A stretch of DNA of 64,000 bases from Paracoccaceae bacterium (GTDB lineage Bacteria; Pseudomonadota; Alphaproteobacteria; Rhodobacterales; Rhodobacteraceae): NCBI GenBank assembly GCA_009773375.1, contig WRPH01000008.1, positions 115,108 through 179,107 of the forward strand, read 5' to 3'. Positions 1-64,000 of this stretch are shown here, in pieces (position 1 is the stretch's first letter; every line of letters starts with the position of its first letter). The notes under the pieces are model-generated. The model saw only the letters and a program-made list of their open reading frames with translations. It was not told the origin of the DNA and did no database searches. The translations under genes and the position numbers were made by a program.

Positions 1-150
1 GTTGATTTCCAGAATCGCCACGCGTTCGAATTCGTCCTTGATCACGTCCAGAAGCAGCCGATGCAGCCGTTCCAGCAGTGCAAGGTTTTCCAGATAGCCC
101 GCCATCAGCACCTTTTGCGAGCCATCCAGCAGGGGGGAGTGTAACGTCAT
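1..150 (-). CDS. N-terminal part of MarR/winged-helix-type regulator (truncated by window edge)
   Basis: Minus-strand reading from ATG at 150: MTLHSPLLDGSQKVLMAGYLENLALLERLHRLLLDVIKDEFERVAILEIN; runs off the window. Confidence 0.5.
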   Translation of the reverse strand, partial: MTLHSPLLDGSQKVLMAGYLENLALLERLHRLLLDVIKDEFERVAILEIN

Positions 151-238
151 GTGCAGTCTCCACGGCCAAGATCATCTCGGCACAGAATCGGCACAAAACG
201 CAAACATAACGTAAACTCGCCTCGATTTTGGCGAAAAA

Positions 239-1790
<1,552 letters not shown>

Positions 1791-1798
1791 AGGACCCC

Positions 1799-2212
1799 AT
1801 GTCCGGCGATCTTCCCGAGTTTTACTTTCGCATCCGTGACAACGGCGCTGCGGTGTTCCGGGTGGACACCGAGAACCGCCAGCGCCGGATCGACATGGAA
1901 GAAATCGCGCTGGTCAACGTCAAGAACGGCAATATCAAGCCGCATGGCGACCGCAAACTGACACCGCAAGAAATTGCGGTGATCGGCGATTGGGTCGCCA
2001 AACGTCAGGCCCTGCTGGCCGCGCGCGATGTCGATGATATCCTGCGCGCGGTCGATCACCTGAACCTGACAACGCAATGGGTGCAATCCAAAGCCTCCGA
2101 GGCGCAGATGGAAGAGGTCACCGACCTGCTGTTGCTGGCGATGCACGATCTGCGCTCGGTCTTGGTGCGCAAAAAGGCCGAACGGCTGATGAAGGGCGAA
2201 GCGGCGGAATAG
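1799..2212 (+). CDS. Conserved hypothetical protein
   Basis: 137-aa ORF starting 8 nt after the aminotransferase stop. Confidence 0.65.
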   Translation: MSGDLPEFYFRIRDNGAAVFRVDTENRQRRIDMEEIALVNVKNGNIKPHGDRKLTPQEIAVIGDWVAKRQALLAARDVDDILRAVDHLNLTTQWVQSKASEAQMEEVTDLLLLAMHDLRSVLVRKKAERLMKGEAAE

Positions 2213-2263
2213 TCAAAGCGGTTTGCGTTTTATCGGGGCCATGCCGGCTAAACTCAAACCGCT

Positions 2264-3613
2264 TTACACCCGCGCCCGCATCCAGAACCGCGCCATCAGC
2301 AGCGCCGCCGCCAGCACCAGCCCAACCACCAGCCCCAGCCAAAGCCCGACCCCGCCCAGATCGGCGCCAAAGCCCAGAAAATACGCCGCAGGAATCCCGA
2401 CGCCCCAATAGCTGACCGCCGCCGCGATCATCGGCACCCGCGTATCCTTGACCGCCCGCAACAGCCCCAGCGCCATCACCTGCATCGCATCCGCCATCTG
2501 AAACAGCGCCGCCATCACCATCAGCTTGACGCCAAAGGCAATGATCTCGGCGCTGCCAGCTTTGCTTTCATCCAGAAACAGCGCGATGATTTGCTGCGGC
2601 AGCGCCAGAAACAGCAGCACCATCACCGCGCCAAACCCGGCAGACAGCGCAATCGCCACCTTCGCCCCGTCACGCAAGCCCACCGCATCGCCCGCGCCAT
2701 CCGCCCGCCCGGCCCGCACCGTCGCGGCGTTGGAAAGCCCCAGATGCACCATGAACGACAGCGACGCCACCTCCATCGCGATGCCATGCGCCGCCAGTTC
2801 CACCGTGCCGATCCAGCCCATCATCAGCGCCGTCGCCTGAAACATCCCGCTTTCCGCCAGCGAGGTCACGCCAATCGGCCAGCCCAGCCGGAACACTTGC
2901 CCCAACGCCTGCCAATCCGGCCGCCAAAAGCGTTGAAACAGATGAAACCGCCGCAACTCTGGCAGCCATCCGGCGTAAATCGCAAGGATCACAAAGGTCA
3001 GCACCTGCACCGCCAATGATGCCCAAGCCGCCCCCGCCACCCCCAGCTCTGGTGCGCCCCAATAGCCAAAGATCAACATATAGGCCAGAATCAGGTTCAC
3101 CAGCACCGCCGCCAAGGTGGTCCACAACACCACCTGCGTCCGCTCCAGCGCCGCCAGATAGCTTTTCAGCGCCATCACCAGCAGCGCCGGAACCATCCCC
3201 AAACCGCCAATGCGCAGAAACTCCTGCGCCAGTGCCGCCACTTCAGGCTTTTGCCCCAAAGCCAGCAAGATCGCCTCGGATTGCCAGAAAATCGGATAGG
3301 TCAACAGCCCATAGCCGATGGAAAGCCAAAGCCCCATCCGGGTATCACGCCGCACCCGTGTCTCATCGCCCTGCCCCAGCGCCGTCGCCACCAGCGGCAT
3401 CACCGCCTGCGCAAACCCCGCCCCCAGAATGAACGTCACGAAAAAAGCCGAGCTTGCCAGCACCACCGCCGCCAATTCATTGACGCCATACCAGCCCAAC
3501 AGCACGGTATCGGTGACATGCAACGCCATCTGCGCCAGATGACTACCGACCAGCGGCAGCCCCAGAACCAACGTCGCGCGGCCATGTGAAATGTAGGACA
3601 TTCTTTTGATCAT
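2264..3613 (-). CDS. MATE family efflux transporter
   Basis: Polytopic; GLPLVGSHLAQMALHVTDTVLLGWYGVNELAAV N-terminus typical of MATE/NorM. Confidence 0.9.
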   Translation of the reverse strand: MIKRMSYISHGRATLVLGLPLVGSHLAQMALHVTDTVLLGWYGVNELAAVVLASSAFFVTFILGAGFAQAVMPLVATALGQGDETRVRRDTRMGLWLSIGYGLLTYPIFWQSEAILLALGQKPEVAALAQEFLRIGGLGMVPALLVMALKSYLAALERTQVVLWTTLAAVLVNLILAYMLIFGYWGAPELGVAGAAWASLAVQVLTFVILAIYAGWLPELRRFHLFQRFWRPDWQALGQVFRLGWPIGVTSLAESGMFQATALMMGWIGTVELAAHGIAMEVASLSFMVHLGLSNAATVRAGRADGAGDAVGLRDGAKVAIALSAGFGAVMVLLFLALPQQIIALFLDESKAGSAEIIAFGVKLMVMAALFQMADAMQVMALGLLRAVKDTRVPMIAAAVSYWGVGIPAAYFLGFGADLGGVGLWLGLVVGLVLAAALLMARFWMRARV

Positions 3614-3818
3614 ATGCCAGCATTACTCCGGCAAAATCACCACGACAAGCCAACTTGCATGCGCCAAGCGGGCAAAGCTCGCATCATCGGCCACCACCGC
3701 GCGGCGGCCATTGTTCGCCTGAACCCGACCGGGGGACCGTGAAAGCGACATAAGCAATATCATTCAAGCAGCTTTGCGCCTAGGCTTGCAAAATCCCACG
3801 CGACGAAAGGGGGGTGCC

Positions 3819-4607
3819 ATGCAAGATAACAACGCGATGTTTGCCGATGGTGCAGCCTATGAACGCCTGATGGGGCGTTGGAGCCAGAAGATCGGGCAGC
3901 ACTTTCTCGATTGGCTTGCCGCCACACCGGGCAAGGATTGGCTGGATGTTGGCTGCGGCAACGGTGCGTTCACCGAAATCATCCAAGCCCGCAGTGCGCC
4001 GGCCAGACTGGCCGGGCTTGACGCCTCGGAAAGCCAGATCGCCTATGCCCGCCAGCGCGCGGGCTGCAACGCGGCTGCGTTTCAGGTCGGCGATGCACAG
4101 AACTTGGCATTCCCCGATGCCAGCTTCGATGTCAGCGTCATGGCTCTGGTGATCGCATTTTTGCCCGACCCGGCCCGCGCCGTGGCCGAATTGGCCCGCG
4201 TCACCCGTCCGGGCGGCACCTGCGCCAGCTATATGTGGGATCTGCCCAGCGGCGTGCCGACCTTCCCGCTCTACCGCGAGCTTGCCGCTTTGGGCCATGT
4301 CGCGCCGATGCCGCCCAACGCCAAAATCTCCAGCAGTGCCGCGCTGCAACAGCTTTGGCAGGATGCAGGCTTTGAAGCGATCGAGGTGCAAACCTTCACC
4401 ACCCCGGTCATTTTCGATGATTTCGAGGATTTTTGGGCCTCAAACAGCGGGTCCGTCGGGCCACAGGCCGCCATGCTGCACTCTCTCAACGACGCGGATC
4501 GCAGCAACCTGCGCGCGGCCCTGCGTCAGAAGCTCCCCACCGACGCCGCAGGCCGCATCGCCTATTCGGCAACCGCAAACGCGGTAAAAGGCCGCCGCGC
4601 AGGCTGA
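3819..4607 (+). CDS. Class I SAM-dependent methyltransferase
   Basis: WLDVGCGNGAFTE motif I; GLDASESQIAYARQRAG; DVSVMALVIAFLPDP. Confidence 0.85.
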   Translation: MQDNNAMFADGAAYERLMGRWSQKIGQHFLDWLAATPGKDWLDVGCGNGAFTEIIQARSAPARLAGLDASESQIAYARQRAGCNAAAFQVGDAQNLAFPDASFDVSVMALVIAFLPDPARAVAELARVTRPGGTCASYMWDLPSGVPTFPLYRELAALGHVAPMPPNAKISSSAALQQLWQDAGFEAIEVQTFTTPVIFDDFEDFWASNSGSVGPQAAMLHSLNDADRSNLRAALRQKLPTDAAGRIAYSATANAVKGRRAG

Positions 4608-4629
4608 CACGACCCGCGCGGCCACCGGA

Positions 4630-5616
4630 TCACCCCAGCCGCACCGCCGGATGCATCGCGGTATCCAGAATATGCCCCGCTCCGCTCAACACCTGACTTG
4701 CCCGCCCGACGATCAGCGGATCAGCATGCCCGATCACCTCGGCATCCTTGCCGGGATAGTCGATGGTTGACAGGAAATGCCGCATGCAATTCAACCGCGC
4801 CCGCTTTTTATCGTTGGATTTCACGATCACCCAAGGCGCATCGGCGGTATCGGTATAAAAGAACATCGCCTCCTTCGCCTCGGTATAGTCATCCCACTTG
4901 TCGAGCGATGCCTTGTCGATCGGTGACAGTTTCCACATCTTCAGCGGATCGGTTTCCCGCGCCTTGAACCGCACCAACTGCTCTTCCCGCGTCACCGAGA
5001 ACCAGTATTTGTATAGCCGTATCCCCGACCGCACCAGCATCCGCTCAAACTCCGGCGCTTGCCGCATGAATTCCAGATATTCCGAGGGCGTGCAGAACCC
5101 CATCACCCGCTCCACCCCGGCGCGGTTGTACCAGGACCGGTCGTAGAACACCATTTCCCCCGCCGTCGGCAGATGCTGGATATAGCGCTGAAAGAACCAC
5201 TGGCCCTTTTCCGCATCCGACGGCTTCGACAGCGCCACCGTACGGGCATAGCGTGGGTTCAGATGCTCCATATAGCGCTTGATGGTGCCACCCTTGCCCG
5301 CCGCATCCCGGCCTTCCATCAGGATCACGAACTTCTGCCCGGTGTCCTGCGCCCAGATCTGCACTTTCAGCAACTCGGCCTGCAACTTCGCCTTTTCAGC
5401 CTCATAGCTGACCCGGCCCATCAGCCGCGCATAGGGATAGCGGCCGCTTTCAAACGCCTGCCGGATGGTGTCGGGATCAACCGCCGGGAACTTCTTCGGC
5501 CCGGTCAAGCCTTCCCCGTCCGCCGCAAGCACCACCGCAACGCTGTCCACTTCCACGTCCGCCCCGACAACCTGCTCCATGCTGACAACCTGATCCATCC
5601 GACTCTCCATCCTCAA
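4630..5616 (-). CDS. ppk2: Polyphosphate kinase 2
   Basis: VILMEGRDAAGKGGTIKRYMEHLNPRYARTVAL...FYDRSWYNRAGVERVMGFC. Confidence 0.93.
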   Translation of the reverse strand: MRMESRMDQVVSMEQVVGADVEVDSVAVVLAADGEGLTGPKKFPAVDPDTIRQAFESGRYPYARLMGRVSYEAEKAKLQAELLKVQIWAQDTGQKFVILMEGRDAAGKGGTIKRYMEHLNPRYARTVALSKPSDAEKGQWFFQRYIQHLPTAGEMVFYDRSWYNRAGVERVMGFCTPSEYLEFMRQAPEFERMLVRSGIRLYKYWFSVTREEQLVRFKARETDPLKMWKLSPIDKASLDKWDDYTEAKEAMFFYTDTADAPWVIVKSNDKKRARLNCMRHFLSTIDYPGKDAEVIGHADPLIVGRASQVLSGAGHILDTAMHPAVRLG

Positions 5617-5891
5617 CTGTTACGCGACCGAGGCTAGGCCCGGCTGCAAGGCCGCAAATTGATCCGTGTCAAAACGACACATCTTGCCCACAGGAATCGC
5701 GCCGCTGTGCGGTCAGCGCCACAGTCCGCCGCCTGCCAAACCGCGTCCCGGCGGGCAAATCCTGCCCCGCTTGCGGCAGAAATCAGCAAATCCTTCCGAA
5801 CTGCCCCGCCCCCCTTTTCGCCGCCCGCAACAATGCCTAGTCTGCCCGCAAATACCCAGCCTGCCCGCAACCCGATGACGAGGAATCCCCA

Positions 5892-6551
5892 ATGATCACG
5901 CTGTATGGTGTCTACCGCTCTCGCGCCTCGCGCCCGCTGTGGTTGCTGGCCGAACTCGATCTGCCGTTCACCCATGTTCCGGTGATTCAGGCCTACCGCC
6001 TGCCCGATCCCAAGGCCGCCGATGCGCCGCTGCACACCGCCTCGCCCGAGTTTCTGGCCGTCAACCCGCTCGGTCAAATTCCGGCCTATACCGAAGAGGG
6101 GCTGGTGCTGACCGAAAGCCTTGCCATCACCCTGCATATCGCCCGCAGCCACGGCGGCCCGCTTGGCCCGCAATCCAACGCCGAGGCCGCGCTGATGGAG
6201 CAATGGTCGCTGTTCGCCGCCTCTGCGGTGGAAACCCCGGCGCTGGAAATCCTGTATATCCAGGGCGACGGCGGCGATAAAACCCCGGAAGGTCAGGCCA
6301 ATATCGCCATCAATGCCGAGAAACTCCGCCGCCCGCTGGGCCGGTTGCAAGCGCATCTGGAACAACATGATTGGCTGGTCGGCAACCGCTTCACCGCCGC
6401 CGACATCAACGTCGCCGAGGTGGTGCGCTACGCCCAGGGCCACCCCACCCTGCTGGCCGAATTCCCCGCCGTGAAAGCTTGGCTGGAGCGCTGCCAATCC
6501 CGCCCCGCCTTCCAGACCATGTGGGCAGGCCGTCTGGCCGAACCGGCGTAG
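5892..6551 (+). CDS. Glutathione S-transferase family protein
   Basis: MITLYGVYRSRASRPLWLLAELDLPFTHVPV; NPLGQIPAYTEEGLVLTESLAITLHIAR. Confidence 0.9.
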   Translation: MITLYGVYRSRASRPLWLLAELDLPFTHVPVIQAYRLPDPKAADAPLHTASPEFLAVNPLGQIPAYTEEGLVLTESLAITLHIARSHGGPLGPQSNAEAALMEQWSLFAASAVETPALEILYIQGDGGDKTPEGQANIAINAEKLRRPLGRLQAHLEQHDWLVGNRFTAADINVAEVVRYAQGHPTLLAEFPAVKAWLERCQSRPAFQTMWAGRLAEPA

Positions 6552-6573
6552 AGCGTCACAAGGCAGCCACAGG

Positions 6574-6602
6574 GCAGCGCCCGAACGCCGGGCGGGCGCT
6601 GC
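6574..6602. repeat. GCAGCGCCCG / CGGGCGCTGC hairpin, terminator-like
   Basis: 10-bp perfect inverted repeat with 9-nt loop just after the GST stop; followed by tgaaataatttta. Confidence 0.6.
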
Positions 6603-6668
6603 TGAAATAATTTTAGGCACTTTATAGCTCAGCCCCTCCCGACGAACTTTTGCGCACGGCATCAGCAA

Positions 6669-6767
6669 AGCGCCCGCCCGAGGGGGGTGATGAGCGATCA
6701 GAAATCCCCCAGTGGGGGATTTCCGCGAAGAACGCCCGGCCCGTGGCCGGGCCGGGAGGCGGGCGCT
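6669..6767. repeat. Branched palindromic element (outer 10-bp stem enclosing two perfect hairpins)
   Basis: agcgcccgcc (6669-6678) pairs with ggcgggcgct (6758-6767); inside, GAAATCCCCC-AGT-GGGGGATTTC (6701-6723) and CCCGGCCCG-TGGC-CGGGCCGGG (6735-6756). Confidence 0.8.
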
Positions 6768-6859
6768 GCCCGGCGGCGCATTCGCGCCTTGATTCCGGGC
6801 CGGGTGCGTGCTTGAGACACCGAAAGGCACCCGTCCCCCCTCCACAAGAGACCCATAAA

Positions 6860-7609
6860 ATGACGATCACCCAGCAGCACGAACTCGAAGGCCTGCAAGC
6901 CATCGGCCGGATCGTCGCCAACACCATGCAGGCGATGGCCAAAGCCATCGAACCCGGCATGACCACGCAGGAACTCGACGATATTGGCCGCAGCCTGCTC
7001 GACCGCGACGGCGCTCTTTCCGCCCCGCAAGCGACCTACGATTTTCCCGGTGCCACCTGCATCAGCATCAACGAGGAAATCGCCCACGGCATCCCCGGCA
7101 ACCGGGTGATCAAGCCGGGCGATCTGGTCAACATCGACGTGTCGGCCTCGAAAGACGGCTATTTTGCCGATACTGGCGCGACCTTTCGCGCAGCACAGGT
7201 GCACCCCACGCTGGATAAGCTGTGCCGTGATGGCAAGCGCGCCATGCAGATCGGCATCGCGCAGGTTGGCAGCGACAAGCCACTGGCGGGCATCGGCAAG
7301 GCCATCGGGCAATTCGCCACCGATCGCGGCTATACCCTGATCCGCAATCTGGCCAGCCACGGCGTTGGCCGCGCGCTGCACGAATACCCCGAGGAAATCG
7401 CCACCTGGCCGAACCGCAGCGAAAGACGCCGCATCACCAAGGGCCTTGTGCTGACGGTGGAGCCGTTCCTGTCCACGGGCGGCCTCTGGGCCAACCAGGG
7501 CGATGACGGCTGGACGCTTTATGCCGATCCCAGCGCCCCTGTCGTGCAATACGAACACACCGTCGTTGCCACAGATCGCGGCGCTCTGATCGTGACCCTA
7601 CCGGGCTGA
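6860..7609 (+). CDS. map: Type I methionine aminopeptidase
   Basis: EPGMTTQELDDIGRSLLDRDGA...YDFPGATCISINEEIAHGIPG...NIDVSASKDGYFADTGATF. Confidence 0.92.
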   Translation: MTITQQHELEGLQAIGRIVANTMQAMAKAIEPGMTTQELDDIGRSLLDRDGALSAPQATYDFPGATCISINEEIAHGIPGNRVIKPGDLVNIDVSASKDGYFADTGATFRAAQVHPTLDKLCRDGKRAMQIGIAQVGSDKPLAGIGKAIGQFATDRGYTLIRNLASHGVGRALHEYPEEIATWPNRSERRRITKGLVLTVEPFLSTGGLWANQGDDGWTLYADPSAPVVQYEHTVVATDRGALIVTLPG

Positions 7610-7716
7610 TCCGGCTTTCCGCGCCGGTGTGTAATCCTTAACCAACCCTTACCACACCCCCACAACCCCTTGAAATCACACAAAGCCACAGCCCGTCCAC
7701 ACGCGGACACCCCCGT

Positions 7717-8613
7717 TCACAGCGTCGGATCATCCACATAATTCCGCCAGTTGTGCTGCTCCTGAAACCCCAGAACCTGCCGGATCTTGCGGTTCGACAG
7801 CAAGCTTTCATGGCTCCCCAGCGGGCGGCTCAGCGGCACTTTCGGAAAGAACCGCGCCAGCAATTCCTGATTGCTCTGGCAGACCGAATTGGTATCGTTG
7901 CAGGCATTGAACACCTGAAACCCCAACCCGTCCTTCTTCAGCGCCAGATCAACAATCTGCCCCAGATCGCGCGCATCAATATAGCTGAACGTCACCCGCC
8001 GCCGCTGCCCCGGATCAACAAAGAACCCCGGAAACTTGCTGCGATACTCCTGCGGCTCGATCACATTTCCGATCCTCAGCGCATAAATATCATTGCCAAA
8101 CCGCCGCTGAAATCCGCGCGCCGTTGCCTCATTCACCTTCTTCGACATGCCATAGCTGTCCATCGGATCAATATCGTAATCCTCCTCCAGCGGCAGCACC
8201 TTGGGGTCCACGATGCCATTCGAAAAGCAAACCCCGTAAGTCGTCTCCGAACTCGCAATAATCACCTTGCGGATGCCCAGCTTGCAGGCCGCCTCCAGCA
8301 CATTGTAGGTGCCCATCACATTGACCCGGTAGGTCTCATTCTCCGGCTGCAGCATCAGCGCCGGAATTGCCGCGAAATGCACCACCGCATCAAATGGCGG
8401 CGCCGCCCCACCGTCCAACTCCGCCGCATCCATATGCGACGCCATCGCATTGAACATCTGCGCGCCATCGGTGATATCGGCCACCAGATCCGCCACCCCC
8501 GCCAGCCGCAGCGGCACCCGGTCCACGTTCAGCACCCGATGCCCCTGCGCCGCCAGATACGCGACCACATGCTTGCCCGCCTTGCCCGACCCGCCCGTAA
8601 ACATCACCCGCAT
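7717..8613 (-). CDS. NAD-dependent epimerase/dehydratase family oxidoreductase
   Basis: MRVMFTGGSGKAGKHVVAYLAAQGHRVLNVDRVPL Rossmann motif; YGMSKKVNE catalytic YxxxK. Confidence 0.85.
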   Translation of the reverse strand: MRVMFTGGSGKAGKHVVAYLAAQGHRVLNVDRVPLRLAGVADLVADITDGAQMFNAMASHMDAAELDGGAAPPFDAVVHFAAIPALMLQPENETYRVNVMGTYNVLEAACKLGIRKVIIASSETTYGVCFSNGIVDPKVLPLEEDYDIDPMDSYGMSKKVNEATARGFQRRFGNDIYALRIGNVIEPQEYRSKFPGFFVDPGQRRRVTFSYIDARDLGQIVDLALKKDGLGFQVFNACNDTNSVCQSNQELLARFFPKVPLSRPLGSHESLLSNRKIRQVLGFQEQHNWRNYVDDPTL

Positions 8614-8743
8614 CGCCACCCCCTGTTTTCCCCGCAGCCTACCGCCCGTATCCCGCCCCAGCAACACCCCAACATCTTGCGCGCCTCCCCGGCTTTCTGT
8701 GATACTGCCCTGCAAAAGCCGCATAACAAGAATCGAGCAGCCC

Positions 8744-10699
8744 ATGGCCAACGACCTCCTCTCCGGCACGCCCGAGACCTACGACGCCTCCTCCATCGAG
8801 GTGCTCGAACCGCTGGAGGCCGTCCGCCTGCGCCCCGGCATGTATATCGGCGGCATTGACGAACGCGCCTACCACCACCTCGCCGCCGAGATCATCGACA
8901 ACTCGATGGACGAGGCGGTTGCCGGCCACGCCAACCGCATCGAGGTCGAACTCCACGCCGACGGCTCTCTCACCGTGCGCGACAACGGCCGCGGCATTCC
9001 GGTCGATCCGCACCCGAAATTCCCCGATAAATCCGCGCTCGAAGTCATCCTCTGCACCCTGCATTCGGGCGGCAAATTCAACGGCAAGGCCTACGAGACC
9101 TCCGGCGGCCTGCACGGTGTCGGCTCCTCCGTCGTCAACGCCCTGTCGGACCACCTCTATGTCGAGGTCGCCAAGAACAAGGAACTCTACGCGCAATCCT
9201 TTTCGCGCGGCAAACCGCTTGGCCCGATTCAAAAGATCGGCGCCGCCCCCAACCGCCGCGGCACCTCCGTCACCTTCCACCCCGACGCGCAAATCTTCGG
9301 CAGCCACCACTTCCGCCCCTCGCGGCTATTGCGCATGGTCCGCTCCAAGGCCTACCTGTTTTCCGGCGTCGAAATCCGCTGGAAATCCGCCATCCCCGAC
9401 GGCGACACGCCCCTAGAGGCGACGTTCCACTTCCCCGGCGGCCTTGCCGATTACCTGTCGGATACGCTAGAAAAAACAACCACCTACGCCGACCGCCCCT
9501 TTGCCGGAAAGGTGATGTTTCAGGAAAAATTCGGCGTCCCCGGCTCGGTCGAATGGGCGATCAACTGGTCGCCCGTGCGCGACGGTTTCATCCAATCCTA
9601 CACCAACACCGTGCCCACCCCCGAAGGCGGCACCCACGAATATGGCTTCTGGAGCGCGATCCTGAAAGGCATCCGCGCCTACGGCGATCTGACCAAAAAC
9701 CGCAAAGCCGAAATGATCACCCGCGACGACATGCTTGCGGGCGGCTGCGCGCTTATATCCGTCTTCATCCGTGAGCCGCAATTCGTCGGCCAGACCAAGG
9801 ACCGTCTGGCGACCGAAGAAGCCGCCCGCTATGTCGAGGGCGCGGTGCGCGATCACTTTGACAACTGGCTTGCCTCCGATACCAAATCGGCGGGCGCGAT
9901 CATGGATTTTCTGGTGCTGCGCGCCGAGGAACGCCTGAAACGCAAGCAAGAGAAAGAAACCCAGCGCAAGACCGCCACTAAAAAGCTGCGTCTGCCCGGC
10001 AAACTGACCGATTGTTCCAGCAAAACCCGCGACAACACCGAATTGTTCATCGTCGAGGGCGACTCGGCAGGCGGTTCCGCCAAAGGCGCGCGGGATCGTG
10101 AAACGCAGGCGATCATGCCGTTGAAGGGTAAAATCCTCAACGTGCTGGGCGCGGCTTCTGGCAAGCTGAATGAAAACTCCGAAATCCGCGATATTTGTGA
10201 AGCGCTCGGCGTGCAAATGGGCACCCGCTTCAAGGTCGATGATCTGCGCTATGATAAAATCGTCATCATGACCGACGCCGACGTGGATGGCGCGCATATT
10301 GCCAGCCTGCTGATGACGTTCTTCTTCACCCAGATGCGCCCGCTGATCGACAAGGGCCACCTCTATCTCGCCTGCCCGCCGCTGTATCGCCTGACCCAAG
10401 GCGCGCGCCGCCTTTACGTCGCCGACGACGCCGAAAAAGAACTGTGGCTGGCCAAGGGCTTGGGCGGCAAGGGGAAAATCGACGTGCAGCGCTTCAAGGG
10501 CTTGGGCGAAATGGACGCCAAAGACCTGAAAGACACCACGATGAACCCCGCCACCCGCAAACTGATCCGCGTCACGATTGACGAGGACGCGCCGGGCGAG
10601 ACGGGGGATCTGGTGGAGCGTTTGATGGGCAAGAAACCGGAATTGCGGTTCCAGTATATTCAGGAGAATGCCCGGTTTGTAGAGGAGCTGGATGTGTGA
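8744..10699 (+). CDS. parE: DNA topoisomerase IV subunit B
   Basis: VRLRPGMYIGGIDERAYHHLAAEIIDNSMDEAVAG; VEGDSAGGSAKGARDRETQAIMPLKGKILNV; TDADVDGAHI. Confidence 0.97.
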   Translation: MANDLLSGTPETYDASSIEVLEPLEAVRLRPGMYIGGIDERAYHHLAAEIIDNSMDEAVAGHANRIEVELHADGSLTVRDNGRGIPVDPHPKFPDKSALEVILCTLHSGGKFNGKAYETSGGLHGVGSSVVNALSDHLYVEVAKNKELYAQSFSRGKPLGPIQKIGAAPNRRGTSVTFHPDAQIFGSHHFRPSRLLRMVRSKAYLFSGVEIRWKSAIPDGDTPLEATFHFPGGLADYLSDTLEKTTTYADRPFAGKVMFQEKFGVPGSVEWAINWSPVRDGFIQSYTNTVPTPEGGTHEYGFWSAILKGIRAYGDLTKNRKAEMITRDDMLAGGCALISVFIREPQFVGQTKDRLATEEAARYVEGAVRDHFDNWLASDTKSAGAIMDFLVLRAEERLKRKQEKETQRKTATKKLRLPGKLTDCSSKTRDNTELFIVEGDSAGGSAKGARDRETQAIMPLKGKILNVLGAASGKLNENSEIRDICEALGVQMGTRFKVDDLRYDKIVIMTDADVDGAHIASLLMTFFFTQMRPLIDKGHLYLACPPLYRLTQGARRLYVADDAEKELWLAKGLGGKGKIDVQRFKGLGEMDAKDLKDTTMNPATRKLIRVTIDEDAPGETGDLVERLMGKKPELRFQYIQENARFVEELDV

Positions 10700-10718
10700 T
10701 GGGTTCGACTGTAAAATC

Positions 10719-11375
10719 ATGATTACTCTTGGAAACATCCAAAAGAGGCTGGTTACAGAGTTCTTCGACAAGCCTGTTATGGAAAATAATCTGCGCGGCT
10801 ATTGGTGTGAAGCCATGGTTGCGGAACAGCTTGGGCCAACTTGCGCAATCACATCTGGCAGTTGGGCACCTTGGGATTTGCAGATTGGCAAAGACAGCGA
10901 TAATTTTCCAGACCGCATCCGCATTCAGGTAAAAAACTCTGCAAGATTGCAGGCTTGGCACGGAACTAACTCTAATCCCTCAGTAGCTCAGTTCAATCTG
11001 ACTTATCGGGCACTCCCAAGTTACTGGATCCGCGATTTTCCCGAGCGCCCGTCAGATCCAGAAGGTTTTCAGTGCGATGTTTTTGCACTTTGTTTTCACG
11101 ACAACCACGACATCTTGACCGCCGATCAACGTGATCCAAAGCAATGGCGGGTCTTTTTGTTGAGTGCCAACCACGCAGACGGCGACATTACGGAATCCGA
11201 GTATTTGAATTGCAAGAAGGCATTCAAGGTGTCCGGTAGGCCGGTCACCCTGCAACGACGTCCAGACACGATGATGATCGGGATTCGCAATCGTCGGCCC
11301 GCGCACGTAGTTCAATTACCAGATTTGACTCTTGCGTTGGTTAACAAGGTGGTTGGGAAAGATGGCATGCTGTGA
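10719..11375 (+). CDS. Hypothetical protein, candidate PD-(D/E)XK-type nuclease fold (start may be 10692, overlapping parE)
   Basis: E...D...QVK spacing: GYWCEAMVAEQL - WAPWDLQIG - RIRIQVKNSA; visibly AT-richer than neighbours. Confidence 0.5.
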   Translation: MITLGNIQKRLVTEFFDKPVMENNLRGYWCEAMVAEQLGPTCAITSGSWAPWDLQIGKDSDNFPDRIRIQVKNSARLQAWHGTNSNPSVAQFNLTYRALPSYWIRDFPERPSDPEGFQCDVFALCFHDNHDILTADQRDPKQWRVFLLSANHADGDITESEYLNCKKAFKVSGRPVTLQRRPDTMMIGIRNRRPAHVVQLPDLTLALVNKVVGKDGML

Positions 11376-11570
11376 TTTGAGTTGGGGCCTATTCAGTTAA
11401 AACCAAACGTTGCCGCCGGTCGCGCCCGGCCTGCCACATAGCGGCCCCTAAATCTCTATCCCCAACCTTCACCTCTGCATTTATTGTCAATGCTTGGATG
11501 TCAATTTGGAACTGGCTCAAGCCTAAGCGGATAGGAAGGTGTAGTGTAGGACGGGTTCCCAAACTGGCCA

Positions 11571-11617
11571 AACCTTAACAAATCCTAACCGCCAAACCCT
11601 AACCCCTTGAAAACAAT
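11571..11617 (-). repeat. G-rich/TTAAGG intergenic motif, copy 2
   Basis: ccttaacaaatcctaaccgccaaaccctaaccccttgaaaacaatcac aligns with 7636-7680. Confidence 0.5.
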
Positions 11618-11628
11618 CACCCCAAAAC

Positions 11629-11647
11629 CGGTCCCGACTCGGGACCG
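11629..11647 (-). terminator. Putative Rho-independent terminator of the cobF end of the cob operon
   Basis: Minus-strand CGGTCCC-GAGTC-GGGACCG followed by GTTTTGG, 3 nt after the cobF stop. Confidence 0.65.
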
Positions 11648-11649
11648 TC

Positions 11650-12390
11650 TCAAACCTCCCCCCGCCGCAGCAGATAAATATCCATGATCCAGCCATGCGC
11701 CGCCCGTGCCTCGGCCCGCAGGCTCACAATCCGCGCGCCCACCTCGGCCAGCTTTCCCTCAACAATAATCTCCTCCGGCATCCCGACATATCCCCCCCAC
11801 CAGATCGAAACTCCAGTCGGGTCCAGCGCCTGAAACGAACACTCCCCGTCCAGCATCACCACCGCGGTATCGACGCCCAAAGGAAACCCCTCGTCCCGCA
11901 GCCGCCGCCCCGTCGTCACCACAAACGGCGCGCCGATCTCATTCAGGGCAATCCCATGCGCCGCCGTCAGCGCGTGGATCGAGGTCACCCCCGGCACCAC
12001 ATGCACCCGGTCCGGCGGCAGCAACCGCGCGGCGATCCGCAGGGTGGAATCATACAGCGCCGGATCGCCCCAGACCAGCAGCGCCACCTTTGCCGCCGCC
12101 CCGATCGCCGCCTGCCACACCGCCGCAATCCGGTCGTGCCAGTCTTCAACCCGCGCGGTGTAGTCGAGGATGGTTTCATCCCGCACCGGCAGGTCAAACT
12201 CGACGATCCGGGTGGCGGGATTGGTCAGCACGTCGCGGCAGATCGCCAGCCGCAGTTCGGCCAGATCGGCCTTCCCCTCACCTTTGCGGGGGATCAGGAT
12301 CAGATCAGCGGCGTTGATCGCCTTGATCGCCTGCAGGGTCAGATGGTCGGGATTGCCGGTGCCGATACCGATGAGGGTCAGGTCAAACAT
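11650..12390 (-). CDS. cobF: Precorrin-6A synthase (deacetylating)
   Basis: MFDLTLIGIGTGNPDHLTLQAIKAINAADLILIPRKG; methylase family, cob context. Confidence 0.92.
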   Translation of the reverse strand: MFDLTLIGIGTGNPDHLTLQAIKAINAADLILIPRKGEGKADLAELRLAICRDVLTNPATRIVEFDLPVRDETILDYTARVEDWHDRIAAVWQAAIGAAAKVALLVWGDPALYDSTLRIAARLLPPDRVHVVPGVTSIHALTAAHGIALNEIGAPFVVTTGRRLRDEGFPLGVDTAVVMLDGECSFQALDPTGVSIWWGGYVGMPEEIIVEGKLAEVGARIVSLRAEARAAHGWIMDIYLLRRGEV

Positions 12391-12456
12391 ATGTCCTCCA
12401 GGGTCGGCATATTTGCAGCAGAACGCGCGCCAACCGCAAGGCCGGCGCGCGGGGTT

Positions 12457-13191
12457 TCAGAGCGGTTTGCCGGACCAGAATTGCCCGGCCAGCGCACCCA
12501 GCGCTGCCCAGACGATCAAGCCGACGCCCAGACTGCGGGTCGCAAAGGCTGCGGCAAGTTCCGGCGGCGCGACCCCCGAGAAACCCTCGGGATGCGGCGC
12601 GCCGATCACATGCGGCAGGGCTAATAACAGCGCCGCCAAAGCCAAGGACAGCGCGCCCTTGCCATAGCCCAACACCGCCAGCGCCAACCCGGTTGAAACA
12701 GCCGTACCCAGCCACCACAGCTGACGCGCGGTCAGATCGGCGGCCATGGAGCCGGGCAGTTCCGGCGCAAGCCCCATCGCCGGGGCGAGTTGGAAGGCGG
12801 CAAAGCCTGCCAGCCCCCACAGCAGCCCCTCGCGCAGGCCGATCGCTTTGCCATAGACCTGCGCCAAGCCAAACCCGGCCGTCAGCAACAGGGCATAGGC
12901 GATATAGGTCAGGCCAAAGAACAGGCTGGTCATCGCATTGCGATTTTCTGCCGGAGCGGCAGGCTCGTGCGAGTGGCCGTCGTCGGCATGTTCGGCGTCA
13001 GCTGCTGCTGTCGCGGTGGCATCCTGGCCGTGGCTTACAGGGGCAGGAGCGCCAAAATGTACCATGGTGCCGGTTTCATAACCTTCGCCAAGCAGGATCA
13101 GCTTTTGCACGAACGCAAAATGCAGCAGGGCCGCAAGCAGGCCTGCTGCAAAACCAGCGAACAACGCGCTGGTCACCATACGTTGGATCAT
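12457..13191 (-). CDS. cbtA: CbtA family cobalt transporter subunit
   Basis: Polytopic, His-rich loop (HADDGHSHEP), next to CbtB and downstream of a cobalamin riboswitch. Confidence 0.88.
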   Translation of the reverse strand: MIQRMVTSALFAGFAAGLLAALLHFAFVQKLILLGEGYETGTMVHFGAPAPVSHGQDATATAAADAEHADDGHSHEPAAPAENRNAMTSLFFGLTYIAYALLLTAGFGLAQVYGKAIGLREGLLWGLAGFAAFQLAPAMGLAPELPGSMAADLTARQLWWLGTAVSTGLALAVLGYGKGALSLALAALLLALPHVIGAPHPEGFSGVAPPELAAAFATRSLGVGLIVWAALGALAGQFWSGKPL

Positions 13192-13197
13192 GTCAGA

Positions 13198-13368
13198 TCA
13201 GTGGCAGGGGAAGCCAGTTGCGTGGCGCACGTCATGTGCGGCATCGTGCAGCGCCTGCGATTGGGCGTGGCCTGCAAGGAACAGTACCGAGCCGCCGAGC
13301 ATAGCAACAAACAGGACCGACATCAAAGCGGTGGATTTGGTCGAGGTAAGGGTCTTCGTGGTCATCAT
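13198..13368 (-). CDS. cbtB: CbtB family cobalt transporter subunit
   Basis: 56-aa single-TM protein MMTTKTLTSTKSTALMSVLFVAMLGGSVLFLAGHAQSQALHDAAHDVRHATGFPCH with His-rich C-terminus. Confidence 0.85.
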   Translation of the reverse strand: MMTTKTLTSTKSTALMSVLFVAMLGGSVLFLAGHAQSQALHDAAHDVRHATGFPCH

Positions 13369-13378
13369 ATTCTCCATC

Positions 13379-13593
13379 CCGTCACACCCGACGGGTCCGT
13401 GTTTCTTTGCAGGGCCGGTCTCCTGGCTCGCGGGTCGTAGCGACCTTCCGCCTTCCCAGCCTTGCGGCCAGTGGCATTTCGGAAGGCCGCTCACCGCATA
13501 CAGTCGCGGGGGCGGCTGAGGCTTGGGGTGCCGATTGGTCCACCCATTCCCCATTCTCGTTTCAGTCCGGGCGCTTTGCGCTTTTCGGACACC
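13379..13593 (-). ncRNA. Cobalamin riboswitch (RS1) upstream of cbtBA
   Basis: Minus strand: CCGGACTGAAACGAGAATGGGGAA...GCCGCCCCCGCGACTG...TGCCACTGGCC...GGGAAGGCGG; terminal hairpin CCCGTC-GGGTGT-GACGGG before the start codon. Confidence 0.9.
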
Positions 13594-13677
13594 TTGCCCC
13601 TTCATTTGCGCCCGCAGCCCGCATTGGGTCAAGCGCAAAAGCGACCCCTGAGGGCCGCTTTCACCAAGCCGGGCCGA

Positions 13678-14358
13678 TCAGGCCGGGTTATGCAGGCGCA
13701 GGGTCGTCACGGCCGAAGCTTTGGCGCGTTTCGCCAGCGCCAGCACGCCCAGATCGACCAGCGGCTCCAACAGAATAACCAGCATATAGGCGGCACCAAA
13801 GCTGCTGACGGCGGCAAGATTCGCCACGCCAAAGCCCTGCCCGTAGATCGCCCAGAACGCCACCCAAGCGACGATGCCACCGTGATAGGCGGTCGAAAGT
13901 TTGAGCGCTTGTTTATAGGTCAAATCGACATAGGCAGTTTGCGCCGGGATGATGCGGGCAGCCAAGGCTTGCAGCGCGAACAGTGGCACCAGCAAAGTGG
14001 TGAGGTTCATGCCGTATTGCGGCAGGTCGATGGGTTCAAAGAGCAGGCCTTGCAGCAGCAGGCCCAGCATCAGCCCCATCGCCGCCGGGGCCGCACCAAG
14101 GATCAGGAACAGGGTGGAGCCAAGGATCAGGTGAACCTCGGACACGCCCACCGGCGCGTGTGGCAGCAGTTGGAAAAAGCTGAACACGGCAACGGTGGCA
14201 AGGCTGGCGCGTGCGACAAGTGAGACCGGCCCACGCAGGTTGGAATCTGCCAGCGCCAGTTTGGTGGCATAGGTCGCCGCAGCGGCAGCGGTGGCATAGG
14301 ACAAGGCGATTTTGGCCTCGGAAACGAGGCCCGGTTCGATGTGCATAGTGTTCTCCAT
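13678..14358 (-). CDS. CbiM-like energy-coupling factor permease (solo; no CbiNQO seen)
   Basis: MHIEPGLVSEAKIALSYATAA...; CbiM-type N-terminus and multiple TM segments; start 14358 or 14346. Confidence 0.8.
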   Translation of the reverse strand: MENTMHIEPGLVSEAKIALSYATAAAAATYATKLALADSNLRGPVSLVARASLATVAVFSFFQLLPHAPVGVSEVHLILGSTLFLILGAAPAAMGLMLGLLLQGLLFEPIDLPQYGMNLTTLLVPLFALQALAARIIPAQTAYVDLTYKQALKLSTAYHGGIVAWVAFWAIYGQGFGVANLAAVSSFGAAYMLVILLEPLVDLGVLALAKRAKASAVTTLRLHNPA

Positions 14359-14572
14359 GCCGTCACACCCGACGGCGTTCAGGTTGCTTTGCACGGCCGG
14401 TTTCCTGACTCGCGGGTCGGTGCAGCCCTTCGCCTTCCCGGCGCAAGGCCAGTGGCGGATGAAGGGTGCTCGCCGCTTACAGTCGCGGGGGCGGTTGAGG
14501 CAGGGGCGCCGCTTGGGTCCGCCCTTCCCCATTCCCGATTAAGTCCGGGCGCTTTGCGCTGATCGGACACCG
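14359..14572 (-). ncRNA. Cobalamin riboswitch (RS2) upstream of the CbiM-like permease
   Basis: Minus strand: GTCCGGACTTAATCGGGAATGGGGAAGGG...CGCCCCCGCGACTG...GCCACTGGCC...GGGAAGGCGAAGGGC; terminal hairpin GCCGTC-GGGTGT-GACGGC. Confidence 0.9.
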
Positions 14573-14644
14573 TGCGAGGCAAGTGTAAGCAGGGCGGCGA
14601 GCCACGCAAGACGGAATGCGGCGATGCCGGGCGGGATGCGACAT

Positions 14645-14953
14645 TCAGCCCGGAATACGGGCAATGGCCTTGGTGCGCAGCGCGCCGAGGATGCGGGCAT
14701 CGGGGAAGGTGCCGTCGGGGCTGGCTGCATAGGCGTGGGCGAAGTTTTGCAGATCCGGCAGGTCGGCTTCGGTGATGTTGCCGAACAGATAGGCGGTCTT
14801 GCCGGGGGCGCGGAAGGCCACGGTCTGATCACGGCTGCAGCCAGACATGCATTCTATTTCAAGCACTTGCACAAAGGCGGGCATGGCTTGGCGCAAGGTT
14901 TCGGCAAAATCTGCGCGGCCAAGGCTGCACGAGGTGCAGACGTGCAGCTTCAC
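14645..14953 (-). CDS. DUF1636 family predicted metal-binding protein (copy a)
   Basis: MKLHVCTSCSLG...IECMSGCSRDQTVAFRAPGKTAYLFGN; four-Cys thioredoxin-like ferredoxin pattern. Confidence 0.82.
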   Translation of the reverse strand: MKLHVCTSCSLGRADFAETLRQAMPAFVQVLEIECMSGCSRDQTVAFRAPGKTAYLFGNITEADLPDLQNFAHAYAASPDGTFPDARILGALRTKAIARIPG

Positions 14954-15672
14954 GCCGGAAACTCGGCCAGCGGGCCGTAAAAGATCAGCGCCGGGTTCGG
15001 GCTGACCGCGTCTTTCAGCAGCACGGCAAGGCTGGCGATGGTGTGGCGGCTGATCTTTTGCTCAGGCGTTGACACCGCCTCGGCCAACAGAGCCGGTGTC
15101 TCGGGGGAAAGCCCATGTGCGATCAGTTTTGCGGCCAGATCGGTGAAGGTGCGGCGCCCCATATAGACAACGGTGGTCGCCTGCGGATCGGCCAGGGCGG
15201 CCATGTTGATACTATCGGGAAGGCCGCCAGTGACATCGGCACCGGTGACAAATTGCACCCGGCGCGCGGTCAAACGGCGGGTCAGCGGGATGCCAGCCGC
15301 CGCAGCCGCAGCCGAAGCAGAGGTGACGCCGGGAATGATTTCGTATTGGATGCCAGCGGCTTGCAGGGCAAGGATTTCTTCCTCCAGCCGGCCGAACATG
15401 CCGCTGTCGCCCGATTTCAGCCGCACCACGCGTTGCCCTGCGGCGGCGTGATCGACCAACAACTGGCTGACGTGATCCTGTTTCGGCGAAGGGCGGCCCG
15501 CGCGCTTGCCGACCGCCACCAGATCAGCCTGCGCCGCCAGACCAAGGATCGGACCAGAGGACAGATCGTCAAACAGCACCACCTCGGCGGCTTGCAACCG
15601 CTGAACGGCTTTGACCGTCAGCAGATCGGGGTCGCCGGGGCCGGAAGAGACGAAGGATACGAAACCGGTCAT
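14950..15672 (-). CDS. cobA: Uroporphyrinogen-III C-methyltransferase
   Basis: VSSGPGDPDLLTVKAVQRLQAAEVVLFDDL; RLKSGDSGMFGR. Confidence 0.93.
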   Translation of the reverse strand: MTGFVSFVSSGPGDPDLLTVKAVQRLQAAEVVLFDDLSSGPILGLAAQADLVAVGKRAGRPSPKQDHVSQLLVDHAAAGQRVVRLKSGDSGMFGRLEEEILALQAAGIQYEIIPGVTSASAAAAAAGIPLTRRLTARRVQFVTGADVTGGLPDSINMAALADPQATTVVYMGRRTFTDLAAKLIAHGLSPETPALLAEAVSTPEQKISRHTIASLAVLLKDAVSPNPALIFYGPLAEFPA

Positions 15673-16991
15673 GTCGCCTCTGCGATCAGGTGAAAGAAAG
15701 TGCCGGTGGCCAGCCCGCCCTGCGCATGGGTACGCAGCGAACCAGTCTCGACCACAGCGGTATCGGTGGCATCGACAACTTTTGCAAGAGGCGCGTCGGG
15801 CTGGGCAAGGATGGTGGCATAGTGGAATTCATGCCCGCGCAAGCGGCTGCCAGTGGCGTGGCCCGCTATGGGTGCCAAAGCTTCGGCCAGACGGTAGCCC
15901 AGATGCATCCGGCGCTTGGCAAAGCTGGTTTCCAGCCCCAACAGCCCTGCCATCTGGTGCCGGATGCCCTTGGCATCGACCAGCCCCGCACCCATCGCCA
16001 TATAGCCGCCGCATTCGCCATGCACCGGTTTGGATTGGGCAAACTGCTGAATTTTTGTGCGGAACTGCGCGTTGCCCGCCAGTTTTCCGGCGTGAAGTTC
16101 GGGGTAGCCGCCGGGCAGCCAGCACGCCTCGGCGGTCGGGTCCGGGCCTTCGTCGGCCAGCGGCGAGAACGGCAGGATCGTGGCCCCGGCGGCCCGCCAG
16201 CCAGCCAGAAGATGTGGATATATGAAGGAAAAAGCCGCATCGCGGGCCAGCGCAATGCGGCCTGCGGGTGGCACAACAGCAAGCGGCTGGGTCGCCGGAA
16301 AAGCACCACGCGCGGCGGCGCGGATCGCGGCGAGGTCCAGATGTTCGGCGATGAAGGCCCCGGCCTCGGCCAGCAGGGCTTGCAGATGCGGCTGTTCTTC
16401 GGCTTGCACAAGGCCCAGATGCCGTTCGGGCAGCTCGATCGTGGCGCGGCGCGGCAACGCGCCCAGCACGCGGATGCCCGCCGCCTGCATGCCGTCGCGC
16501 ACCAAGGCTTCGTGGCGCTGCGAGGCGACGCGGTTCAGCACCACCCCCGCGAAGGGCATTTCAGGACGCATCAGCGCAAAGCCCTTGGCCACTGCTGCGG
16601 CAGATTGCGCTTGCCCTGATACATCCAGCACCAGGATCACCGGCCAGCCCATCATCTGGGCAATATCGGCGCTGGCCCCGGTGCCGAAGGCGCCCGGCTT
16701 GGCGACGCCATCAAACAGCCCCATCGAGCCTTCGGCCAAGATCAGATCCGCCCCCGTCGCGACCGAAGCCAGCCCGGCGATCCGCGCCGGTCCCATCGCC
16801 CAACTGTCCAGATTGACCGACGGGCGGCCCGAGGCGGCAGCGTGGAAGGCCGGGTCGATGTAATCCGGCCCGCTTTTGAACGGCTGCACCACCACGCCTT
16901 GCGCGCGGAACGCCGCCAGCAGGCCCAGCATCAGCGTGGTCTTGCCGGTGCCCGAAGCCGGGGCAGAGATGAGCAGGCCGGGGATGGTCAT
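15669..16991 (-). CDS. cobB: Cobyrinate a,c-diamide synthase
   Basis: [27 protein letters not shown]...[21 protein letters not shown] amidotransferase motif. Confidence 0.95.
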
Positions 16992-17770
16992 TTTGTATCC
17001 GGGAAGCGCGGCTCGGTGCCGACGGGGCGGAAGCGGCGGTCATAATCGCCGGCATAGAGGCGGCTTTCCTCAAAACCTTCGGCGGCCAGAGCGGGGCCGA
17101 CCAGGATCAGGGCGGTGCGCTCCATTTCCGCGCCGATGGCGGTGCGCAGGGTGGACAGGGTGGCGCGCACGATACGTTCATCTGGCCAGGTCGCGCGCCA
17201 GACCACGGCGACGGGGCAATCGGGGCCGTAGTGGGGCATCAGATCTTCGACAACCTTTTCAAGCACATGCACCGAAAGATGGATCGCCAGCGTGGCCCCC
17301 GTGGCGGCGAAGGCGGGCAGGTTTTCCTTTTCGGGCATCGCGGTGGCGCGGCCCGAGGTGCGGGTCAGCACCACGGATTGCACAAGGCCCGGCAGTGTCA
17401 GTTCGGTTGCCAAGGCGGCGGCGGCGGCGGCGAAAGACGGCACGCCGGGAGTAACATCATAGGGAATATCCAGCGCGCGCAGGCGGCGCAGTTGTTCGCC
17501 CATCGCCGACCACACCGACAGATCGCCGGAATGCAGCCGGGCGACGTCTTGGCCAGCGGCATGGGCGGCGGCGATTTCAGCGATGATCTGATCCAGCGAC
17601 AGCGGCGCGGTGTTGATGATTTTCGCACCCGGCGGGCAATGGGCCAACAGAGCCTCGGGCACCAGTGATCCGGCGTAAAGGCAGACCGGGCAGGCGGCGA
17701 TCAGACGCTGCCCGCGCAGGGTGATCAGATCGGGCGCGCCGGGGCCAGCGCCGATGAAATGGACGGTCAT
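16988..17770 (-). CDS. cobM: Precorrin-4 C11-methyltransferase
   Basis: [51 protein letters not shown]. Confidence 0.95.
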
Positions 17771-18132
17771 GGGATGCTCCTTTCAGCAAGGGCTGCGGTG
17801 GCCTTGCCGTCTTGTGAGGTCACGCGTGGGCCTAGCAGCCGCGCGCCGGGACCAGCGGCGGCAAGCGCCGCGGCCTCGGCCAGACTGCCTGTGCCGTAAA
17901 GCGCGCTGACACGGGGGGATTGGGTGAGGGTTTGTTGGCTGCGCAGGGTTTCCGAGGGGATCGCGCGCAGCGGCAGGGCGAGTTCGGCAGCAAGGCTCTG
18001 TATGACAAGGGCTTCGGCCTTGTCGGCAGCGGTGGCCAAGGCCTGCGCATGAAGCCCGCCCGCACGCGCAAGCGCATCGCGCAGCGAGGCTACTCCGGCA
18101 TCTTTGCGAAAGCCCAAACCGGCGACGATCAT
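17767..18132 (-). CDS. cobE: CobE/CbiG C-terminal family protein
   Basis: [21 protein letters not shown]...; ATGA overlaps with cobM and cobL. Confidence 0.88.
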
Positions 18133-19307
18133 CGGGTGACACTCCACTGCAGCACCGGGCGCGAAGCGTCCCAGCCGCGCATCCGGCCCAAAGGCGCGGC
18201 GCTGGCAAGATCAATCCGCAACAGGCTGCCGCCGCGTTGCGCGTGTTGCGCGGCGAGCAGGCTTTCGGTTTCCAGCGTCACCCCATTGGCGACAATTCGG
18301 GTGCCTTCCGGCAAAAGGCTCCAAAGCTGGTCAAACAGCGCCGCATTGCCGCCACCGCCGATGAACACCGCATCGGGCGTGGGATGGGCGGAAAGGTTTT
18401 CCGCAGCGGGGCCTTCAATGCAGGTCAGGCGGTGATCAAGCCCGAAGGCATTGGCGTTGGCACGGATATTGATGGCGCGGTCGGGGCGGAGTTCGAAGGA
18501 AAGCGCACGGCCTCCGGCAAGGCACCATTCCACCGAAACCGAGCCAGACCCTGCGCCGATGTCCCACAGCAGCTCGCCCGCGCGGGGGGCAAGCGCCGAC
18601 AGGGTCAGTGCCCGGACCGGGCGTTTGGTGATCTGGCCGTCATTGGCAAACAGGCTGTCATCAAGGCCCGAGGCGCGGGGCAGGCCCTTGCCTGCGGTGA
18701 TGGTCAGCGCAACGGCGACGGGGGCGGTGATGTCTGCCAGATCAAAGGCTTGCGCGGTTGTGGCACGGATACGCTCGTTCGGGCCACCCAGTGATTCCAG
18801 CAGCACCAGATCGGCGGCAAGGCCCTGCGCGGTCAGCCAATCGGCCAAGGCTTTGGGGGCCTCACCATCGCGCAGCAGGCAGATCGCGCGCTGGCCTTTG
18901 GTCAGCACCGGGCGCAGGCGAGCAAAGGGGGCGGCGTGCAGGCCGTGGCAGGTGATATCCTCCATCCGCCAGCCAAGGCGCGCGGCGGCAAGCTGGAAGG
19001 TGGAGGGGGCCGGGAAAGCCTGCCACGCGTCACGCGGCAAATGCGCGGTCAAGCTGCCGCCCGCGCCGTGCCAGAACGGATCGCCCGAGGCGAGGACGAC
19101 CACGCGGTGGCCTTCGCAGGCCAGCACGGGGGCAATGCTGAACGGGATCGGCCATGCTTGGGCACGGTCCACGGCTTGCACCAAAGCCAGATGCCGCGGG
19201 CCACCGAAGATGATTTCGGCTTGCGCAAGGGCTTGGCGGCTTGCATCTGACAGGCCCGCCACGCCATCTTCGTTCAGTCCGATGATCGTAACCCAAGGTT
19301 TATCCAT
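18129..19307 (-). CDS. cobL: Precorrin-6Y C5,15-methyltransferase (decarboxylating)
   Basis: MDKPWVTIIGLNEDGVAGL...; LLWDIGAGSGSVSVEWC C-terminal MTase domain. Confidence 0.95.
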   Translation of the reverse strand: MDKPWVTIIGLNEDGVAGLSDASRQALAQAEIIFGGPRHLALVQAVDRAQAWPIPFSIAPVLACEGHRVVVLASGDPFWHGAGGSLTAHLPRDAWQAFPAPSTFQLAAARLGWRMEDITCHGLHAAPFARLRPVLTKGQRAICLLRDGEAPKALADWLTAQGLAADLVLLESLGGPNERIRATTAQAFDLADITAPVAVALTITAGKGLPRASGLDDSLFANDGQITKRPVRALTLSALAPRAGELLWDIGAGSGSVSVEWCLAGGRALSFELRPDRAINIRANANAFGLDHRLTCIEGPAAENLSAHPTPDAVFIGGGGNAALFDQLWSLLPEGTRIVANGVTLETESLLAAQHAQRGGSLLRIDLASAAPLGRMRGWDASRPVLQWSVTR

Positions 19308-20049
19308 GAAGCGCACGCTTGTTCTGGGCGGCACCACCGAAGCCAGCGCCTTGGCGCGCAGTTTGGCCGCAGCCGGGGCGGATGCCATCTTTTCCTATGC
19401 AGGACGCACCGAAGCCCCGGTGGCGCAGCCCTTGCCGACGCGGATCGGCGGCTTTGGCGGTGTTGCGGGGTTGGTGGACTATCTGCGGGCAGAAAACATC
19501 GGCGCGGTGGTTGATGCCACGCATCCCTTCGCCGCGCAGATGAGCCGGAATGCGATTGCCGCCTGTGCGCTGGCCTGTGTGCCGCTGTTGGGGCTGGAGC
19601 GCCCGGCTTGGGTCGCGGGTATTGGTGACAGCTGGAGCCATGTTGACAGCATTGAAGCCGCTGTGCAGGCCCTGCCCGAAGCGCCGGCACGGGTGTTTCT
19701 GGCGATTGGCAAGCAGAACCTGACAGGCTTTGCCGCCAAGCCGCATCATTACCTGTTGCGGCTGGTGGATGCGCCCGAGTCCCCGCCGCTGCCCGATTGC
19801 ACGGTCATTCTGGCACGCGGGCCGTTTGACGCCGCAAGCGACAAGGCCCTGCTGGTACAACATGATATCAGCCACATCGTTGCCAAGAACGCGGGCGGAG
19901 CGGGGGCGGAGGCCAAGCTGATTGCCGCGCGGGCGCTTGGGCTGCCAGTCATTCTGATCGACCGCCCCAGCCTGCCGACAAGGCAGGTCGTGGGGGCGGT
20001 GGCAGAGGTGCTGGCGTGGCTTGGTCATTCCGCTGACCTTGGGGTGTAG
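19306..20049 (+). CDS. cobK: Precorrin-6A reductase
   Basis: MKRTLVLGGTTEASALARSLAAAG; DATHPFAAQMSRNA; opposite strand to neighbours. Confidence 0.93.
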   Translation: MKRTLVLGGTTEASALARSLAAAGADAIFSYAGRTEAPVAQPLPTRIGGFGGVAGLVDYLRAENIGAVVDATHPFAAQMSRNAIAACALACVPLLGLERPAWVAGIGDSWSHVDSIEAAVQALPEAPARVFLAIGKQNLTGFAAKPHHYLLRLVDAPESPPLPDCTVILARGPFDAASDKALLVQHDISHIVAKNAGGAGAEAKLIAARALGLPVILIDRPSLPTRQVVGAVAEVLAWLGHSADLGV

Positions 20050-20759
20050 ACGAACCGGCCGACGCGACGGGTGGCGGAGTTGCCGACCAGCACCACGGTG
20101 CGCATGTCAGCCATTTCTGGCGTGGCTTCGGCCAAGGTGACGGTCTGGATGCGTTCGTCAGGGGTGGAAACCGCGCGGGCGAAAGTGATCAGCCGATCCG
20201 GGCCGCATTCTTCGCGCAGAATCTCCAGCGTGCGGGTGAATTGGTGCGGACGGCTGGCCGAGCGCGGGTTGTAGAACCCCATCGCGAAATCGGCCTGCGC
20301 GGCAAGGCGCAGGCGTTTTTCCACCAGCGGCCAAGGCTTGAGATTGTCGGAAAGGTTGATGGCGCAAAAATCATGCCCCAAGGGCGCGCCGGTATGAGCG
20401 GCGGCGGCGAGCATGGCGGTGATGCCGGGCAGAATGCGGATATCAAGGTGATGCAGGTCGGGGCGCTTTTCGAGCGCTTCGAACAGGGCTGACGCCATGG
20501 CAAACACGCCGGGATCGCCGGAGGACACGATCACCACCCGCGCGCCTTCGGACGCCAGACGCAGCGCGTGGCCGGCACGGTCAATCTCAACCCGGTTGTC
20601 AGACCCGTGCAGGCTCAGGCCCGGACGCGGCGCAACACGGGCGACATAGGGAAAATAGCCGATCACATCGGTCGCATCGGCCAAGGCGGCGCGGACCTCT
20701 GGGGTGACCATGTTCTCATCGCCGGGGCCAAGACCGGCAACAGCCAGCCAGCCGGTCAT
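20025..20759 (-). CDS. cobJ: Precorrin-3B C17-methyltransferase
   Basis: MTGWLAVAGLGPGDENMVTPEVRAAL; VIVSSGDPGVFAMA. Confidence 0.94.
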   Translation of the reverse strand: MTGWLAVAGLGPGDENMVTPEVRAALADATDVIGYFPYVARVAPRPGLSLHGSDNRVEIDRAGHALRLASEGARVVIVSSGDPGVFAMASALFEALEKRPDLHHLDIRILPGITAMLAAAAHTGAPLGHDFCAINLSDNLKPWPLVEKRLRLAAQADFAMGFYNPRSASRPHQFTRTLEILREECGPDRLITFARAVSTPDERIQTVTLAEATPEMADMRTVVLVGNSATRRVGRFVYTPRSAE

Positions 20760-21493
20760 TCTGCGCCACCCAGTTCGGGGCGGCGGCCCTGACCATGCAC
20801 CAGCACAATCGCAAAATACGGGCAATCGGCGGCATCGACATTGACCAGCCGCGCGATGCGCTGGTTCGGCATGGTGCCACGTTCGACCAGCCACGCATCG
20901 TCTAGCCGCCCGACAGCTTCCAGCGCCGAACGGACTTTCGGCAGGTTGCGCCCGGTTTTCATCACCACCATCGCATCAGACCGCTGCATGTGCTCGCGCA
21001 GATCGGCTTCCGGCAGGGTCGCCATCAACACGGTCAGCACATCGTCGCCCCAGGTGAAGGGTTCGCCAATGGCGTTCCAACAGCCGGTCATGCCGGTGAT
21101 GCCGGGGATCACCTCGACTTCGGCCCGGCCTTGCAAGCGGGTGTGCAGGTGCATGAACGAGCCATAGAAGAAGGGGTCGCCTTCACATAGCACCACAATA
21201 TCTTGAGCCTTGGCCAGATCGGCCAGCCGGTCGGCCCAACCGTCATAGAACCGCGCCAACGCTTCGATGTATTCCGGGCTGTCAAACGGCAGTTCAGTGG
21301 TAACGGGGTATTCCATCGGGTATTCGGTGACACCTGCCGCCAGCATGCTGCTGACAATCCGCCGCGCCTGACCTTCGCGGCCCGCCTTGCGGAAATAGGC
21401 GACATGCGCCGCCCCCCGGATCAGCCGATCAGATTTGACCGAGATCAGATCCGGGTCGCCGGGGCCGAGGCCGGTGCAGATGATCTTGCCCAT
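20756..21493 (-). CDS. cobI: Precorrin-2 C20-methyltransferase
   Basis: MGKIICTGLGPGDPDLISVKSDRL; VLCEGDPFFYGSFMHL. Confidence 0.94.
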   Translation of the reverse strand: MGKIICTGLGPGDPDLISVKSDRLIRGAAHVAYFRKAGREGQARRIVSSMLAAGVTEYPMEYPVTTELPFDSPEYIEALARFYDGWADRLADLAKAQDIVVLCEGDPFFYGSFMHLHTRLQGRAEVEVIPGITGMTGCWNAIGEPFTWGDDVLTVLMATLPEADLREHMQRSDAMVVMKTGRNLPKVRSALEAVGRLDDAWLVERGTMPNQRIARLVNVDAADCPYFAIVLVHGQGRRPELGGAE

Positions 21494-21494
21494 G

Positions 21495-22124
21495 TTATTC
21501 CTTCCGGCTGGCCAGCGCGTTGATCGCGGCCACTGTGATGGCCGAGCCGCCAAGCCGCCCGCGCACGATCAGCGAGGGCACCGGCAGATCCTGCATCAAC
21601 GCCGCTTTCGATTCCGCAGCACCGATAAAACCGACAGGGCAGCCAATAATCGCGGCAGGGCGCGGGCAAGCCGGGTCTTCCAGCATGTTCAGCAGGTGGA
21701 AAAGCGCCGTCGGCGCGTTGCCGATCGCCACCACCGCGCCCGCAAGGTGCGGCCGCCACAATTCCAGCGCTGCGGCGGATCGGGTGTTGGCCATGTCTTT
21801 GGCAAGGCCGGGAACCGAAGCGTCATGCAGGGTGCAGATCACCTGATTGCCCGCGGGCAGGCGACCGCGCGTCACCCCTTCCGACACCATCCGCGCATCG
21901 CAGAGGATCGGCGCCCCCGCCTCAAGGGCTGCGCGGGCGGCGATGGCCATGCCTTGCGAGAATTCAACAAAAGCCTCCAGCCCGACCATGCCAGCGGCGT
22001 GGATCATCCGCACCACCACGATTTCTTCCTCGGGGGTGAAGCGGGCCAGATCGGCCTCGGCCCGGATGGTCGCAAAGGATTGCCGGTAAATCTCGGCACC
22101 GTCGGTGATGTAGGTATGCGGCAT
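21495..22124 (-). CDS. cobH: Precorrin-8X methylmutase
   Basis: ICDARMVSEGVT; IGNAPTALFHLLNML; IGCPVGFIGAAESK. Confidence 0.95.
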   Translation of the reverse strand: MPHTYITDGAEIYRQSFATIRAEADLARFTPEEEIVVVRMIHAAGMVGLEAFVEFSQGMAIAARAALEAGAPILCDARMVSEGVTRGRLPAGNQVICTLHDASVPGLAKDMANTRSAAALELWRPHLAGAVVAIGNAPTALFHLLNMLEDPACPRPAAIIGCPVGFIGAAESKAALMQDLPVPSLIVRGRLGGSAITVAAINALASRKE

Positions 22125-23281
22125 CAGGGGGTCTCGGTCAGGATATTGGTTTCGGTGAGGTCAGCGGCGGATAGACCGACGCGGAGCGGCGTGCCAGAGG
22201 CCGTGCCGTTGCGGATCAGCGCAAAGCCTTCGGACGTGGCGGTCAGAGTAAGGGGCGCGGCGGTCGGATGCGCGCAGCCTTTGGCGCAACCCGATACATG
22301 CAGGGTTTCGGTCAGGCGGGGCGCGAGACTGCGGGCCAAGGGCCGGGTGGCGGCATGGGCTTGCAGGCAGCCCGGCGCGCCAGTGCAGGCAATCACGCGC
22401 AGCATCGGGTCGGCGGCATCGGTAATCAGGCCGGAAATTTGCGGGGCTTCGGTCAGCGCTTCGATCAGCAGCATCCGCCATGGCGTGATCCGCAGCGCGC
22501 CAAGATCGGCCAACGCGGCAAGGGTTTCGGCCTGCATCTGGCCGAATTCAAAGCCAACAAGCTGGCCTTGCGCTGAAGGCCCCGGACGCGGCGGCGCGAC
22601 AACGGGCAGACGGGGAACGGTGAAACCTTCTGGCAAGGCATGACGTTTCAGCAGCGCGGCCATGCGACCCCTGCCCTCGGTCACGCCACCTTTGATAATG
22701 AACCAATGGGCAAGCGCCACGGCCTCGGGGATGGCGGTTGCCGCGGTGACGGGCTTTGCCAGCGGATGATCGGCGGCTGCGAGCAGCAGGCCGTCTGGCC
22801 CGGTTTCCAGCCAGATATCGGCAGAAACCTCGCGCAGCATCGGGACGGAGGCGGTGTCAATCACGAAGCCGAATTTGCCGGGCAGCGCGGGGGCATTGGC
22901 GGTTGAAAGCGCCTGTGTCATTCGGGCAGCTAGGTCTTGAGTTGCATCACTTGCATCCCAGAACGGGGTGACAACGATATTGCGGCGAGCCTCGGCCTCG
23001 GCATTTGCGTCGATCAGATCAAGCGCGCGCAGGCCTTCGATCAGGGCCGGATGGCTGGCCTCGGTGACGCCGCGCAGTTGCACATTGGCGCGCGAGGACA
23101 GGTCAATCAGGCCGTTGCCGTGGGCCATGGCCATGGTGGCGATGGCGCGGGCCTGATCCGGGGTCAGGCGGCCACCGCGCGGGCGAATGCGCACGACCAG
23201 CCCATCGCCGGATTGCATCGGGCGCAGGGCACCGGGGCACCAGCCCTGGATGATCGGGGTTTGGTTGTTGGCCCCGCTCAT
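22124..23281 (-). CDS. cobG: Precorrin-3B synthase
   Basis: Nitrite/sulfite-reductase-like; IACTGAPGCLQA and VSGCAKGCAHP cysteine motifs. Confidence 0.92.
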   Translation of the reverse strand: MSGANNQTPIIQGWCPGALRPMQSGDGLVVRIRPRGGRLTPDQARAIATMAMAHGNGLIDLSSRANVQLRGVTEASHPALIEGLRALDLIDANAEAEARRNIVVTPFWDASDATQDLAARMTQALSTANAPALPGKFGFVIDTASVPMLREVSADIWLETGPDGLLLAAADHPLAKPVTAATAIPEAVALAHWFIIKGGVTEGRGRMAALLKRHALPEGFTVPRLPVVAPPRPGPSAQGQLVGFEFGQMQAETLAALADLGALRITPWRMLLIEALTEAPQISGLITDAADPMLRVIACTGAPGCLQAHAATRPLARSLAPRLTETLHVSGCAKGCAHPTAAPLTLTATSEGFALIRNGTASGTPLRVGLSAADLTETNILTETP

Positions 23282-26200
23282 TCCGACGCCCCCAGCATCG
23301 CGGCGATGGAATTGCGCCGGGTGATCCAGAGGCCCGCGTCGTGCAAAGCCTGAAACCGGGCTTGCAAGGCGGCGAGGGCGGCGGGGTTTTCGGCCTGCAT
23401 GAAGTCAACCAGATCGGCACGACCCAGTGTTGCTTCGTGATACAAATCAAACAGATGCGCCGGGACATCGCGGGTCAGATGGGCGTAGGCGGCAAGGTTA
23501 TCCAAGGTGGCGGTGATCTCGGCGGCACCGCGAAAGCCGTGGCGCATCATGCCAGTGGCCCAAGCCGGGTTTGCGGCGCGGGCGCGCACCACGCGACCGA
23601 TTTCTTCGGCCACCAGACGCGCTTGCGGCGCATCCGGGCGGCTGGCGTCGATGTGGTAAAGCGCGGGCGTGGCAGCTCCGATTGCGGCCATCGCGGCAGC
23701 AAACCCGCCTTCATGCGCGGCGTAGTCGGGAGCAAGCAGGATGTCGGTTTCGACCAGATCCTGAATATGCGCGTAGCCGTCGGCATTGCGCAGGCGGTCT
23801 TCCAGAGCGGCGCGATTGTGCTGGGTCTGACCCTTGGCATCGATGGTCCAATCTGACCCCGACAGCCACGCCTCGCCCGCCGCCGCGCGGCCTTCGGCGC
23901 TGTAATCTTCCAGCGCGGGTTCCATGCCCATGCCATAAAGGCCGGGTTTCGGGCCGAACACGCGCGGACCGGCGGCCAGATAGGGGTTCATGTCAGCCGC
24001 CTCGTCGCGCGCTGCCAAAGCCGCAGCCCCGGCATCGAAGAGCTGCGACAGCCCGCCGAACACATCGCGGAACAGACCCGACACCCGCAGCGTCACGTCA
24101 ATCCGTGGCCGCCCCAGCAAGGCAAGCGGTACGACTTCAAAGCCGGAGACCCGTTCTGATCCTTCGTCCCATTTCGGCGCAAGCCCGGCGAGGTGCATCG
24201 CCATCGCCAGCTCTTCGCCCGCCGTGCGCATCGTCGCCGACCCCCACAAGTCGATCACCAGACCGCGCGGCCAGTCGCCCTTGTCTTGCAGATGACGGCG
24301 CAACAGTTCTTCGGCCAGCTTGACGCCTTGAGCATGTGCCCCGCGTGACGGGACGGCGCGCGGATCGACGGAATAGAGGTTGCGCCCGGTCGGCAGCACG
24401 TCAGACCGCCCCCGCCACGGGCTGCCCGATGGGCCAGCGGTGACGCGGTGGCCCGCAAGGGCTGCCAGCAGGCCTTCGGTTTCCCCCGGCGCTTGGCCAT
24501 AGATGTGCAGGCCGTCGCCGAACTGGCTTTCCTTGATATCGCAGACAAAACGGTCGATGCGGGTGATCGCCTCGGCCGCGCTGGCGTTTTGATCCAACCC
24601 CAGATCGGCCTCTACCCCCGAGGCTTGCGCCTCGTCACGGATGGTGGCGATCAGGCGATTGCGCCGGGCCGGGTCAAGGCCATCGGCGGTGGAGTATTCA
24701 TCCAGCAGTCGTTCCAACCGCAGCAGACCGTCGGGCGTGGCACTTTGCGCCAAGGGTGGCGGCATGTGGCCCAACGTGACAGCCCCGATGCGCCGCTTGG
24801 CCTGTGCGGCTTCACCGGGGTCGTTGACGATGAAGGGGTAGATCACCGGCAGCGCACCCGTCAGCGCCTCTGGCCAGCAATCGGTTGAAAGTGCAACGGA
24901 TTTCCCCGGCAGCCATTCCAGCGTGCCATGCGCGCCAATGTGGACCAGCGCATGCAGGCCTTGCGCGCGCAGCCACAGGTAAAAGGCGACATAGGCATGG
25001 CGCGGGGTGCGGGCGAGATCGTGGTAATCGGTTTCCCGCTGGTCCACGGTGCCGCGTTCGGGTTGCAGGGCGATAAGCGCTTCCCCTGCGCGGGTGGCGG
25101 CGAAATGGAACTGGCCGTTTTGCACGAGGGGGTCGGTTTCGGGGGCGCCCCAAGCGGCGGTCAGGGCGGCTTGCAGCGGTTCCGGCAGCGTGGACAAGAC
25201 AGCTTTGTAAGCCTCCAGCGGCCAGCTTAGGGTTTGGCGGATCAGGGTTTGGCCGAGCTCTTTGGCGGGGCAAACCGGATAGCCTGCGGCGGCCAAAGTC
25301 GCGGTCAGCGCCTCGGTCGAGGCCAGCGCATCAAGACCCACCGCATGGGCGATCTGGTCGGGCCTGCCGGGATAGGTCGAAAGGATCACCGCCAGCTTGC
25401 GCTGCGGCGCGGGGGTTTCGGCCAGTCGGTGCCAGCCCAGAACCCGATCCACCACCGCCTGCACGCGGGCGGGATCGGCGCGGTGGGCAAACCGGGAAAA
25501 TTGCAGATACGGGTCGCGCTTGCCGGGGGATTTGAAGCTGATCACACCGGCGAAGACACGGCCATCGACCTCGGGCAGCACCACATGCATCGCCAGATCG
25601 GCGGGGGAAAGGCCGCGTTCCGACGCCGCCCAATCCCGACGCCGCGCGGTGGAAAGCGCAACCTGAAACACCGGGCAACCGGCGGCATCGAGAGGGGTGG
25701 AGCCATCGGCCAGCCGCGCCGAAAATGCGGTGGCGTTGACAATGGCAACCGGGCGCAGATGCGCAAGCGCAACACGCAGGAATGCGGGGGCGCCGGGGGC
25801 CTTCAGCGATGGCGCAAACACCCCAAAGGCTTGCAGGCCGCGCGCCCGAAAGCTGCGGATCAGCGCATCGACAGGGTCGGTGTCGGCAGCGGTCAGATAG
25901 CTGCGGTAGAAGATGACGGCCACGGCAGGCCCGGTGATGTCAGGCGGTTGGATCACGCCTTGGTCAGGATCATACCAACCACAATCGGGCATGGTTTTAT
26001 CGCCCATGACCGGCCCGGCATAAAGCCCCGCCGCCAAGGACAGTTGCGCCAAAGCCGCCTGTGCCGCCACCGCGCCGCCCGCATCACACAGCGCCGACAA
26101 GCGCCGCAAGGTGCTGATCGGCAAGGTAGAATAGCCATCCAGCGCCGTGTCTTCGCGACCATCGGCAGGCAGCACGGCCAGCGCGATGCCCTGACGCCGG

Positions 26201-26526
26201 GCAAGATCCTGCAGCTGCATCAGACCATAAGACCAATAGTTTTCACCGCCGATCAGCCGCACCAGAAGGCCTTTGACCCCCGGCAGGGTCTGCTGAACAT
26301 AGGTGTCCACCGACATCGGGTGTTTGAGCGCAACAAGGTTCGCCAAGCGCAAGGAGGGCAGCTTTCCAGCCTCCCCGCTTTGATTTGCACGATGCCAGCC
26401 CGCCGCGAAAGCGCCAAGGTCGCTGTCGGAAAACGACAAAACCACCAGCTCGGCAGGGGATTGCCCCAGATCGAACGGGGTTTCAGTATCCTCCAGCCCA
26501 TGGCTTTCGCGGAAGACGACGTGCAT
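23278..26526 (-). CDS. cobN: Aerobic cobaltochelatase subunit CobN
   Basis: 1082 aa; IGAHGTLEWLPGKSVALS; KLAEELLRRH; Mg/Co-chelatase large-subunit features. Confidence 0.96.
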   Translation of the reverse strand: MHVVFRESHGLEDTETPFDLGQSPAELVVLSFSDSDLGAFAAGWHRANQSGEAGKLPSLRLANLVALKHPMSVDTYVQQTLPGVKGLLVRLIGGENYWSYGLMQLQDLARRQGIALAVLPADGREDTALDGYSTLPISTLRRLSALCDAGGAVAAQAALAQLSLAAGLYAGPVMGDKTMPDCGWYDPDQGVIQPPDITGPAVAVIFYRSYLTAADTDPVDALIRSFRARGLQAFGVFAPSLKAPGAPAFLRVALAHLRPVAIVNATAFSARLADGSTPLDAAGCPVFQVALSTARRRDWAASERGLSPADLAMHVVLPEVDGRVFAGVISFKSPGKRDPYLQFSRFAHRADPARVQAVVDRVLGWHRLAETPAPQRKLAVILSTYPGRPDQIAHAVGLDALASTEALTATLAAAGYPVCPAKELGQTLIRQTLSWPLEAYKAVLSTLPEPLQAALTAAWGAPETDPLVQNGQFHFAATRAGEALIALQPERGTVDQRETDYHDLARTPRHAYVAFYLWLRAQGLHALVHIGAHGTLEWLPGKSVALSTDCWPEALTGALPVIYPFIVNDPGEAAQAKRRIGAVTLGHMPPPLAQSATPDGLLRLERLLDEYSTADGLDPARRNRLIATIRDEAQASGVEADLGLDQNASAAEAITRIDRFVCDIKESQFGDGLHIYGQAPGETEGLLAALAGHRVTAGPSGSPWRGRSDVLPTGRNLYSVDPRAVPSRGAHAQGVKLAEELLRRHLQDKGDWPRGLVIDLWGSATMRTAGEELAMAMHLAGLAPKWDEGSERVSGFEVVPLALLGRPRIDVTLRVSGLFRDVFGGLSQLFDAGAAALAARDEAADMNPYLAAGPRVFGPKPGLYGMGMEPALEDYSAEGRAAAGEAWLSGSDWTIDAKGQTQHNRAALEDRLRNADGYAHIQDLVETDILLAPDYAAHEGGFAAAMAAIGAATPALYHIDASRPDAPQARLVAEEIGRVVRARAANPAWATGMMRHGFRGAAEITATLDNLAAYAHLTRDVPAHLFDLYHEATLGRADLVDFMQAENPAALAALQARFQALHDAGLWITRRNSIAAMLGASE

Positions 26527-26529
26527 GGC

Positions 26530-27564
26530 TCAGGCCCCCAGCACAGCGCGGATGGCGGCCAGATCGACGTGATCATGCTCGGCGATCACCACAAGCTGAC
26601 CCTGCCGCGGGCTGCTGCCCCAAGGCCGGTCAAACTGATGCCGCACCCGCGCACCCACCGCCTGCACCAACAGCCGCATCGGCTTGCCGGTGACAGCGAC
26701 ATAGCCCTTCACCCGCAGGATGTTCTGTTCCGTGGCAAGCCGCTGGATCGCCGCGACCAAAGCATCGATATCGCTGATTTCCGGCAGGTCGATGACGACG
26801 GTGTCGAAATCGTCATGTTCGTGATCGTCGTGGCCATCGTGATGCGACGGGCGCGCGGCCAGATCATCTTCGGCGCGGGAATTCAGGCCAAGGATCAGCG
26901 CCGGGTCAATGATGCCTTCGCTCATCGACAGGATCGGAATCGGGCGCGGGCTTTCGGCCATGATCACCGCACGGGCCGCAGCAAGACCCGCGTCACCCGC
27001 CAGATCGGCCTTTGACATCAGGATGATGTCGGCACAGGCGATCTGATCTTCGAAGACTTCGGACAGCGGGGTTTCGTGATCCAGACTGGGATCAGCCATG
27101 CGCTGCGCGTCCACCGCCGCGACATTCGGTGCAAAGCGGCCAGCGGCAACCGCCTCGGCATCGGCCAGGGCGATCACGCCATCAACGGTGATCTTCGAGC
27201 GGATCGCAGGCCAGTCGAACGCCTTCAGCAGAGGCTTCGGCAAGGCAAGGCCCGAGGTTTCGATCAGAATGTGATCGGGGCGCTGCGGCAGCGCCATCAG
27301 CGCCTCAATCGTCGGGATGAAGTCATCGGCGACGGTGCAGCAGATGCAGCCGTTGGCGAGTTCGACAATGTTTTCAACCGGACAGTTTTCATCGGCACAG
27401 GATTTCAGGATGTCGCCATCCACCCCGACAGTACCGAATTCGTTGACCAGAATAGCCAGCCGCTTGCCCTGCGGATTGGCCATCAGGTGCCGGATCAGCG
27501 TGGTTTTACCCGCGCCCAGAAAGCCGGTAATCACAGTGACGGGGATTTTTGCCAGATCAGACAT
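26530..27564 (-). CDS. cobW: CobW-like GTPase
   Basis: VTVITGFLGAGKTTLIRHLM; NGCICCTVADDF; HHDGHDDHEHDDFD His/Asp-rich segment. Confidence 0.94.
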   Translation of the reverse strand: MSDLAKIPVTVITGFLGAGKTTLIRHLMANPQGKRLAILVNEFGTVGVDGDILKSCADENCPVENIVELANGCICCTVADDFIPTIEALMALPQRPDHILIETSGLALPKPLLKAFDWPAIRSKITVDGVIALADAEAVAAGRFAPNVAAVDAQRMADPSLDHETPLSEVFEDQIACADIILMSKADLAGDAGLAAARAVIMAESPRPIPILSMSEGIIDPALILGLNSRAEDDLAARPSHHDGHDDHEHDDFDTVVIDLPEISDIDALVAAIQRLATEQNILRVKGYVAVTGKPMRLLVQAVGARVRHQFDRPWGSSPRQGQLVVIAEHDHVDLAAIRAVLGA

Positions 27565-27934
27565 TTGAAGGCTCCAAAGGGGGAATAATCGGCGGGATTC
27601 GGGCAAGACTTTGCTTGCGGAAGATCACCGGGCGGGCGCGCCACGGCACAAGGCCATCGGGTGCGGCAACATAAGCAGCAGCACCGGCCAGAATTTCGGT
27701 GGCATCGGCTTCTGTCAGCCGGCCATAAACGTAAGACCACCGGCCAGGAGCCGACAGCGCCACAGCCGCGCCAGAGTTGCAGGCCGACAGGCATTCAACG
27801 CCGACGATGCGCAGACCTTCGGGGACTTCACCCGCGATCAGTGCGGCATGAAGCCGTGCGCCCGGCACGGGGCGGCCATCTTCAACCGGCTCTCCGGCTT
27901 TGCAGGTGGTGCAGACGTGCAGCGTTACGGTCAT
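27557..27934 (-). CDS. DUF1636 family predicted metal-binding protein (copy b)
   Basis: MTVTLHVCTTCKAGEP...VECLSACNSGAAVALSAPGRWSYVYG; four-Cys pattern as in copy a. Confidence 0.82.
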   Translation of the reverse strand: MTVTLHVCTTCKAGEPVEDGRPVPGARLHAALIAGEVPEGLRIVGVECLSACNSGAAVALSAPGRWSYVYGRLTEADATEILAGAAAYVAAPDGLVPWRARPVIFRKQSLARIPPIIPPLEPSNV

Positions 27935-28002
27935 CGGCCAACCCAGTTGCGGCAAGACGGGAATGGCCAGAGCAAGCGCAGAACGCGCAAAGCCTGCTGG
28001 TT

Positions 28003-28204
28003 GCGGAAAACACCCCGTCCGCCCGTTCAGTTCATGCGCTGGCAGGTCTCCCGGCTTGCGGATCCGGGGTTTCCCCCACGGCGGCCTGCCTTCCCGGATT
28101 GCTCCAGTGGCATCAGGCAACCTCTCCGGTCACGGTCGCGGGGGCGGCAGCTTTCGGGGTTGCCCCCTTTCGCATTCCCTCTTCGCCTGTCATAGACAGG
28201 AACC
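28003..28204 (-). ncRNA. Cobalamin riboswitch (RS3) at the head of the DUF1636b-cobW-cobN operon
   Basis: Minus strand: GAAGAGGGAATGCGAAAGGGGG...GCCGCCCCCGCGACCG...TGCCACTGGAGC...GGGAAGGCAGG; downstream hairpin loop again contains GGGTGT. Confidence 0.88.
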
Positions 28205-28260
28205 AGCGCGGCTTCACCTCTTGGCAGAACCACGCGCCTTGTCAAGCAACGGATGGCCCC

Positions 28261-28911
28261 ATGTCTGACCCCCTGCCCCCCTCGGAAACCGAACACGACG
28301 CATCAGGTGATGAAAACGCCCGCCACGCCCGCAAGATGGCCAAGAAGAAGGCCGCGCGTGACAAGATCATGGCCGGCAAGGCTGGTGACAAAGGCCTGAT
28401 CATCGTCCATACCGGCGCGGGCAAGGGCAAATCCTCCAGCGGATTCGGCATGATTCTGCGCTGCATCGCGCATGAAATGCCCTGCGCGGTGGTGCAATTC
28501 ATCAAAGGTGCGTGGGATACCGGCGAGCGGCGGATCATCGAGACGCATTTCGCCGACCTGTGCGAATTTCACGCCATGGGTGAAGGCTTCACCTGGGAAA
28601 CCCAGGATCGGGAGCGCGATATCGCGATGGCCCGTAAGGGCTGGGAGAAGGCGAAAGAGTTGATCCGCGACCCCGATATTCGCTTCGTGCTGCTGGATGA
28701 AATCAACATCGCGCTGCGCTATGACTATCTGGATATCGCCGAGGTGCTGGCGTTTCTGGCCACTGAAAAGCCGCCGCTGACCCATGTGGTGCTGACCGGC
28801 CGCAACGCCAAGCCCGAGTTGATCGAGGCCGCTGATCTGGTCACCGAAATGACTCTGATCAAACACCCGTTCCGCTCGGGCATCAAAGCCCAGCCGGGGG
28901 TGGAGTTCTGA
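28261..28911 (+). CDS. cobO: Cob(I)yrinic acid a,c-diamide adenosyltransferase
   Basis: GLIIVHTGAGKGKSSSGFGMILRC; VQFIKGAWDTGERRI. Confidence 0.95.
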   Translation: MSDPLPPSETEHDASGDENARHARKMAKKKAARDKIMAGKAGDKGLIIVHTGAGKGKSSSGFGMILRCIAHEMPCAVVQFIKGAWDTGERRIIETHFADLCEFHAMGEGFTWETQDRERDIAMARKGWEKAKELIRDPDIRFVLLDEINIALRYDYLDIAEVLAFLATEKPPLTHVVLTGRNAKPELIEAADLVTEMTLIKHPFRSGIKAQPGVEF

Positions 28912-28938
28912 CAGGTCGCCCCCGACGACAGGGCGCAA

Positions 28939-29012
28939 AGGGGGCCAGCCCCCTCACCACATTGGCCAAGGCCAATGTGGCTTACCCCCGGGATATTTGA
29001 GCCAAGATGAAA
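28939..29012 (+). repeat. Palindrome plus GCCAAGATGAA intergenic element, copy A
   Basis: AGGGGGC-CA-GCCCCCT, CCACATTGGCC-AA-GGCCAATGTGG, then cccccgggatatttgagccaagatgaa. Confidence 0.85.
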
Positions 29013-29090
29013 GTAACGGAATGTTAAGTTTGTCCTGCGAATCTGATCTTGCCGAACAGGGGGGGACCCCGATGACGGCCCAAGGTGAAA

Positions 29091-29131
29091 GCGCAACACC
29101 TCCCCCGAGCAATCGGCCCGAGGTGTTGCGC
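29091..29131. repeat. GCGCAACACCTC / GAGGTGTTGCGC hairpin
   Basis: 12-bp perfect inverted repeat with 17-nt loop, in the cobO-cobQ gap. Confidence 0.75.
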
Positions 29132-29141
29132 CGTCCTTTGG

Positions 29142-29172
29142 CTTTCATCTTGGCTTCAAATATCCCCGCCGG
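29142..29172 (-). repeat. GCCAAGATGAA element tail, copy B (inverted relative to A)
   Basis: Reverse complement ggcggggatatttgaagccaagatgaaag. Confidence 0.85.
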
Positions 29173-29208
29173 AGGCTCCCGCCCCGGAGACAAGCTCTGC
29201 GTTTGGGG

Positions 29209-30660
29209 ATGGCAATGAAGGCGATCATGATTCAGGGTGCCGGTTCCAACGTCGGCAAGTCGCTGCTGGTGGCGGGGCTGTGTCGGGCGGCGCGGTTGCG
29301 CGGGCTGTCGGTGGCACCGTTCAAGCCGCAGAATATGTCAAACAATGCCGCCGTGACCGCAGACGGCGGCGAGATCGGCCGCGCGCAGGCGTTGCAGGCG
29401 CTGGCTTGCGGGCTGGAGCCGCACACCGATATGAACCCGGTGCTGTTGAAGCCGGAAAGTGAAACCGGCAGTCAGGTCGTGGTGCAGGGCAAGCGCATCG
29501 CCACGGTGAAGGCGCGCGATTATGCCGCGTTGAAGCCCAGTCTGATGGCCCCGGTGTTGGACAGTTTTAATCGCTTGAAATCGCAGCATGATCTGGTGAT
29601 TGTCGAGGGTGCCGGATCGCCTGCGGAAGTGAATTTGCGCAGTGGCGACATTGCGAATATGGGCTTTGCGCGCGCGGCCGATTGCCCGGTGATCCTGACC
29701 GGAGATATCGACCGTGGCGGGGTGATTGCGCAGATCGTCGGCTCTCAGGCGGTCCTGGACCCGGCCGACAACGCGATGATCGCGGGTTTTTTGATCAACA
29801 AGTTCCGTGGTGATCCGCGACTGTTCGACGATGGCTACCGTCTGATCGAGGCGCGCACCGGCTGGCGCGGCTTTGGCGTGGTGCCGTTCTTTGCTGATGC
29901 GTCAAGACTGCCTGCCGAGGATGCGCTGGATCTGCCGAAAGGCACCGCGCGCGCGGGCTACAGGATTGCCGCGCTGACCCTGTCACGCATCGCGAACTTT
30001 GACGATCTGGACCCCCTGGCGCAAGAACCGGGCGTCAGCCTGACGATGATCCGGGCGGGCGAGGTGATTCCGTGTGACACCGATCTGGTAATAATTCCGG
30101 GGTCGAAATCCACCCGTGGCGATCTGGCTTTTCTGCGGGCGCAGGGGTGGGACATTGATCTGGCGGCGCATCTGCGGCGGGGTGGCAGGGTTCTGGGGAT
30201 TTGTGGCGGCTATCAGATGCTTGGCCAGATCGTGCGCGACCCGGACGGCATCGAAGGCGCGGCCGGTGAGACGCCCGGCCTGGCGGCTCTGGCGATTGAA
30301 ACCGTGATGACGCCCGACAAACGCCTGTCCCGGATCGACGCCATTCACGCCGCCACGAAGCTGCCGATGCAGGGCTATGAAATTCACATCGGGCGGTCGG
30401 ATGGGCCTGATCGCGCGCGACCCTTTGCCTATGTCGATGGTCAGCCCGAGGGCGCTGTTTCGGCGGATGGCCGGGTGATGGGCAGCTATCTGCACGGCAT
30501 GTTTGCCAATGATGGCTTCCGGGCCGGTTTTCTGCGCCAGATCGGGGCGGCGGCGTCAGGGCTTGCCTATGGCGCGGGGGTGGAGGCGGTGCTCGACGCG
30601 CTGGCAGCACATCTGGAGCAGCACATTGACGTCACCGACCTGCTGGCACTGGCACGTTAG
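29209..30660 (+). CDS. cobQ: Cobyric acid synthase
   Basis: [52 protein letters not shown]. Confidence 0.96.
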
Positions 30661-31280
30661 CGCAGCTGCCATTCGGTTTCGGCATTGGCTTGCCAGCCAG
30701 TGCGGTGCAACAGCGGCGTGTCGTCGGTGAATTCGGGATGGCCAATGCAGAGGTAGGCGGCGAACTCCCAGCCTTGCGGCACGGCCAGTAACGCTTCGAT
30801 CCCATGCGGATCGAGGATCGACACCATCCCCAGCCCAAGGTTTTCGGCCCGCGCCGCCAGCCATAGCGTATGGATCGCCATCGCGGTAGATTGGCGCAGG
30901 GTTTCCGGCAAGGTCTGGCGGCCAAGGCCGTGGCCTGCCTCGGGGTTCACTTCGGTAAACACCGCCAGTTGCACCGGAGCCTGTTCCAGCCCGGCGAGTT
31001 TCAGTGCCAGATATTCGGCGTGTTTGTCGTCGATATACAACTGCGCGGCTGCGGTGTTGCAGCGCAGGAAATTGGCCCGCACCTCGGCGCGCAGGGCCAG
31101 ATCCTCCACCCGGATCACCCGCCATGGCCGGGCGTTGCCGACCGACGGCGCGCATTCCATCGTGGCGCGCAGGCCATCCAGCGTAGCTTCGTCAACCGGA
31201 TCGGGCCGGAAGTGGCGGACATCACGACGCCAGCGCAGGATGCTGCGCAGGGTGATGGATTGTTCATGCGTGAACTGCAT
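30657..31280 (-). CDS. bluB: 5,6-dimethylbenzimidazole synthase
   Basis: [45 protein letters not shown]; nitroreductase-like. Confidence 0.95.
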
Positions 31281-32239
31281 CAGGCGACCATCGCCTGCGC
31301 AAGTCGCGCCCATTCGCGCGCGCTGCCGGGCAGCCCCAGCCGCAGCCAACGGTTCGAATAGGGAAAAATCCGCGACCATATCTGCCGCTCGGCCAGCCGG
31401 TTCTGTGCCGTTTCTGCATCCGGGGTGTCGTAGGTACGGAACAATTCGCAGCCGCCAACCAGCGCCCAGCCTGCCGCCTTGGCCAAGGCGTCTGCTTGGT
31501 CCATCTCGGCCCGCAGGCGTTGGATGGTGGCTTCTGCCCATGCGGTATCGGCCAAGGCTGCGGCGCCGATCCGCAGCGCCGCACCATTGACCGGCCACGG
31601 GCCAGAGATTTCCTCAAGCGCTGCGATGTCGGCGGCAGGGCCGATCACAAAGCCAAGCCGCACCCCGGCAAGGCCGTAGAATTTACCGAAGGATCGCAGC
31701 ACCAGCAGGCCCGGCATTCCGGCATGGGGCGCGACGGAAAGCCCGGGCTGGGCGTCGGCAAAGCTTTCGTCCACCACCAGCCGCCCGACCTTGCCCGCCA
31801 GCTCCTGCAGATCAGAGGAAGCATAAAACCGGCCATCCGGGTTGTTGGGGTTGACCACCACCGCCAGATCGGCCCCGGCAAGCTGGCCGAACTGGCTGAC
31901 CTGTTCCACCTTCCAGCCAGCGGCGCGCAGGCTGGCGGCGTGCTCGTTATAGGTCGGGCCAAGCACGCGGGCATTTCCCCGCGGGGAAATCAGCGGGATC
32001 ATCTGGATCGCCGCCTGCGCCCCGGCGACAGCCAACATCGGCGCTTGCGTGCGATAGGCGCGGGCGGCCACATCCAGCAGAGCCTGCTTGGCGGAACGGG
32101 TTGGCAGCATCGTCCAATCCTCCGGCTGCAAGGACGGGATCGGATAGGGCACACGATTGATGCCGGTGGAGAGATCAATCCAGTCCGCACCACCAAAGCG
32201 CGCGATGGCTCCGTCAATATTGCCGCCGTGATCGCGCAT
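31280..32239 (-). CDS. cobC: L-threonine-phosphate decarboxylase
   Basis: HGGNIDGAIARFGGADWIDLSTGINRVPYP; PLP aminotransferase-like; RSFGKFYGLAGVRLGF. Confidence 0.92.
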   Translation of the reverse strand: MRDHGGNIDGAIARFGGADWIDLSTGINRVPYPIPSLQPEDWTMLPTRSAKQALLDVAARAYRTQAPMLAVAGAQAAIQMIPLISPRGNARVLGPTYNEHAASLRAAGWKVEQVSQFGQLAGADLAVVVNPNNPDGRFYASSDLQELAGKVGRLVVDESFADAQPGLSVAPHAGMPGLLVLRSFGKFYGLAGVRLGFVIGPAADIAALEEISGPWPVNGAALRIGAAALADTAWAEATIQRLRAEMDQADALAKAAGWALVGGCELFRTYDTPDAETAQNRLAERQIWSRIFPYSNRWLRLGLPGSAREWARLAQAMVA

Positions 32240-32248
32240 GTTTGCCCC

Positions 32249-33190
32249 TCAGATCAGCGCCAGCCCTGCCAGCCCACAGGCCAGCAGAAACATCGCGCGG
32301 GCGTAAAGCGCAAGACCCCGCTGCAAATCGCGTGGCGTGGGGTCGGCGGCACCTGCATTGACCCAAGGTTCTTCCGCCACCCGGTCGGCATAGACGCGCG
32401 GGCCGGAAAGCCGCACACCAAGGCCAGCCGCCATTGCCGCCTCGGGCCAACCGGCGTTGGGTGATCGGTGCAAGCCGGCATCGCGCCACATCACCTTCAG
32501 CGCAGTCTTCGGCCTGCCGGAAACGGCGGCAAACAGCGCCCCGGTCAACCGCGCCGGGATCAGATTGACCAGATCGTCGATCCGCGCCGAGGCCCAACCA
32601 AAGGCCTCAAACCGTGGAGTGCGGTGGCCGATCATCGAATCGAGCGTGTTGATCGCCTTGTAGGCGGCAATCCCCGGCAGGCCCAGAATAGCGCCCCAGA
32701 ACAGGGGTGCGACAATACCATCCGAGGTGTTTTCGGCCAGACTTTCCATCGCCGCCCGCGCAACGCCAGCCTCGTCCAGCACAGCGGTATTGCGGCCAAC
32801 GATCATCGAGACGGCAAGGCGGGCCTTGTCCAGATCTTTGGCCTGCAACGGCGCAACCACCGCCGCGACATGGGCATACATCGACCGCACAGCGACCAAC
32901 GGCCAAGCCAGAACGCCACCCAGAATGATCCCAAGCCAACCTGCGGGCAAAGCCCATTGCAGCCCATACGCCAGGACCGCAACCACGCCAATCACCACCA
33001 AAGCCGCCGCCACCCCGGCCAAACGGCGCCGCGCGGCGGCAGAGCTATCGTGGTTCCACTGGGCATCAAGGCAGCGGATCAACACGCCGATCCACGTCAC
33101 CGGATGACCGATCCTCGCATAAAGCCAACCGGGCCAGCCGAAGGCCAGATCGAGGCCGATAGCCACCAGCATCATCGCGGCGAAATTCAT
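32249..33190 (-). CDS. cbiB: Adenosylcobinamide-phosphate synthase (CbiB/CobD)
   Basis: GWPGWLYARIGHPVTWIGVLI; VGRNTAVLDEAGVARAAMESLAENTSDGIVAPLFW. Confidence 0.95.
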   Translation of the reverse strand: MNFAAMMLVAIGLDLAFGWPGWLYARIGHPVTWIGVLIRCLDAQWNHDSSAAARRRLAGVAAALVVIGVVAVLAYGLQWALPAGWLGIILGGVLAWPLVAVRSMYAHVAAVVAPLQAKDLDKARLAVSMIVGRNTAVLDEAGVARAAMESLAENTSDGIVAPLFWGAILGLPGIAAYKAINTLDSMIGHRTPRFEAFGWASARIDDLVNLIPARLTGALFAAVSGRPKTALKVMWRDAGLHRSPNAGWPEAAMAAGLGVRLSGPRVYADRVAEEPWVNAGAADPTPRDLQRGLALYARAMFLLACGLAGLALI

Positions 33191-34008
33191 CCCTGCCCCC
33201 CGGCCCGAAACTGCACGATCCCGCGCAAGCCAGCCTGCCTTAATACCTGCCGTGCCCGCGCAGGCACACCTCCCGGCGCAAAGATCAGCCCGCGCGCCGC
33301 TCCGGTATGGGCAATGACATAGCCGAGCGCGCCCAGATCTGCGGCAAGCGACATGGTAGGGTCGGTTCCCGTCCCGCGCCGTTCCAGCGTCCGGCGTGCG
33401 GAAACTGCAGCCAGATCGGCCAGCGCCGCAAGATCGCCCGCCTTGGCGGCATTGCACCAATGCAGCAGCAGGTCTGCGATGTCGGGGAAATCAGTGTCGG
33501 CCGGATTGGTGCGCTGCACCGGGCCGTAAAAGCCGCCAATTACCTCAAAGGCGGGTAGTGTTGGCAGATGCGCCAGAATCTCACCATGACGCGAGGCCCA
33601 AAGCAGCGTCTCGGCATCGGCAAACATCAGCGGATCGGACGCGCCTTCGACGGCGAGACAGGCCTGCGCAAGAACCTGCGGCGGGCCCTGCCACCCAGCC
33701 AGCCGCGCGACGGCCACCAGAGCAGCCGTCGATGCCCCCGCGCCACCGCCCACTGGCATTTCCGCCCGCAGCAGAATGCGCCCCGGCTGAGCAAGCCCCA
33801 GATGCGTCAAAAGCGCCCGTGCCCGCTGAGGTGTCAGCAGACGTTGCCCTGCTCCGTGCAAAGTCAGTTCCTTTTGCGGCAGAAGCGACGCCGAAACCCG
33901 CAGCGCGGGGCACGACAAGCTGACCAATGCGACCGGGCCATTGCGCCCGATCCGCCCCTGCAACAGCTCGCCAAAATGTCCGGCAACCCGGACGACTGCC
34001 TGCCTCAT
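33187..34008 (-). CDS. GHMP-family kinase, PduX/BluE-like L-threonine kinase
   Basis: VAGHFGELLQGR; PVGGGAGASTAALVAVARL; position next to cobC/cbiB. Confidence 0.8.
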   Translation of the reverse strand: MRQAVVRVAGHFGELLQGRIGRNGPVALVSLSCPALRVSASLLPQKELTLHGAGQRLLTPQRARALLTHLGLAQPGRILLRAEMPVGGGAGASTAALVAVARLAGWQGPPQVLAQACLAVEGASDPLMFADAETLLWASRHGEILAHLPTLPAFEVIGGFYGPVQRTNPADTDFPDIADLLLHWCNAAKAGDLAALADLAAVSARRTLERRGTGTDPTMSLAADLGALGYVIAHTGAARGLIFAPGGVPARARQVLRQAGLRGIVQFRAGGQG

Positions 34009-34634
34009 CGCCGCATCCGGTTGACGCCCGAAATCGACCAAGCCCCGCCTGGCAAGGCGATGATCGTGGTCATCGACAGCGGTGCAATCTGAAATGCCAG
34101 CCCTTGTGCGGCTTGCCCCAAGGTCAGCCCCAAGGCCGCGCGGATCACCCCGGCGTGGGCAATGATGGCAACCTTGCCGCCGCGTGCCGCCAAGTCCTGC
34201 AAGGCAGGCGTAACCCGTTCATAGACATCAAGAAAGCTTTCACCATGTGGCGGGCGATGTGCGGCCAGATCGGCGACGGGAAGCGGGCCAAGATCGGGAA
34301 GATCGCTGAAGGGCACATCCTCCCAAGCGCCGAAATCCTGTTCCCACAACCGCGCATCGTGTGCCGGTGCGGCATCCGGCCACAGCTGCGCGGCAGTCTG
34401 CACGCAGCGCAGCGCCGGGCTGATAACGCAGTGATCCACAGGCCCCAGCGCGCCCCGCAATGCCGCAAAAGCCAAGGAATCACTGCAATCGGCGGCCACA
34501 TCACGCCGCCCGGCCATCCGGCCTTGGGTGATCGCCGGGGCATGGCGGATCAAGTGCAGCTCTGTCGTCACATGGGCGGGCACGGTCGTATTTCTCCTTT
34601 CGCGCATCCGCCGTTTCTGCTTTGTCACGAGCAA
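34005..34634 (-). CDS. Histidine phosphatase family protein (candidate alpha-ribazole phosphatase)
   Basis: LHLIRHAPAITQGRMAGRRDV; SPALRCVQTA; AHAGVIRA; start may lie downstream of 34634. Confidence 0.8.
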   Translation of the reverse strand: MLVTKQKRRMRERRNTTVPAHVTTELHLIRHAPAITQGRMAGRRDVAADCSDSLAFAALRGALGPVDHCVISPALRCVQTAAQLWPDAAPAHDARLWEQDFGAWEDVPFSDLPDLGPLPVADLAAHRPPHGESFLDVYERVTPALQDLAARGGKVAIIAHAGVIRAALGLTLGQAAQGLAFQIAPLSMTTIIALPGGAWSISGVNRMRR

Positions 34635-34648
34635 AGGAACAAGGCCCC

Positions 34649-35155
34649 ATGCAGAAAATTATCCTCATCACCGGCGGAGCGCGATCAGGCAAAAGCCGGA
34701 TCGCCGAGGACCGGGTTTTGCAGATGGGTCGCCCCGCCCAATATATCGCCACCGCACAGGCTTGGGATGATGAAATGCGCACCCGCATCGCCGAACATCA
34801 GGCACGGCGCGGGGCCGAATGGGTCACAACCGCCGAGCCGTTGGATTTGCTGGCCGCGCTGGCGGCAACCGATGGCAAAGGCCCGCGTCTGGTGGATTGC
34901 CTGACGTTGTGGCTGACCAATCTGATGCTGGCCGATCACGACTGGCGCAAGGCGGGGCAGGATTTGCTGGCCGCGCTGCCCGGCCAGCATAGCCCGGTGG
35001 TGTTTGTGACCAATGAAGTCGGCATGGGGATCGTGCCCGACAACGCCTTGGCGCGCGCCTTTCGGGACGCTGCCGGAACGCTTAACCAATGGGTCGCGGC
35101 TGCGGCGGATGAAGTCATCCTTGCCGTGTCGGGCCTGCCCTTGAAGGTGAAATGA
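34649..35155 (+). CDS. cobP: Bifunctional adenosylcobinamide kinase/guanylyltransferase
   Basis: IILITGGARSGKSRIAEDRVL; VTNEVGMGIVPDN. Confidence 0.95.
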   Translation: MQKIILITGGARSGKSRIAEDRVLQMGRPAQYIATAQAWDDEMRTRIAEHQARRGAEWVTTAEPLDLLAALAATDGKGPRLVDCLTLWLTNLMLADHDWRKAGQDLLAALPGQHSPVVFVTNEVGMGIVPDNALARAFRDAAGTLNQWVAAAADEVILAVSGLPLKVK

Positions 35156-36159
35156 TGCAACTGACCTCTCTTGCCGCTGTCGCCAGCCTTGCCACCACCT
35201 TGCCGAAAGCCGACGCCGCCGCCGCCGCCGCCGCGCGCGCCCGACAAAACAGCCTGACCAAACCGCCGGGATCGCTGGGACGACTGGAGGAGTTGGCCGA
35301 GTTCATGGCGGCCTGGCGCGGCACCGCACGCCCCACGATCACCAAGGCGCAAGCTATTATCTTTGCGGGCAATCACGGCATTTGCGCGCAGGGGGTCAAC
35401 CCTTTCCCGCAAGAAGTGACCGCGCAGATGGTGCTGAACTTTCAGGCTGGTGGAGCCTCCATCAACCAGTTGTGCCGGGTGAATGGCGCAGATTTGTCGG
35501 TGGTCGCGCTGGAGCTGGACCGCCCGACGGCTGACTTCACCGAAAGCCCGGCGATGACCGAAGCGGAAACCCTGGCCGCGATGCAGGCGGGTGCGGATGC
35601 GGTAGATCTATCCGCCGACGTGCTGATCCTGGGTGAAATGGGCATCGGCAATTCCACCATCGCCGCCGCGATGGCTGCGGCGCTGTTTGGCGGCGAAGTT
35701 GCGGCTTGGGTCGGCGTCGGCACCGGCTCGGATTCCGACGGGATGAAGCGCAAGATCGCGGCGATTGAAAAGGGTTTGGCCCGGCACAAGGGCCTGCCCG
35801 CAATGGGCGTGCTGGCAGCGTTGGGCGGGCGTGAACAGGCGGCGATCTGTGGCGCGGTGCTGGCGGCGCGGGCAGCGCGGATTCCGGTTATTCTGGATGG
35901 CTTCATCTGCACCGCAGCTGCATCGGCGCTGTATGCGGCGGACCCGACCTTGCTGGATCACTGTCTGGTTGGCCATTGCAGCGCCGAGCCGGGGCATCGC
36001 AAGCTGTTGGCGGCGCTAAACAAACGCGCCGTGCTGGAGTTTGACATGCGGCTTGGCGAAGGCTCGGGTGCGGCTTTGGCTTTGGGCATCGTGCGGGCGG
36101 CTCTGGAATGCCACAACGGCATGGCGACCTTCGGCGAGGCCGGGGTTTCAGAGGCATGA
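35152..36159 (+). CDS. cobT: Nicotinate-nucleotide-dimethylbenzimidazole phosphoribosyltransferase
   Basis: FAGNHGICAQGVNPFPQEVT; GEMGIGNSTIAAAM; this is the PRTase, not the cobaltochelatase CobT. Confidence 0.95.
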   Translation: MMQLTSLAAVASLATTLPKADAAAAAAARARQNSLTKPPGSLGRLEELAEFMAAWRGTARPTITKAQAIIFAGNHGICAQGVNPFPQEVTAQMVLNFQAGGASINQLCRVNGADLSVVALELDRPTADFTESPAMTEAETLAAMQAGADAVDLSADVLILGEMGIGNSTIAAAMAAALFGGEVAAWVGVGTGSDSDGMKRKIAAIEKGLARHKGLPAMGVLAALGGREQAAICGAVLAARAARIPVILDGFICTAAASALYAADPTLLDHCLVGHCSAEPGHRKLLAALNKRAVLEFDMRLGEGSGAALALGIVRAALECHNGMATFGEAGVSEA

Positions 36160-36911
36160 TCCAATTGCGCCCCCGTCTGGCCGAGGTGCAGTTGGCAGTC
36201 ATGCTGCTGACGCGCCTGCCTGCGGGACGGATGGCTGTCGCGCCTTCGATTGGTGCGGCGGCGTGGGCCTTTCCGCTGGTCGGCGGGGTGGTCGGCGGGG
36301 TTTCGGCGGCGGTTCTTCTCGCGGCCATGGCGGTTGGCATTGCGCCGGGGATGGCTGCGGGCATCGCCCTCGCTGCCGGGATTCTGGCTACCGGTGGCTT
36401 GCACGAAGACGGGCTGGCGGATGTGGCGGATGGTTTCGGCGGCGGCCGTGACCGGGCGCGCAAGCTGGAGATCATGCGCGACAGCCGGATCGGCAGCTAT
36501 GGCGGGCTGGCGCTTATCCTGTCGCTGGGGCTGCGCTGGCAGGCTATTGCCCTGCTGACCGTTGAAAGCCCGAAGCTGGGGGCTTTTGCCCTGATTGCGC
36601 TGGCGGTTTCCAGCCGTGCGGGCCTGCCGTTGGCGCTGCTATGGATGCCTGCCGCGCGGACAGATGGGATGGGGAAATCAGCTTCCGGGACAACGCGGGC
36701 GCGGGCGCTGATTTCGGTTGCCATCGCCGCGCTGGCCTTGGCAGTTCTGGTTGGCCCTGCCGAAGCCCTTACGGTTATGGTGGTGCAAGCGGTCGTGCAA
36801 CTTGCCTTCGCCCGCCTTGCCCTGCGCCAGATTGGCGGGCAAAGCGGCGATGTTTTAGGGGCGATGCAGCAGTTGGCCGAGATCACCGGCTGGCTGATGC
36901 TGACCCGCTGA
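36156..36911 (+). CDS. cobS: Adenosylcobinamide-GDP ribazoletransferase
   Basis: VQLAVMLLTRLPAG; GLHEDGLADVADGFGGGRDRARKLEIMRDSRIGSYG; this is the CobV/CobS transferase. Confidence 0.95.
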   Translation: MIQLRPRLAEVQLAVMLLTRLPAGRMAVAPSIGAAAWAFPLVGGVVGGVSAAVLLAAMAVGIAPGMAAGIALAAGILATGGLHEDGLADVADGFGGGRDRARKLEIMRDSRIGSYGGLALILSLGLRWQAIALLTVESPKLGAFALIALAVSSRAGLPLALLWMPAARTDGMGKSASGTTRARALISVAIAALALAVLVGPAEALTVMVVQAVVQLAFARLALRQIGGQSGDVLGAMQQLAEITGWLMLTR

Positions 36912-36915
36912 AGAC

Positions 36916-36988
36916 GAGGGGGCCAGCCCCCTCGCCGGTTTGGCACGCCAAACCGGCCCTCCCCCGGAGTATTTTTGCCAAGATGAAT
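36916..36988 (+). repeat. Palindrome plus GCCAAGATGAA intergenic element, copy C
   Basis: GAGGGGGC-CA-GCCCCCTC, GCCGGTTTGGC-AC-GCCAAACCGGC, then cctcccccggagtatttttgccaagatgaa. Confidence 0.88.
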
Positions 36989-36998
36989 GCAAATTTTA

Positions 36999-38333
36999 TT
37001 AAAGTTGTGGGCGCTTTTGCAAAAGTGGCATGACATCGGCCATTTCCGGGCCTGCATCAAGGCCGGTGACGGCGCGACGCAGCGGGCGGAACAGGGTTTT
37101 ACCCTTGCGCCCGGTTGCCTCTTTTACTGCATTGGTCCATTCGCCCCAGGTTGCCGTTGTCCACGGGCCTTCGGGCAGCAGGGCGAAGGCTTGCGCCACG
37201 AATTCACGGTCTTCTTCGTCAACCAGCGGCGTTGCGCCATCGCGGAACAGCGTCCACCAGCCTTCGAGATCGGCCAGAACGGTGATGTTGCCCTTGGCAA
37301 CGTTCCAGAACGCTTCGGCCTTGTCGGCGGGCACGCCCAGCTTGGCGATACGGTCGGCGACGTTTGCCAGCGGCAGACTTTGAACATGCGCGCGGGTCAG
37401 CGGGAACAGGTCTTCGGCGTCGAACTTGGTCGGGGCAGCGCCAAAGCTGCCAATGTCAAAGCCGTCGATCAGGTCTTGCATCGACGAGGCGAGCTCCACC
37501 GGCTTGGAAGAGCCAAGCCGCGCCATCAGCGACAGCAGCGCCATCGGCTCCACGCCCTGCGCGCGCAGATCGCGCAGCGACAGCGTGCCAAGACGCTTGG
37601 ACAGTTCTTCGCCCTTCGCGCCGGTCAGCAGCGAATGGTGGGCGAAATTCGGTGGGGTGCCGCCCATCGCCTGCATGATCTGGATTTGCGTCGCGGTATT
37701 GGTGACGTGATCAGCACCGCGCACGATAAAGCTGACGCCCATGTCGATATCATCGACCGACGAGGCGAAGGTGTACAGGATCTGCCCATCGGCGCGGATC
37801 AGCACCGGATCCGACACCGAAGCCGCGTCGATCGAGATCGGCCCCAAGATGCCATCGGGCCACTCGATGCGCTGCTGATCCAGCAGGAAACGCCAATAAC
37901 CAGCACGGCCTTCGGCGCGGGCGGCGGCTTTTTCATCTTCGGTCATCCGCAGCGAGGCGCGGTCATAGACCGGCGGCTTGTGCATGTTCAGCTGCTTCTT
38001 GCGCTTCAGGTCCAGTTCGACCGGCGATTCAAAGCATTCGTAGAACCGGCCCGCTGCGCGCAGCTCATCCGCCGCCTGGTAGTAGCGGTCAAAGCGTAGC
38101 GACTGCTTTTCAACGCGATCCCAGTGCAGGCCCAACCATTCCAGATCTTCCATCAGGCCATCGGCGTATTCCTGCTTTGACCGTTCCTGATCGGTGTCAT
38201 CCAGACGCAGGATGAACGTACCCCCGGCCTTGCGGGTGATCAGATAGTTCATCAGCGCGGTGCGCAGATTGCCGACGTGGATATATCCGGTCGGCGAGGG
38301 GGCAAAGCGGGTAATGGTGGGCTTGACGGTCAT
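36999..38333 (-). CDS. gltX: Glutamyl-tRNA synthetase
   Basis: TRFAPSPTGYIHVGNLRTALMNYL (HIGH-like); GEELSKRLG (KMSKS-like). Confidence 0.96.
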   Translation of the reverse strand: MTVKPTITRFAPSPTGYIHVGNLRTALMNYLITRKAGGTFILRLDDTDQERSKQEYADGLMEDLEWLGLHWDRVEKQSLRFDRYYQAADELRAAGRFYECFESPVELDLKRKKQLNMHKPPVYDRASLRMTEDEKAAARAEGRAGYWRFLLDQQRIEWPDGILGPISIDAASVSDPVLIRADGQILYTFASSVDDIDMGVSFIVRGADHVTNTATQIQIMQAMGGTPPNFAHHSLLTGAKGEELSKRLGTLSLRDLRAQGVEPMALLSLMARLGSSKPVELASSMQDLIDGFDIGSFGAAPTKFDAEDLFPLTRAHVQSLPLANVADRIAKLGVPADKAEAFWNVAKGNITVLADLEGWWTLFRDGATPLVDEEDREFVAQAFALLPEGPWTTATWGEWTNAVKEATGRKGKTLFRPLRRAVTGLDAGPEMADVMPLLQKRPQL

Positions 38334-38436
38334 GGAGGCTCTCCTGCAACCGCCCTTCCCTGTCATATGGGCCGCGATTTGTCCAGTTGCTGCCAACCGG
38401 GCTTGCAAAGCCATAGCGGCTGGCTAGGCTGCGACC

Positions 38437-38847
38437 ATGACCGTGCCTTTGCCCACCGCCCTTGCCCCCGATGCCGCCCAGATCGAAGCACTGGCGCATC
38501 AGGCCATTGCCAGCCTGCCCGAGGCCTATCGCCGCGCCGCAATGCAGATCGTGCTGCGGGTCGAGGATTTCGCCTCTGATACCTTGTTGGCCGATCTGGG
38601 CTGCGAAAGCCCGTTTGATCTGACCGGGCTTTACGAAGGCACGCCGCTGACAGAGAAATCCTTTGCCGATCAGGTCCTTCACCCCGATCTGATCTGGCTG
38701 TTCCGCCGCCCGATTCTGGATGAATGGATTGAACGCGGCGATGTCACGCTAGCCGATCTGGTGACGCATGTACTGGTGCATGAGCTGGCGCATCACTTTG
38801 GCTGGTCAGATGACGACATCGCTGCAATTGATCGCTGGTGGGAATAA
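38437..38847 (+). CDS. Metallopeptidase family protein (zincin-like, HExxH)
   Basis: VTHVLVHELAHHFGWSDDDI. Confidence 0.88.
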   Translation: MTVPLPTALAPDAAQIEALAHQAIASLPEAYRRAAMQIVLRVEDFASDTLLADLGCESPFDLTGLYEGTPLTEKSFADQVLHPDLIWLFRRPILDEWIERGDVTLADLVTHVLVHELAHHFGWSDDDIAAIDRWWE

Positions 38848-38945
38848 CCGATTGCGGCGGCATTTCTGCTTGTGACTTGGACAGCAGGGCAAAAAGTTCT
38901 TATGATCCCGTGCGGGCGCGTTCGCCTGTTTCAAGGAGCCAAGAC

Positions 38946-39527
38946 ATGTTCAATAAATCCAGCATCTTTTTCGCATGCATTCTGGGGACAGCTTTGGCAG
39001 CACCCGCGCTTGCTGGCACGGTGGCCGACAAGGCTGCCGAGATTGAAACCCTGATGGCTGTGCCGGACTCCGGGGCCGCTATTGATGCGGCGAATGCGCT
39101 ATTGGCTACGGTTTGGGACAGCACGGCCGAGGTCGGCATTCACCAGACCGTTCTGGTCACGGAACCGGCGGCGGGCTTTGGCATCTACAACCCACGCGCC
39201 AATGATCAATACAAGGTGGGCGAGCCGATCATGATCTATGCCGAGCCGTTTGGTTTTGGCTATGGCGCCGCTGGCGAAGGGCTGTATTCGATCGCTTTTG
39301 CGGTCGACCTGAAAGTGATGACAGAGGCGGGCGAGGTCTTGGGCGAGATGCCCGATCTGGCCAGCCTTGAACTGACCTCACGCTACCAGAACCGCGAGTT
39401 TCAGGCCAACCTGACCTACACGCTGGATGGCGTGCCGCCCGGTCGTTATGTGCTGGAAACCACTTTGCGCGACAAGAATTCCACCAAGGTCGGCACGTTT
39501 CAGAACGTGGTCGAATTCGTCGAGTGA
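38946..39527 (+). CDS. Secreted hypothetical protein
   Basis: Signal peptide MFNKSSIFFACILGTALAAPALAG; no recognised domain. Confidence 0.75.
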   Translation: MFNKSSIFFACILGTALAAPALAGTVADKAAEIETLMAVPDSGAAIDAANALLATVWDSTAEVGIHQTVLVTEPAAGFGIYNPRANDQYKVGEPIMIYAEPFGFGYGAAGEGLYSIAFAVDLKVMTEAGEVLGEMPDLASLELTSRYQNREFQANLTYTLDGVPPGRYVLETTLRDKNSTKVGTFQNVVEFVE

Positions 39528-39551
39528 TCCGGTTTTGCGAAAGTTGAACCG

Positions 39552-40508
39552 ATGACAACGGAGCAGCAGACCCCGATCCTGACGCTGACGCTGAACCCCG
39601 CGCTGGATATGGCGACGACGGTGCCAGAGATGGTGCCGGATCGGAAACTGCGCTGTGCCGCACCCTTGCTGGACCCCGGCGGCGGCGGGCTGAACGTCAG
39701 CCGTGCCGTCACGGTGCTGGGGGGCGAAAGCCTGGCGCTGGTGGCTTTGGGCGGGCTGACCGGGGATCGGCTGGCGGGGTTGATCCGGGCTGAATCCGTG
39801 CCATTTCTGGCGCTGATGGGGCCGGGGGAAACCCGGCAAAGCCTGACGGTGACCGAAGAGAAAAGCGGGCGTCAGTATCGGTTCATGTTGCCCGGCCCGG
39901 TCTGGTCCGAGGCAGATCAGGGCCGGGTGTTTCTGCTGTTGCGGGCCTCGGCACGGGTGGGGGCCTATGGGGTGATCTCGGGCAGCCAACCGCCGGGCGT
40001 GCCGGGGGATTTTCTGGCCCAACTGGCCCGGTCGATGGCGGGGTTGCAGGTGCTGTTGGATACCTCGGGGGCCGCTTTGAAACAGGCGGTGGCGCATCCG
40101 ATTCCGGGGCTGTTCGTGCTGCGGATGGATGATCTGGAGGCCGAAGAACTCGCCGGGCATGCGCTGACCACGCGCGTTCAAAGCGCTGATTTTGCCGCCA
40201 GTCTGGTGGCCCGCGGCGTGGCGCAAAAAGTGATCCTCGCGCGCGGCGCAGATGGGTCGGTACTGGCCGAGGCCGGGCAGCGGCTGTTTGTGAAAGCCGC
40301 CCCGGTCAAGGTGGTCAGCAAGGTCGGCGCTGGTGACAGTTTTGTCGCAGGCTTTGTGCTGGCTCTGGCGCGCGGCGGCACATCGGCGCAAGCGATGGCC
40401 TATGGCGCGGCGGCGGCAAGTGCGGCCGTGATGACCGATGCGACGCAGCTGTGCAGGCTGGCCGATGTCGAACGCATCTTGCCAGATTGCTGGGTCGAGG
40501 CGATTTAG
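39552..40508 (+). CDS. PfkB-family hexose/tagatose-type kinase
   Basis: LTLNPALDMATTVPEMVPDRKLRC; GGGGLNVSRAVTVLGG; KVGAGDSFVAGFVLAL. Confidence 0.9.
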   Translation: MTTEQQTPILTLTLNPALDMATTVPEMVPDRKLRCAAPLLDPGGGGLNVSRAVTVLGGESLALVALGGLTGDRLAGLIRAESVPFLALMGPGETRQSLTVTEEKSGRQYRFMLPGPVWSEADQGRVFLLLRASARVGAYGVISGSQPPGVPGDFLAQLARSMAGLQVLLDTSGAALKQAVAHPIPGLFVLRMDDLEAEELAGHALTTRVQSADFAASLVARGVAQKVILARGADGSVLAEAGQRLFVKAAPVKVVSKVGAGDSFVAGFVLALARGGTSAQAMAYGAAAASAAVMTDATQLCRLADVERILPDCWVEAI

Positions 40509-40544
40509 CGGCCCCTGCCTTGCAACCGCGACTGAAGAACGCTG

Positions 40545-42203
40545 CTAAACCTCATCGCGCCAGCGGTTGGCCACCGGATAACGGCGATCCGCCCAGAACG
40601 CCCGCCGGGTCAGCCGGGTGCCGGGCGCTGCCTGAAAACGCTTGTATTCGCTGATATAAATCAGATGCTCGACCTTCTTCACCGTGGCGCGGTCAAAGCC
40701 CTTTGCCACCAAGTCTGCCACCGACATATCCTGATCCACCAAACCATCAAGGATCGCATCCAGCACCGGGTAGGGAGGCAGGCTGTCTTCGTCTTTCTGA
40801 TCCGGGCGCAACTCGGCACTTGGCGGCTTGTCGATCACGCGTGGCGGTATCACCTGCCCGGCTGGGGCCAGCATCCAATCGCGATGGTGTTCGTTGCGCC
40901 AGCGACAAGTGTCGAACACACGGGTTTTATAAAGGTCTTTCAGTGGGTTATAGCCGCCATTCATATCGCCATAGATGGTGCAATAGCCCACTGCCACTTC
41001 AGACTTGTTGCCTGTGGTCAGCAGCATTTCGCCAAACTTGTTCGACAGCGCCATCAGCAACAGCCCGCGCAGACGGGACTGGATGTTTTCCTCGGTCAAC
41101 CCCGGTTCGGTGCCTTCAAACAGCGGTGCCAGCGCATCGCCCACAGCGTCTTGCGGGCCAGAGATCGGCACCGTATCCAACCGACAGCCCAGCGCCTGCG
41201 CCACCTGTGCGGCATCTTCCAGCGACGAGTCGGAAGTATAGCGCGACGGCAGCATCACGCAGCGCACGTTTTCCGGGCCAATCGCATCGGCGGCGATGGT
41301 CGCAACGATAGCGCTGTCAACGCCACCAGACAGACCCAGCAACACCTTCTTGAAACCGGTCTTGGCAAGATAATCCTTCAAAGACACCACCATGGCACGA
41401 TAGTCGGCCTCCAGCGAACGCGGCAACAAGGCCTTCATCCCGGGCAGCGCCCGCCAGCCTTCGGCGGTTTCTTCAAAATCGACATGCACAATGCAGGCGT
41501 CAAACTGCGGCAGTTGCACCGCCAGATCACCACCGGGGTTCAGCACGAAAGACGCGCCATCAAACACCTGATCATCCTGCCCGCCGATCATGTTCAGATA
41601 GATCAGCGGCAGCCCGGTTTCGACCACCCGCGCCACCATCAGATTGGTGCGCACCGCAGGTTTGCCGCGATGATAGGGCGAGCCGTTCGGCACCAGCAAG
41701 ATCTCGGCCCCGGTCTCGGCCAGTGTTTCGCAGACCTCGGAATGCCACGCATCCTCGCAGATCGGCGACCCGATGCGCAGCGGACCAACGCGGTAGGGGC
41801 CTTGCAGCGGCGCTTCGGCAAACAGCCGTTTTTCGTCAAACACGCCGTCGTTCGGCAATTCGTGCTTCAGCACCGTCGCCGCAATCGCACCATCTTGCAG
41901 GATGTAATAGGCGTTGAAAAGCTGGCCGTCCTTGACGCAAGGCGCACCAATGCCAAGCGCAGGGCCTTCCGTGATGCGGGCCGCCAAAGCCTGCACCGCG
42001 CCCATGGCATGGGCGGTGAAGGCAGGTTTCAGCACCAGATCCTGGGTCTGATAACCGGTGATGAACATCTCGGGCAGCGCCACCATCTGCGCCCCCGCCG
42101 CGCGGCCTTGCAGCCAGGCGTCATAGGCCAGCGCGGCATTTGCCTCGATCGCGCCCAGCGTGGGGTTCAACTGGGCAAGGGTCAGGCGGAAAGTCGCGGC
42201 CAT
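40545..42203 (-). CDS. nadE: NAD+ synthase (glutamine-hydrolysing)
   Basis: N-terminal nitrilase domain; LLGLSGGVDSAIVATIAADAIG; LLTTGNKSEVAVGYCTIYGDMNGGYNP. Confidence 0.96.
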   Translation of the reverse strand: MAATFRLTLAQLNPTLGAIEANAALAYDAWLQGRAAGAQMVALPEMFITGYQTQDLVLKPAFTAHAMGAVQALAARITEGPALGIGAPCVKDGQLFNAYYILQDGAIAATVLKHELPNDGVFDEKRLFAEAPLQGPYRVGPLRIGSPICEDAWHSEVCETLAETGAEILLVPNGSPYHRGKPAVRTNLMVARVVETGLPLIYLNMIGGQDDQVFDGASFVLNPGGDLAVQLPQFDACIVHVDFEETAEGWRALPGMKALLPRSLEADYRAMVVSLKDYLAKTGFKKVLLGLSGGVDSAIVATIAADAIGPENVRCVMLPSRYTSDSSLEDAAQVAQALGCRLDTVPISGPQDAVGDALAPLFEGTEPGLTEENIQSRLRGLLLMALSNKFGEMLLTTGNKSEVAVGYCTIYGDMNGGYNPLKDLYKTRVFDTCRWRNEHHRDWMLAPAGQVIPPRVIDKPPSAELRPDQKDEDSLPPYPVLDAILDGLVDQDMSVADLVAKGFDRATVKKVEHLIYISEYKRFQAAPGTRLTRRAFWADRRYPVANRWRDEV

Positions 42204-42332
42204 GATGCGCTCCGGTAAGGGTTTTCTTGGTTCTAGCAGGTTCGGGGCCAAGGGAAAGACCATGCACGCGCCCGGCTTCACCCGACTTGTCAGCCAAGCC
42301 CCTCAGGCGATAGGGTGGCACGCGGCAGAAGG

Positions 42333-43811
42333 ATGACAAAGATGCGATTGGCGACAAGCGTGGTTTCGGCGGTATTGCTGGCTTTTGCCGCACAGGCTCA
42401 AGACAGCGGCGAAGTGATCAGCAAGCAGTACGCCGACGGCTCAGTCTACGAGGGCACTTTCGTCAACGGCCTCCAAGACGGCACCGGCACTTACCGTTTG
42501 CCGAATGGCTTTGAATATTCCGGCACTTGGGTCGCTGGTGAAATCATCGGCACCGGTATCGCGCGTTATCCCAACGGATCCGTCTATGAAGGCGCTTTCG
42601 CCAAGGGCCAGCCCGAGGGCAAGGGCAAGATGACCTTTGCCGATGGCGGCAGCTATGAAGGCGACTGGACCAGCGGCAAGATGACCGGACAAGGCCGCGC
42701 CGCCTATGCCAACGGCTCGGTCTATGTTGGCGGTTTTGTGGACGGCAAACATCACGGCACCGGCAAGATCACTGACCCCGGCGGCTATGCCTATGAAGGC
42801 GACTGGCAAGCCGGTGAAAAGCACGGTGCTGGCAAGATCAGCTACCCTGATAGCACAACCTATGTCGGTGCCTTGGTGCATGGCGCGCGCGAAGGCTCCG
42901 GCACGCTTATGATGCCAAACGGGCTGAACTATGCCGGGGCTTGGAAGGCCGGGCAGATCAACGGTCTGGGCAAGCTGACCCAGCCGAATGGCGATGTTTA
43001 CGAGGGTGATTTTGTCGATGGCCTGAAGGTCGGCAAAGGCACGCTGACTTACGCCAATGGCGATATCTACAAGGGCGAATTCAAGGCCGACAAGCGCAAT
43101 GGCAAGGGCGATTTCATCGCCAAAGACGGCACTCGCTATAGCGGCGATTGGGTGGCAGGGCAGATGCAGGGCGGCGGCAAGATGACCTATGCCGATGGCT
43201 CAGCCTACGAGGGCGGCTTCAAGGCCGATCAGCCGGACGGCGTTGGCAAGATCAGCTACCCCGACGGATCAGACTACGATGGTCAGTGGAAAGCGGGCGC
43301 CATCTCAGGGCGCGGCAAGGCGACCTATGCCAACGGCAGCAGCTACGATGGCACGCTGGTCTCGGCCAAGCCCGATGGCATGGGCGTGATGACCTATGCC
43401 GATGGCTTTCGCTATGAAGGCGCATGGAAGGCTGGCACACGCGAAGGCGTCGGCACCGCGACCTGGGCAGATGGCACGGTCTACAAGGGCAATTTCAAAG
43501 CGGGCCTGCGCGACGGCAAGGGCGAATTGATCCAGACTGACGGGTTTCTGTACACCGGCGACTGGAAAGCTGGCCGGATGGAGGGCGCGGGCAAAGCGAC
43601 CTATCCCTCGGGAGATGTCTATGAGGGCGGATTTCTTGCCGACAAACGCGAAGGCGCTGGCAAGCTGATCTACAAGAACGGCAAGATTTCGGAAGGCATC
43701 TGGAAGGGCGGGGTCATCATCGGCCCCTTGCCCGCAACCCCAGACGCAGCCCCGGCTCCGGGCACAGAGGCTCCCGCAGATGCCACGCCCCCTGCTGCGA
43801 CCAACCCCTAG
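42333..43811 (+). CDS. Secreted MORN-repeat protein
   Basis: Signal peptide MTKMRLATSVVSAVLLAFAAQAQ; 18 near-contiguous 23-aa (Y)xGxFxxGxxxGxGxxxy(P/A)(N/D)G repeats plus a degenerate 19th. Confidence 0.93.
   Translation: MTKMRLATSVVSAVLLAFAAQAQDSGEVISKQYADGSVYEGTFVNGLQDGTGTYRLPNGFEYSGTWVAGEIIGTGIARYPNGSVYEGAFAKGQPEGKGKMTFADGGSYEGDWTSGKMTGQGRAAYANGSVYVGGFVDGKHHGTGKITDPGGYAYEGDWQAGEKHGAGKISYPDSTTYVGALVHGAREGSGTLMMPNGLNYAGAWKAGQINGLGKLTQPNGDVYEGDFVDGLKVGKGTLTYANGDIYKGEFKADKRNGKGDFIAKDGTRYSGDWVAGQMQGGGKMTYADGSAYEGGFKADQPDGVGKISYPDGSDYDGQWKAGAISGRGKATYANGSSYDGTLVSAKPDGMGVMTYADGFRYEGAWKAGTREGVGTATWADGTVYKGNFKAGLRDGKGELIQTDGFLYTGDWKAGRMEGAGKATYPSGDVYEGGFLADKREGAGKLIYKNGKISEGIWKGGVIIGPLPATPDAAPAPGTEAPADATPPAATNP
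42429..43716 (+). repeat. Coding tandem repeat, 69-nt (23-aa) MORN unit x about 18.5
   Basis: Regular 23-residue spacing from YADGSVYEG to KNGKISEG. Confidence 0.9.
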
Positions 43812-43815
43812 CGCC

Positions 43816-44448
43816 CTACCACGGCACCCGCTTGCCTGCCCAATCATAAAACCCGCCAGTCTCGGCGGGGGTCAGTTGCGTCAGCACCCGCAGCAGGTTC
43901 TGCGCCGAAACTGCGGGCGTGACTTTCGCGGCCGGATAGCCTTCGGTAAACTCCGTCACCACCGTTCCCGGATGTAAACAGGCCAACACCGCCTGCGGAT
44001 GGCTGCGCGCAATCTCGATCGCAGCGGTATGAACCAACTGGTTCAGCGCCGCCTTCGCTGCCCGGTAAGAATACCAGCCGCCCAAGGCATTATCGCCAAT
44101 CGAGCCAACCCGCGCCGACAACACCCCCACCCGCGCCGGGCGATCCTTTGGCAACAGTCGCACAAGATGCTTGATCACCAACGCAGGCCCGATTGCATTC
44201 ACCGCGAACTGCTCCGCCATCTGCGCGGCGTCCAAAGCCCGCAGCGCCTTTTCGGGCCGCCCCAAAGCGCCGGTCGCAATCACCACCAGATCAAACACGC
44301 CGCTCAAAGCCCCCAGCAGCCGCGCAACCGAAGCCTCGTCCGTCACCTCCAGCCCATCGCCCGACCGCGACAGCGCCACCACTTTCCCCCGCAGCGCCAG
44401 TTCATCCGCCAAAGCCATGCCAATCCCGCCCGAAGCCCCAACCACCAA
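43816..44448 (-). CDS. SDR family oxidoreductase; start disturbed by 7-bp tandem duplication
   Basis: VVGASGGIGMALADELALRG; YSYRAAKAALNQ; ancestral ATG at 44464 is out of frame, TTG at 44446-44448 is in frame. Confidence 0.75.
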   Translation of the reverse strand: MVVGASGGIGMALADELALRGKVVALSRSGDGLEVTDEASVARLLGALSGVFDLVVIATGALGRPEKALRALDAAQMAEQFAVNAIGPALVIKHLVRLLPKDRPARVGVLSARVGSIGDNALGGWYSYRAAKAALNQLVHTAAIEIARSHPQAVLACLHPGTVVTEFTEGYPAAKVTPAVSAQNLLRVLTQLTPAETGGFYDWAGKRVPW

Positions 44449-44513
44449 CGACCAACGACCGCATCACACCCTCCGGCTTTTCCCAACCATATAGCCGCCG
44501 ACCCGGCTCCGGC

Positions 44514-44546
44514 CATTCATCTTGGCAAAAATATCCCCCCCGGAGG
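44514..44546 (-). repeat. GCCAAGATGAA element tail, copy D
   Basis: Reverse complement ccctccgggggggatatttttgccaagatgaatgg. Confidence 0.85.
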
Positions 44547-44596
44547 GTCCGACACCTGCCCTTATCCCGTCCCCACCCACGAATCCGCGTCAGCGT

Positions 44597-44640
44597 CGCC
44601 TCGGGGGGCTCGATGCCCCCCGAGGCGGCTGCACTTTTTT
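44597..44640 (+). terminator. Strong hairpin with T-run upstream of leuA leader
   Basis: CGCCTCGGGGGGC-tcgat-GCCCCCCGAGGCG (13-bp perfect stem) followed by gctgcacttttttg. Confidence 0.75.
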
Positions 44641-44686
44641 GCGCTGCCCCCTTCCCTTCCCATATTTCCGCCGTATAGTTCCGGGC

Positions 44687-44773
44687 ATGACACGGGAACG
44701 CTTCATATCTTCTGCCCGCATCGCGCACCGCGCGCTGCCTTCCCGTGGGCTGCTGCTTCTTACTCGCTTCTGA
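44687..44773 (+). promoter_or_regulatory. leuA leader peptide / candidate ribosome-mediated attenuator
   Basis: 28-codon ORF MTRERFISSARIAHRALPSRGLLLLTRF with four consecutive Leu codons, 74 nt before leuA; followed by TTGGGTGC/GCGCCCAA stem. Confidence 0.8.
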
Positions 44774-44847
44774 GCGTGCCCTTGGGTGCGACCGCTCGGA
44801 AGTGACCAGCGCCCAAAGGAAGCAACACCAGACCAGGGAATACCGAT

Positions 44848-46425
44848 ATGACCGACAAAGCCGCCCAACCGCGCGTAATCATTTTTGACACCACTTTGCG
44901 CGATGGCGAACAGTCGCCCGGCGCGACGATGACCCATGAAGAAAAGCTGGAAATCGCCAGCCTGCTCGATGAAATGGGCGTCGACGTGATCGAGGCTGGC
45001 TTCCCGATTGCCTCGGAAGGCGACTTTGCCGCCGTGTCGGAAATTGCCAAACGCTCGAAAAACTCCACCATCTGCGGTCTGGCCCGTGCAAATTACAAAG
45101 ACATTGATCGCTGCTGGGAAGCGGTGAAGTTCGCGCCAAGCCCGCGCATTCACACCTTCATCGGCACGTCGCCATTGCACCGCGCCATTCCGAACCTGAC
45201 CATGGACGAAATGGCCGAGCGTATCCATGACACCGTGACCCATGCCCGCAACCTGTGCGACAACGTGCAGTGGTCGGCGATGGACGCAACCCGGACCGAA
45301 CATGATTATCTCTGCCGCGTGGTCGAGATCGCCATCAAGGCGGGTGCCACCACCATCAACATCCCCGATACCGTCGGCTACACTGCTCCGCGCGAATCTG
45401 CCGATCTCATCGCGATGCTGCTGGCGCGGGTGCCGGGTGCAGACGGTGTGATCTTCGCCACGCATTGCCATAACGATCTGGGCATGGCGACAGCCAACGC
45501 CCTCGCAGCCGTCGATGCCGGCGCACGGCAAATCGAATGCACCATCAACGGTCTGGGCGAACGTGCAGGCAACACCGCGCTGGAAGAAGTCGTGATGGCG
45601 ATGAAAGTGCGCAACGACATCATGCCCTACCGCACCGGCATTGATACCACCAAGATCATGAACCTGTCGCGGCGCGTGGCGTCGGTGTCGGGCTTCCCGG
45701 TGCAGTTCAACAAGGCCATTGTCGGCAAGAATGCCTTCTTGCACGAATCCGGCATTCATCAGGATGGCGTGCTGAAAAACATCGAAACCTTCGAAATCAT
45801 GCGCCCGGCTGACATCGGATTGACGGCCAACAACATCTCGATGGGCAAGCATTCCGGTCGTGCAGCGTTGCGGTCCAAGCTGAAAGAGTTGGGTTATGAA
45901 CTGGCCGACAACCAGTTGAACGACGTCTTCGTGCGCTTCAAGGCTTTGGCCGACAGCAAGAAAGAGGTCTATGATGAAGACTTGCTGGCGCTGGTCGCGG
46001 ACGAGGCGACCAATGATGCGCATGACAGCATTCAGGTCAAACGCCTGCGGGTGGTCTGCGGCACCGAAGGCCCGCGTGAGGCGGAATTGACGCTGACAAT
46101 CGACGGCGTCGATCATTCGATTGACGCCACCGGCGACGGCCCGGTGGATGCGGCGTTCAATGCGGTGAAAATGCTGTTCCCACATTCGGCACGTTTGCAG
46201 CTGTATCAGGTGCAAGCCGTAACCGAAGGCACCGACGCACAAGCAACGGTTTCGGTGCGGATGGAGGAAGAAGGTCGTATCGTCACCGGCGCCTCCGCCG
46301 ACACCGATACGGTGGTGGCAAGCGTGAAAGCCTATGTCAACGCGCTGAACAAACTGGTGGTGCGGCGGCAGAAGTCGGCGCCGGACAGCGACAAGAAATC
46401 TGTGAACTACAAAGATTTGACATAA
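44848..46425 (+). CDS. leuA: 2-isopropylmalate synthase
   Basis: VIIFDTTLRDGEQSPGATM; THCHNDLGMATANALAAVDAGARQIECTINGLGERAGN. Confidence 0.97.
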   Translation: MTDKAAQPRVIIFDTTLRDGEQSPGATMTHEEKLEIASLLDEMGVDVIEAGFPIASEGDFAAVSEIAKRSKNSTICGLARANYKDIDRCWEAVKFAPSPRIHTFIGTSPLHRAIPNLTMDEMAERIHDTVTHARNLCDNVQWSAMDATRTEHDYLCRVVEIAIKAGATTINIPDTVGYTAPRESADLIAMLLARVPGADGVIFATHCHNDLGMATANALAAVDAGARQIECTINGLGERAGNTALEEVVMAMKVRNDIMPYRTGIDTTKIMNLSRRVASVSGFPVQFNKAIVGKNAFLHESGIHQDGVLKNIETFEIMRPADIGLTANNISMGKHSGRAALRSKLKELGYELADNQLNDVFVRFKALADSKKEVYDEDLLALVADEATNDAHDSIQVKRLRVVCGTEGPREAELTLTIDGVDHSIDATGDGPVDAAFNAVKMLFPHSARLQLYQVQAVTEGTDAQATVSVRMEEEGRIVTGASADTDTVVASVKAYVNALNKLVVRRQKSAPDSDKKSVNYKDLT

Positions 46426-46464
46426 AGACAGGCGGGCGGGGGTTCGGCCCCTGCCCGCTTGACC

Positions 46465-47247
46465 TCAGGCCTTGTCGGACACAGCGCAGGCCCGCAAGGC
46501 CGCCGTCAGTGCCGCTTGCATCGCAGTTGAAAATCCGGCGGCCTCGGCGGCGTCCAATCCAGCTGCGGTGATACCGGCATAGTCGCGGAAAGTTTGCACC
46601 GTCTCTGCCGCAGTCTCGATCCGGCCCCGCAACAGGCTGCTGCCATCGCAGATCGCGGCCTCGACGGCGCGGCGGGCGATGGCTTCGGGCAACCCTTGCC
46701 CGCGTGCAAATGCCAGCATCGCCGTCGCCATCAGCGCCGGATAGGCCGGGCCAGAGCCGGGCAGCACCGTCATCACATCCAGATGCGCCTCGCTTTGCAC
46801 CTCGTCTGCGGTGCCGATGCTGGCTAACAGCCGCACCAGCGCCGCCTTGTCAGCATCATGCACCCCCGGCCCGGCAAACCACGGCGAATAGGACCGCGCC
46901 TGTTCAGCCAGCGCATTCGGCATCACCCGCAACACCCGCGCTTTGGTGCTGACCAGATCGGCAACCGACACCATCGCCATCATCGACACCACCAGCTTGC
47001 CCTCGGCCTTCAGGTCAAGCGCGCGCCAGTCTTGCGGGCGCACCGCGATCACCACGATATCAGACCGCTCTACCAGTTCAGCGGCCGAAGCCGCCCAATG
47101 CACCGCGCCATGCCCGTAATAGTCGCTTTGGGGCGGGCGGCGGCTGATCACCGTCAAATCCGCCGGGGCCACTGTGCCAGTCTCCAAAAGCCTGCGCCCC
47201 AGCGCCCCGCCGATCCAGCCAAGCCCCCCGATAATGCCTGTTTTCAT
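46465..47247 (-). CDS. Pyrroline-5-carboxylate reductase family protein
   Basis: MKTGIIGGLGWIGGALGRRLLETG; VLRVMPNALAEQ; LPGSGPAYPALM. Confidence 0.82.
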   Translation of the reverse strand: MKTGIIGGLGWIGGALGRRLLETGTVAPADLTVISRRPPQSDYYGHGAVHWAASAAELVERSDIVVIAVRPQDWRALDLKAEGKLVVSMMAMVSVADLVSTKARVLRVMPNALAEQARSYSPWFAGPGVHDADKAALVRLLASIGTADEVQSEAHLDVMTVLPGSGPAYPALMATAMLAFARGQGLPEAIARRAVEAAICDGSSLLRGRIETAAETVQTFRDYAGITAAGLDAAEAAGFSTAMQAALTAALRACAVSDKA

Positions 47248-47572
47248 CACCGCTTCCCTTTGCTTATGCGCCCGCAGTCTGAAAGAAGACATGATGGAAC
47301 GAAAGCCCCCTTCGCTGTCGGTTTCGAATGGCGCGATAGTTTCGGACAGTCCTCCGACTTCCGCCATATCTGGAAAATCACGCAATGGTGTTGACGGGAA
47401 AGCGACGGCAGAATGTGGAATTGGCTATAATAGTTGTAAAACTGCAATATTTTGGCAAGTTTAGGCACCGGAACCACACAGAAAATGCGATTAGGTACAC
47501 TGCGCCGCGCAAGGCGGAAAGGCGCGCCCCAAAAGTTGCGGGTCTTTCCCCGGCCAAGGCATGGCCTTATAT

Positions 47573-48678
<1,106 letters not shown>

Positions 48679-48718
48679 GCAGGCGGCCTTGCGGCCTTTC
48701 AGGTGAAACGGTCCAGTC

Positions 48719-49642
48719 ATGGCAAGAAACCGCATCGATCCGGAAGATTTCCACCGCCCGTTGCGCCGGGTGCTTGTGGGGCTTTTGGTATTGCTTATGC
48801 TCGGTCTGTTCTTCCTGTGGCGCATTGACAGCCCACGGGTAGAACGCTTCCGCTCGGCGCTGGTGGATCGGTTTGTCCCCAGCTTTGAATGGGCGATGGC
48901 GCCGGTCACCTGGGCGGCAGGAGTGGTCGATAATTACCAGTCCTATTCCCGGCTTTATGAACAAAACCAACAGTTGCGCGAAGAATTGCGGCAGATGGTG
49001 GCGTGGAAAGAGGCAGCTTTGCAGCTGCGCCAGACCAACGCGCGGTTGCTGGACCTTAATCAAGTGCGGCTGGACCCGATGCTGACGCATGTGACGGGTG
49101 TGGTTCTGGCAGACAGCGGCTCGCCATTCCGTCAATCGGTGCTGCTGAACGTCGGCGCGCGCGATGGCATCCGCGACGGCTGGGCGACGATGGACGGCAT
49201 CGGTCTTGTCGGGCGGATTTCCGGCGTCGGCCAGAAAACCTCGCGCGTGATCCTGCTGACCGACAGCAACAGCCGGGTGCCCGTGACGGTGCAGCCCTCG
49301 GGGCAGAAGTCGATCCTGTCGGGCGACAACTCTGACCTGCCGCCACTGGAGTTTCTCGAAGACCTCGATGAGGTGCGCCCCGGCGATCGGGTGATCAGTT
49401 CCGGCGATGGCGGCATGTTCCCGGCGGGCTTGCTGGTGGGGCAAGTGGTGCTGGGCACCGACAAGCGCCTGCGGGTGGCCCTGGCCGCCGACTATCAGCG
49501 GCTGGAGTTTTTGCGCGTGTTGCGCAGCCATGAATTGACGCCGATCACCGATCCTGGCGCGCTGGTCGCGGTGCCACCGCTGCAAGGCCCGCCGCGCCCC
49601 CCCGTTTCGCCCGAGCCGGGCGCGGAGGGTGAAAATGGTTGA
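48719..49642 (+). CDS. mreC: Rod shape-determining protein MreC
   Basis: Single N-terminal TM, coiled coil, beta-rich C-terminal; mreB-C-D order. Confidence 0.92.
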   Translation: MARNRIDPEDFHRPLRRVLVGLLVLLMLGLFFLWRIDSPRVERFRSALVDRFVPSFEWAMAPVTWAAGVVDNYQSYSRLYEQNQQLREELRQMVAWKEAALQLRQTNARLLDLNQVRLDPMLTHVTGVVLADSGSPFRQSVLLNVGARDGIRDGWATMDGIGLVGRISGVGQKTSRVILLTDSNSRVPVTVQPSGQKSILSGDNSDLPPLEFLEDLDEVRPGDRVISSGDGGMFPAGLLVGQVVLGTDKRLRVALAADYQRLEFLRVLRSHELTPITDPGALVAVPPLQGPPRPPVSPEPGAEGENG

Positions 49643-50225
49643 CGGTGCCACCCGCGAGGTTTGGCTGCACCGGGCGCTGTTCGTGGCGATTGCGCTGATC
49701 CTGCTGTTCTGGCGGCTGCTGCCCCTGCCAATCCCCGGCCTTTCGCAATGCGGCGAAGCTGAGGGCTGGTGCCGCTTTACCGTCTGGCTGGCGCGGATGC
49801 CGGGGCCGGATTTTCTGCTCTGCGTGATCTTCGCCTGGATGATGCGGCGGCCAGATTATCTGCCCGCGCTGCTGATCGCCGCCGTGGTGCTGCTGGAGGA
49901 TATGATCCTGATGCGCCCGCCGGGCCTTTGGACGGCACTGGTGCTGATCGCCTCCGAATTCGTGCGCGGGCGGGTTGCACTGACTCGTGAATTGAACTTC
50001 GGCGTCGAGTGGCTATTGGTGGCGGGCCTGATGCTGGCGATGCTGGTGGTCTACCGGCTGACCTTTGCCATGGTGCTGGTGCCGCAACCCGGTTTCGGCT
50101 TTGCGATGGTGCAGGTGGCCTGGTCGATCCTGTGCTACCCTGTCGTGGTGTTCCTGTCGCGCTATGTGCTTGATCTGCACAAGCCCGCGATGGGCGAAAT
50201 TGACGCTTACGGGAGACGGATGTGA
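49635..50225 (+). CDS. mreD: Rod shape-determining protein MreD
   Basis: Polytopic small protein between mreC and mrdA. Confidence 0.8.
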   Translation: MVDGATREVWLHRALFVAIALILLFWRLLPLPIPGLSQCGEAEGWCRFTVWLARMPGPDFLLCVIFAWMMRRPDYLPALLIAAVVLLEDMILMRPPGLWTALVLIASEFVRGRVALTRELNFGVEWLLVAGLMLAMLVVYRLTFAMVLVPQPGFGFAMVQVAWSILCYPVVVFLSRYVLDLHKPAMGEIDAYGRRM

Positions 50226-52177
50226 GACGCACGCCGCGGGATACCGAAGCCACCTCGCGCAGCGTCACCCGCCGGGCGCTGGTAATGGGCGGCGGCATGG
50301 CGGCCATGGTCGCCGCCTTGGGCGCGCGGATGCGGTTTCTGGGTGTCGAACAGGCCGACGAATTCCGCCTGCTGGCCGAGGAAAACCGCATCAACATCCG
50401 GCTGATCCCGCCCGCGCGCGGGCTTATTCAGGATCGCAACGGCAAGCTGATTGCCGGCAACGAACAGAATTACCGCGTGGTGATCACCCGCGAAAATGCC
50501 GGCAAGACCGATGAAGACGTGCAGCAGGTGCTGAACCGGCTGAGCCATATCATTCCGATGACCGCCGAAGACCTCAGCGACGCGTTGAAGGCGTTGAAGC
50601 GCAACTCTGCATTCGTGCCGATCACCGTGGCGGATCGGGTCAGCTGGGACGATTTCTCGAAGATCGCCGTCAACGCCCCGGCCCTGCCCGGCGTCACGCC
50701 AGAGGTGGGGCTGAGCCGCGTCTACCCGCGGGATAGCGATTTCGCCCATATCGTCGGCTATGTCGGGCCAGTGTCGGAAAAGGATCTGGCCGGACTGGAA
50801 AATCCCGACCCGCTGCTGCGTATCCCGAAATTCCAGATCGGCAAGATCGGCGTGGAAAAGTGGATGGAAGACACCCTGCGGGGCAGCGCGGGCACCAAAC
50901 GTATCGAGGTGAACGCCGTCGGCCGCGTCATGCGCGAGCTGGACCGCGAAGAAGGCGTCAAGGGCAAGGACTTGCGCCTGACCATAGATGCCGATGTGCA
51001 GAACTTCGTGCAGGCGCGTCTGGGCGACGAAAGTGCCGCCTGCGTGGTGATCGAGGTCAACACCGGCGATATCATCGCTGCCGTGTCCTCGCCGTCGTTC
51101 GACCCCAACCTGTTCGTGCGCGGCATCAGCCAGACCGATTACAGCACGCTGACCGAGCACGACCACCGCCCCTTGGCCAACAAGGTCGTGCAAGGCGCCT
51201 ACCCGCCCGGATCGACTTTCAAGATGGTCACCGCGCTGGCTGCGTTGGAGGCGGGCGCGGTAGATGTGAACACCTCCGTCCGCTGCCCCGGCTATCTGGA
51301 GGTGGGTGGCCGCAAGTTTCACTGCTGGAAGCGTGGCGGCCATGGCAAGGTAGACCTGCAACGCTCCTTGGCCGAAAGCTGTGACGTTTACTTTTACGAT
51401 ACCGCGATGAAGGTCGGCATCGACAAGATCGCCGAAATGGGTCGCAAGCTGGGGCTGGGTCAGCGCCATGATCTGCCAATGTCAGCCATCACCGAAGGCA
51501 GCATGCCTGACAAGGCGTGGAAGCGGGAAAAGCACAAGGCCGAATGGGTAATCGGGGACACCATCAACGCGTCGATCGGACAGGGCTTTGTGCTGACCTC
51601 GCCACTGCAACTTGCGGTGATGACGGCGCGGATTGCCAGCGGCAAGATGGTCGCCCCCCGCATCATCCACTCCATCAACGACCAGCCGGTCGATATTGCC
51701 CCCGCCGAAAGTCTGGGGCTGGAAGGCTCGAAACTGCGCGCGGTGCAGATGGGCATGTTCGAGGTGATGAACGGCGCGAATGGCACCGCAAAATCCTCGC
51801 GCATCGTCGATGAGACAATGCGGATGTGCGGCAAGACCGGCACAGCGCAAGTGCGCAACATCTCGACCGCAGAACGCGATACCGGCGTGGTGTCGAATGA
51901 CAGGCTGCCGTGGAAGCAGCGCGATCATGCACTGTTTGTCGGTTTTGCCCCGGCGGATAATCCGCGTTATGCGGTGTCGGTGGTGGTCGAACATGGCGGC
52001 GGTGGCTCTACGGTAGCCGCGCCGATTGCCCGCGATGCGCTGTTGCGCGCCCTGACCGGCACGCTGCCACCGCTGACGGCCTACCCGGCCGATCAACGTG
52101 GCCGGATGGAAACCCTGCTGAACGCGCTGCAACTGCGCCTGCCCGATGGCTCGCAACCCGCACCGTCGAAAGTGTGA
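50222..52177 (+). CDS. mrdA: Penicillin-binding protein 2
   Basis: AYPPGSTFKMVTALAALEAG (SxxK); KTGTAQ. Confidence 0.96.
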   Translation: MRRTPRDTEATSRSVTRRALVMGGGMAAMVAALGARMRFLGVEQADEFRLLAEENRINIRLIPPARGLIQDRNGKLIAGNEQNYRVVITRENAGKTDEDVQQVLNRLSHIIPMTAEDLSDALKALKRNSAFVPITVADRVSWDDFSKIAVNAPALPGVTPEVGLSRVYPRDSDFAHIVGYVGPVSEKDLAGLENPDPLLRIPKFQIGKIGVEKWMEDTLRGSAGTKRIEVNAVGRVMRELDREEGVKGKDLRLTIDADVQNFVQARLGDESAACVVIEVNTGDIIAAVSSPSFDPNLFVRGISQTDYSTLTEHDHRPLANKVVQGAYPPGSTFKMVTALAALEAGAVDVNTSVRCPGYLEVGGRKFHCWKRGGHGKVDLQRSLAESCDVYFYDTAMKVGIDKIAEMGRKLGLGQRHDLPMSAITEGSMPDKAWKREKHKAEWVIGDTINASIGQGFVLTSPLQLAVMTARIASGKMVAPRIIHSINDQPVDIAPAESLGLEGSKLRAVQMGMFEVMNGANGTAKSSRIVDETMRMCGKTGTAQVRNISTAERDTGVVSNDRLPWKQRDHALFVGFAPADNPRYAVSVVVEHGGGGSTVAAPIARDALLRALTGTLPPLTAYPADQRGRMETLLNALQLRLPDGSQPAPSKV

Positions 52178-52184
52178 GGCAGAG

Positions 52185-53324
52185 ATGAGTTTTCTGGAAT
52201 ATCGCCTTAAACTGGCCCCCAGCGGCATCGCCAAGGTGTTCTACATCAACTGGGCGCTTATTCTGGTGCTGACCGCCATCGCCGCCATCGGCTGGCTGAT
52301 GCTGTATTCCATCGCAGGCGGCGAGATGGACACTTGGGCGCTGCCGCAGATCAAGCGCTTTGGCATGGGGCTGGCGCTCTTGTTCGTCGTGGCCTTCGTG
52401 CCGATCTGGTTCTGGCGCTCCATGTCGGGCGCGGCCTATCTGGTGGCAATGATCCTGCTGCTGGTCGTCGAGTTTTTCGGCACCGTCGGCATGGGCGCGC
52501 AACGCTGGATCGATCTTGGCTTCATGCGCCTGCAACCGTCCGAGTTGATGAAGGTCACGCTGGTGATGATGCTGGCGGCCTATTACGACTGGCTGGACGA
52601 CAAGAAAGTCAGCCGCCCGCTCTGGGTGCTGATCCCGGTGTTGTTGATCGTGGCACCGACGATTCTGGTGCTGATGCAACCCAACCTTGGCACTTCGGTG
52701 ATGCTGATCATGGCGGGCGGGGCGGTAATGTTCGCCGCCGGGGTATCGCTCTGGTATTTCGGCGTGGTGGCGGCAGGTGGCGGCGGCACGGTGGCGGCGG
52801 TGATCTTTTCCGAAGGCACGCCGTGGCAATTGCTGCACGATTATCAGTACAAGCGCATCCACACTTTCCTTGACCCCTCCGCCGACCCGCTGGGTGCGGG
52901 CTACAATATCATTCAGGCAAAAATCGCGCTGGGGTCTGGTGGTTGGGCGGGCAAAGGCTTCATGCAGGGCACGCAAAGCCGCCTGAACTTTCTGCCAGAA
53001 AAACACACCGACTTCATCTTCACCACCTTGGGGGAAGAGTTCGGCTTCATCGGCGCGATCTCACTGCTGGCGCTTTATACGCTGGTGCTGGTATTCTGCA
53101 TCTTCGCGGCAGTCCAGAACAAGGATCGCTTCAGCCAATTGCTGATCATCGGGGTGGCGGTGAACTTCTTCCTCTATATCGCGGTAAACCTGTCGATGGT
53201 GATGGGCATGGCGCCGGTGGTCGGTGTGCCGCTGCCGCTGCTGTCTTACGGCGGTTCGGCGACGCTGGTGATCTTGCTGGCCTTTGGTCTGGTGCAAAGC
53301 GCAATTGTCCATCGGCCCCGCTGA
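52185..53324 (+). CDS. rodA: Rod shape-determining protein RodA (SEDS)
   Basis: GAQRWIDLGFMRLQPSELMKVTLVMMLA; MAPVVGVPLPLLSYGGSATL. Confidence 0.96.
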   Translation: MSFLEYRLKLAPSGIAKVFYINWALILVLTAIAAIGWLMLYSIAGGEMDTWALPQIKRFGMGLALLFVVAFVPIWFWRSMSGAAYLVAMILLLVVEFFGTVGMGAQRWIDLGFMRLQPSELMKVTLVMMLAAYYDWLDDKKVSRPLWVLIPVLLIVAPTILVLMQPNLGTSVMLIMAGGAVMFAAGVSLWYFGVVAAGGGGTVAAVIFSEGTPWQLLHDYQYKRIHTFLDPSADPLGAGYNIIQAKIALGSGGWAGKGFMQGTQSRLNFLPEKHTDFIFTTLGEEFGFIGAISLLALYTLVLVFCIFAAVQNKDRFSQLLIIGVAVNFFLYIAVNLSMVMGMAPVVGVPLPLLSYGGSATLVILLAFGLVQSAIVHRPR

Positions 53325-53466
53325 AAGGGGCGCGCTGAACATGGCGCTTTTGGCTCTGACCCGCGCGGTGCAGGGTCTCGCGGAATAAAGGCGGCCTCGC
53401 TGGCGTCCCACGCCTTGCAGGCCATGATCCGGGCGCATAGGCTACGGCGAAAATCAGGAGCCTGCG

Positions 53467-54399
53467 ATGCCTTTGACCGTGTTTTTCTCGGCCCCCGCTG
53501 TATGGGATGAATACCACGATCTGCTGCCCGCACTGCTAGCCGAAGCCGGAATTGACGCCTTGGTGCTGACAGAAGCCCCGGACCCGGAAGCGGTCGATTA
53601 TATCATCTACGCCCCCTCTGCGCCCTTGCAGGATTTCACCCCCTACATCCGCTGCAAAGCGGTGCTGAGCCTTTGGGCCGGGGTCGAGCGCATCGTCGGC
53701 AATGCCACCCTGACTCAGCCCCTGTGCCGGATGGTCGATACCGGGCTGACCGAGGGCATGGTGGAATGGGTGGTCGGCCATAGCCTGCGGCATCATCTGG
53801 GGATGGACCGGCATATCGTCAATCCGGGCCATGTCTGGGAGGCCACCTGCCCGCCCTTGGCGCGCGAACGCCGGGTGGCGATGCTGGGCATGGGCGCGCT
53901 TGGCACCGCCTGCGCGCAGGCTTTGGCCGGGTTGAATTTCGATGTCGTAGGCTGGAGCCGCAGCGAAAAATCCGTACCGGGAATCAAGTGCCTGCATGGC
54001 GAAACCGGGCTGGAGACGGCATTGCGCAGCGCCGATATCGTGGTGACTTTGCTGCCAAAGACGCCCGAAACCGAAAACCTGCTGGATGCGCAGCGGCTGG
54101 CATGGCTGAAACCCGGTGCCGTCATTCTGAACCCCGGACGCGGCGCTTTGATCGACGATACGGCGCTGCTGGCGGCGCTGGACGCAGGCCGGGTTGGCCA
54201 CGCCACGCTGGATGTGTTCCGGGTGGAGCCCTTGCCGCAGGACCACCCCTATTGGACGCATCCAAAAGTCACGGTAACACCACATATCGCCGCCGACACG
54301 CGGGCAACCGGGGCAGCCAAGGTGCTGGTGGAAAACATCCGCCGTGGTGAGGCCGCAGAGCCGTTCCTGCATCTGGTCGACAGGACGCGCGGCTACTGA
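53467..54399 (+). CDS. ghrA: Glyoxylate/hydroxypyruvate reductase A-like dehydrogenase
   Basis: VAMLGMGALGTACAQALAGLNFDVVGWSRS; LNPGRGALIDDTAL; 2-hydroxyacid dehydrogenase. Confidence 0.85.
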   Translation: MPLTVFFSAPAVWDEYHDLLPALLAEAGIDALVLTEAPDPEAVDYIIYAPSAPLQDFTPYIRCKAVLSLWAGVERIVGNATLTQPLCRMVDTGLTEGMVEWVVGHSLRHHLGMDRHIVNPGHVWEATCPPLARERRVAMLGMGALGTACAQALAGLNFDVVGWSRSEKSVPGIKCLHGETGLETALRSADIVVTLLPKTPETENLLDAQRLAWLKPGAVILNPGRGALIDDTALLAALDAGRVGHATLDVFRVEPLPQDHPYWTHPKVTVTPHIAADTRATGAAKVLVENIRRGEAAEPFLHLVDRTRGY

Positions 54400-54430
54400 C
54401 AAGATCACCGCATCTGGAAAATTCTGCCCA

Positions 54431-54473
54431 CGATTTTTACAAAAATCGGCGCAAAAATTTTCGAAAATTTTTG
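54431..54473. repeat. Two adjacent AT-rich perfect palindromes
   Basis: CGATTTTT-AC-AAAAATCG (54431-54448) and CAAAAATTTTCGAAAATTTTTG (54452-54473, exact 22-nt palindrome). Confidence 0.85.
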
Positions 54474-54552
54474 ATGCCCGGTACCAAGGTCGGGAATGGA
54501 ACAGACCTGCCGCGCCTGAATCGCGAGGCTGCGCGGAAAACAGGGGCTGGCA

Positions 54553-55413
54553 ATGAAATATACAACAGGGGCGGCCCTGATCTTTCTGGCCGGGGTGCTG
54601 TGGTCGGTTCAGGGCCTGATCATCCGCAATATCCACGAGGCCGGGTCATGGGCGGTACTGGTGTGGCGATCGGTCGGGGTACTGCCGGTCTTGCTGATCT
54701 GGCTGGGATTGCAGGGCCGGGTGTGGCCGCAGATCCGTTCCGTCGGCACACCGGGCATTTTGGGCGGCCTGGGCTTGGTGATGGCGTTTTCGGGCGCAAT
54801 CTACGCGTTTCAGACCACCACCGTTGCCAATGCGGTGCTGCTGTTTTCGGCCTCGCCATTCTTTGCGGCCATTCTGGGCCGCGTGCTGCTGCGCGAGCAT
54901 GTCTCAGCGCTGACGTGGTTTGCCATTGGTCTTGCAGCCTTGGGTATTCTGGTGATGGTCGGCGGTGGCCTGGCTGGTGGCGCGCTCGATGGCAATATCG
55001 CCGCACTGCTGTCGGCGCTTGGCTTTGCGATTTTCACCGTGACACTACGCTGGGGCAAACTGGCAAACATGCTGCCAGCCGTGGTGCTGGGCGGGGTGTT
55101 CTCGGTGCTGGCAGGTGTCGGGGCCGGGTTGATCTTGCAGCAGCCCTTGCTGGTACCAATCAACGAAATTGTCATTGCGGCAGCGATGGGCGCGGTGACG
55201 CTGACCGGTGGCATGCTGCTTTACACCATGGGAAGCCGTGTGGTGCCGGCAGCACAGGCAACGCTGATCTCGTTGGTCGAGGTGTTGCTGGCCCCGCTCT
55301 GGGTCTGGCTGGTCTTGGGTGAAACCGTGTCACAAGGCACCCTGATCGGCGGCGCGGTGTTGCTGGCGGCGGTGCTGCTGAATGCCTATGGCGGCCGCGT
55401 GCAGCGGGCGTAA
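54553..55413 (+). CDS. EamA/DMT family transporter
   Basis: Ten-TM pattern; GALIFLAGVLWSVQGLIIRN; SLVEVLLAPLWVWLVLGE. Confidence 0.9.
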   Translation: MKYTTGAALIFLAGVLWSVQGLIIRNIHEAGSWAVLVWRSVGVLPVLLIWLGLQGRVWPQIRSVGTPGILGGLGLVMAFSGAIYAFQTTTVANAVLLFSASPFFAAILGRVLLREHVSALTWFAIGLAALGILVMVGGGLAGGALDGNIAALLSALGFAIFTVTLRWGKLANMLPAVVLGGVFSVLAGVGAGLILQQPLLVPINEIVIAAAMGAVTLTGGMLLYTMGSRVVPAAQATLISLVEVLLAPLWVWLVLGETVSQGTLIGGAVLLAAVLLNAYGGRVQRA

Positions 55414-55422
55414 GGAGGCTAG

Positions 55423-55520
55423 AGCGTGTCAGATTCTGACAGAAAACAGCTGCATCGAAAAACGCGTTCGAGCGTAAGCGAGAGGCAGCGATTTTCAATG
55501 CAGTCTAAATCTGCCACGCT
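55423..55520. repeat. 98-bp imperfect inverted-repeat (MITE/REP-like) element
   Basis: Starts AGCGTGTCAGATTCTGACAG, ends (reverse complement) AGCGTGGCAGATTTAGACTG; arms continue TGCATcGAAAA / TGCATtGAAAA. Confidence 0.8.
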
Positions 55521-55568
55521 TTGCCCCCCTGCCGGGTTTGCACCCCGGTTTGCGCGAGGCACACCGGT

Positions 55569-55597
55569 ACCCCCAGAGTATTTTCGCCAAGATGAAG
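55569..55597 (+). repeat. GCCAAGATGAA element tail, copy E
   Basis: tacccccagagtattttcgccaagatgaag. Confidence 0.85.
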
Positions 55598-55613
55598 CCA
55601 ATTCGGCCCAATC

Positions 55614-56486
55614 TTAGCGGTGCCTGCGGAAAAACCGTGTGCGGGCATACAGCCCTTCAAGCCGCTTCATCCGGCCTTCGGTGACACTCCAGGTCAGATC
55701 CTGCACCGCCGTCAGCAGGGTTTCCACCAGCACCATCAGCGTGACATTGCTGTCCCAGGCCGAGGGCGCTTCGATGTGACAGGCCAGGGTGTGGCGCGCG
55801 TGCGTGGCGGCGGGCGACACCCAGCGATCGGTGATCAGCACGATCTCGGCCCCCTGTTCTTTCGCCATTTCCGCCACTTGCAGCACGGCGTTTTCATAGC
55901 GGCGGATGTCGAACACCACCAGCACATCGCCGGGTTTCATATCCAGCAAGGCAGGCGGCCACGTCGAGGAACTATCCGACAGCAGCGTCACTTCCGGGCG
56001 AACGATCATCATCAGCGAGGTGAAATAATCCGCCATCGAATGGGTAATCCGCCCCCCCATCGCAAAAACATGCCGCTGCGGGTCGGCCAGCAGCGCGGCG
56101 GTTGCATCAAACTCGGCATGGTCGATCTGACCCAGCGTGGCTTGCAGGTTGGACACCACCGCATCGGCAAAGCGGTTCAGGATGTGGGTATCAGGCACCC
56201 CACCTGCCCAGCGATCATGCTTGGTCAGTGGCGAGACCAGCATCGCCTCGACCTCGCCGCGCAAGTTGTTCTGGAAATCAGGATAGCCTTTGTAGCCCAG
56301 CTTTTGTGCCAGCCGCACCACTGTAGGCGTCGAGACGGACGCCGCCTTGGCCAGAATGGTGATCGAGCCAAGCGCCGCGACTGGGTAATGCGACAGGATA
56401 TGCGTGGCCAACTGTCGCTCTGCCCGTGTCAGATCGGGCAAGGCGGCGCGGAGTTGATCGTCAAGCGTCAGACTGGTTCCCATCAT
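55614..56486 (-). CDS. MurR/RpiR family transcriptional regulator
   Basis: N-terminal HTH (LAKAASVSTPTVVRLAQKLGYKGYPDFQNNL) plus SIS-like domain. Confidence 0.92.
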   Translation of the reverse strand: MMGTSLTLDDQLRAALPDLTRAERQLATHILSHYPVAALGSITILAKAASVSTPTVVRLAQKLGYKGYPDFQNNLRGEVEAMLVSPLTKHDRWAGGVPDTHILNRFADAVVSNLQATLGQIDHAEFDATAALLADPQRHVFAMGGRITHSMADYFTSLMMIVRPEVTLLSDSSSTWPPALLDMKPGDVLVVFDIRRYENAVLQVAEMAKEQGAEIVLITDRWVSPAATHARHTLACHIEAPSAWDSNVTLMVLVETLLTAVQDLTWSVTEGRMKRLEGLYARTRFFRRHR

Positions 56487-56626
56487 GCCCCCCCGTTCGC
56501 GGTCAGGGTAGCGCAGATTGTCGCATTTGGAAAAGATTGTATCAGCGGGGCGCGCAAAGAAACATTCTTGACAGAAGCAGACCAAACAGGGAGCCTTTCC
56601 CGAAATCAGGGAGATGACTCGTTGCC

Positions 56627-57415
56627 ATGCGAGCAACAGCAAAAACCAATCCGGCGACATGCTTTCCGCCTGTGATCGAGAATGAAGCGGCGACAGGCCG
56701 GTTCATTCTGGTTTGCGAGCATGCCTCGCACATGATCCCGCCGCGCTGGGGTGATCTGGGGCTGACCGAAGCGCAGCAGCTTGCCCATATCGCCTGGGAC
56801 CCCGGCGCTTTGGAGGTGGCACGCGGGCTGTCGCGGCGGCTGGATGCGGTGTTGATCCATGCGCCGGTCAGCCGCTTGGTTTACGACTGCAACCGCGCAC
56901 CTGACATGGCGGGGGCGATGCCTGCGCGCTCGGAAGTGCATGACATTCCCGGCAATACCGATATTTCGCCCGCCGAACGTCTGGCCCGCACCGAGGCGAT
57001 TTATCTGCCGTGGACAGAAGGCCTGCACGGCCTGATCGCACGCCGGATCGCCTTGGGGCTGCGTCCGGTGATCGTGACGATTCATTCTTTCACGCCGGTC
57101 TTTAATGGTAAACCGCGCCGGGTCGAATTTGGCGTGATCAACGATGCCGATGCCGCGCTGCCGGTGGCGATCCTGAACGCCGCACGCAAACTGACCCGGC
57201 TGCAGGCCGAGCTGAACGCGCCCTATTCGGCGAAGGATGATGTGACCCACACCTTGCGGGTGCAGGCGACGCCCTACGGATTACCCAACGCCATGCTGGA
57301 AATCCGCAATGACCTGATCGCCACCGCCGAAGCCGCCGACGCGATGGCCGACCAGCTCGCTCCGGTTCTGAATATGGGTTTGGTGGAGATACAGAAACAA
57401 GCCAAGGCCAGTTGA
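56627..57415 (+). CDS. N-formylglutamate amidohydrolase family protein
   Basis: FILVCEHASHMIPPRWGDLGL; HAPVSRLVYDCNRAP; VIVTIHSFTPVFNG. Confidence 0.9.
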   Translation: MRATAKTNPATCFPPVIENEAATGRFILVCEHASHMIPPRWGDLGLTEAQQLAHIAWDPGALEVARGLSRRLDAVLIHAPVSRLVYDCNRAPDMAGAMPARSEVHDIPGNTDISPAERLARTEAIYLPWTEGLHGLIARRIALGLRPVIVTIHSFTPVFNGKPRRVEFGVINDADAALPVAILNAARKLTRLQAELNAPYSAKDDVTHTLRVQATPYGLPNAMLEIRNDLIATAEAADAMADQLAPVLNMGLVEIQKQAKAS

Positions 57416-57514
57416 CGACGTCTTGAAGGTTTTCCTGCGGGGGGCGGTTGCGTTCCCCGATCCTGACATAAGACCCCGCAAAGCTTGGGGACATCAACAG
57501 TGGAGATCCCGGAT

Positions 57515-58879
57515 ATGCCCGGCAATATGACCCTTTCCGACCTGAAGGCCGCCGTGAAGGCTGGCGAAATTGATACCGTTCTGGTGGCTGGCATCGACAT
57601 GCAGGGCCGCCTGATGGGCAAGCGCTTTCATGCGCAATTCTTCTGTGATGGCGGCTGGGAGGAAACCCACTGCTGCAACTACCTGCTGGCCGTCGATATG
57701 GAAATGAACACAGTTCAGGGTTACAAATCCTCGAACTGGCAGACCGGCTATGGCGATTACATCCTGAAAACCGACATGAGCACGCTGCGCCGGGTGCCGT
57801 GGCTGGAAGGCACCGCGCTGGTTCTGGGCGACACGCTCGACCATCACCACAACCCGGTGCCGCATGCACCGCGCAATATCCTGAAACGTCAGGTCGAACG
57901 CGCCCGCGCCATGGGCTTTGAGCCGATGATGGCAACCGAGCTGGAATTCTATCTGTTTGAAAACAGCTATGAATCTCTGCGCGACAGCAATTTCACCGGG
58001 TTAAAGCCCGTCAGCGCCTACAACGAGGATTACCACATCTTCCAGACCACCAAGGAAGAAGAGGTAATGCGGGCCGTGCGCAACGGGCTTTATGGTGCCG
58101 GCATCCCGATCGAAAACTCCAAGGGCGAGGCGGATGCCGGGCAGGAAGAGGTCAACTACCGCTACTCCGACGCGCTGGATACCGCCGACAACCACACCAT
58201 CGTCAAGCACGGCATCAAGGAAATCGCCTGGACCAAAGGCAAATCCGCGACCTTCATGGCGAAATATGATCACCGCAAGGCCGGGTCTTCCAGCCATTGC
58301 CACCAGTCGTTGTGGACCAAAGACGGCAAGCCCGCGTTCTTTGATGACAAAGACACCCACGGCATGAGCCAGCTTATGAAGCACTACATCGCGGGGCAAC
58401 TGGCCTATGCCCGCGAAATGACGGTGTTTCTGGCACCCTATGTCAACAGCTACAAGCGCTTCACCGTGGGGATGTTTGCCCCGACCAAGGCGGTCTGGTC
58501 GGCCGACAACCGCACCGCAGGCTTCCGGGTCTGTGGGGAGCATACCAAGGCGATCCGGGTGGAATGTCGCATTCCAGGTTCCGATGTGAACCCCTATCTG
58601 ACCTGTGCGGCGTTGCTCGCGGCCGGGCTGGACGGGATCGAACAGAAGATGGAGCTGGAGCCTGAAATGGTTGGCGACATGTATGCGGCGGGCAATGTGC
58701 GCGAAATCCCGCATAACCTGCGCGAGGCGGCGGATTTGCTGAACACCTCTGCAATGTATCGCCGCGCCTTTGGCGATGATGTGGTGGACCACTACCACCA
58801 CGCCGCCCAGTGGGAAATCTCGGAAACCGACCGCGTTGTCACCGATTTCGAAATCCAGCGCCTGTTGGAACGGGCGTAA
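57515..58879 (+). CDS. Glutamine synthetase family protein (glutamylamide-synthetase-like)
   Basis: GIDMQGRLMGKRF; ATELEFYLFENSYESL; GSSSHCHQSLW; FRVCGEHTKAIRVECRIPGSDVNPYL. Confidence 0.88.
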   Translation: MPGNMTLSDLKAAVKAGEIDTVLVAGIDMQGRLMGKRFHAQFFCDGGWEETHCCNYLLAVDMEMNTVQGYKSSNWQTGYGDYILKTDMSTLRRVPWLEGTALVLGDTLDHHHNPVPHAPRNILKRQVERARAMGFEPMMATELEFYLFENSYESLRDSNFTGLKPVSAYNEDYHIFQTTKEEEVMRAVRNGLYGAGIPIENSKGEADAGQEEVNYRYSDALDTADNHTIVKHGIKEIAWTKGKSATFMAKYDHRKAGSSSHCHQSLWTKDGKPAFFDDKDTHGMSQLMKHYIAGQLAYAREMTVFLAPYVNSYKRFTVGMFAPTKAVWSADNRTAGFRVCGEHTKAIRVECRIPGSDVNPYLTCAALLAAGLDGIEQKMELEPEMVGDMYAAGNVREIPHNLREAADLLNTSAMYRRAFGDDVVDHYHHAAQWEISETDRVVTDFEIQRLLERA

Positions 58880-58887
58880 ACTTTTAC

Positions 58888-58916
58888 GGGTAGGGTGGGT
58901 GCAACCCACCCTACCC
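58888..58916. repeat. REP-like 29-bp palindrome
   Basis: GGGTAGGGTGGGT-GCA-ACCCACCCTACCC, 13-bp perfect stem, between GS-like and ALDH genes. Confidence 0.85.
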
Positions 58917-58935
58917 TTCACCAAGGACCAACACG

Positions 58936-60321
58936 ATGAAACCCATTCAACTGATTTCCCCGGTGGACGGTTCGGTCTATGCGACCCGCACGCCGCTGAC
59001 ACTGGAGGCCGCACAGGCCGCCGCCGCCCGCGCCCGCGCCGCGCAAAAGGGTTGGGCAGCAACCCCCTTGGCCGAACGCATTGCCTTGGTGAAGGCGGGT
59101 GTCGCCAACCTGAACGCCAACGCGCCGAAGATCGTCGAAGAACTGGCCTGGCAAATGGGCCGCCCGACCCGCTACGGCGGCGAATTTGGCGGCGTGAATG
59201 CCCGCACAGACTACATGTCGGAAATCGCGGCGACGACTCTGGCCCCGCAAACCATTGAAGACAGCGATAAATTCCGCCGCTATCTGGCGCGCGAAGCCGT
59301 GGGCGTGGTGTTCATCGTCGCCCCATGGAACTATCCCTACCTGACCACCATCAACACCCTGATCCCCGCCCTGATCGCTGGCAACACGGTTGTCCTGAAG
59401 CACGCCAGCCAGACCATGCTGGTCGGGGAACGTCTGGCCGAGGCGTTCCACGCCGCAGGCATCCCCGCAGACGTGTTCCAGAACGTCGTGCTGGATCACG
59501 CGACCACAGAACAGCTGATCGCGGGCCGCGCCTTCAATTTCGTCAACTTCACCGGCTCGGTTGGCGGCGGGCAGGCGATTGAGCGCGCAGCGGCGGGCAC
59601 CTTCACCGGGCTGGGGCTGGAACTGGGCGGCAAAGACCCCGGCTACGTTCGCGCCGACGCGGATCTGGACGCCGCCGTCGATACGCTGATGGATGGCGCG
59701 ATGTTCAACGCAGGCCAGTGCTGCTGCGGCATCGAGCGGATTTATGTGCATGAATCGCTCTACGATGCCTTCGTCGAAAAGGCCGTGGCTTGGGTGAAAA
59801 CCCTGAAACTCGGTAACCCATTTGACACGACAAGCACCCTCGGCCCGATGGCAAACAAGCGTTTCGCCGCCGTGGTGCGCAGCCAGATTGCCGATGCGAT
59901 CAAGGCGGGTGCGAAACCGCTGATCGACCCGGCGCTGTTCCCCGCAGATGATGGCGGCGCCTACCTTGCGCCGCAAATCCTTGTAAACGTGGATCATTCC
60001 ATGCGGGTGATGATGGAGGAATCCTTCGGCCCCGTGGTCGGCATCATGAAGGTCACGGACGACGCCGAGGCCATCGCGCTGATGAACGACAGCCCCTACG
60101 GGCTGACAGCCAGCATCTGGACCACCGATTACGACACCGCCGCCGAGATTGGCGCGCAGATCGAAACCGGCACCATCTTCATGAACCGCGCCGACTACCT
60201 TGACCCGGCGCTGTGCTGGACCGGCTGCAAGGATACCGGGCGCGGCGGCTCGCTGTCTTATCTGGGTTTCCTCTCGGTCACCCGTCCGAAATCCTACCAT
60301 CTGAAAAAGGTGCAGAAATGA
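58936..60321 (+). CDS. Aldehyde dehydrogenase family protein
   Basis: FIVAPWNYPYLTTINTLIPALIAGNTVVLKHAS; GLELGGKDPGYV; NAGQCCCGIERIYV. Confidence 0.94.
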   Translation: MKPIQLISPVDGSVYATRTPLTLEAAQAAAARARAAQKGWAATPLAERIALVKAGVANLNANAPKIVEELAWQMGRPTRYGGEFGGVNARTDYMSEIAATTLAPQTIEDSDKFRRYLAREAVGVVFIVAPWNYPYLTTINTLIPALIAGNTVVLKHASQTMLVGERLAEAFHAAGIPADVFQNVVLDHATTEQLIAGRAFNFVNFTGSVGGGQAIERAAAGTFTGLGLELGGKDPGYVRADADLDAAVDTLMDGAMFNAGQCCCGIERIYVHESLYDAFVEKAVAWVKTLKLGNPFDTTSTLGPMANKRFAAVVRSQIADAIKAGAKPLIDPALFPADDGGAYLAPQILVNVDHSMRVMMEESFGPVVGIMKVTDDAEAIALMNDSPYGLTASIWTTDYDTAAEIGAQIETGTIFMNRADYLDPALCWTGCKDTGRGGSLSYLGFLSVTRPKSYHLKKVQK

Positions 60322-61478
60322 CCCATAGCGTTCCCAACCGGAACTGGTCTTACCCGACCGCGATCAAATTCGGCGTTGGCCGCATTGCTGAACTGGCCGA
60401 GCATTGCGCGGCGGCAGGGGTGAAAAAACCGCTGTTCGTCACCGACAAGGCCTTGGCATCGCTGCCGATCACCGCCGAAGCCGTGGCCATTCTGAAAGCC
60501 GCAGGCCTTGGCGCTGCGGTGTTTTCCGAGGTTGACCCGAACCCGAATGAAACCAACATGGCCGATGGCATCAAGGTTTTCCTTGCTGGCGGCCATGATG
60601 GCGTGATCTGCTTCGGCGGCGGCTCGGCGCTGGATCTGGGCAAGATGATCGCCCTGATGGCGCATCAGCGCGCCGACCTTTCGGTCTGGGATCTGGAAGA
60701 TATCGACGACTGGTATACCCGCGCCGATGCGTCGAAAATCGCCCCGATCATCGCGGTGCCAACCACTGCCGGGACCGGCTCTGAAGTTGGCCGCGCCGGG
60801 GTGCTGACCAACTCGGTGACGCATAAGAAAAAGATCATCTTCCACCCGAAACTGCTGCCCGTGGTGGTGATCTGCGATCCCGCGCTGACCGTGGGGATGC
60901 CGCGCTTTATCACCGCAGGCACCGGTATGGACGCGCTGGCGCATTGTCTTGAGGCATACTCGAGCCCGTTCTACCACCCGATGAGCCAGGGCATCGCCTT
61001 GGAAGGCATGCGGCTGGTGTTTGAAAACCTGCCGAAAGTCTACGCCAACCCCAACGATCTGGACGCCCGCGCGCACATGATGTCGGCGGCGGCCATGGGG
61101 GCTGTGGCCTTCCAGAAGGGGCTGGGGGCGATCCATTCCCTTAGCCACCCGATTGGCGCGGTCTACGGCACCCATCACGGCACCACCAACGCAGTCGTGA
61201 TGCCGATGGTGCTGGATATGAACCGGGCGGCGATTGAAGACCGCATCAATGCAGCCGCTGCCTATCTGGGCATTCAGGGCGGCTTTGATGGCTTCCGCGC
61301 CGCCGTGATGGCGCTGCGGGCCGAGTTGAACATCCCCGCCAACCTGACGGCGATGGGGGTGAAGCGGGAAGACCTTGATATGCTGACCGACATGGCGCTG
61401 GAAGACCCGTCTTGCGGCGGCAATCCGGTGGTGATGACCCGCGAAAACACCCGCGCGCTGTTTGACGCCTGCATGTAA
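60318..61478 (+). CDS. Iron-containing alcohol dehydrogenase
   Basis: KFGVGRIAELAEHC; CFGGGSALDLGKMIAL; VPTTAGTGSEV; GMDALAHCLEAY. Confidence 0.95.
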   Translation: MTHSVPNRNWSYPTAIKFGVGRIAELAEHCAAAGVKKPLFVTDKALASLPITAEAVAILKAAGLGAAVFSEVDPNPNETNMADGIKVFLAGGHDGVICFGGGSALDLGKMIALMAHQRADLSVWDLEDIDDWYTRADASKIAPIIAVPTTAGTGSEVGRAGVLTNSVTHKKKIIFHPKLLPVVVICDPALTVGMPRFITAGTGMDALAHCLEAYSSPFYHPMSQGIALEGMRLVFENLPKVYANPNDLDARAHMMSAAAMGAVAFQKGLGAIHSLSHPIGAVYGTHHGTTNAVVMPMVLDMNRAAIEDRINAAAAYLGIQGGFDGFRAAVMALRAELNIPANLTAMGVKREDLDMLTDMALEDPSCGGNPVVMTRENTRALFDACM

Positions 61479-61532
61479 CTTGAAAAGGGGCGGCTTTTGC
61501 GTCTTAAGGCGCGGCAGCCGCCCTTTCCTTTG

Positions 61533-62789
61533 ATGACGGACCTTAGCATGACCCAGCACCTGACCACCGATATCGCCATCCTTGGGGCGGGGGTTGTGGG
61601 GCTTGCGATTGCCGAGGCTTTGACCGCTGAGGGCCGCGAGGTGGTGGTGGTCGATCCCGCCCAGCCGGGGATGGGGGCCAGCTATGGCAATGCCGGAACC
61701 ATCGCCGATTACGCGGTGATGCCGGTCGGCAGCCCGGATGTGCTGCGCAACCTGCCTTCACTGCTGTTCGATAAAAACTCACCGCTGGCGATCCGGCGTG
61801 CAGCCCTGCCCTCGCTGCTGCCGTGGCTGGCGCGGTTCGCCCGGCAATCGCTGCCGGGGCCTGCCAAGCAGAATGCGGCGGCAATTGCGGCTTTGCTGGC
61901 CGATGCCTGCCCAAGCTGGCAGGCGCTGGCCGCCCGGATCGGTGCGGGCGCGATCCTGCAAAACAAGGGCTGTCTTTATCTTTACGAAACCCAGACCGCC
62001 TTCCGCGCCGCTGAAGCCGACATGGCGTTCCGGCGCGGGTTGGGTATCTCGGTGGAGCTGATCTCGCCCGAGACTCTGGCGGCGATGGAACCGGGGCTGC
62101 CCGCCGTAGCAGGCGGCGCTGCGTTCTTTCCGCAAGCGGTGTTTCTGAATGATCCTGGGGCGATGGTGCAGACCCTGGCCAAGCATGTGTTTGCCAGTGC
62201 CGGGTTTGTACAGGCCGAGGCACAGGCGATCACCCGGCAGTTTGACGGGGTGATCATCGAGGGGCCGGGGCTGCGGCTGCATGCGCGGCGGGTGATCATC
62301 GCGGCGGGGGCGCATTCCAAGCGGCTGGCGGTGCAGGCGGGCGATGCTGTGCCGCTGGATACCGAGCGGGGCTATCATGTGGAATGGGATATGGCGGCCC
62401 CGAGACTGAACCGGCCTGCCTGCCCGACGTCGCGCGGGTTCTATCTGTGCCCGATGCAGGGCCGGTTGCGGGTGGCGGGGACGGTGGAGCTGGGCGGGCT
62501 GACCGCGCCTGCCTCGCCGCACCGGATCGCCAAACTGGTCGAGGGGGCGCGGGCGATGTTTCCGGATCTGGGCGAGCCGGATCGGGAGTGGATGGGGTTC
62601 CGCCCCTCGATGCCGGATTCGGTGCCGGTGATCGGGCCGTCCCGTGCGGGGCCAGAGGTGATCCATGCCTTCGGGCACGGCCATATCGGGCTGACGCTGG
62701 CCCCGATCACGGCGCGGCTGGTGGCGGCTTTGGTGGCCGGGCGCGCGCCGGAACTGGATTTGCGGCCTTACCTGCCCAGCCGGTTCTAA
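61533..62789 (+). CDS. FAD-dependent oxidoreductase (DadA-like D-amino-acid dehydrogenase family)
   Basis: IAILGAGVVGLAIAEALTAEGREVVVVDPAQPGMGASYGNAGTI; GFRPSMPDSVPVIGPS. Confidence 0.88.
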   Translation: MTDLSMTQHLTTDIAILGAGVVGLAIAEALTAEGREVVVVDPAQPGMGASYGNAGTIADYAVMPVGSPDVLRNLPSLLFDKNSPLAIRRAALPSLLPWLARFARQSLPGPAKQNAAAIAALLADACPSWQALAARIGAGAILQNKGCLYLYETQTAFRAAEADMAFRRGLGISVELISPETLAAMEPGLPAVAGGAAFFPQAVFLNDPGAMVQTLAKHVFASAGFVQAEAQAITRQFDGVIIEGPGLRLHARRVIIAAGAHSKRLAVQAGDAVPLDTERGYHVEWDMAAPRLNRPACPTSRGFYLCPMQGRLRVAGTVELGGLTAPASPHRIAKLVEGARAMFPDLGEPDREWMGFRPSMPDSVPVIGPSRAGPEVIHAFGHGHIGLTLAPITARLVAALVAGRAPELDLRPYLPSRF

Positions 62790-62794
62790 GCTGG

Positions 62795-62820
62795 TGGTCC
62801 CAACTCGGGACCATTTTTTA
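62795..62820 (+). terminator. Rho-independent terminator after the FAD-oxidoreductase gene
   Basis: TGGTCCC-AACTC-GGGACCA-TTTTTT. Confidence 0.88.
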
Positions 62821-63041
62821 TGTTTTAATATCAATATGATAGGTATGAAGAATTAAGGAAATCTTAAGGTTTGCGGCTTTTCTGAGCGGCGACACTTGGT
62901 TTGATTTTTGAGGGTTTAACGGATCGTTTAAAATCAATAGGTTACATGGATGCGATGTCACTTGGTTTGACGCGTTTCCGGTGGGAACGGCGGGCTTTGC
63001 AGTGTCTGCAAACTTTGATGTCAAGACAATGTTTAATGAAA

Positions 63042-63578
63042 TCAATGGCCTTCCAACGGAACTGTGGGCCGATTAACCCACACCCCATGGCTTAAGTGCG
63101 AGACGAGAGAACGTCCAAAATTGCCTTGTCCCGCAATTGCGGCGTCGCCTGCGACGATATCGTCATGGAATAAGAGCGCGAGTGCGGTGTCTAGCACTTC
63201 GGTCCTTTCCTCCATTGCAGCGGCCAAATCCTGTTGCGACTTACGGAGCAACGCCCAGAAGCCTCCGGGGCTACCAAACTGACGGTGAATCTTCGAATAG
63301 TCGTTAGAGAGAGCAACACTTGCCCTAACTCTTGTGAAGCGGAAGAGGGTGAGACGGAAAGCGTGATCCTCGTAAGGGCCCCAACGAAGCGGTGGCGTGT
63401 TGACCGTCTGGTGATCTGCACCAGCAGTGATTGAAAGGTAACGCTCTGGCACCGCACCTCGCGCTCTCCAAGCAGAAACTGTCCGCTTGTCGACGGCAAG
63501 CTTCCGAGCAAGGTCCGAGTCTGTGACCGCTTTCAACCGCAGCTTCAGCGCTTCAATGGTTTCTTCAATATCACTCAT
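63042..63578 (-). CDS. Hypothetical protein with phage-CI-like HTH N-terminus
   Basis: IEALKLRLKAVTDSDLARKLAVDKRTVSAWRARGAVPERYL. Confidence 0.6.
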   Translation of the reverse strand: MSDIEETIEALKLRLKAVTDSDLARKLAVDKRTVSAWRARGAVPERYLSITAGADHQTVNTPPLRWGPYEDHAFRLTLFRFTRVRASVALSNDYSKIHRQFGSPGGFWALLRKSQQDLAAAMEERTEVLDTALALLFHDDIVAGDAAIAGQGNFGRSLVSHLSHGVWVNRPTVPLEGH

Positions 63579-63726
63579 AGAAGCCCCTTGATGGTTTTAT
63601 GCATACTGTCGCGAGAAGGGATACACCCGGCAGAACCTCGGGGCGGCGCTTCTTGGGAATTGGACCGGACCAAAGGCAGAAGAACGCGTGCGCGTGGTTT
63701 GCCAAGACTTGGATATTGTCGATTGA

Positions 63727-64000
63727 TCGACCTTCGGTTGCGTTGCTTGGCTGCCGATTGCTGCCGTTCAGGACATGCTGTCGGATCGCCAGCTTGAACG
63801 CGCCACCGCCGCACAGAACCGCGTGCAGGACAAGGTGAACGCGGCGGTGCGGCAAGGCTACCTCACGCGCGGCATGCGTGACTGGGCCTTGGCGCTGTGT
63901 GCCTCTGATGAAGCCGCCTTTGACACGTTCTGTGCGAAGGCCGGGCCAAGCTTTGCTTATCTGTCGCAACCCGCCTTTGGCGCGCAAGCCTTCCGGCAAG
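63727..64000 (+). pseudogene. 5'-truncated Mu protein-I-like phage protease/scaffold fragment, continues past window end
   Basis: Frame from 63727: STFGCVAWLPIAAVQDMLSDRQLERATAAQNRVQDKVNAAVRQGYLTRGMRDWALALCASDEAAFDTFCAKAGPSFAYL; in-frame TGA at 63724-63726, N-terminal domain absent. Confidence 0.55.

Follow-up and report, generated by a model that had tools for sequence, protein, structure and literature searches.

A dispersed family of modular intergenic elements in Rhodobacterales with a proposed pseudoknot fold

Two intergenic elements in the 64-kb window (the whole stretch of DNA analysed here), copy C between cobS (+, stop at 36911) and gltX (-, ending at 36999) and copy A between cobO and cobQ, share one architecture built around an 11-bp palindrome of differing sequence, which raises the question of what kind of element they represent, how it folds and what it does. 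Both copies lie where the original prediction had placed them and contain the modules it had described (Table 1). Within copy C, CT together with the second C-run mirrors the GAGGGGG of hairpin 1 (GAGGGGG faces CTCCCCC). A third copy, in the same gap as copy A, faces it and has a spacer one base longer, while a separate palindrome, GCGCAACACCTC..GAGGTGTTGCGC, occupies positions 29093-29131 between the two. Across the window, TATTTNNGNCAAGATGAA has 5 matches with at most 3 mismatches, against 0.55 expected. The cobalamin gene region also holds three cobalamin riboswitches (Rfam), at 14378-14589, 13396-13611 and 28024-28222, all on the minus strand.

Table 1 Coordinates of copies A and C, their modules and the further copies in the window.
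Feature	Position	Strand	Basis
Copy C, whole element	36916..36987	+ as first read; predicted folding strand -	sequence; parse as class 1, alpha tail
Copy C hairpin 1, the predicted pseudoknot stem S2: GAGGGGGC / CA / GCCCCCTC	36916..36933	+	sequence
Copy C hairpin 2, 11-bp palindrome with 2-nt loop: GCCGGTTTGGC-AC-GCCAAACCGGC	36934..36957	+	sequence
Copy C second C-run, whose G-run on the - strand is the proposed third strand (L1)	36961..36965	+	
Copy C variable G, partner of C in the hairpin 1 loop; constant GA; leading G of GTATTT	36966..36969	+	loop/partner covariation
Copy C core and alpha tail, TATTT-TT-GCCAAGATGAA	36970..36987	+	
Copy A, whole element	28939..29011	+; predicted folding strand -	sequence; parse as class 1, alpha tail
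Copy A hairpin 1: AGGGGGC / CA / GCCCCCT	28939..28954	+	sequence, parse
Copy A hairpin 2: CCACATTGGCC / AA / GGCCAATGTGG	28957..28980	+	sequence, parse
Copy A second C-run (28985-28989) and GGG	28985..28992	+	sequence, parse
Copy A core and alpha tail, TATTT-GA-GCCAAGATGAA	28994..29011	+	pattern match
Third copy, cobO-cobQ gap: class 2 core GCCTCCGGCGGGGATATTT, alpha tail	29144..29181	-	pattern match, parse
Further alpha copy: class 2, CCC-TCC-GGG core	44516..44533	-	pattern match, parse
Further alpha copy; upstream module parsed as neither class 1 nor class 2	55579..55596	+	pattern match

The overall plan of the element is a free-form hairpin module, followed by G(G/A)(A/G)TATTT-NN and then by one of several conserved tails, with three main types, alpha (GCCAAGATGAA), beta (GCAGAGAGGATGACC) and gamma (GGACAGATGAA), occurring side by side. 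At least 212 elements with related tails, copies A and C included, are present in this genome (G000; Cypionkella/Pseudorhodobacter group, Rhodobacteraceae; assembly 3.71 Mb, 92.7% complete), and TATTTNNGNCAAGATGAA / TATTT-NN-GCCAAGATGAA has 111 genome matches with at most one mismatch compared with 0 for the reversed control. Class 1, comprising 102 elements in the genome parse, consists, in the direction first read, of hairpin 1 (G4-7/C4-7), an optional hairpin 2, a second C-run and 1–4 variable bases, after which GG-ATATTT (76) or GA-GTATTT (26), two free bases and the tail complete the element; the G-run/C-run stem of hairpin 1 in copy C is of the type common to all 102. In class 2 the same core is preceded by X-TCC-X'-GGGA, where X is GCC, CGC, GCGC or CCC, and the elements often form palindromic pairs that face outwards, their tails about 65 bp apart. 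Four genome copies (C8 19733, C28 94469, C13 139965 and C27 100334) carry a third kind of module, ATCTTCCACTGGAAGAT-GTCCGGGCGCATCTCACCC, upstream of this core. On the 3' side of copy C, positions 36990-37010 hold an AT-rich module, AATTTTAGNNAA(A/G)TTTTAG, that follows the tail in 35 of the 212 genome copies, with all tail types represented. That copies A and C are members of a dispersed, modular intergenic element family of Rhodobacterales is well supported.

The stems vary freely in sequence while their pairing is kept. As predicted from the two copies, the 11-bp stem of hairpin 2 changes from copy to copy and stays paired: among 68 copies with unrelated stem sequences, 16 of 564 pairs are mispaired. 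A second set of pairings links the loop of hairpin 1 to the variable bases after the second C-run, which are complementary to it (loop/partner examples are TTCAC/GTG, TTTAC/GTA, TTTGC/GCA, TTTCC/GGA, TC/GA, TA/A and CA/G). Complementarity over the whole prefix reaches 90%, against 55% with shuffled partners (largest shuffle 65%), and among the 39 distinct combinations it is 77% against 48 ± 4.6%; many partners are only 1–2 bases long and raise the baseline, so the evidence lies in the excess and not in the raw figure. Loop length also tracks partner length (r = 0.68). Run lengths are matched as well, the second C-run following the G-run of hairpin 1 in G000 with r = 0.69 (0 of 20,000 shuffles as high), and over 152 elements its length rises with that of the G-run (r = 0.66, slope 0.90) but does not follow total stem length (r = 0.04). 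Relatives show the same match (r = 0.59), as do metagenome copies (r = 0.52, obtained with a search pattern that required at least 5 C's in the run). Selection on structure, as originally proposed, is borne out by unrelated stems that stay paired and by covarying loop and run lengths. The accompanying idea that the flanking modules keep their sequence holds only in part: the C-run and the 1–4 nt after it covary with hairpin 1, and the conserved tail exists as several types that swap between strains. Comparative statistics show a family of elements with paired stems, a partner for the loop, matched run lengths and a strand asymmetry, and on these sequence comparisons we consider the paired anatomy highly probable. 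The pairing of the hairpin 1 loop with its partner is new here and would form a part of the fold that the original prediction missed.

The asymmetry concerns which strand folds. On the tail-forward strand the hairpin 2 mismatches of the 68 copies are 11 A-C and 1 G-T, and those of metagenome elements are 10 A-C and 1 G-T, giving a pooled 21:2 that is not fully independent, as some metagenome copies may duplicate or be orthologous to G000 loci. Because A-C on the tail-forward strand corresponds to G-T or G-U on the other, we take the complement to be the strand that folds. Mismatches pooled over all hairpins have no A-C/G-T asymmetry, a count that is uninformative because spurious hairpins entered it. 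Read on the complement, class 1 has the order 5'-tail'-NN-AAATAYYC-S1a-G4..7-[hairpin 2]-G4..7-loop-C4..7-3'. As in an H-type pseudoknot, the loop pairs with flanking bases, and the two change in compensation at orthologous loci, loop and partner being altered jointly between G000 and the genus-level relative G123 at L117 (the copy C locus), L131 and L141. At the copy C locus, G123 has loop TA with partner A where copy C has loop CA with partner G. From this covariation we propose an H-type pseudoknot for the complement strand of class 1. Its stem S2 would be the hairpin of G-run and C-run, and S1, of 1–4 bp, would join the loop of that hairpin to the bases before the first G-run. A pseudoknot on the forward strand with a C-run as third strand is disfavoured by the A-C/G-T asymmetry. 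The DNA cruciform of the original prediction covers neither the strand asymmetry nor the pseudoknot pairing. A pseudoknot of the class 1 kind would not fit into class 2.

In the proposed fold the first G-run (L1) would lie along the deep groove of S2 as a third strand of G.G-C triples, antiparallel to the purine strand of the stem, and the remainder of the loop would be A-rich. This is the polarity of purine-motif G.G-C triplexes. Of 83 five-base loops, 76 have A as their last base when read on the folding strand, which is what an A-rich third loop would predict. Internal A's in the G-run fall at mirror positions at three interrupted loci, two with GGAGGG/CCTCCC and one with GGGGAGGG/CCCCTCCC, and run length is matched; an A at the foot of the G-run usually has no matching T. 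We regard the assignment of the G-run as a third strand as evenly balanced. Alternatively, the two G-runs of the folding strand might compete for the single C-run and form a bistable switch and not a triplex, for which run-length matching is equally expected and to which the cobS-gltX locus of G127, read as one nested hairpin CTATGGGGG..CCCCCATAG, lends an example. Such a switch is improbable, however, since the loop, and not the flank into which a competing helix would continue, is the pairing partner of the bases next to the second run, and the internal interruptions sit at mirror and not at antiparallel positions. In its H-type topology, and in having a loop that occupies the deep groove of the second stem, the proposed fold would resemble the triplex pseudoknots of telomerase RNA, SAM-II and preQ1 types. 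Those use U.A-U third strands, whereas here G.G-C is proposed, and in a dispersed intergenic repeat.

The elements are almost all intergenic. With ORF-based gene calls made in this analysis, 202 elements could be placed, 77 of them in convergent gaps, 60 in codirectional gaps with the tail along the genes, 57 in codirectional gaps with the tail against them, and 8 in divergent gaps. Convergent gaps are enriched for elements, and divergent gaps, which make up 475 of the 1919 intergenic regions of at least 40 bp, are depleted (8/202). The tail is rejected as a promoter: by eye there is no fitting -35/-10 spacing, and divergent regions hold few elements. Along contigs the elements are spaced at random (CV 1.07), against a reading as regularly spaced chromosome-organising sites.

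Genus-level relatives carry the same scaffold with other tails, such as GCCAATGTGAA in G123, and the cobS-gltX site has an element in the same position and orientation in most relatives read. By eye, 26 syntenic loci are readable between G123 and G000, with the element in the same orientation at 18, in the opposite orientation only at 1 and absent at 7; none of the seven absences is a clean empty site, the two genomes being too diverged for this to weigh on mobility. Orthologous sites mostly keep the place and orientation of the element, whereas its stems, loops and tails differ. A class 1 and a class 2 element have replaced each other at L138, beside a conserved right flank, and at L121 G123 has an element where the orthologous G000 site (C69:14847-14872) is an ordinary hairpin-plus-TTTT terminator. 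In close strains of Leisingera the structure is constant and the tail switches between CAAAGATGAAG and ACCAGAAAGAAG. Copies occur on replicons of Ruegeria pomeroyi DSS-3, Ruegeria TM1040 and Paracoccus denitrificans, plasmids being among the carriers, and copy number differs between species. A scan of 301 alphaproteobacterial genomes finds the class 2 core almost only in Rhodobacteraceae. Among viral contigs, 45 stretches (L277-L321) match the alpha-type core and tail by pattern.

Known systems offer partial likenesses. REP/BIME repeats with their RAYT transposases and the rhizobial RIME/ABC mosaics are short, dispersed, intergenic, palindromic and modular repeats. The present elements resemble REP/BIME in all these respects, in lying away from divergent promoters and in often forming inverted pairs. 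They differ in that no RAYT is found here, stem sequence is not conserved between copies, loop and run lengths covary, and the conserved tails are exchangeable. A REP/RAYT system or retroelement is rejected for G000, whose 92.7% complete assembly contains neither the Y1-type RAYT transposase PF01797, which exceeds the cut-off in 1 of 15 relatives, nor PF00078 (RVT_1); no GTAG-type tetranucleotide at the foot of the palindrome was noticed in the element listings. Rfam has no family above its gathering threshold at the element, the only window matches at threshold being the cobalamin riboswitches and the best weak match at copy C being BjrC68 (18.6 vs 39 bits). A search of the open literature for the literal motif and for named repeats found no description either, in agreement with the earlier remark that no named element matches; subscription papers and preprints lie outside that scope, and a prior description there is possible. 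The STAXI motif is likewise a repeated pseudoknot for which single-stranded DNA or RNA has been discussed (Weinberg 2010, PMC2864571), but it is enterobacterial, tandem and near DNA-handling genes, whereas here single or paired copies stand at unrelated gene ends. HRC-8-4, a structured, terminator-like motif confined to Rhodobacterales (PMC8632094), lies mainly between ccoNOQP and ccoGHIS, has a U-run and conserved loop bases, and is not a dispersed repeat.

As to function, we consider an orientation-independent boundary element, kept in place at transcription-unit ends, the most likely reading and prefer it tentatively, with a mobile mosaic repeat as its close and main rival. In a boundary element the G-rich strand, as transient single-stranded DNA or as an RNA copy, would fold and limit passage or support protein binding, and the tail would serve one or more trans-acting readers as a docking sequence, a role suggested by tail types that differ in step across many loci between species. 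Individually intact, sequence-diverse copies at orthologous sites point to selection in place, and orientation neutrality points to action at the DNA level or to insensitivity to the direction of transcription. Orientation neutrality, module swapping and variable copy number fit a mobile repeat too. Such a REP/BIME/MITE-like repeat, possible rather than probable, would have its strand-specific fold recognised by a putative mobilising enzyme, with intergenic placement reflecting tolerance only and the exchange of hairpin and tail modules reflecting recombination among copies. The random orientation relative to codirectional genes, the outward palindromic pairs with their roughly 65 bp between tails, the Leisingera tail swaps within a constant structure, the class exchange at L138, and copies that vary in number between species and occur on plasmids all favour it. 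Against this, G000 has no Y1 transposase or RVT_1, neither an autonomous partner nor a target duplication has been seen, place and orientation are mostly kept at orthologous sites, and the copies are diverse yet almost perfectly paired, neither decayed nor near-identical.

That the element terminates transcription of the gene on its structure side or stabilises the 3' end of the transcript, with TATTTTTG as U-tract, is quite improbable, although strong hairpins near stop codons, the enrichment of convergent gaps and the ordinary terminator that G000 has at L121 in the position of the G123 element speak for it. The elements do resemble intrinsic terminators in having GC-rich hairpins near gene ends and a short T-rich stretch, but they are randomly oriented, the T-stretch is interrupted and set off from the stem, 10–14 conserved bases follow it, and the mismatch bias favours the other strand. 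In place of a continuous U-tract, class 1 has the second C-run, 1–4 variable bases and a constant dinucleotide between the stem and TATTTNN, and the most conserved part of the element is the bases after the T-stretch. Half of the copies in codirectional gaps face the wrong way (60:57), which makes a general role as sense-strand terminator or 3' UTR unlikely; with stem mismatches that point to the opposite strand, the original suggestion of a 3'-end RNA is not supported as a general role. Ordinary terminators are not rarer beside structure-first copies, and their deficit at tail-first gene ends, present without masking, is gone after element masking with strict definitions. The RUAUUU form does resemble the AU-rich RNase E sites described in the R. 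sphaeroides TIER-seq study (PMC6238624), but an RNase E site is rejected, as half of the copies are antisense.

The most far-reaching reading compatible with these data is a naturally occurring triple-helix pseudoknot of the purine-motif (G.G-C) type that Rhodobacterales genomes carry in many copies, with exchangeable tails that would mark the boundaries of transcription units and evolve together with trans-acting readers, a combination that we hold to be rather unlikely as a whole. Short intergenic repeats are easily dismissed as terminators, and here the strand asymmetry and the orientation data argue against doing so. A family of about 200 copies in one genome, found also in Ruegeria pomeroyi DSS-3, Paracoccus denitrificans and Leisingera, turned up neither in Rfam nor in the open literature searched. 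Should the G-run indeed be a third strand, the family would provide a purine-motif triplex fold shaped by natural selection, with many natural variants already to hand, and the parallel change of tail type between related species would offer a direct route to the protein or RNA that may read it.
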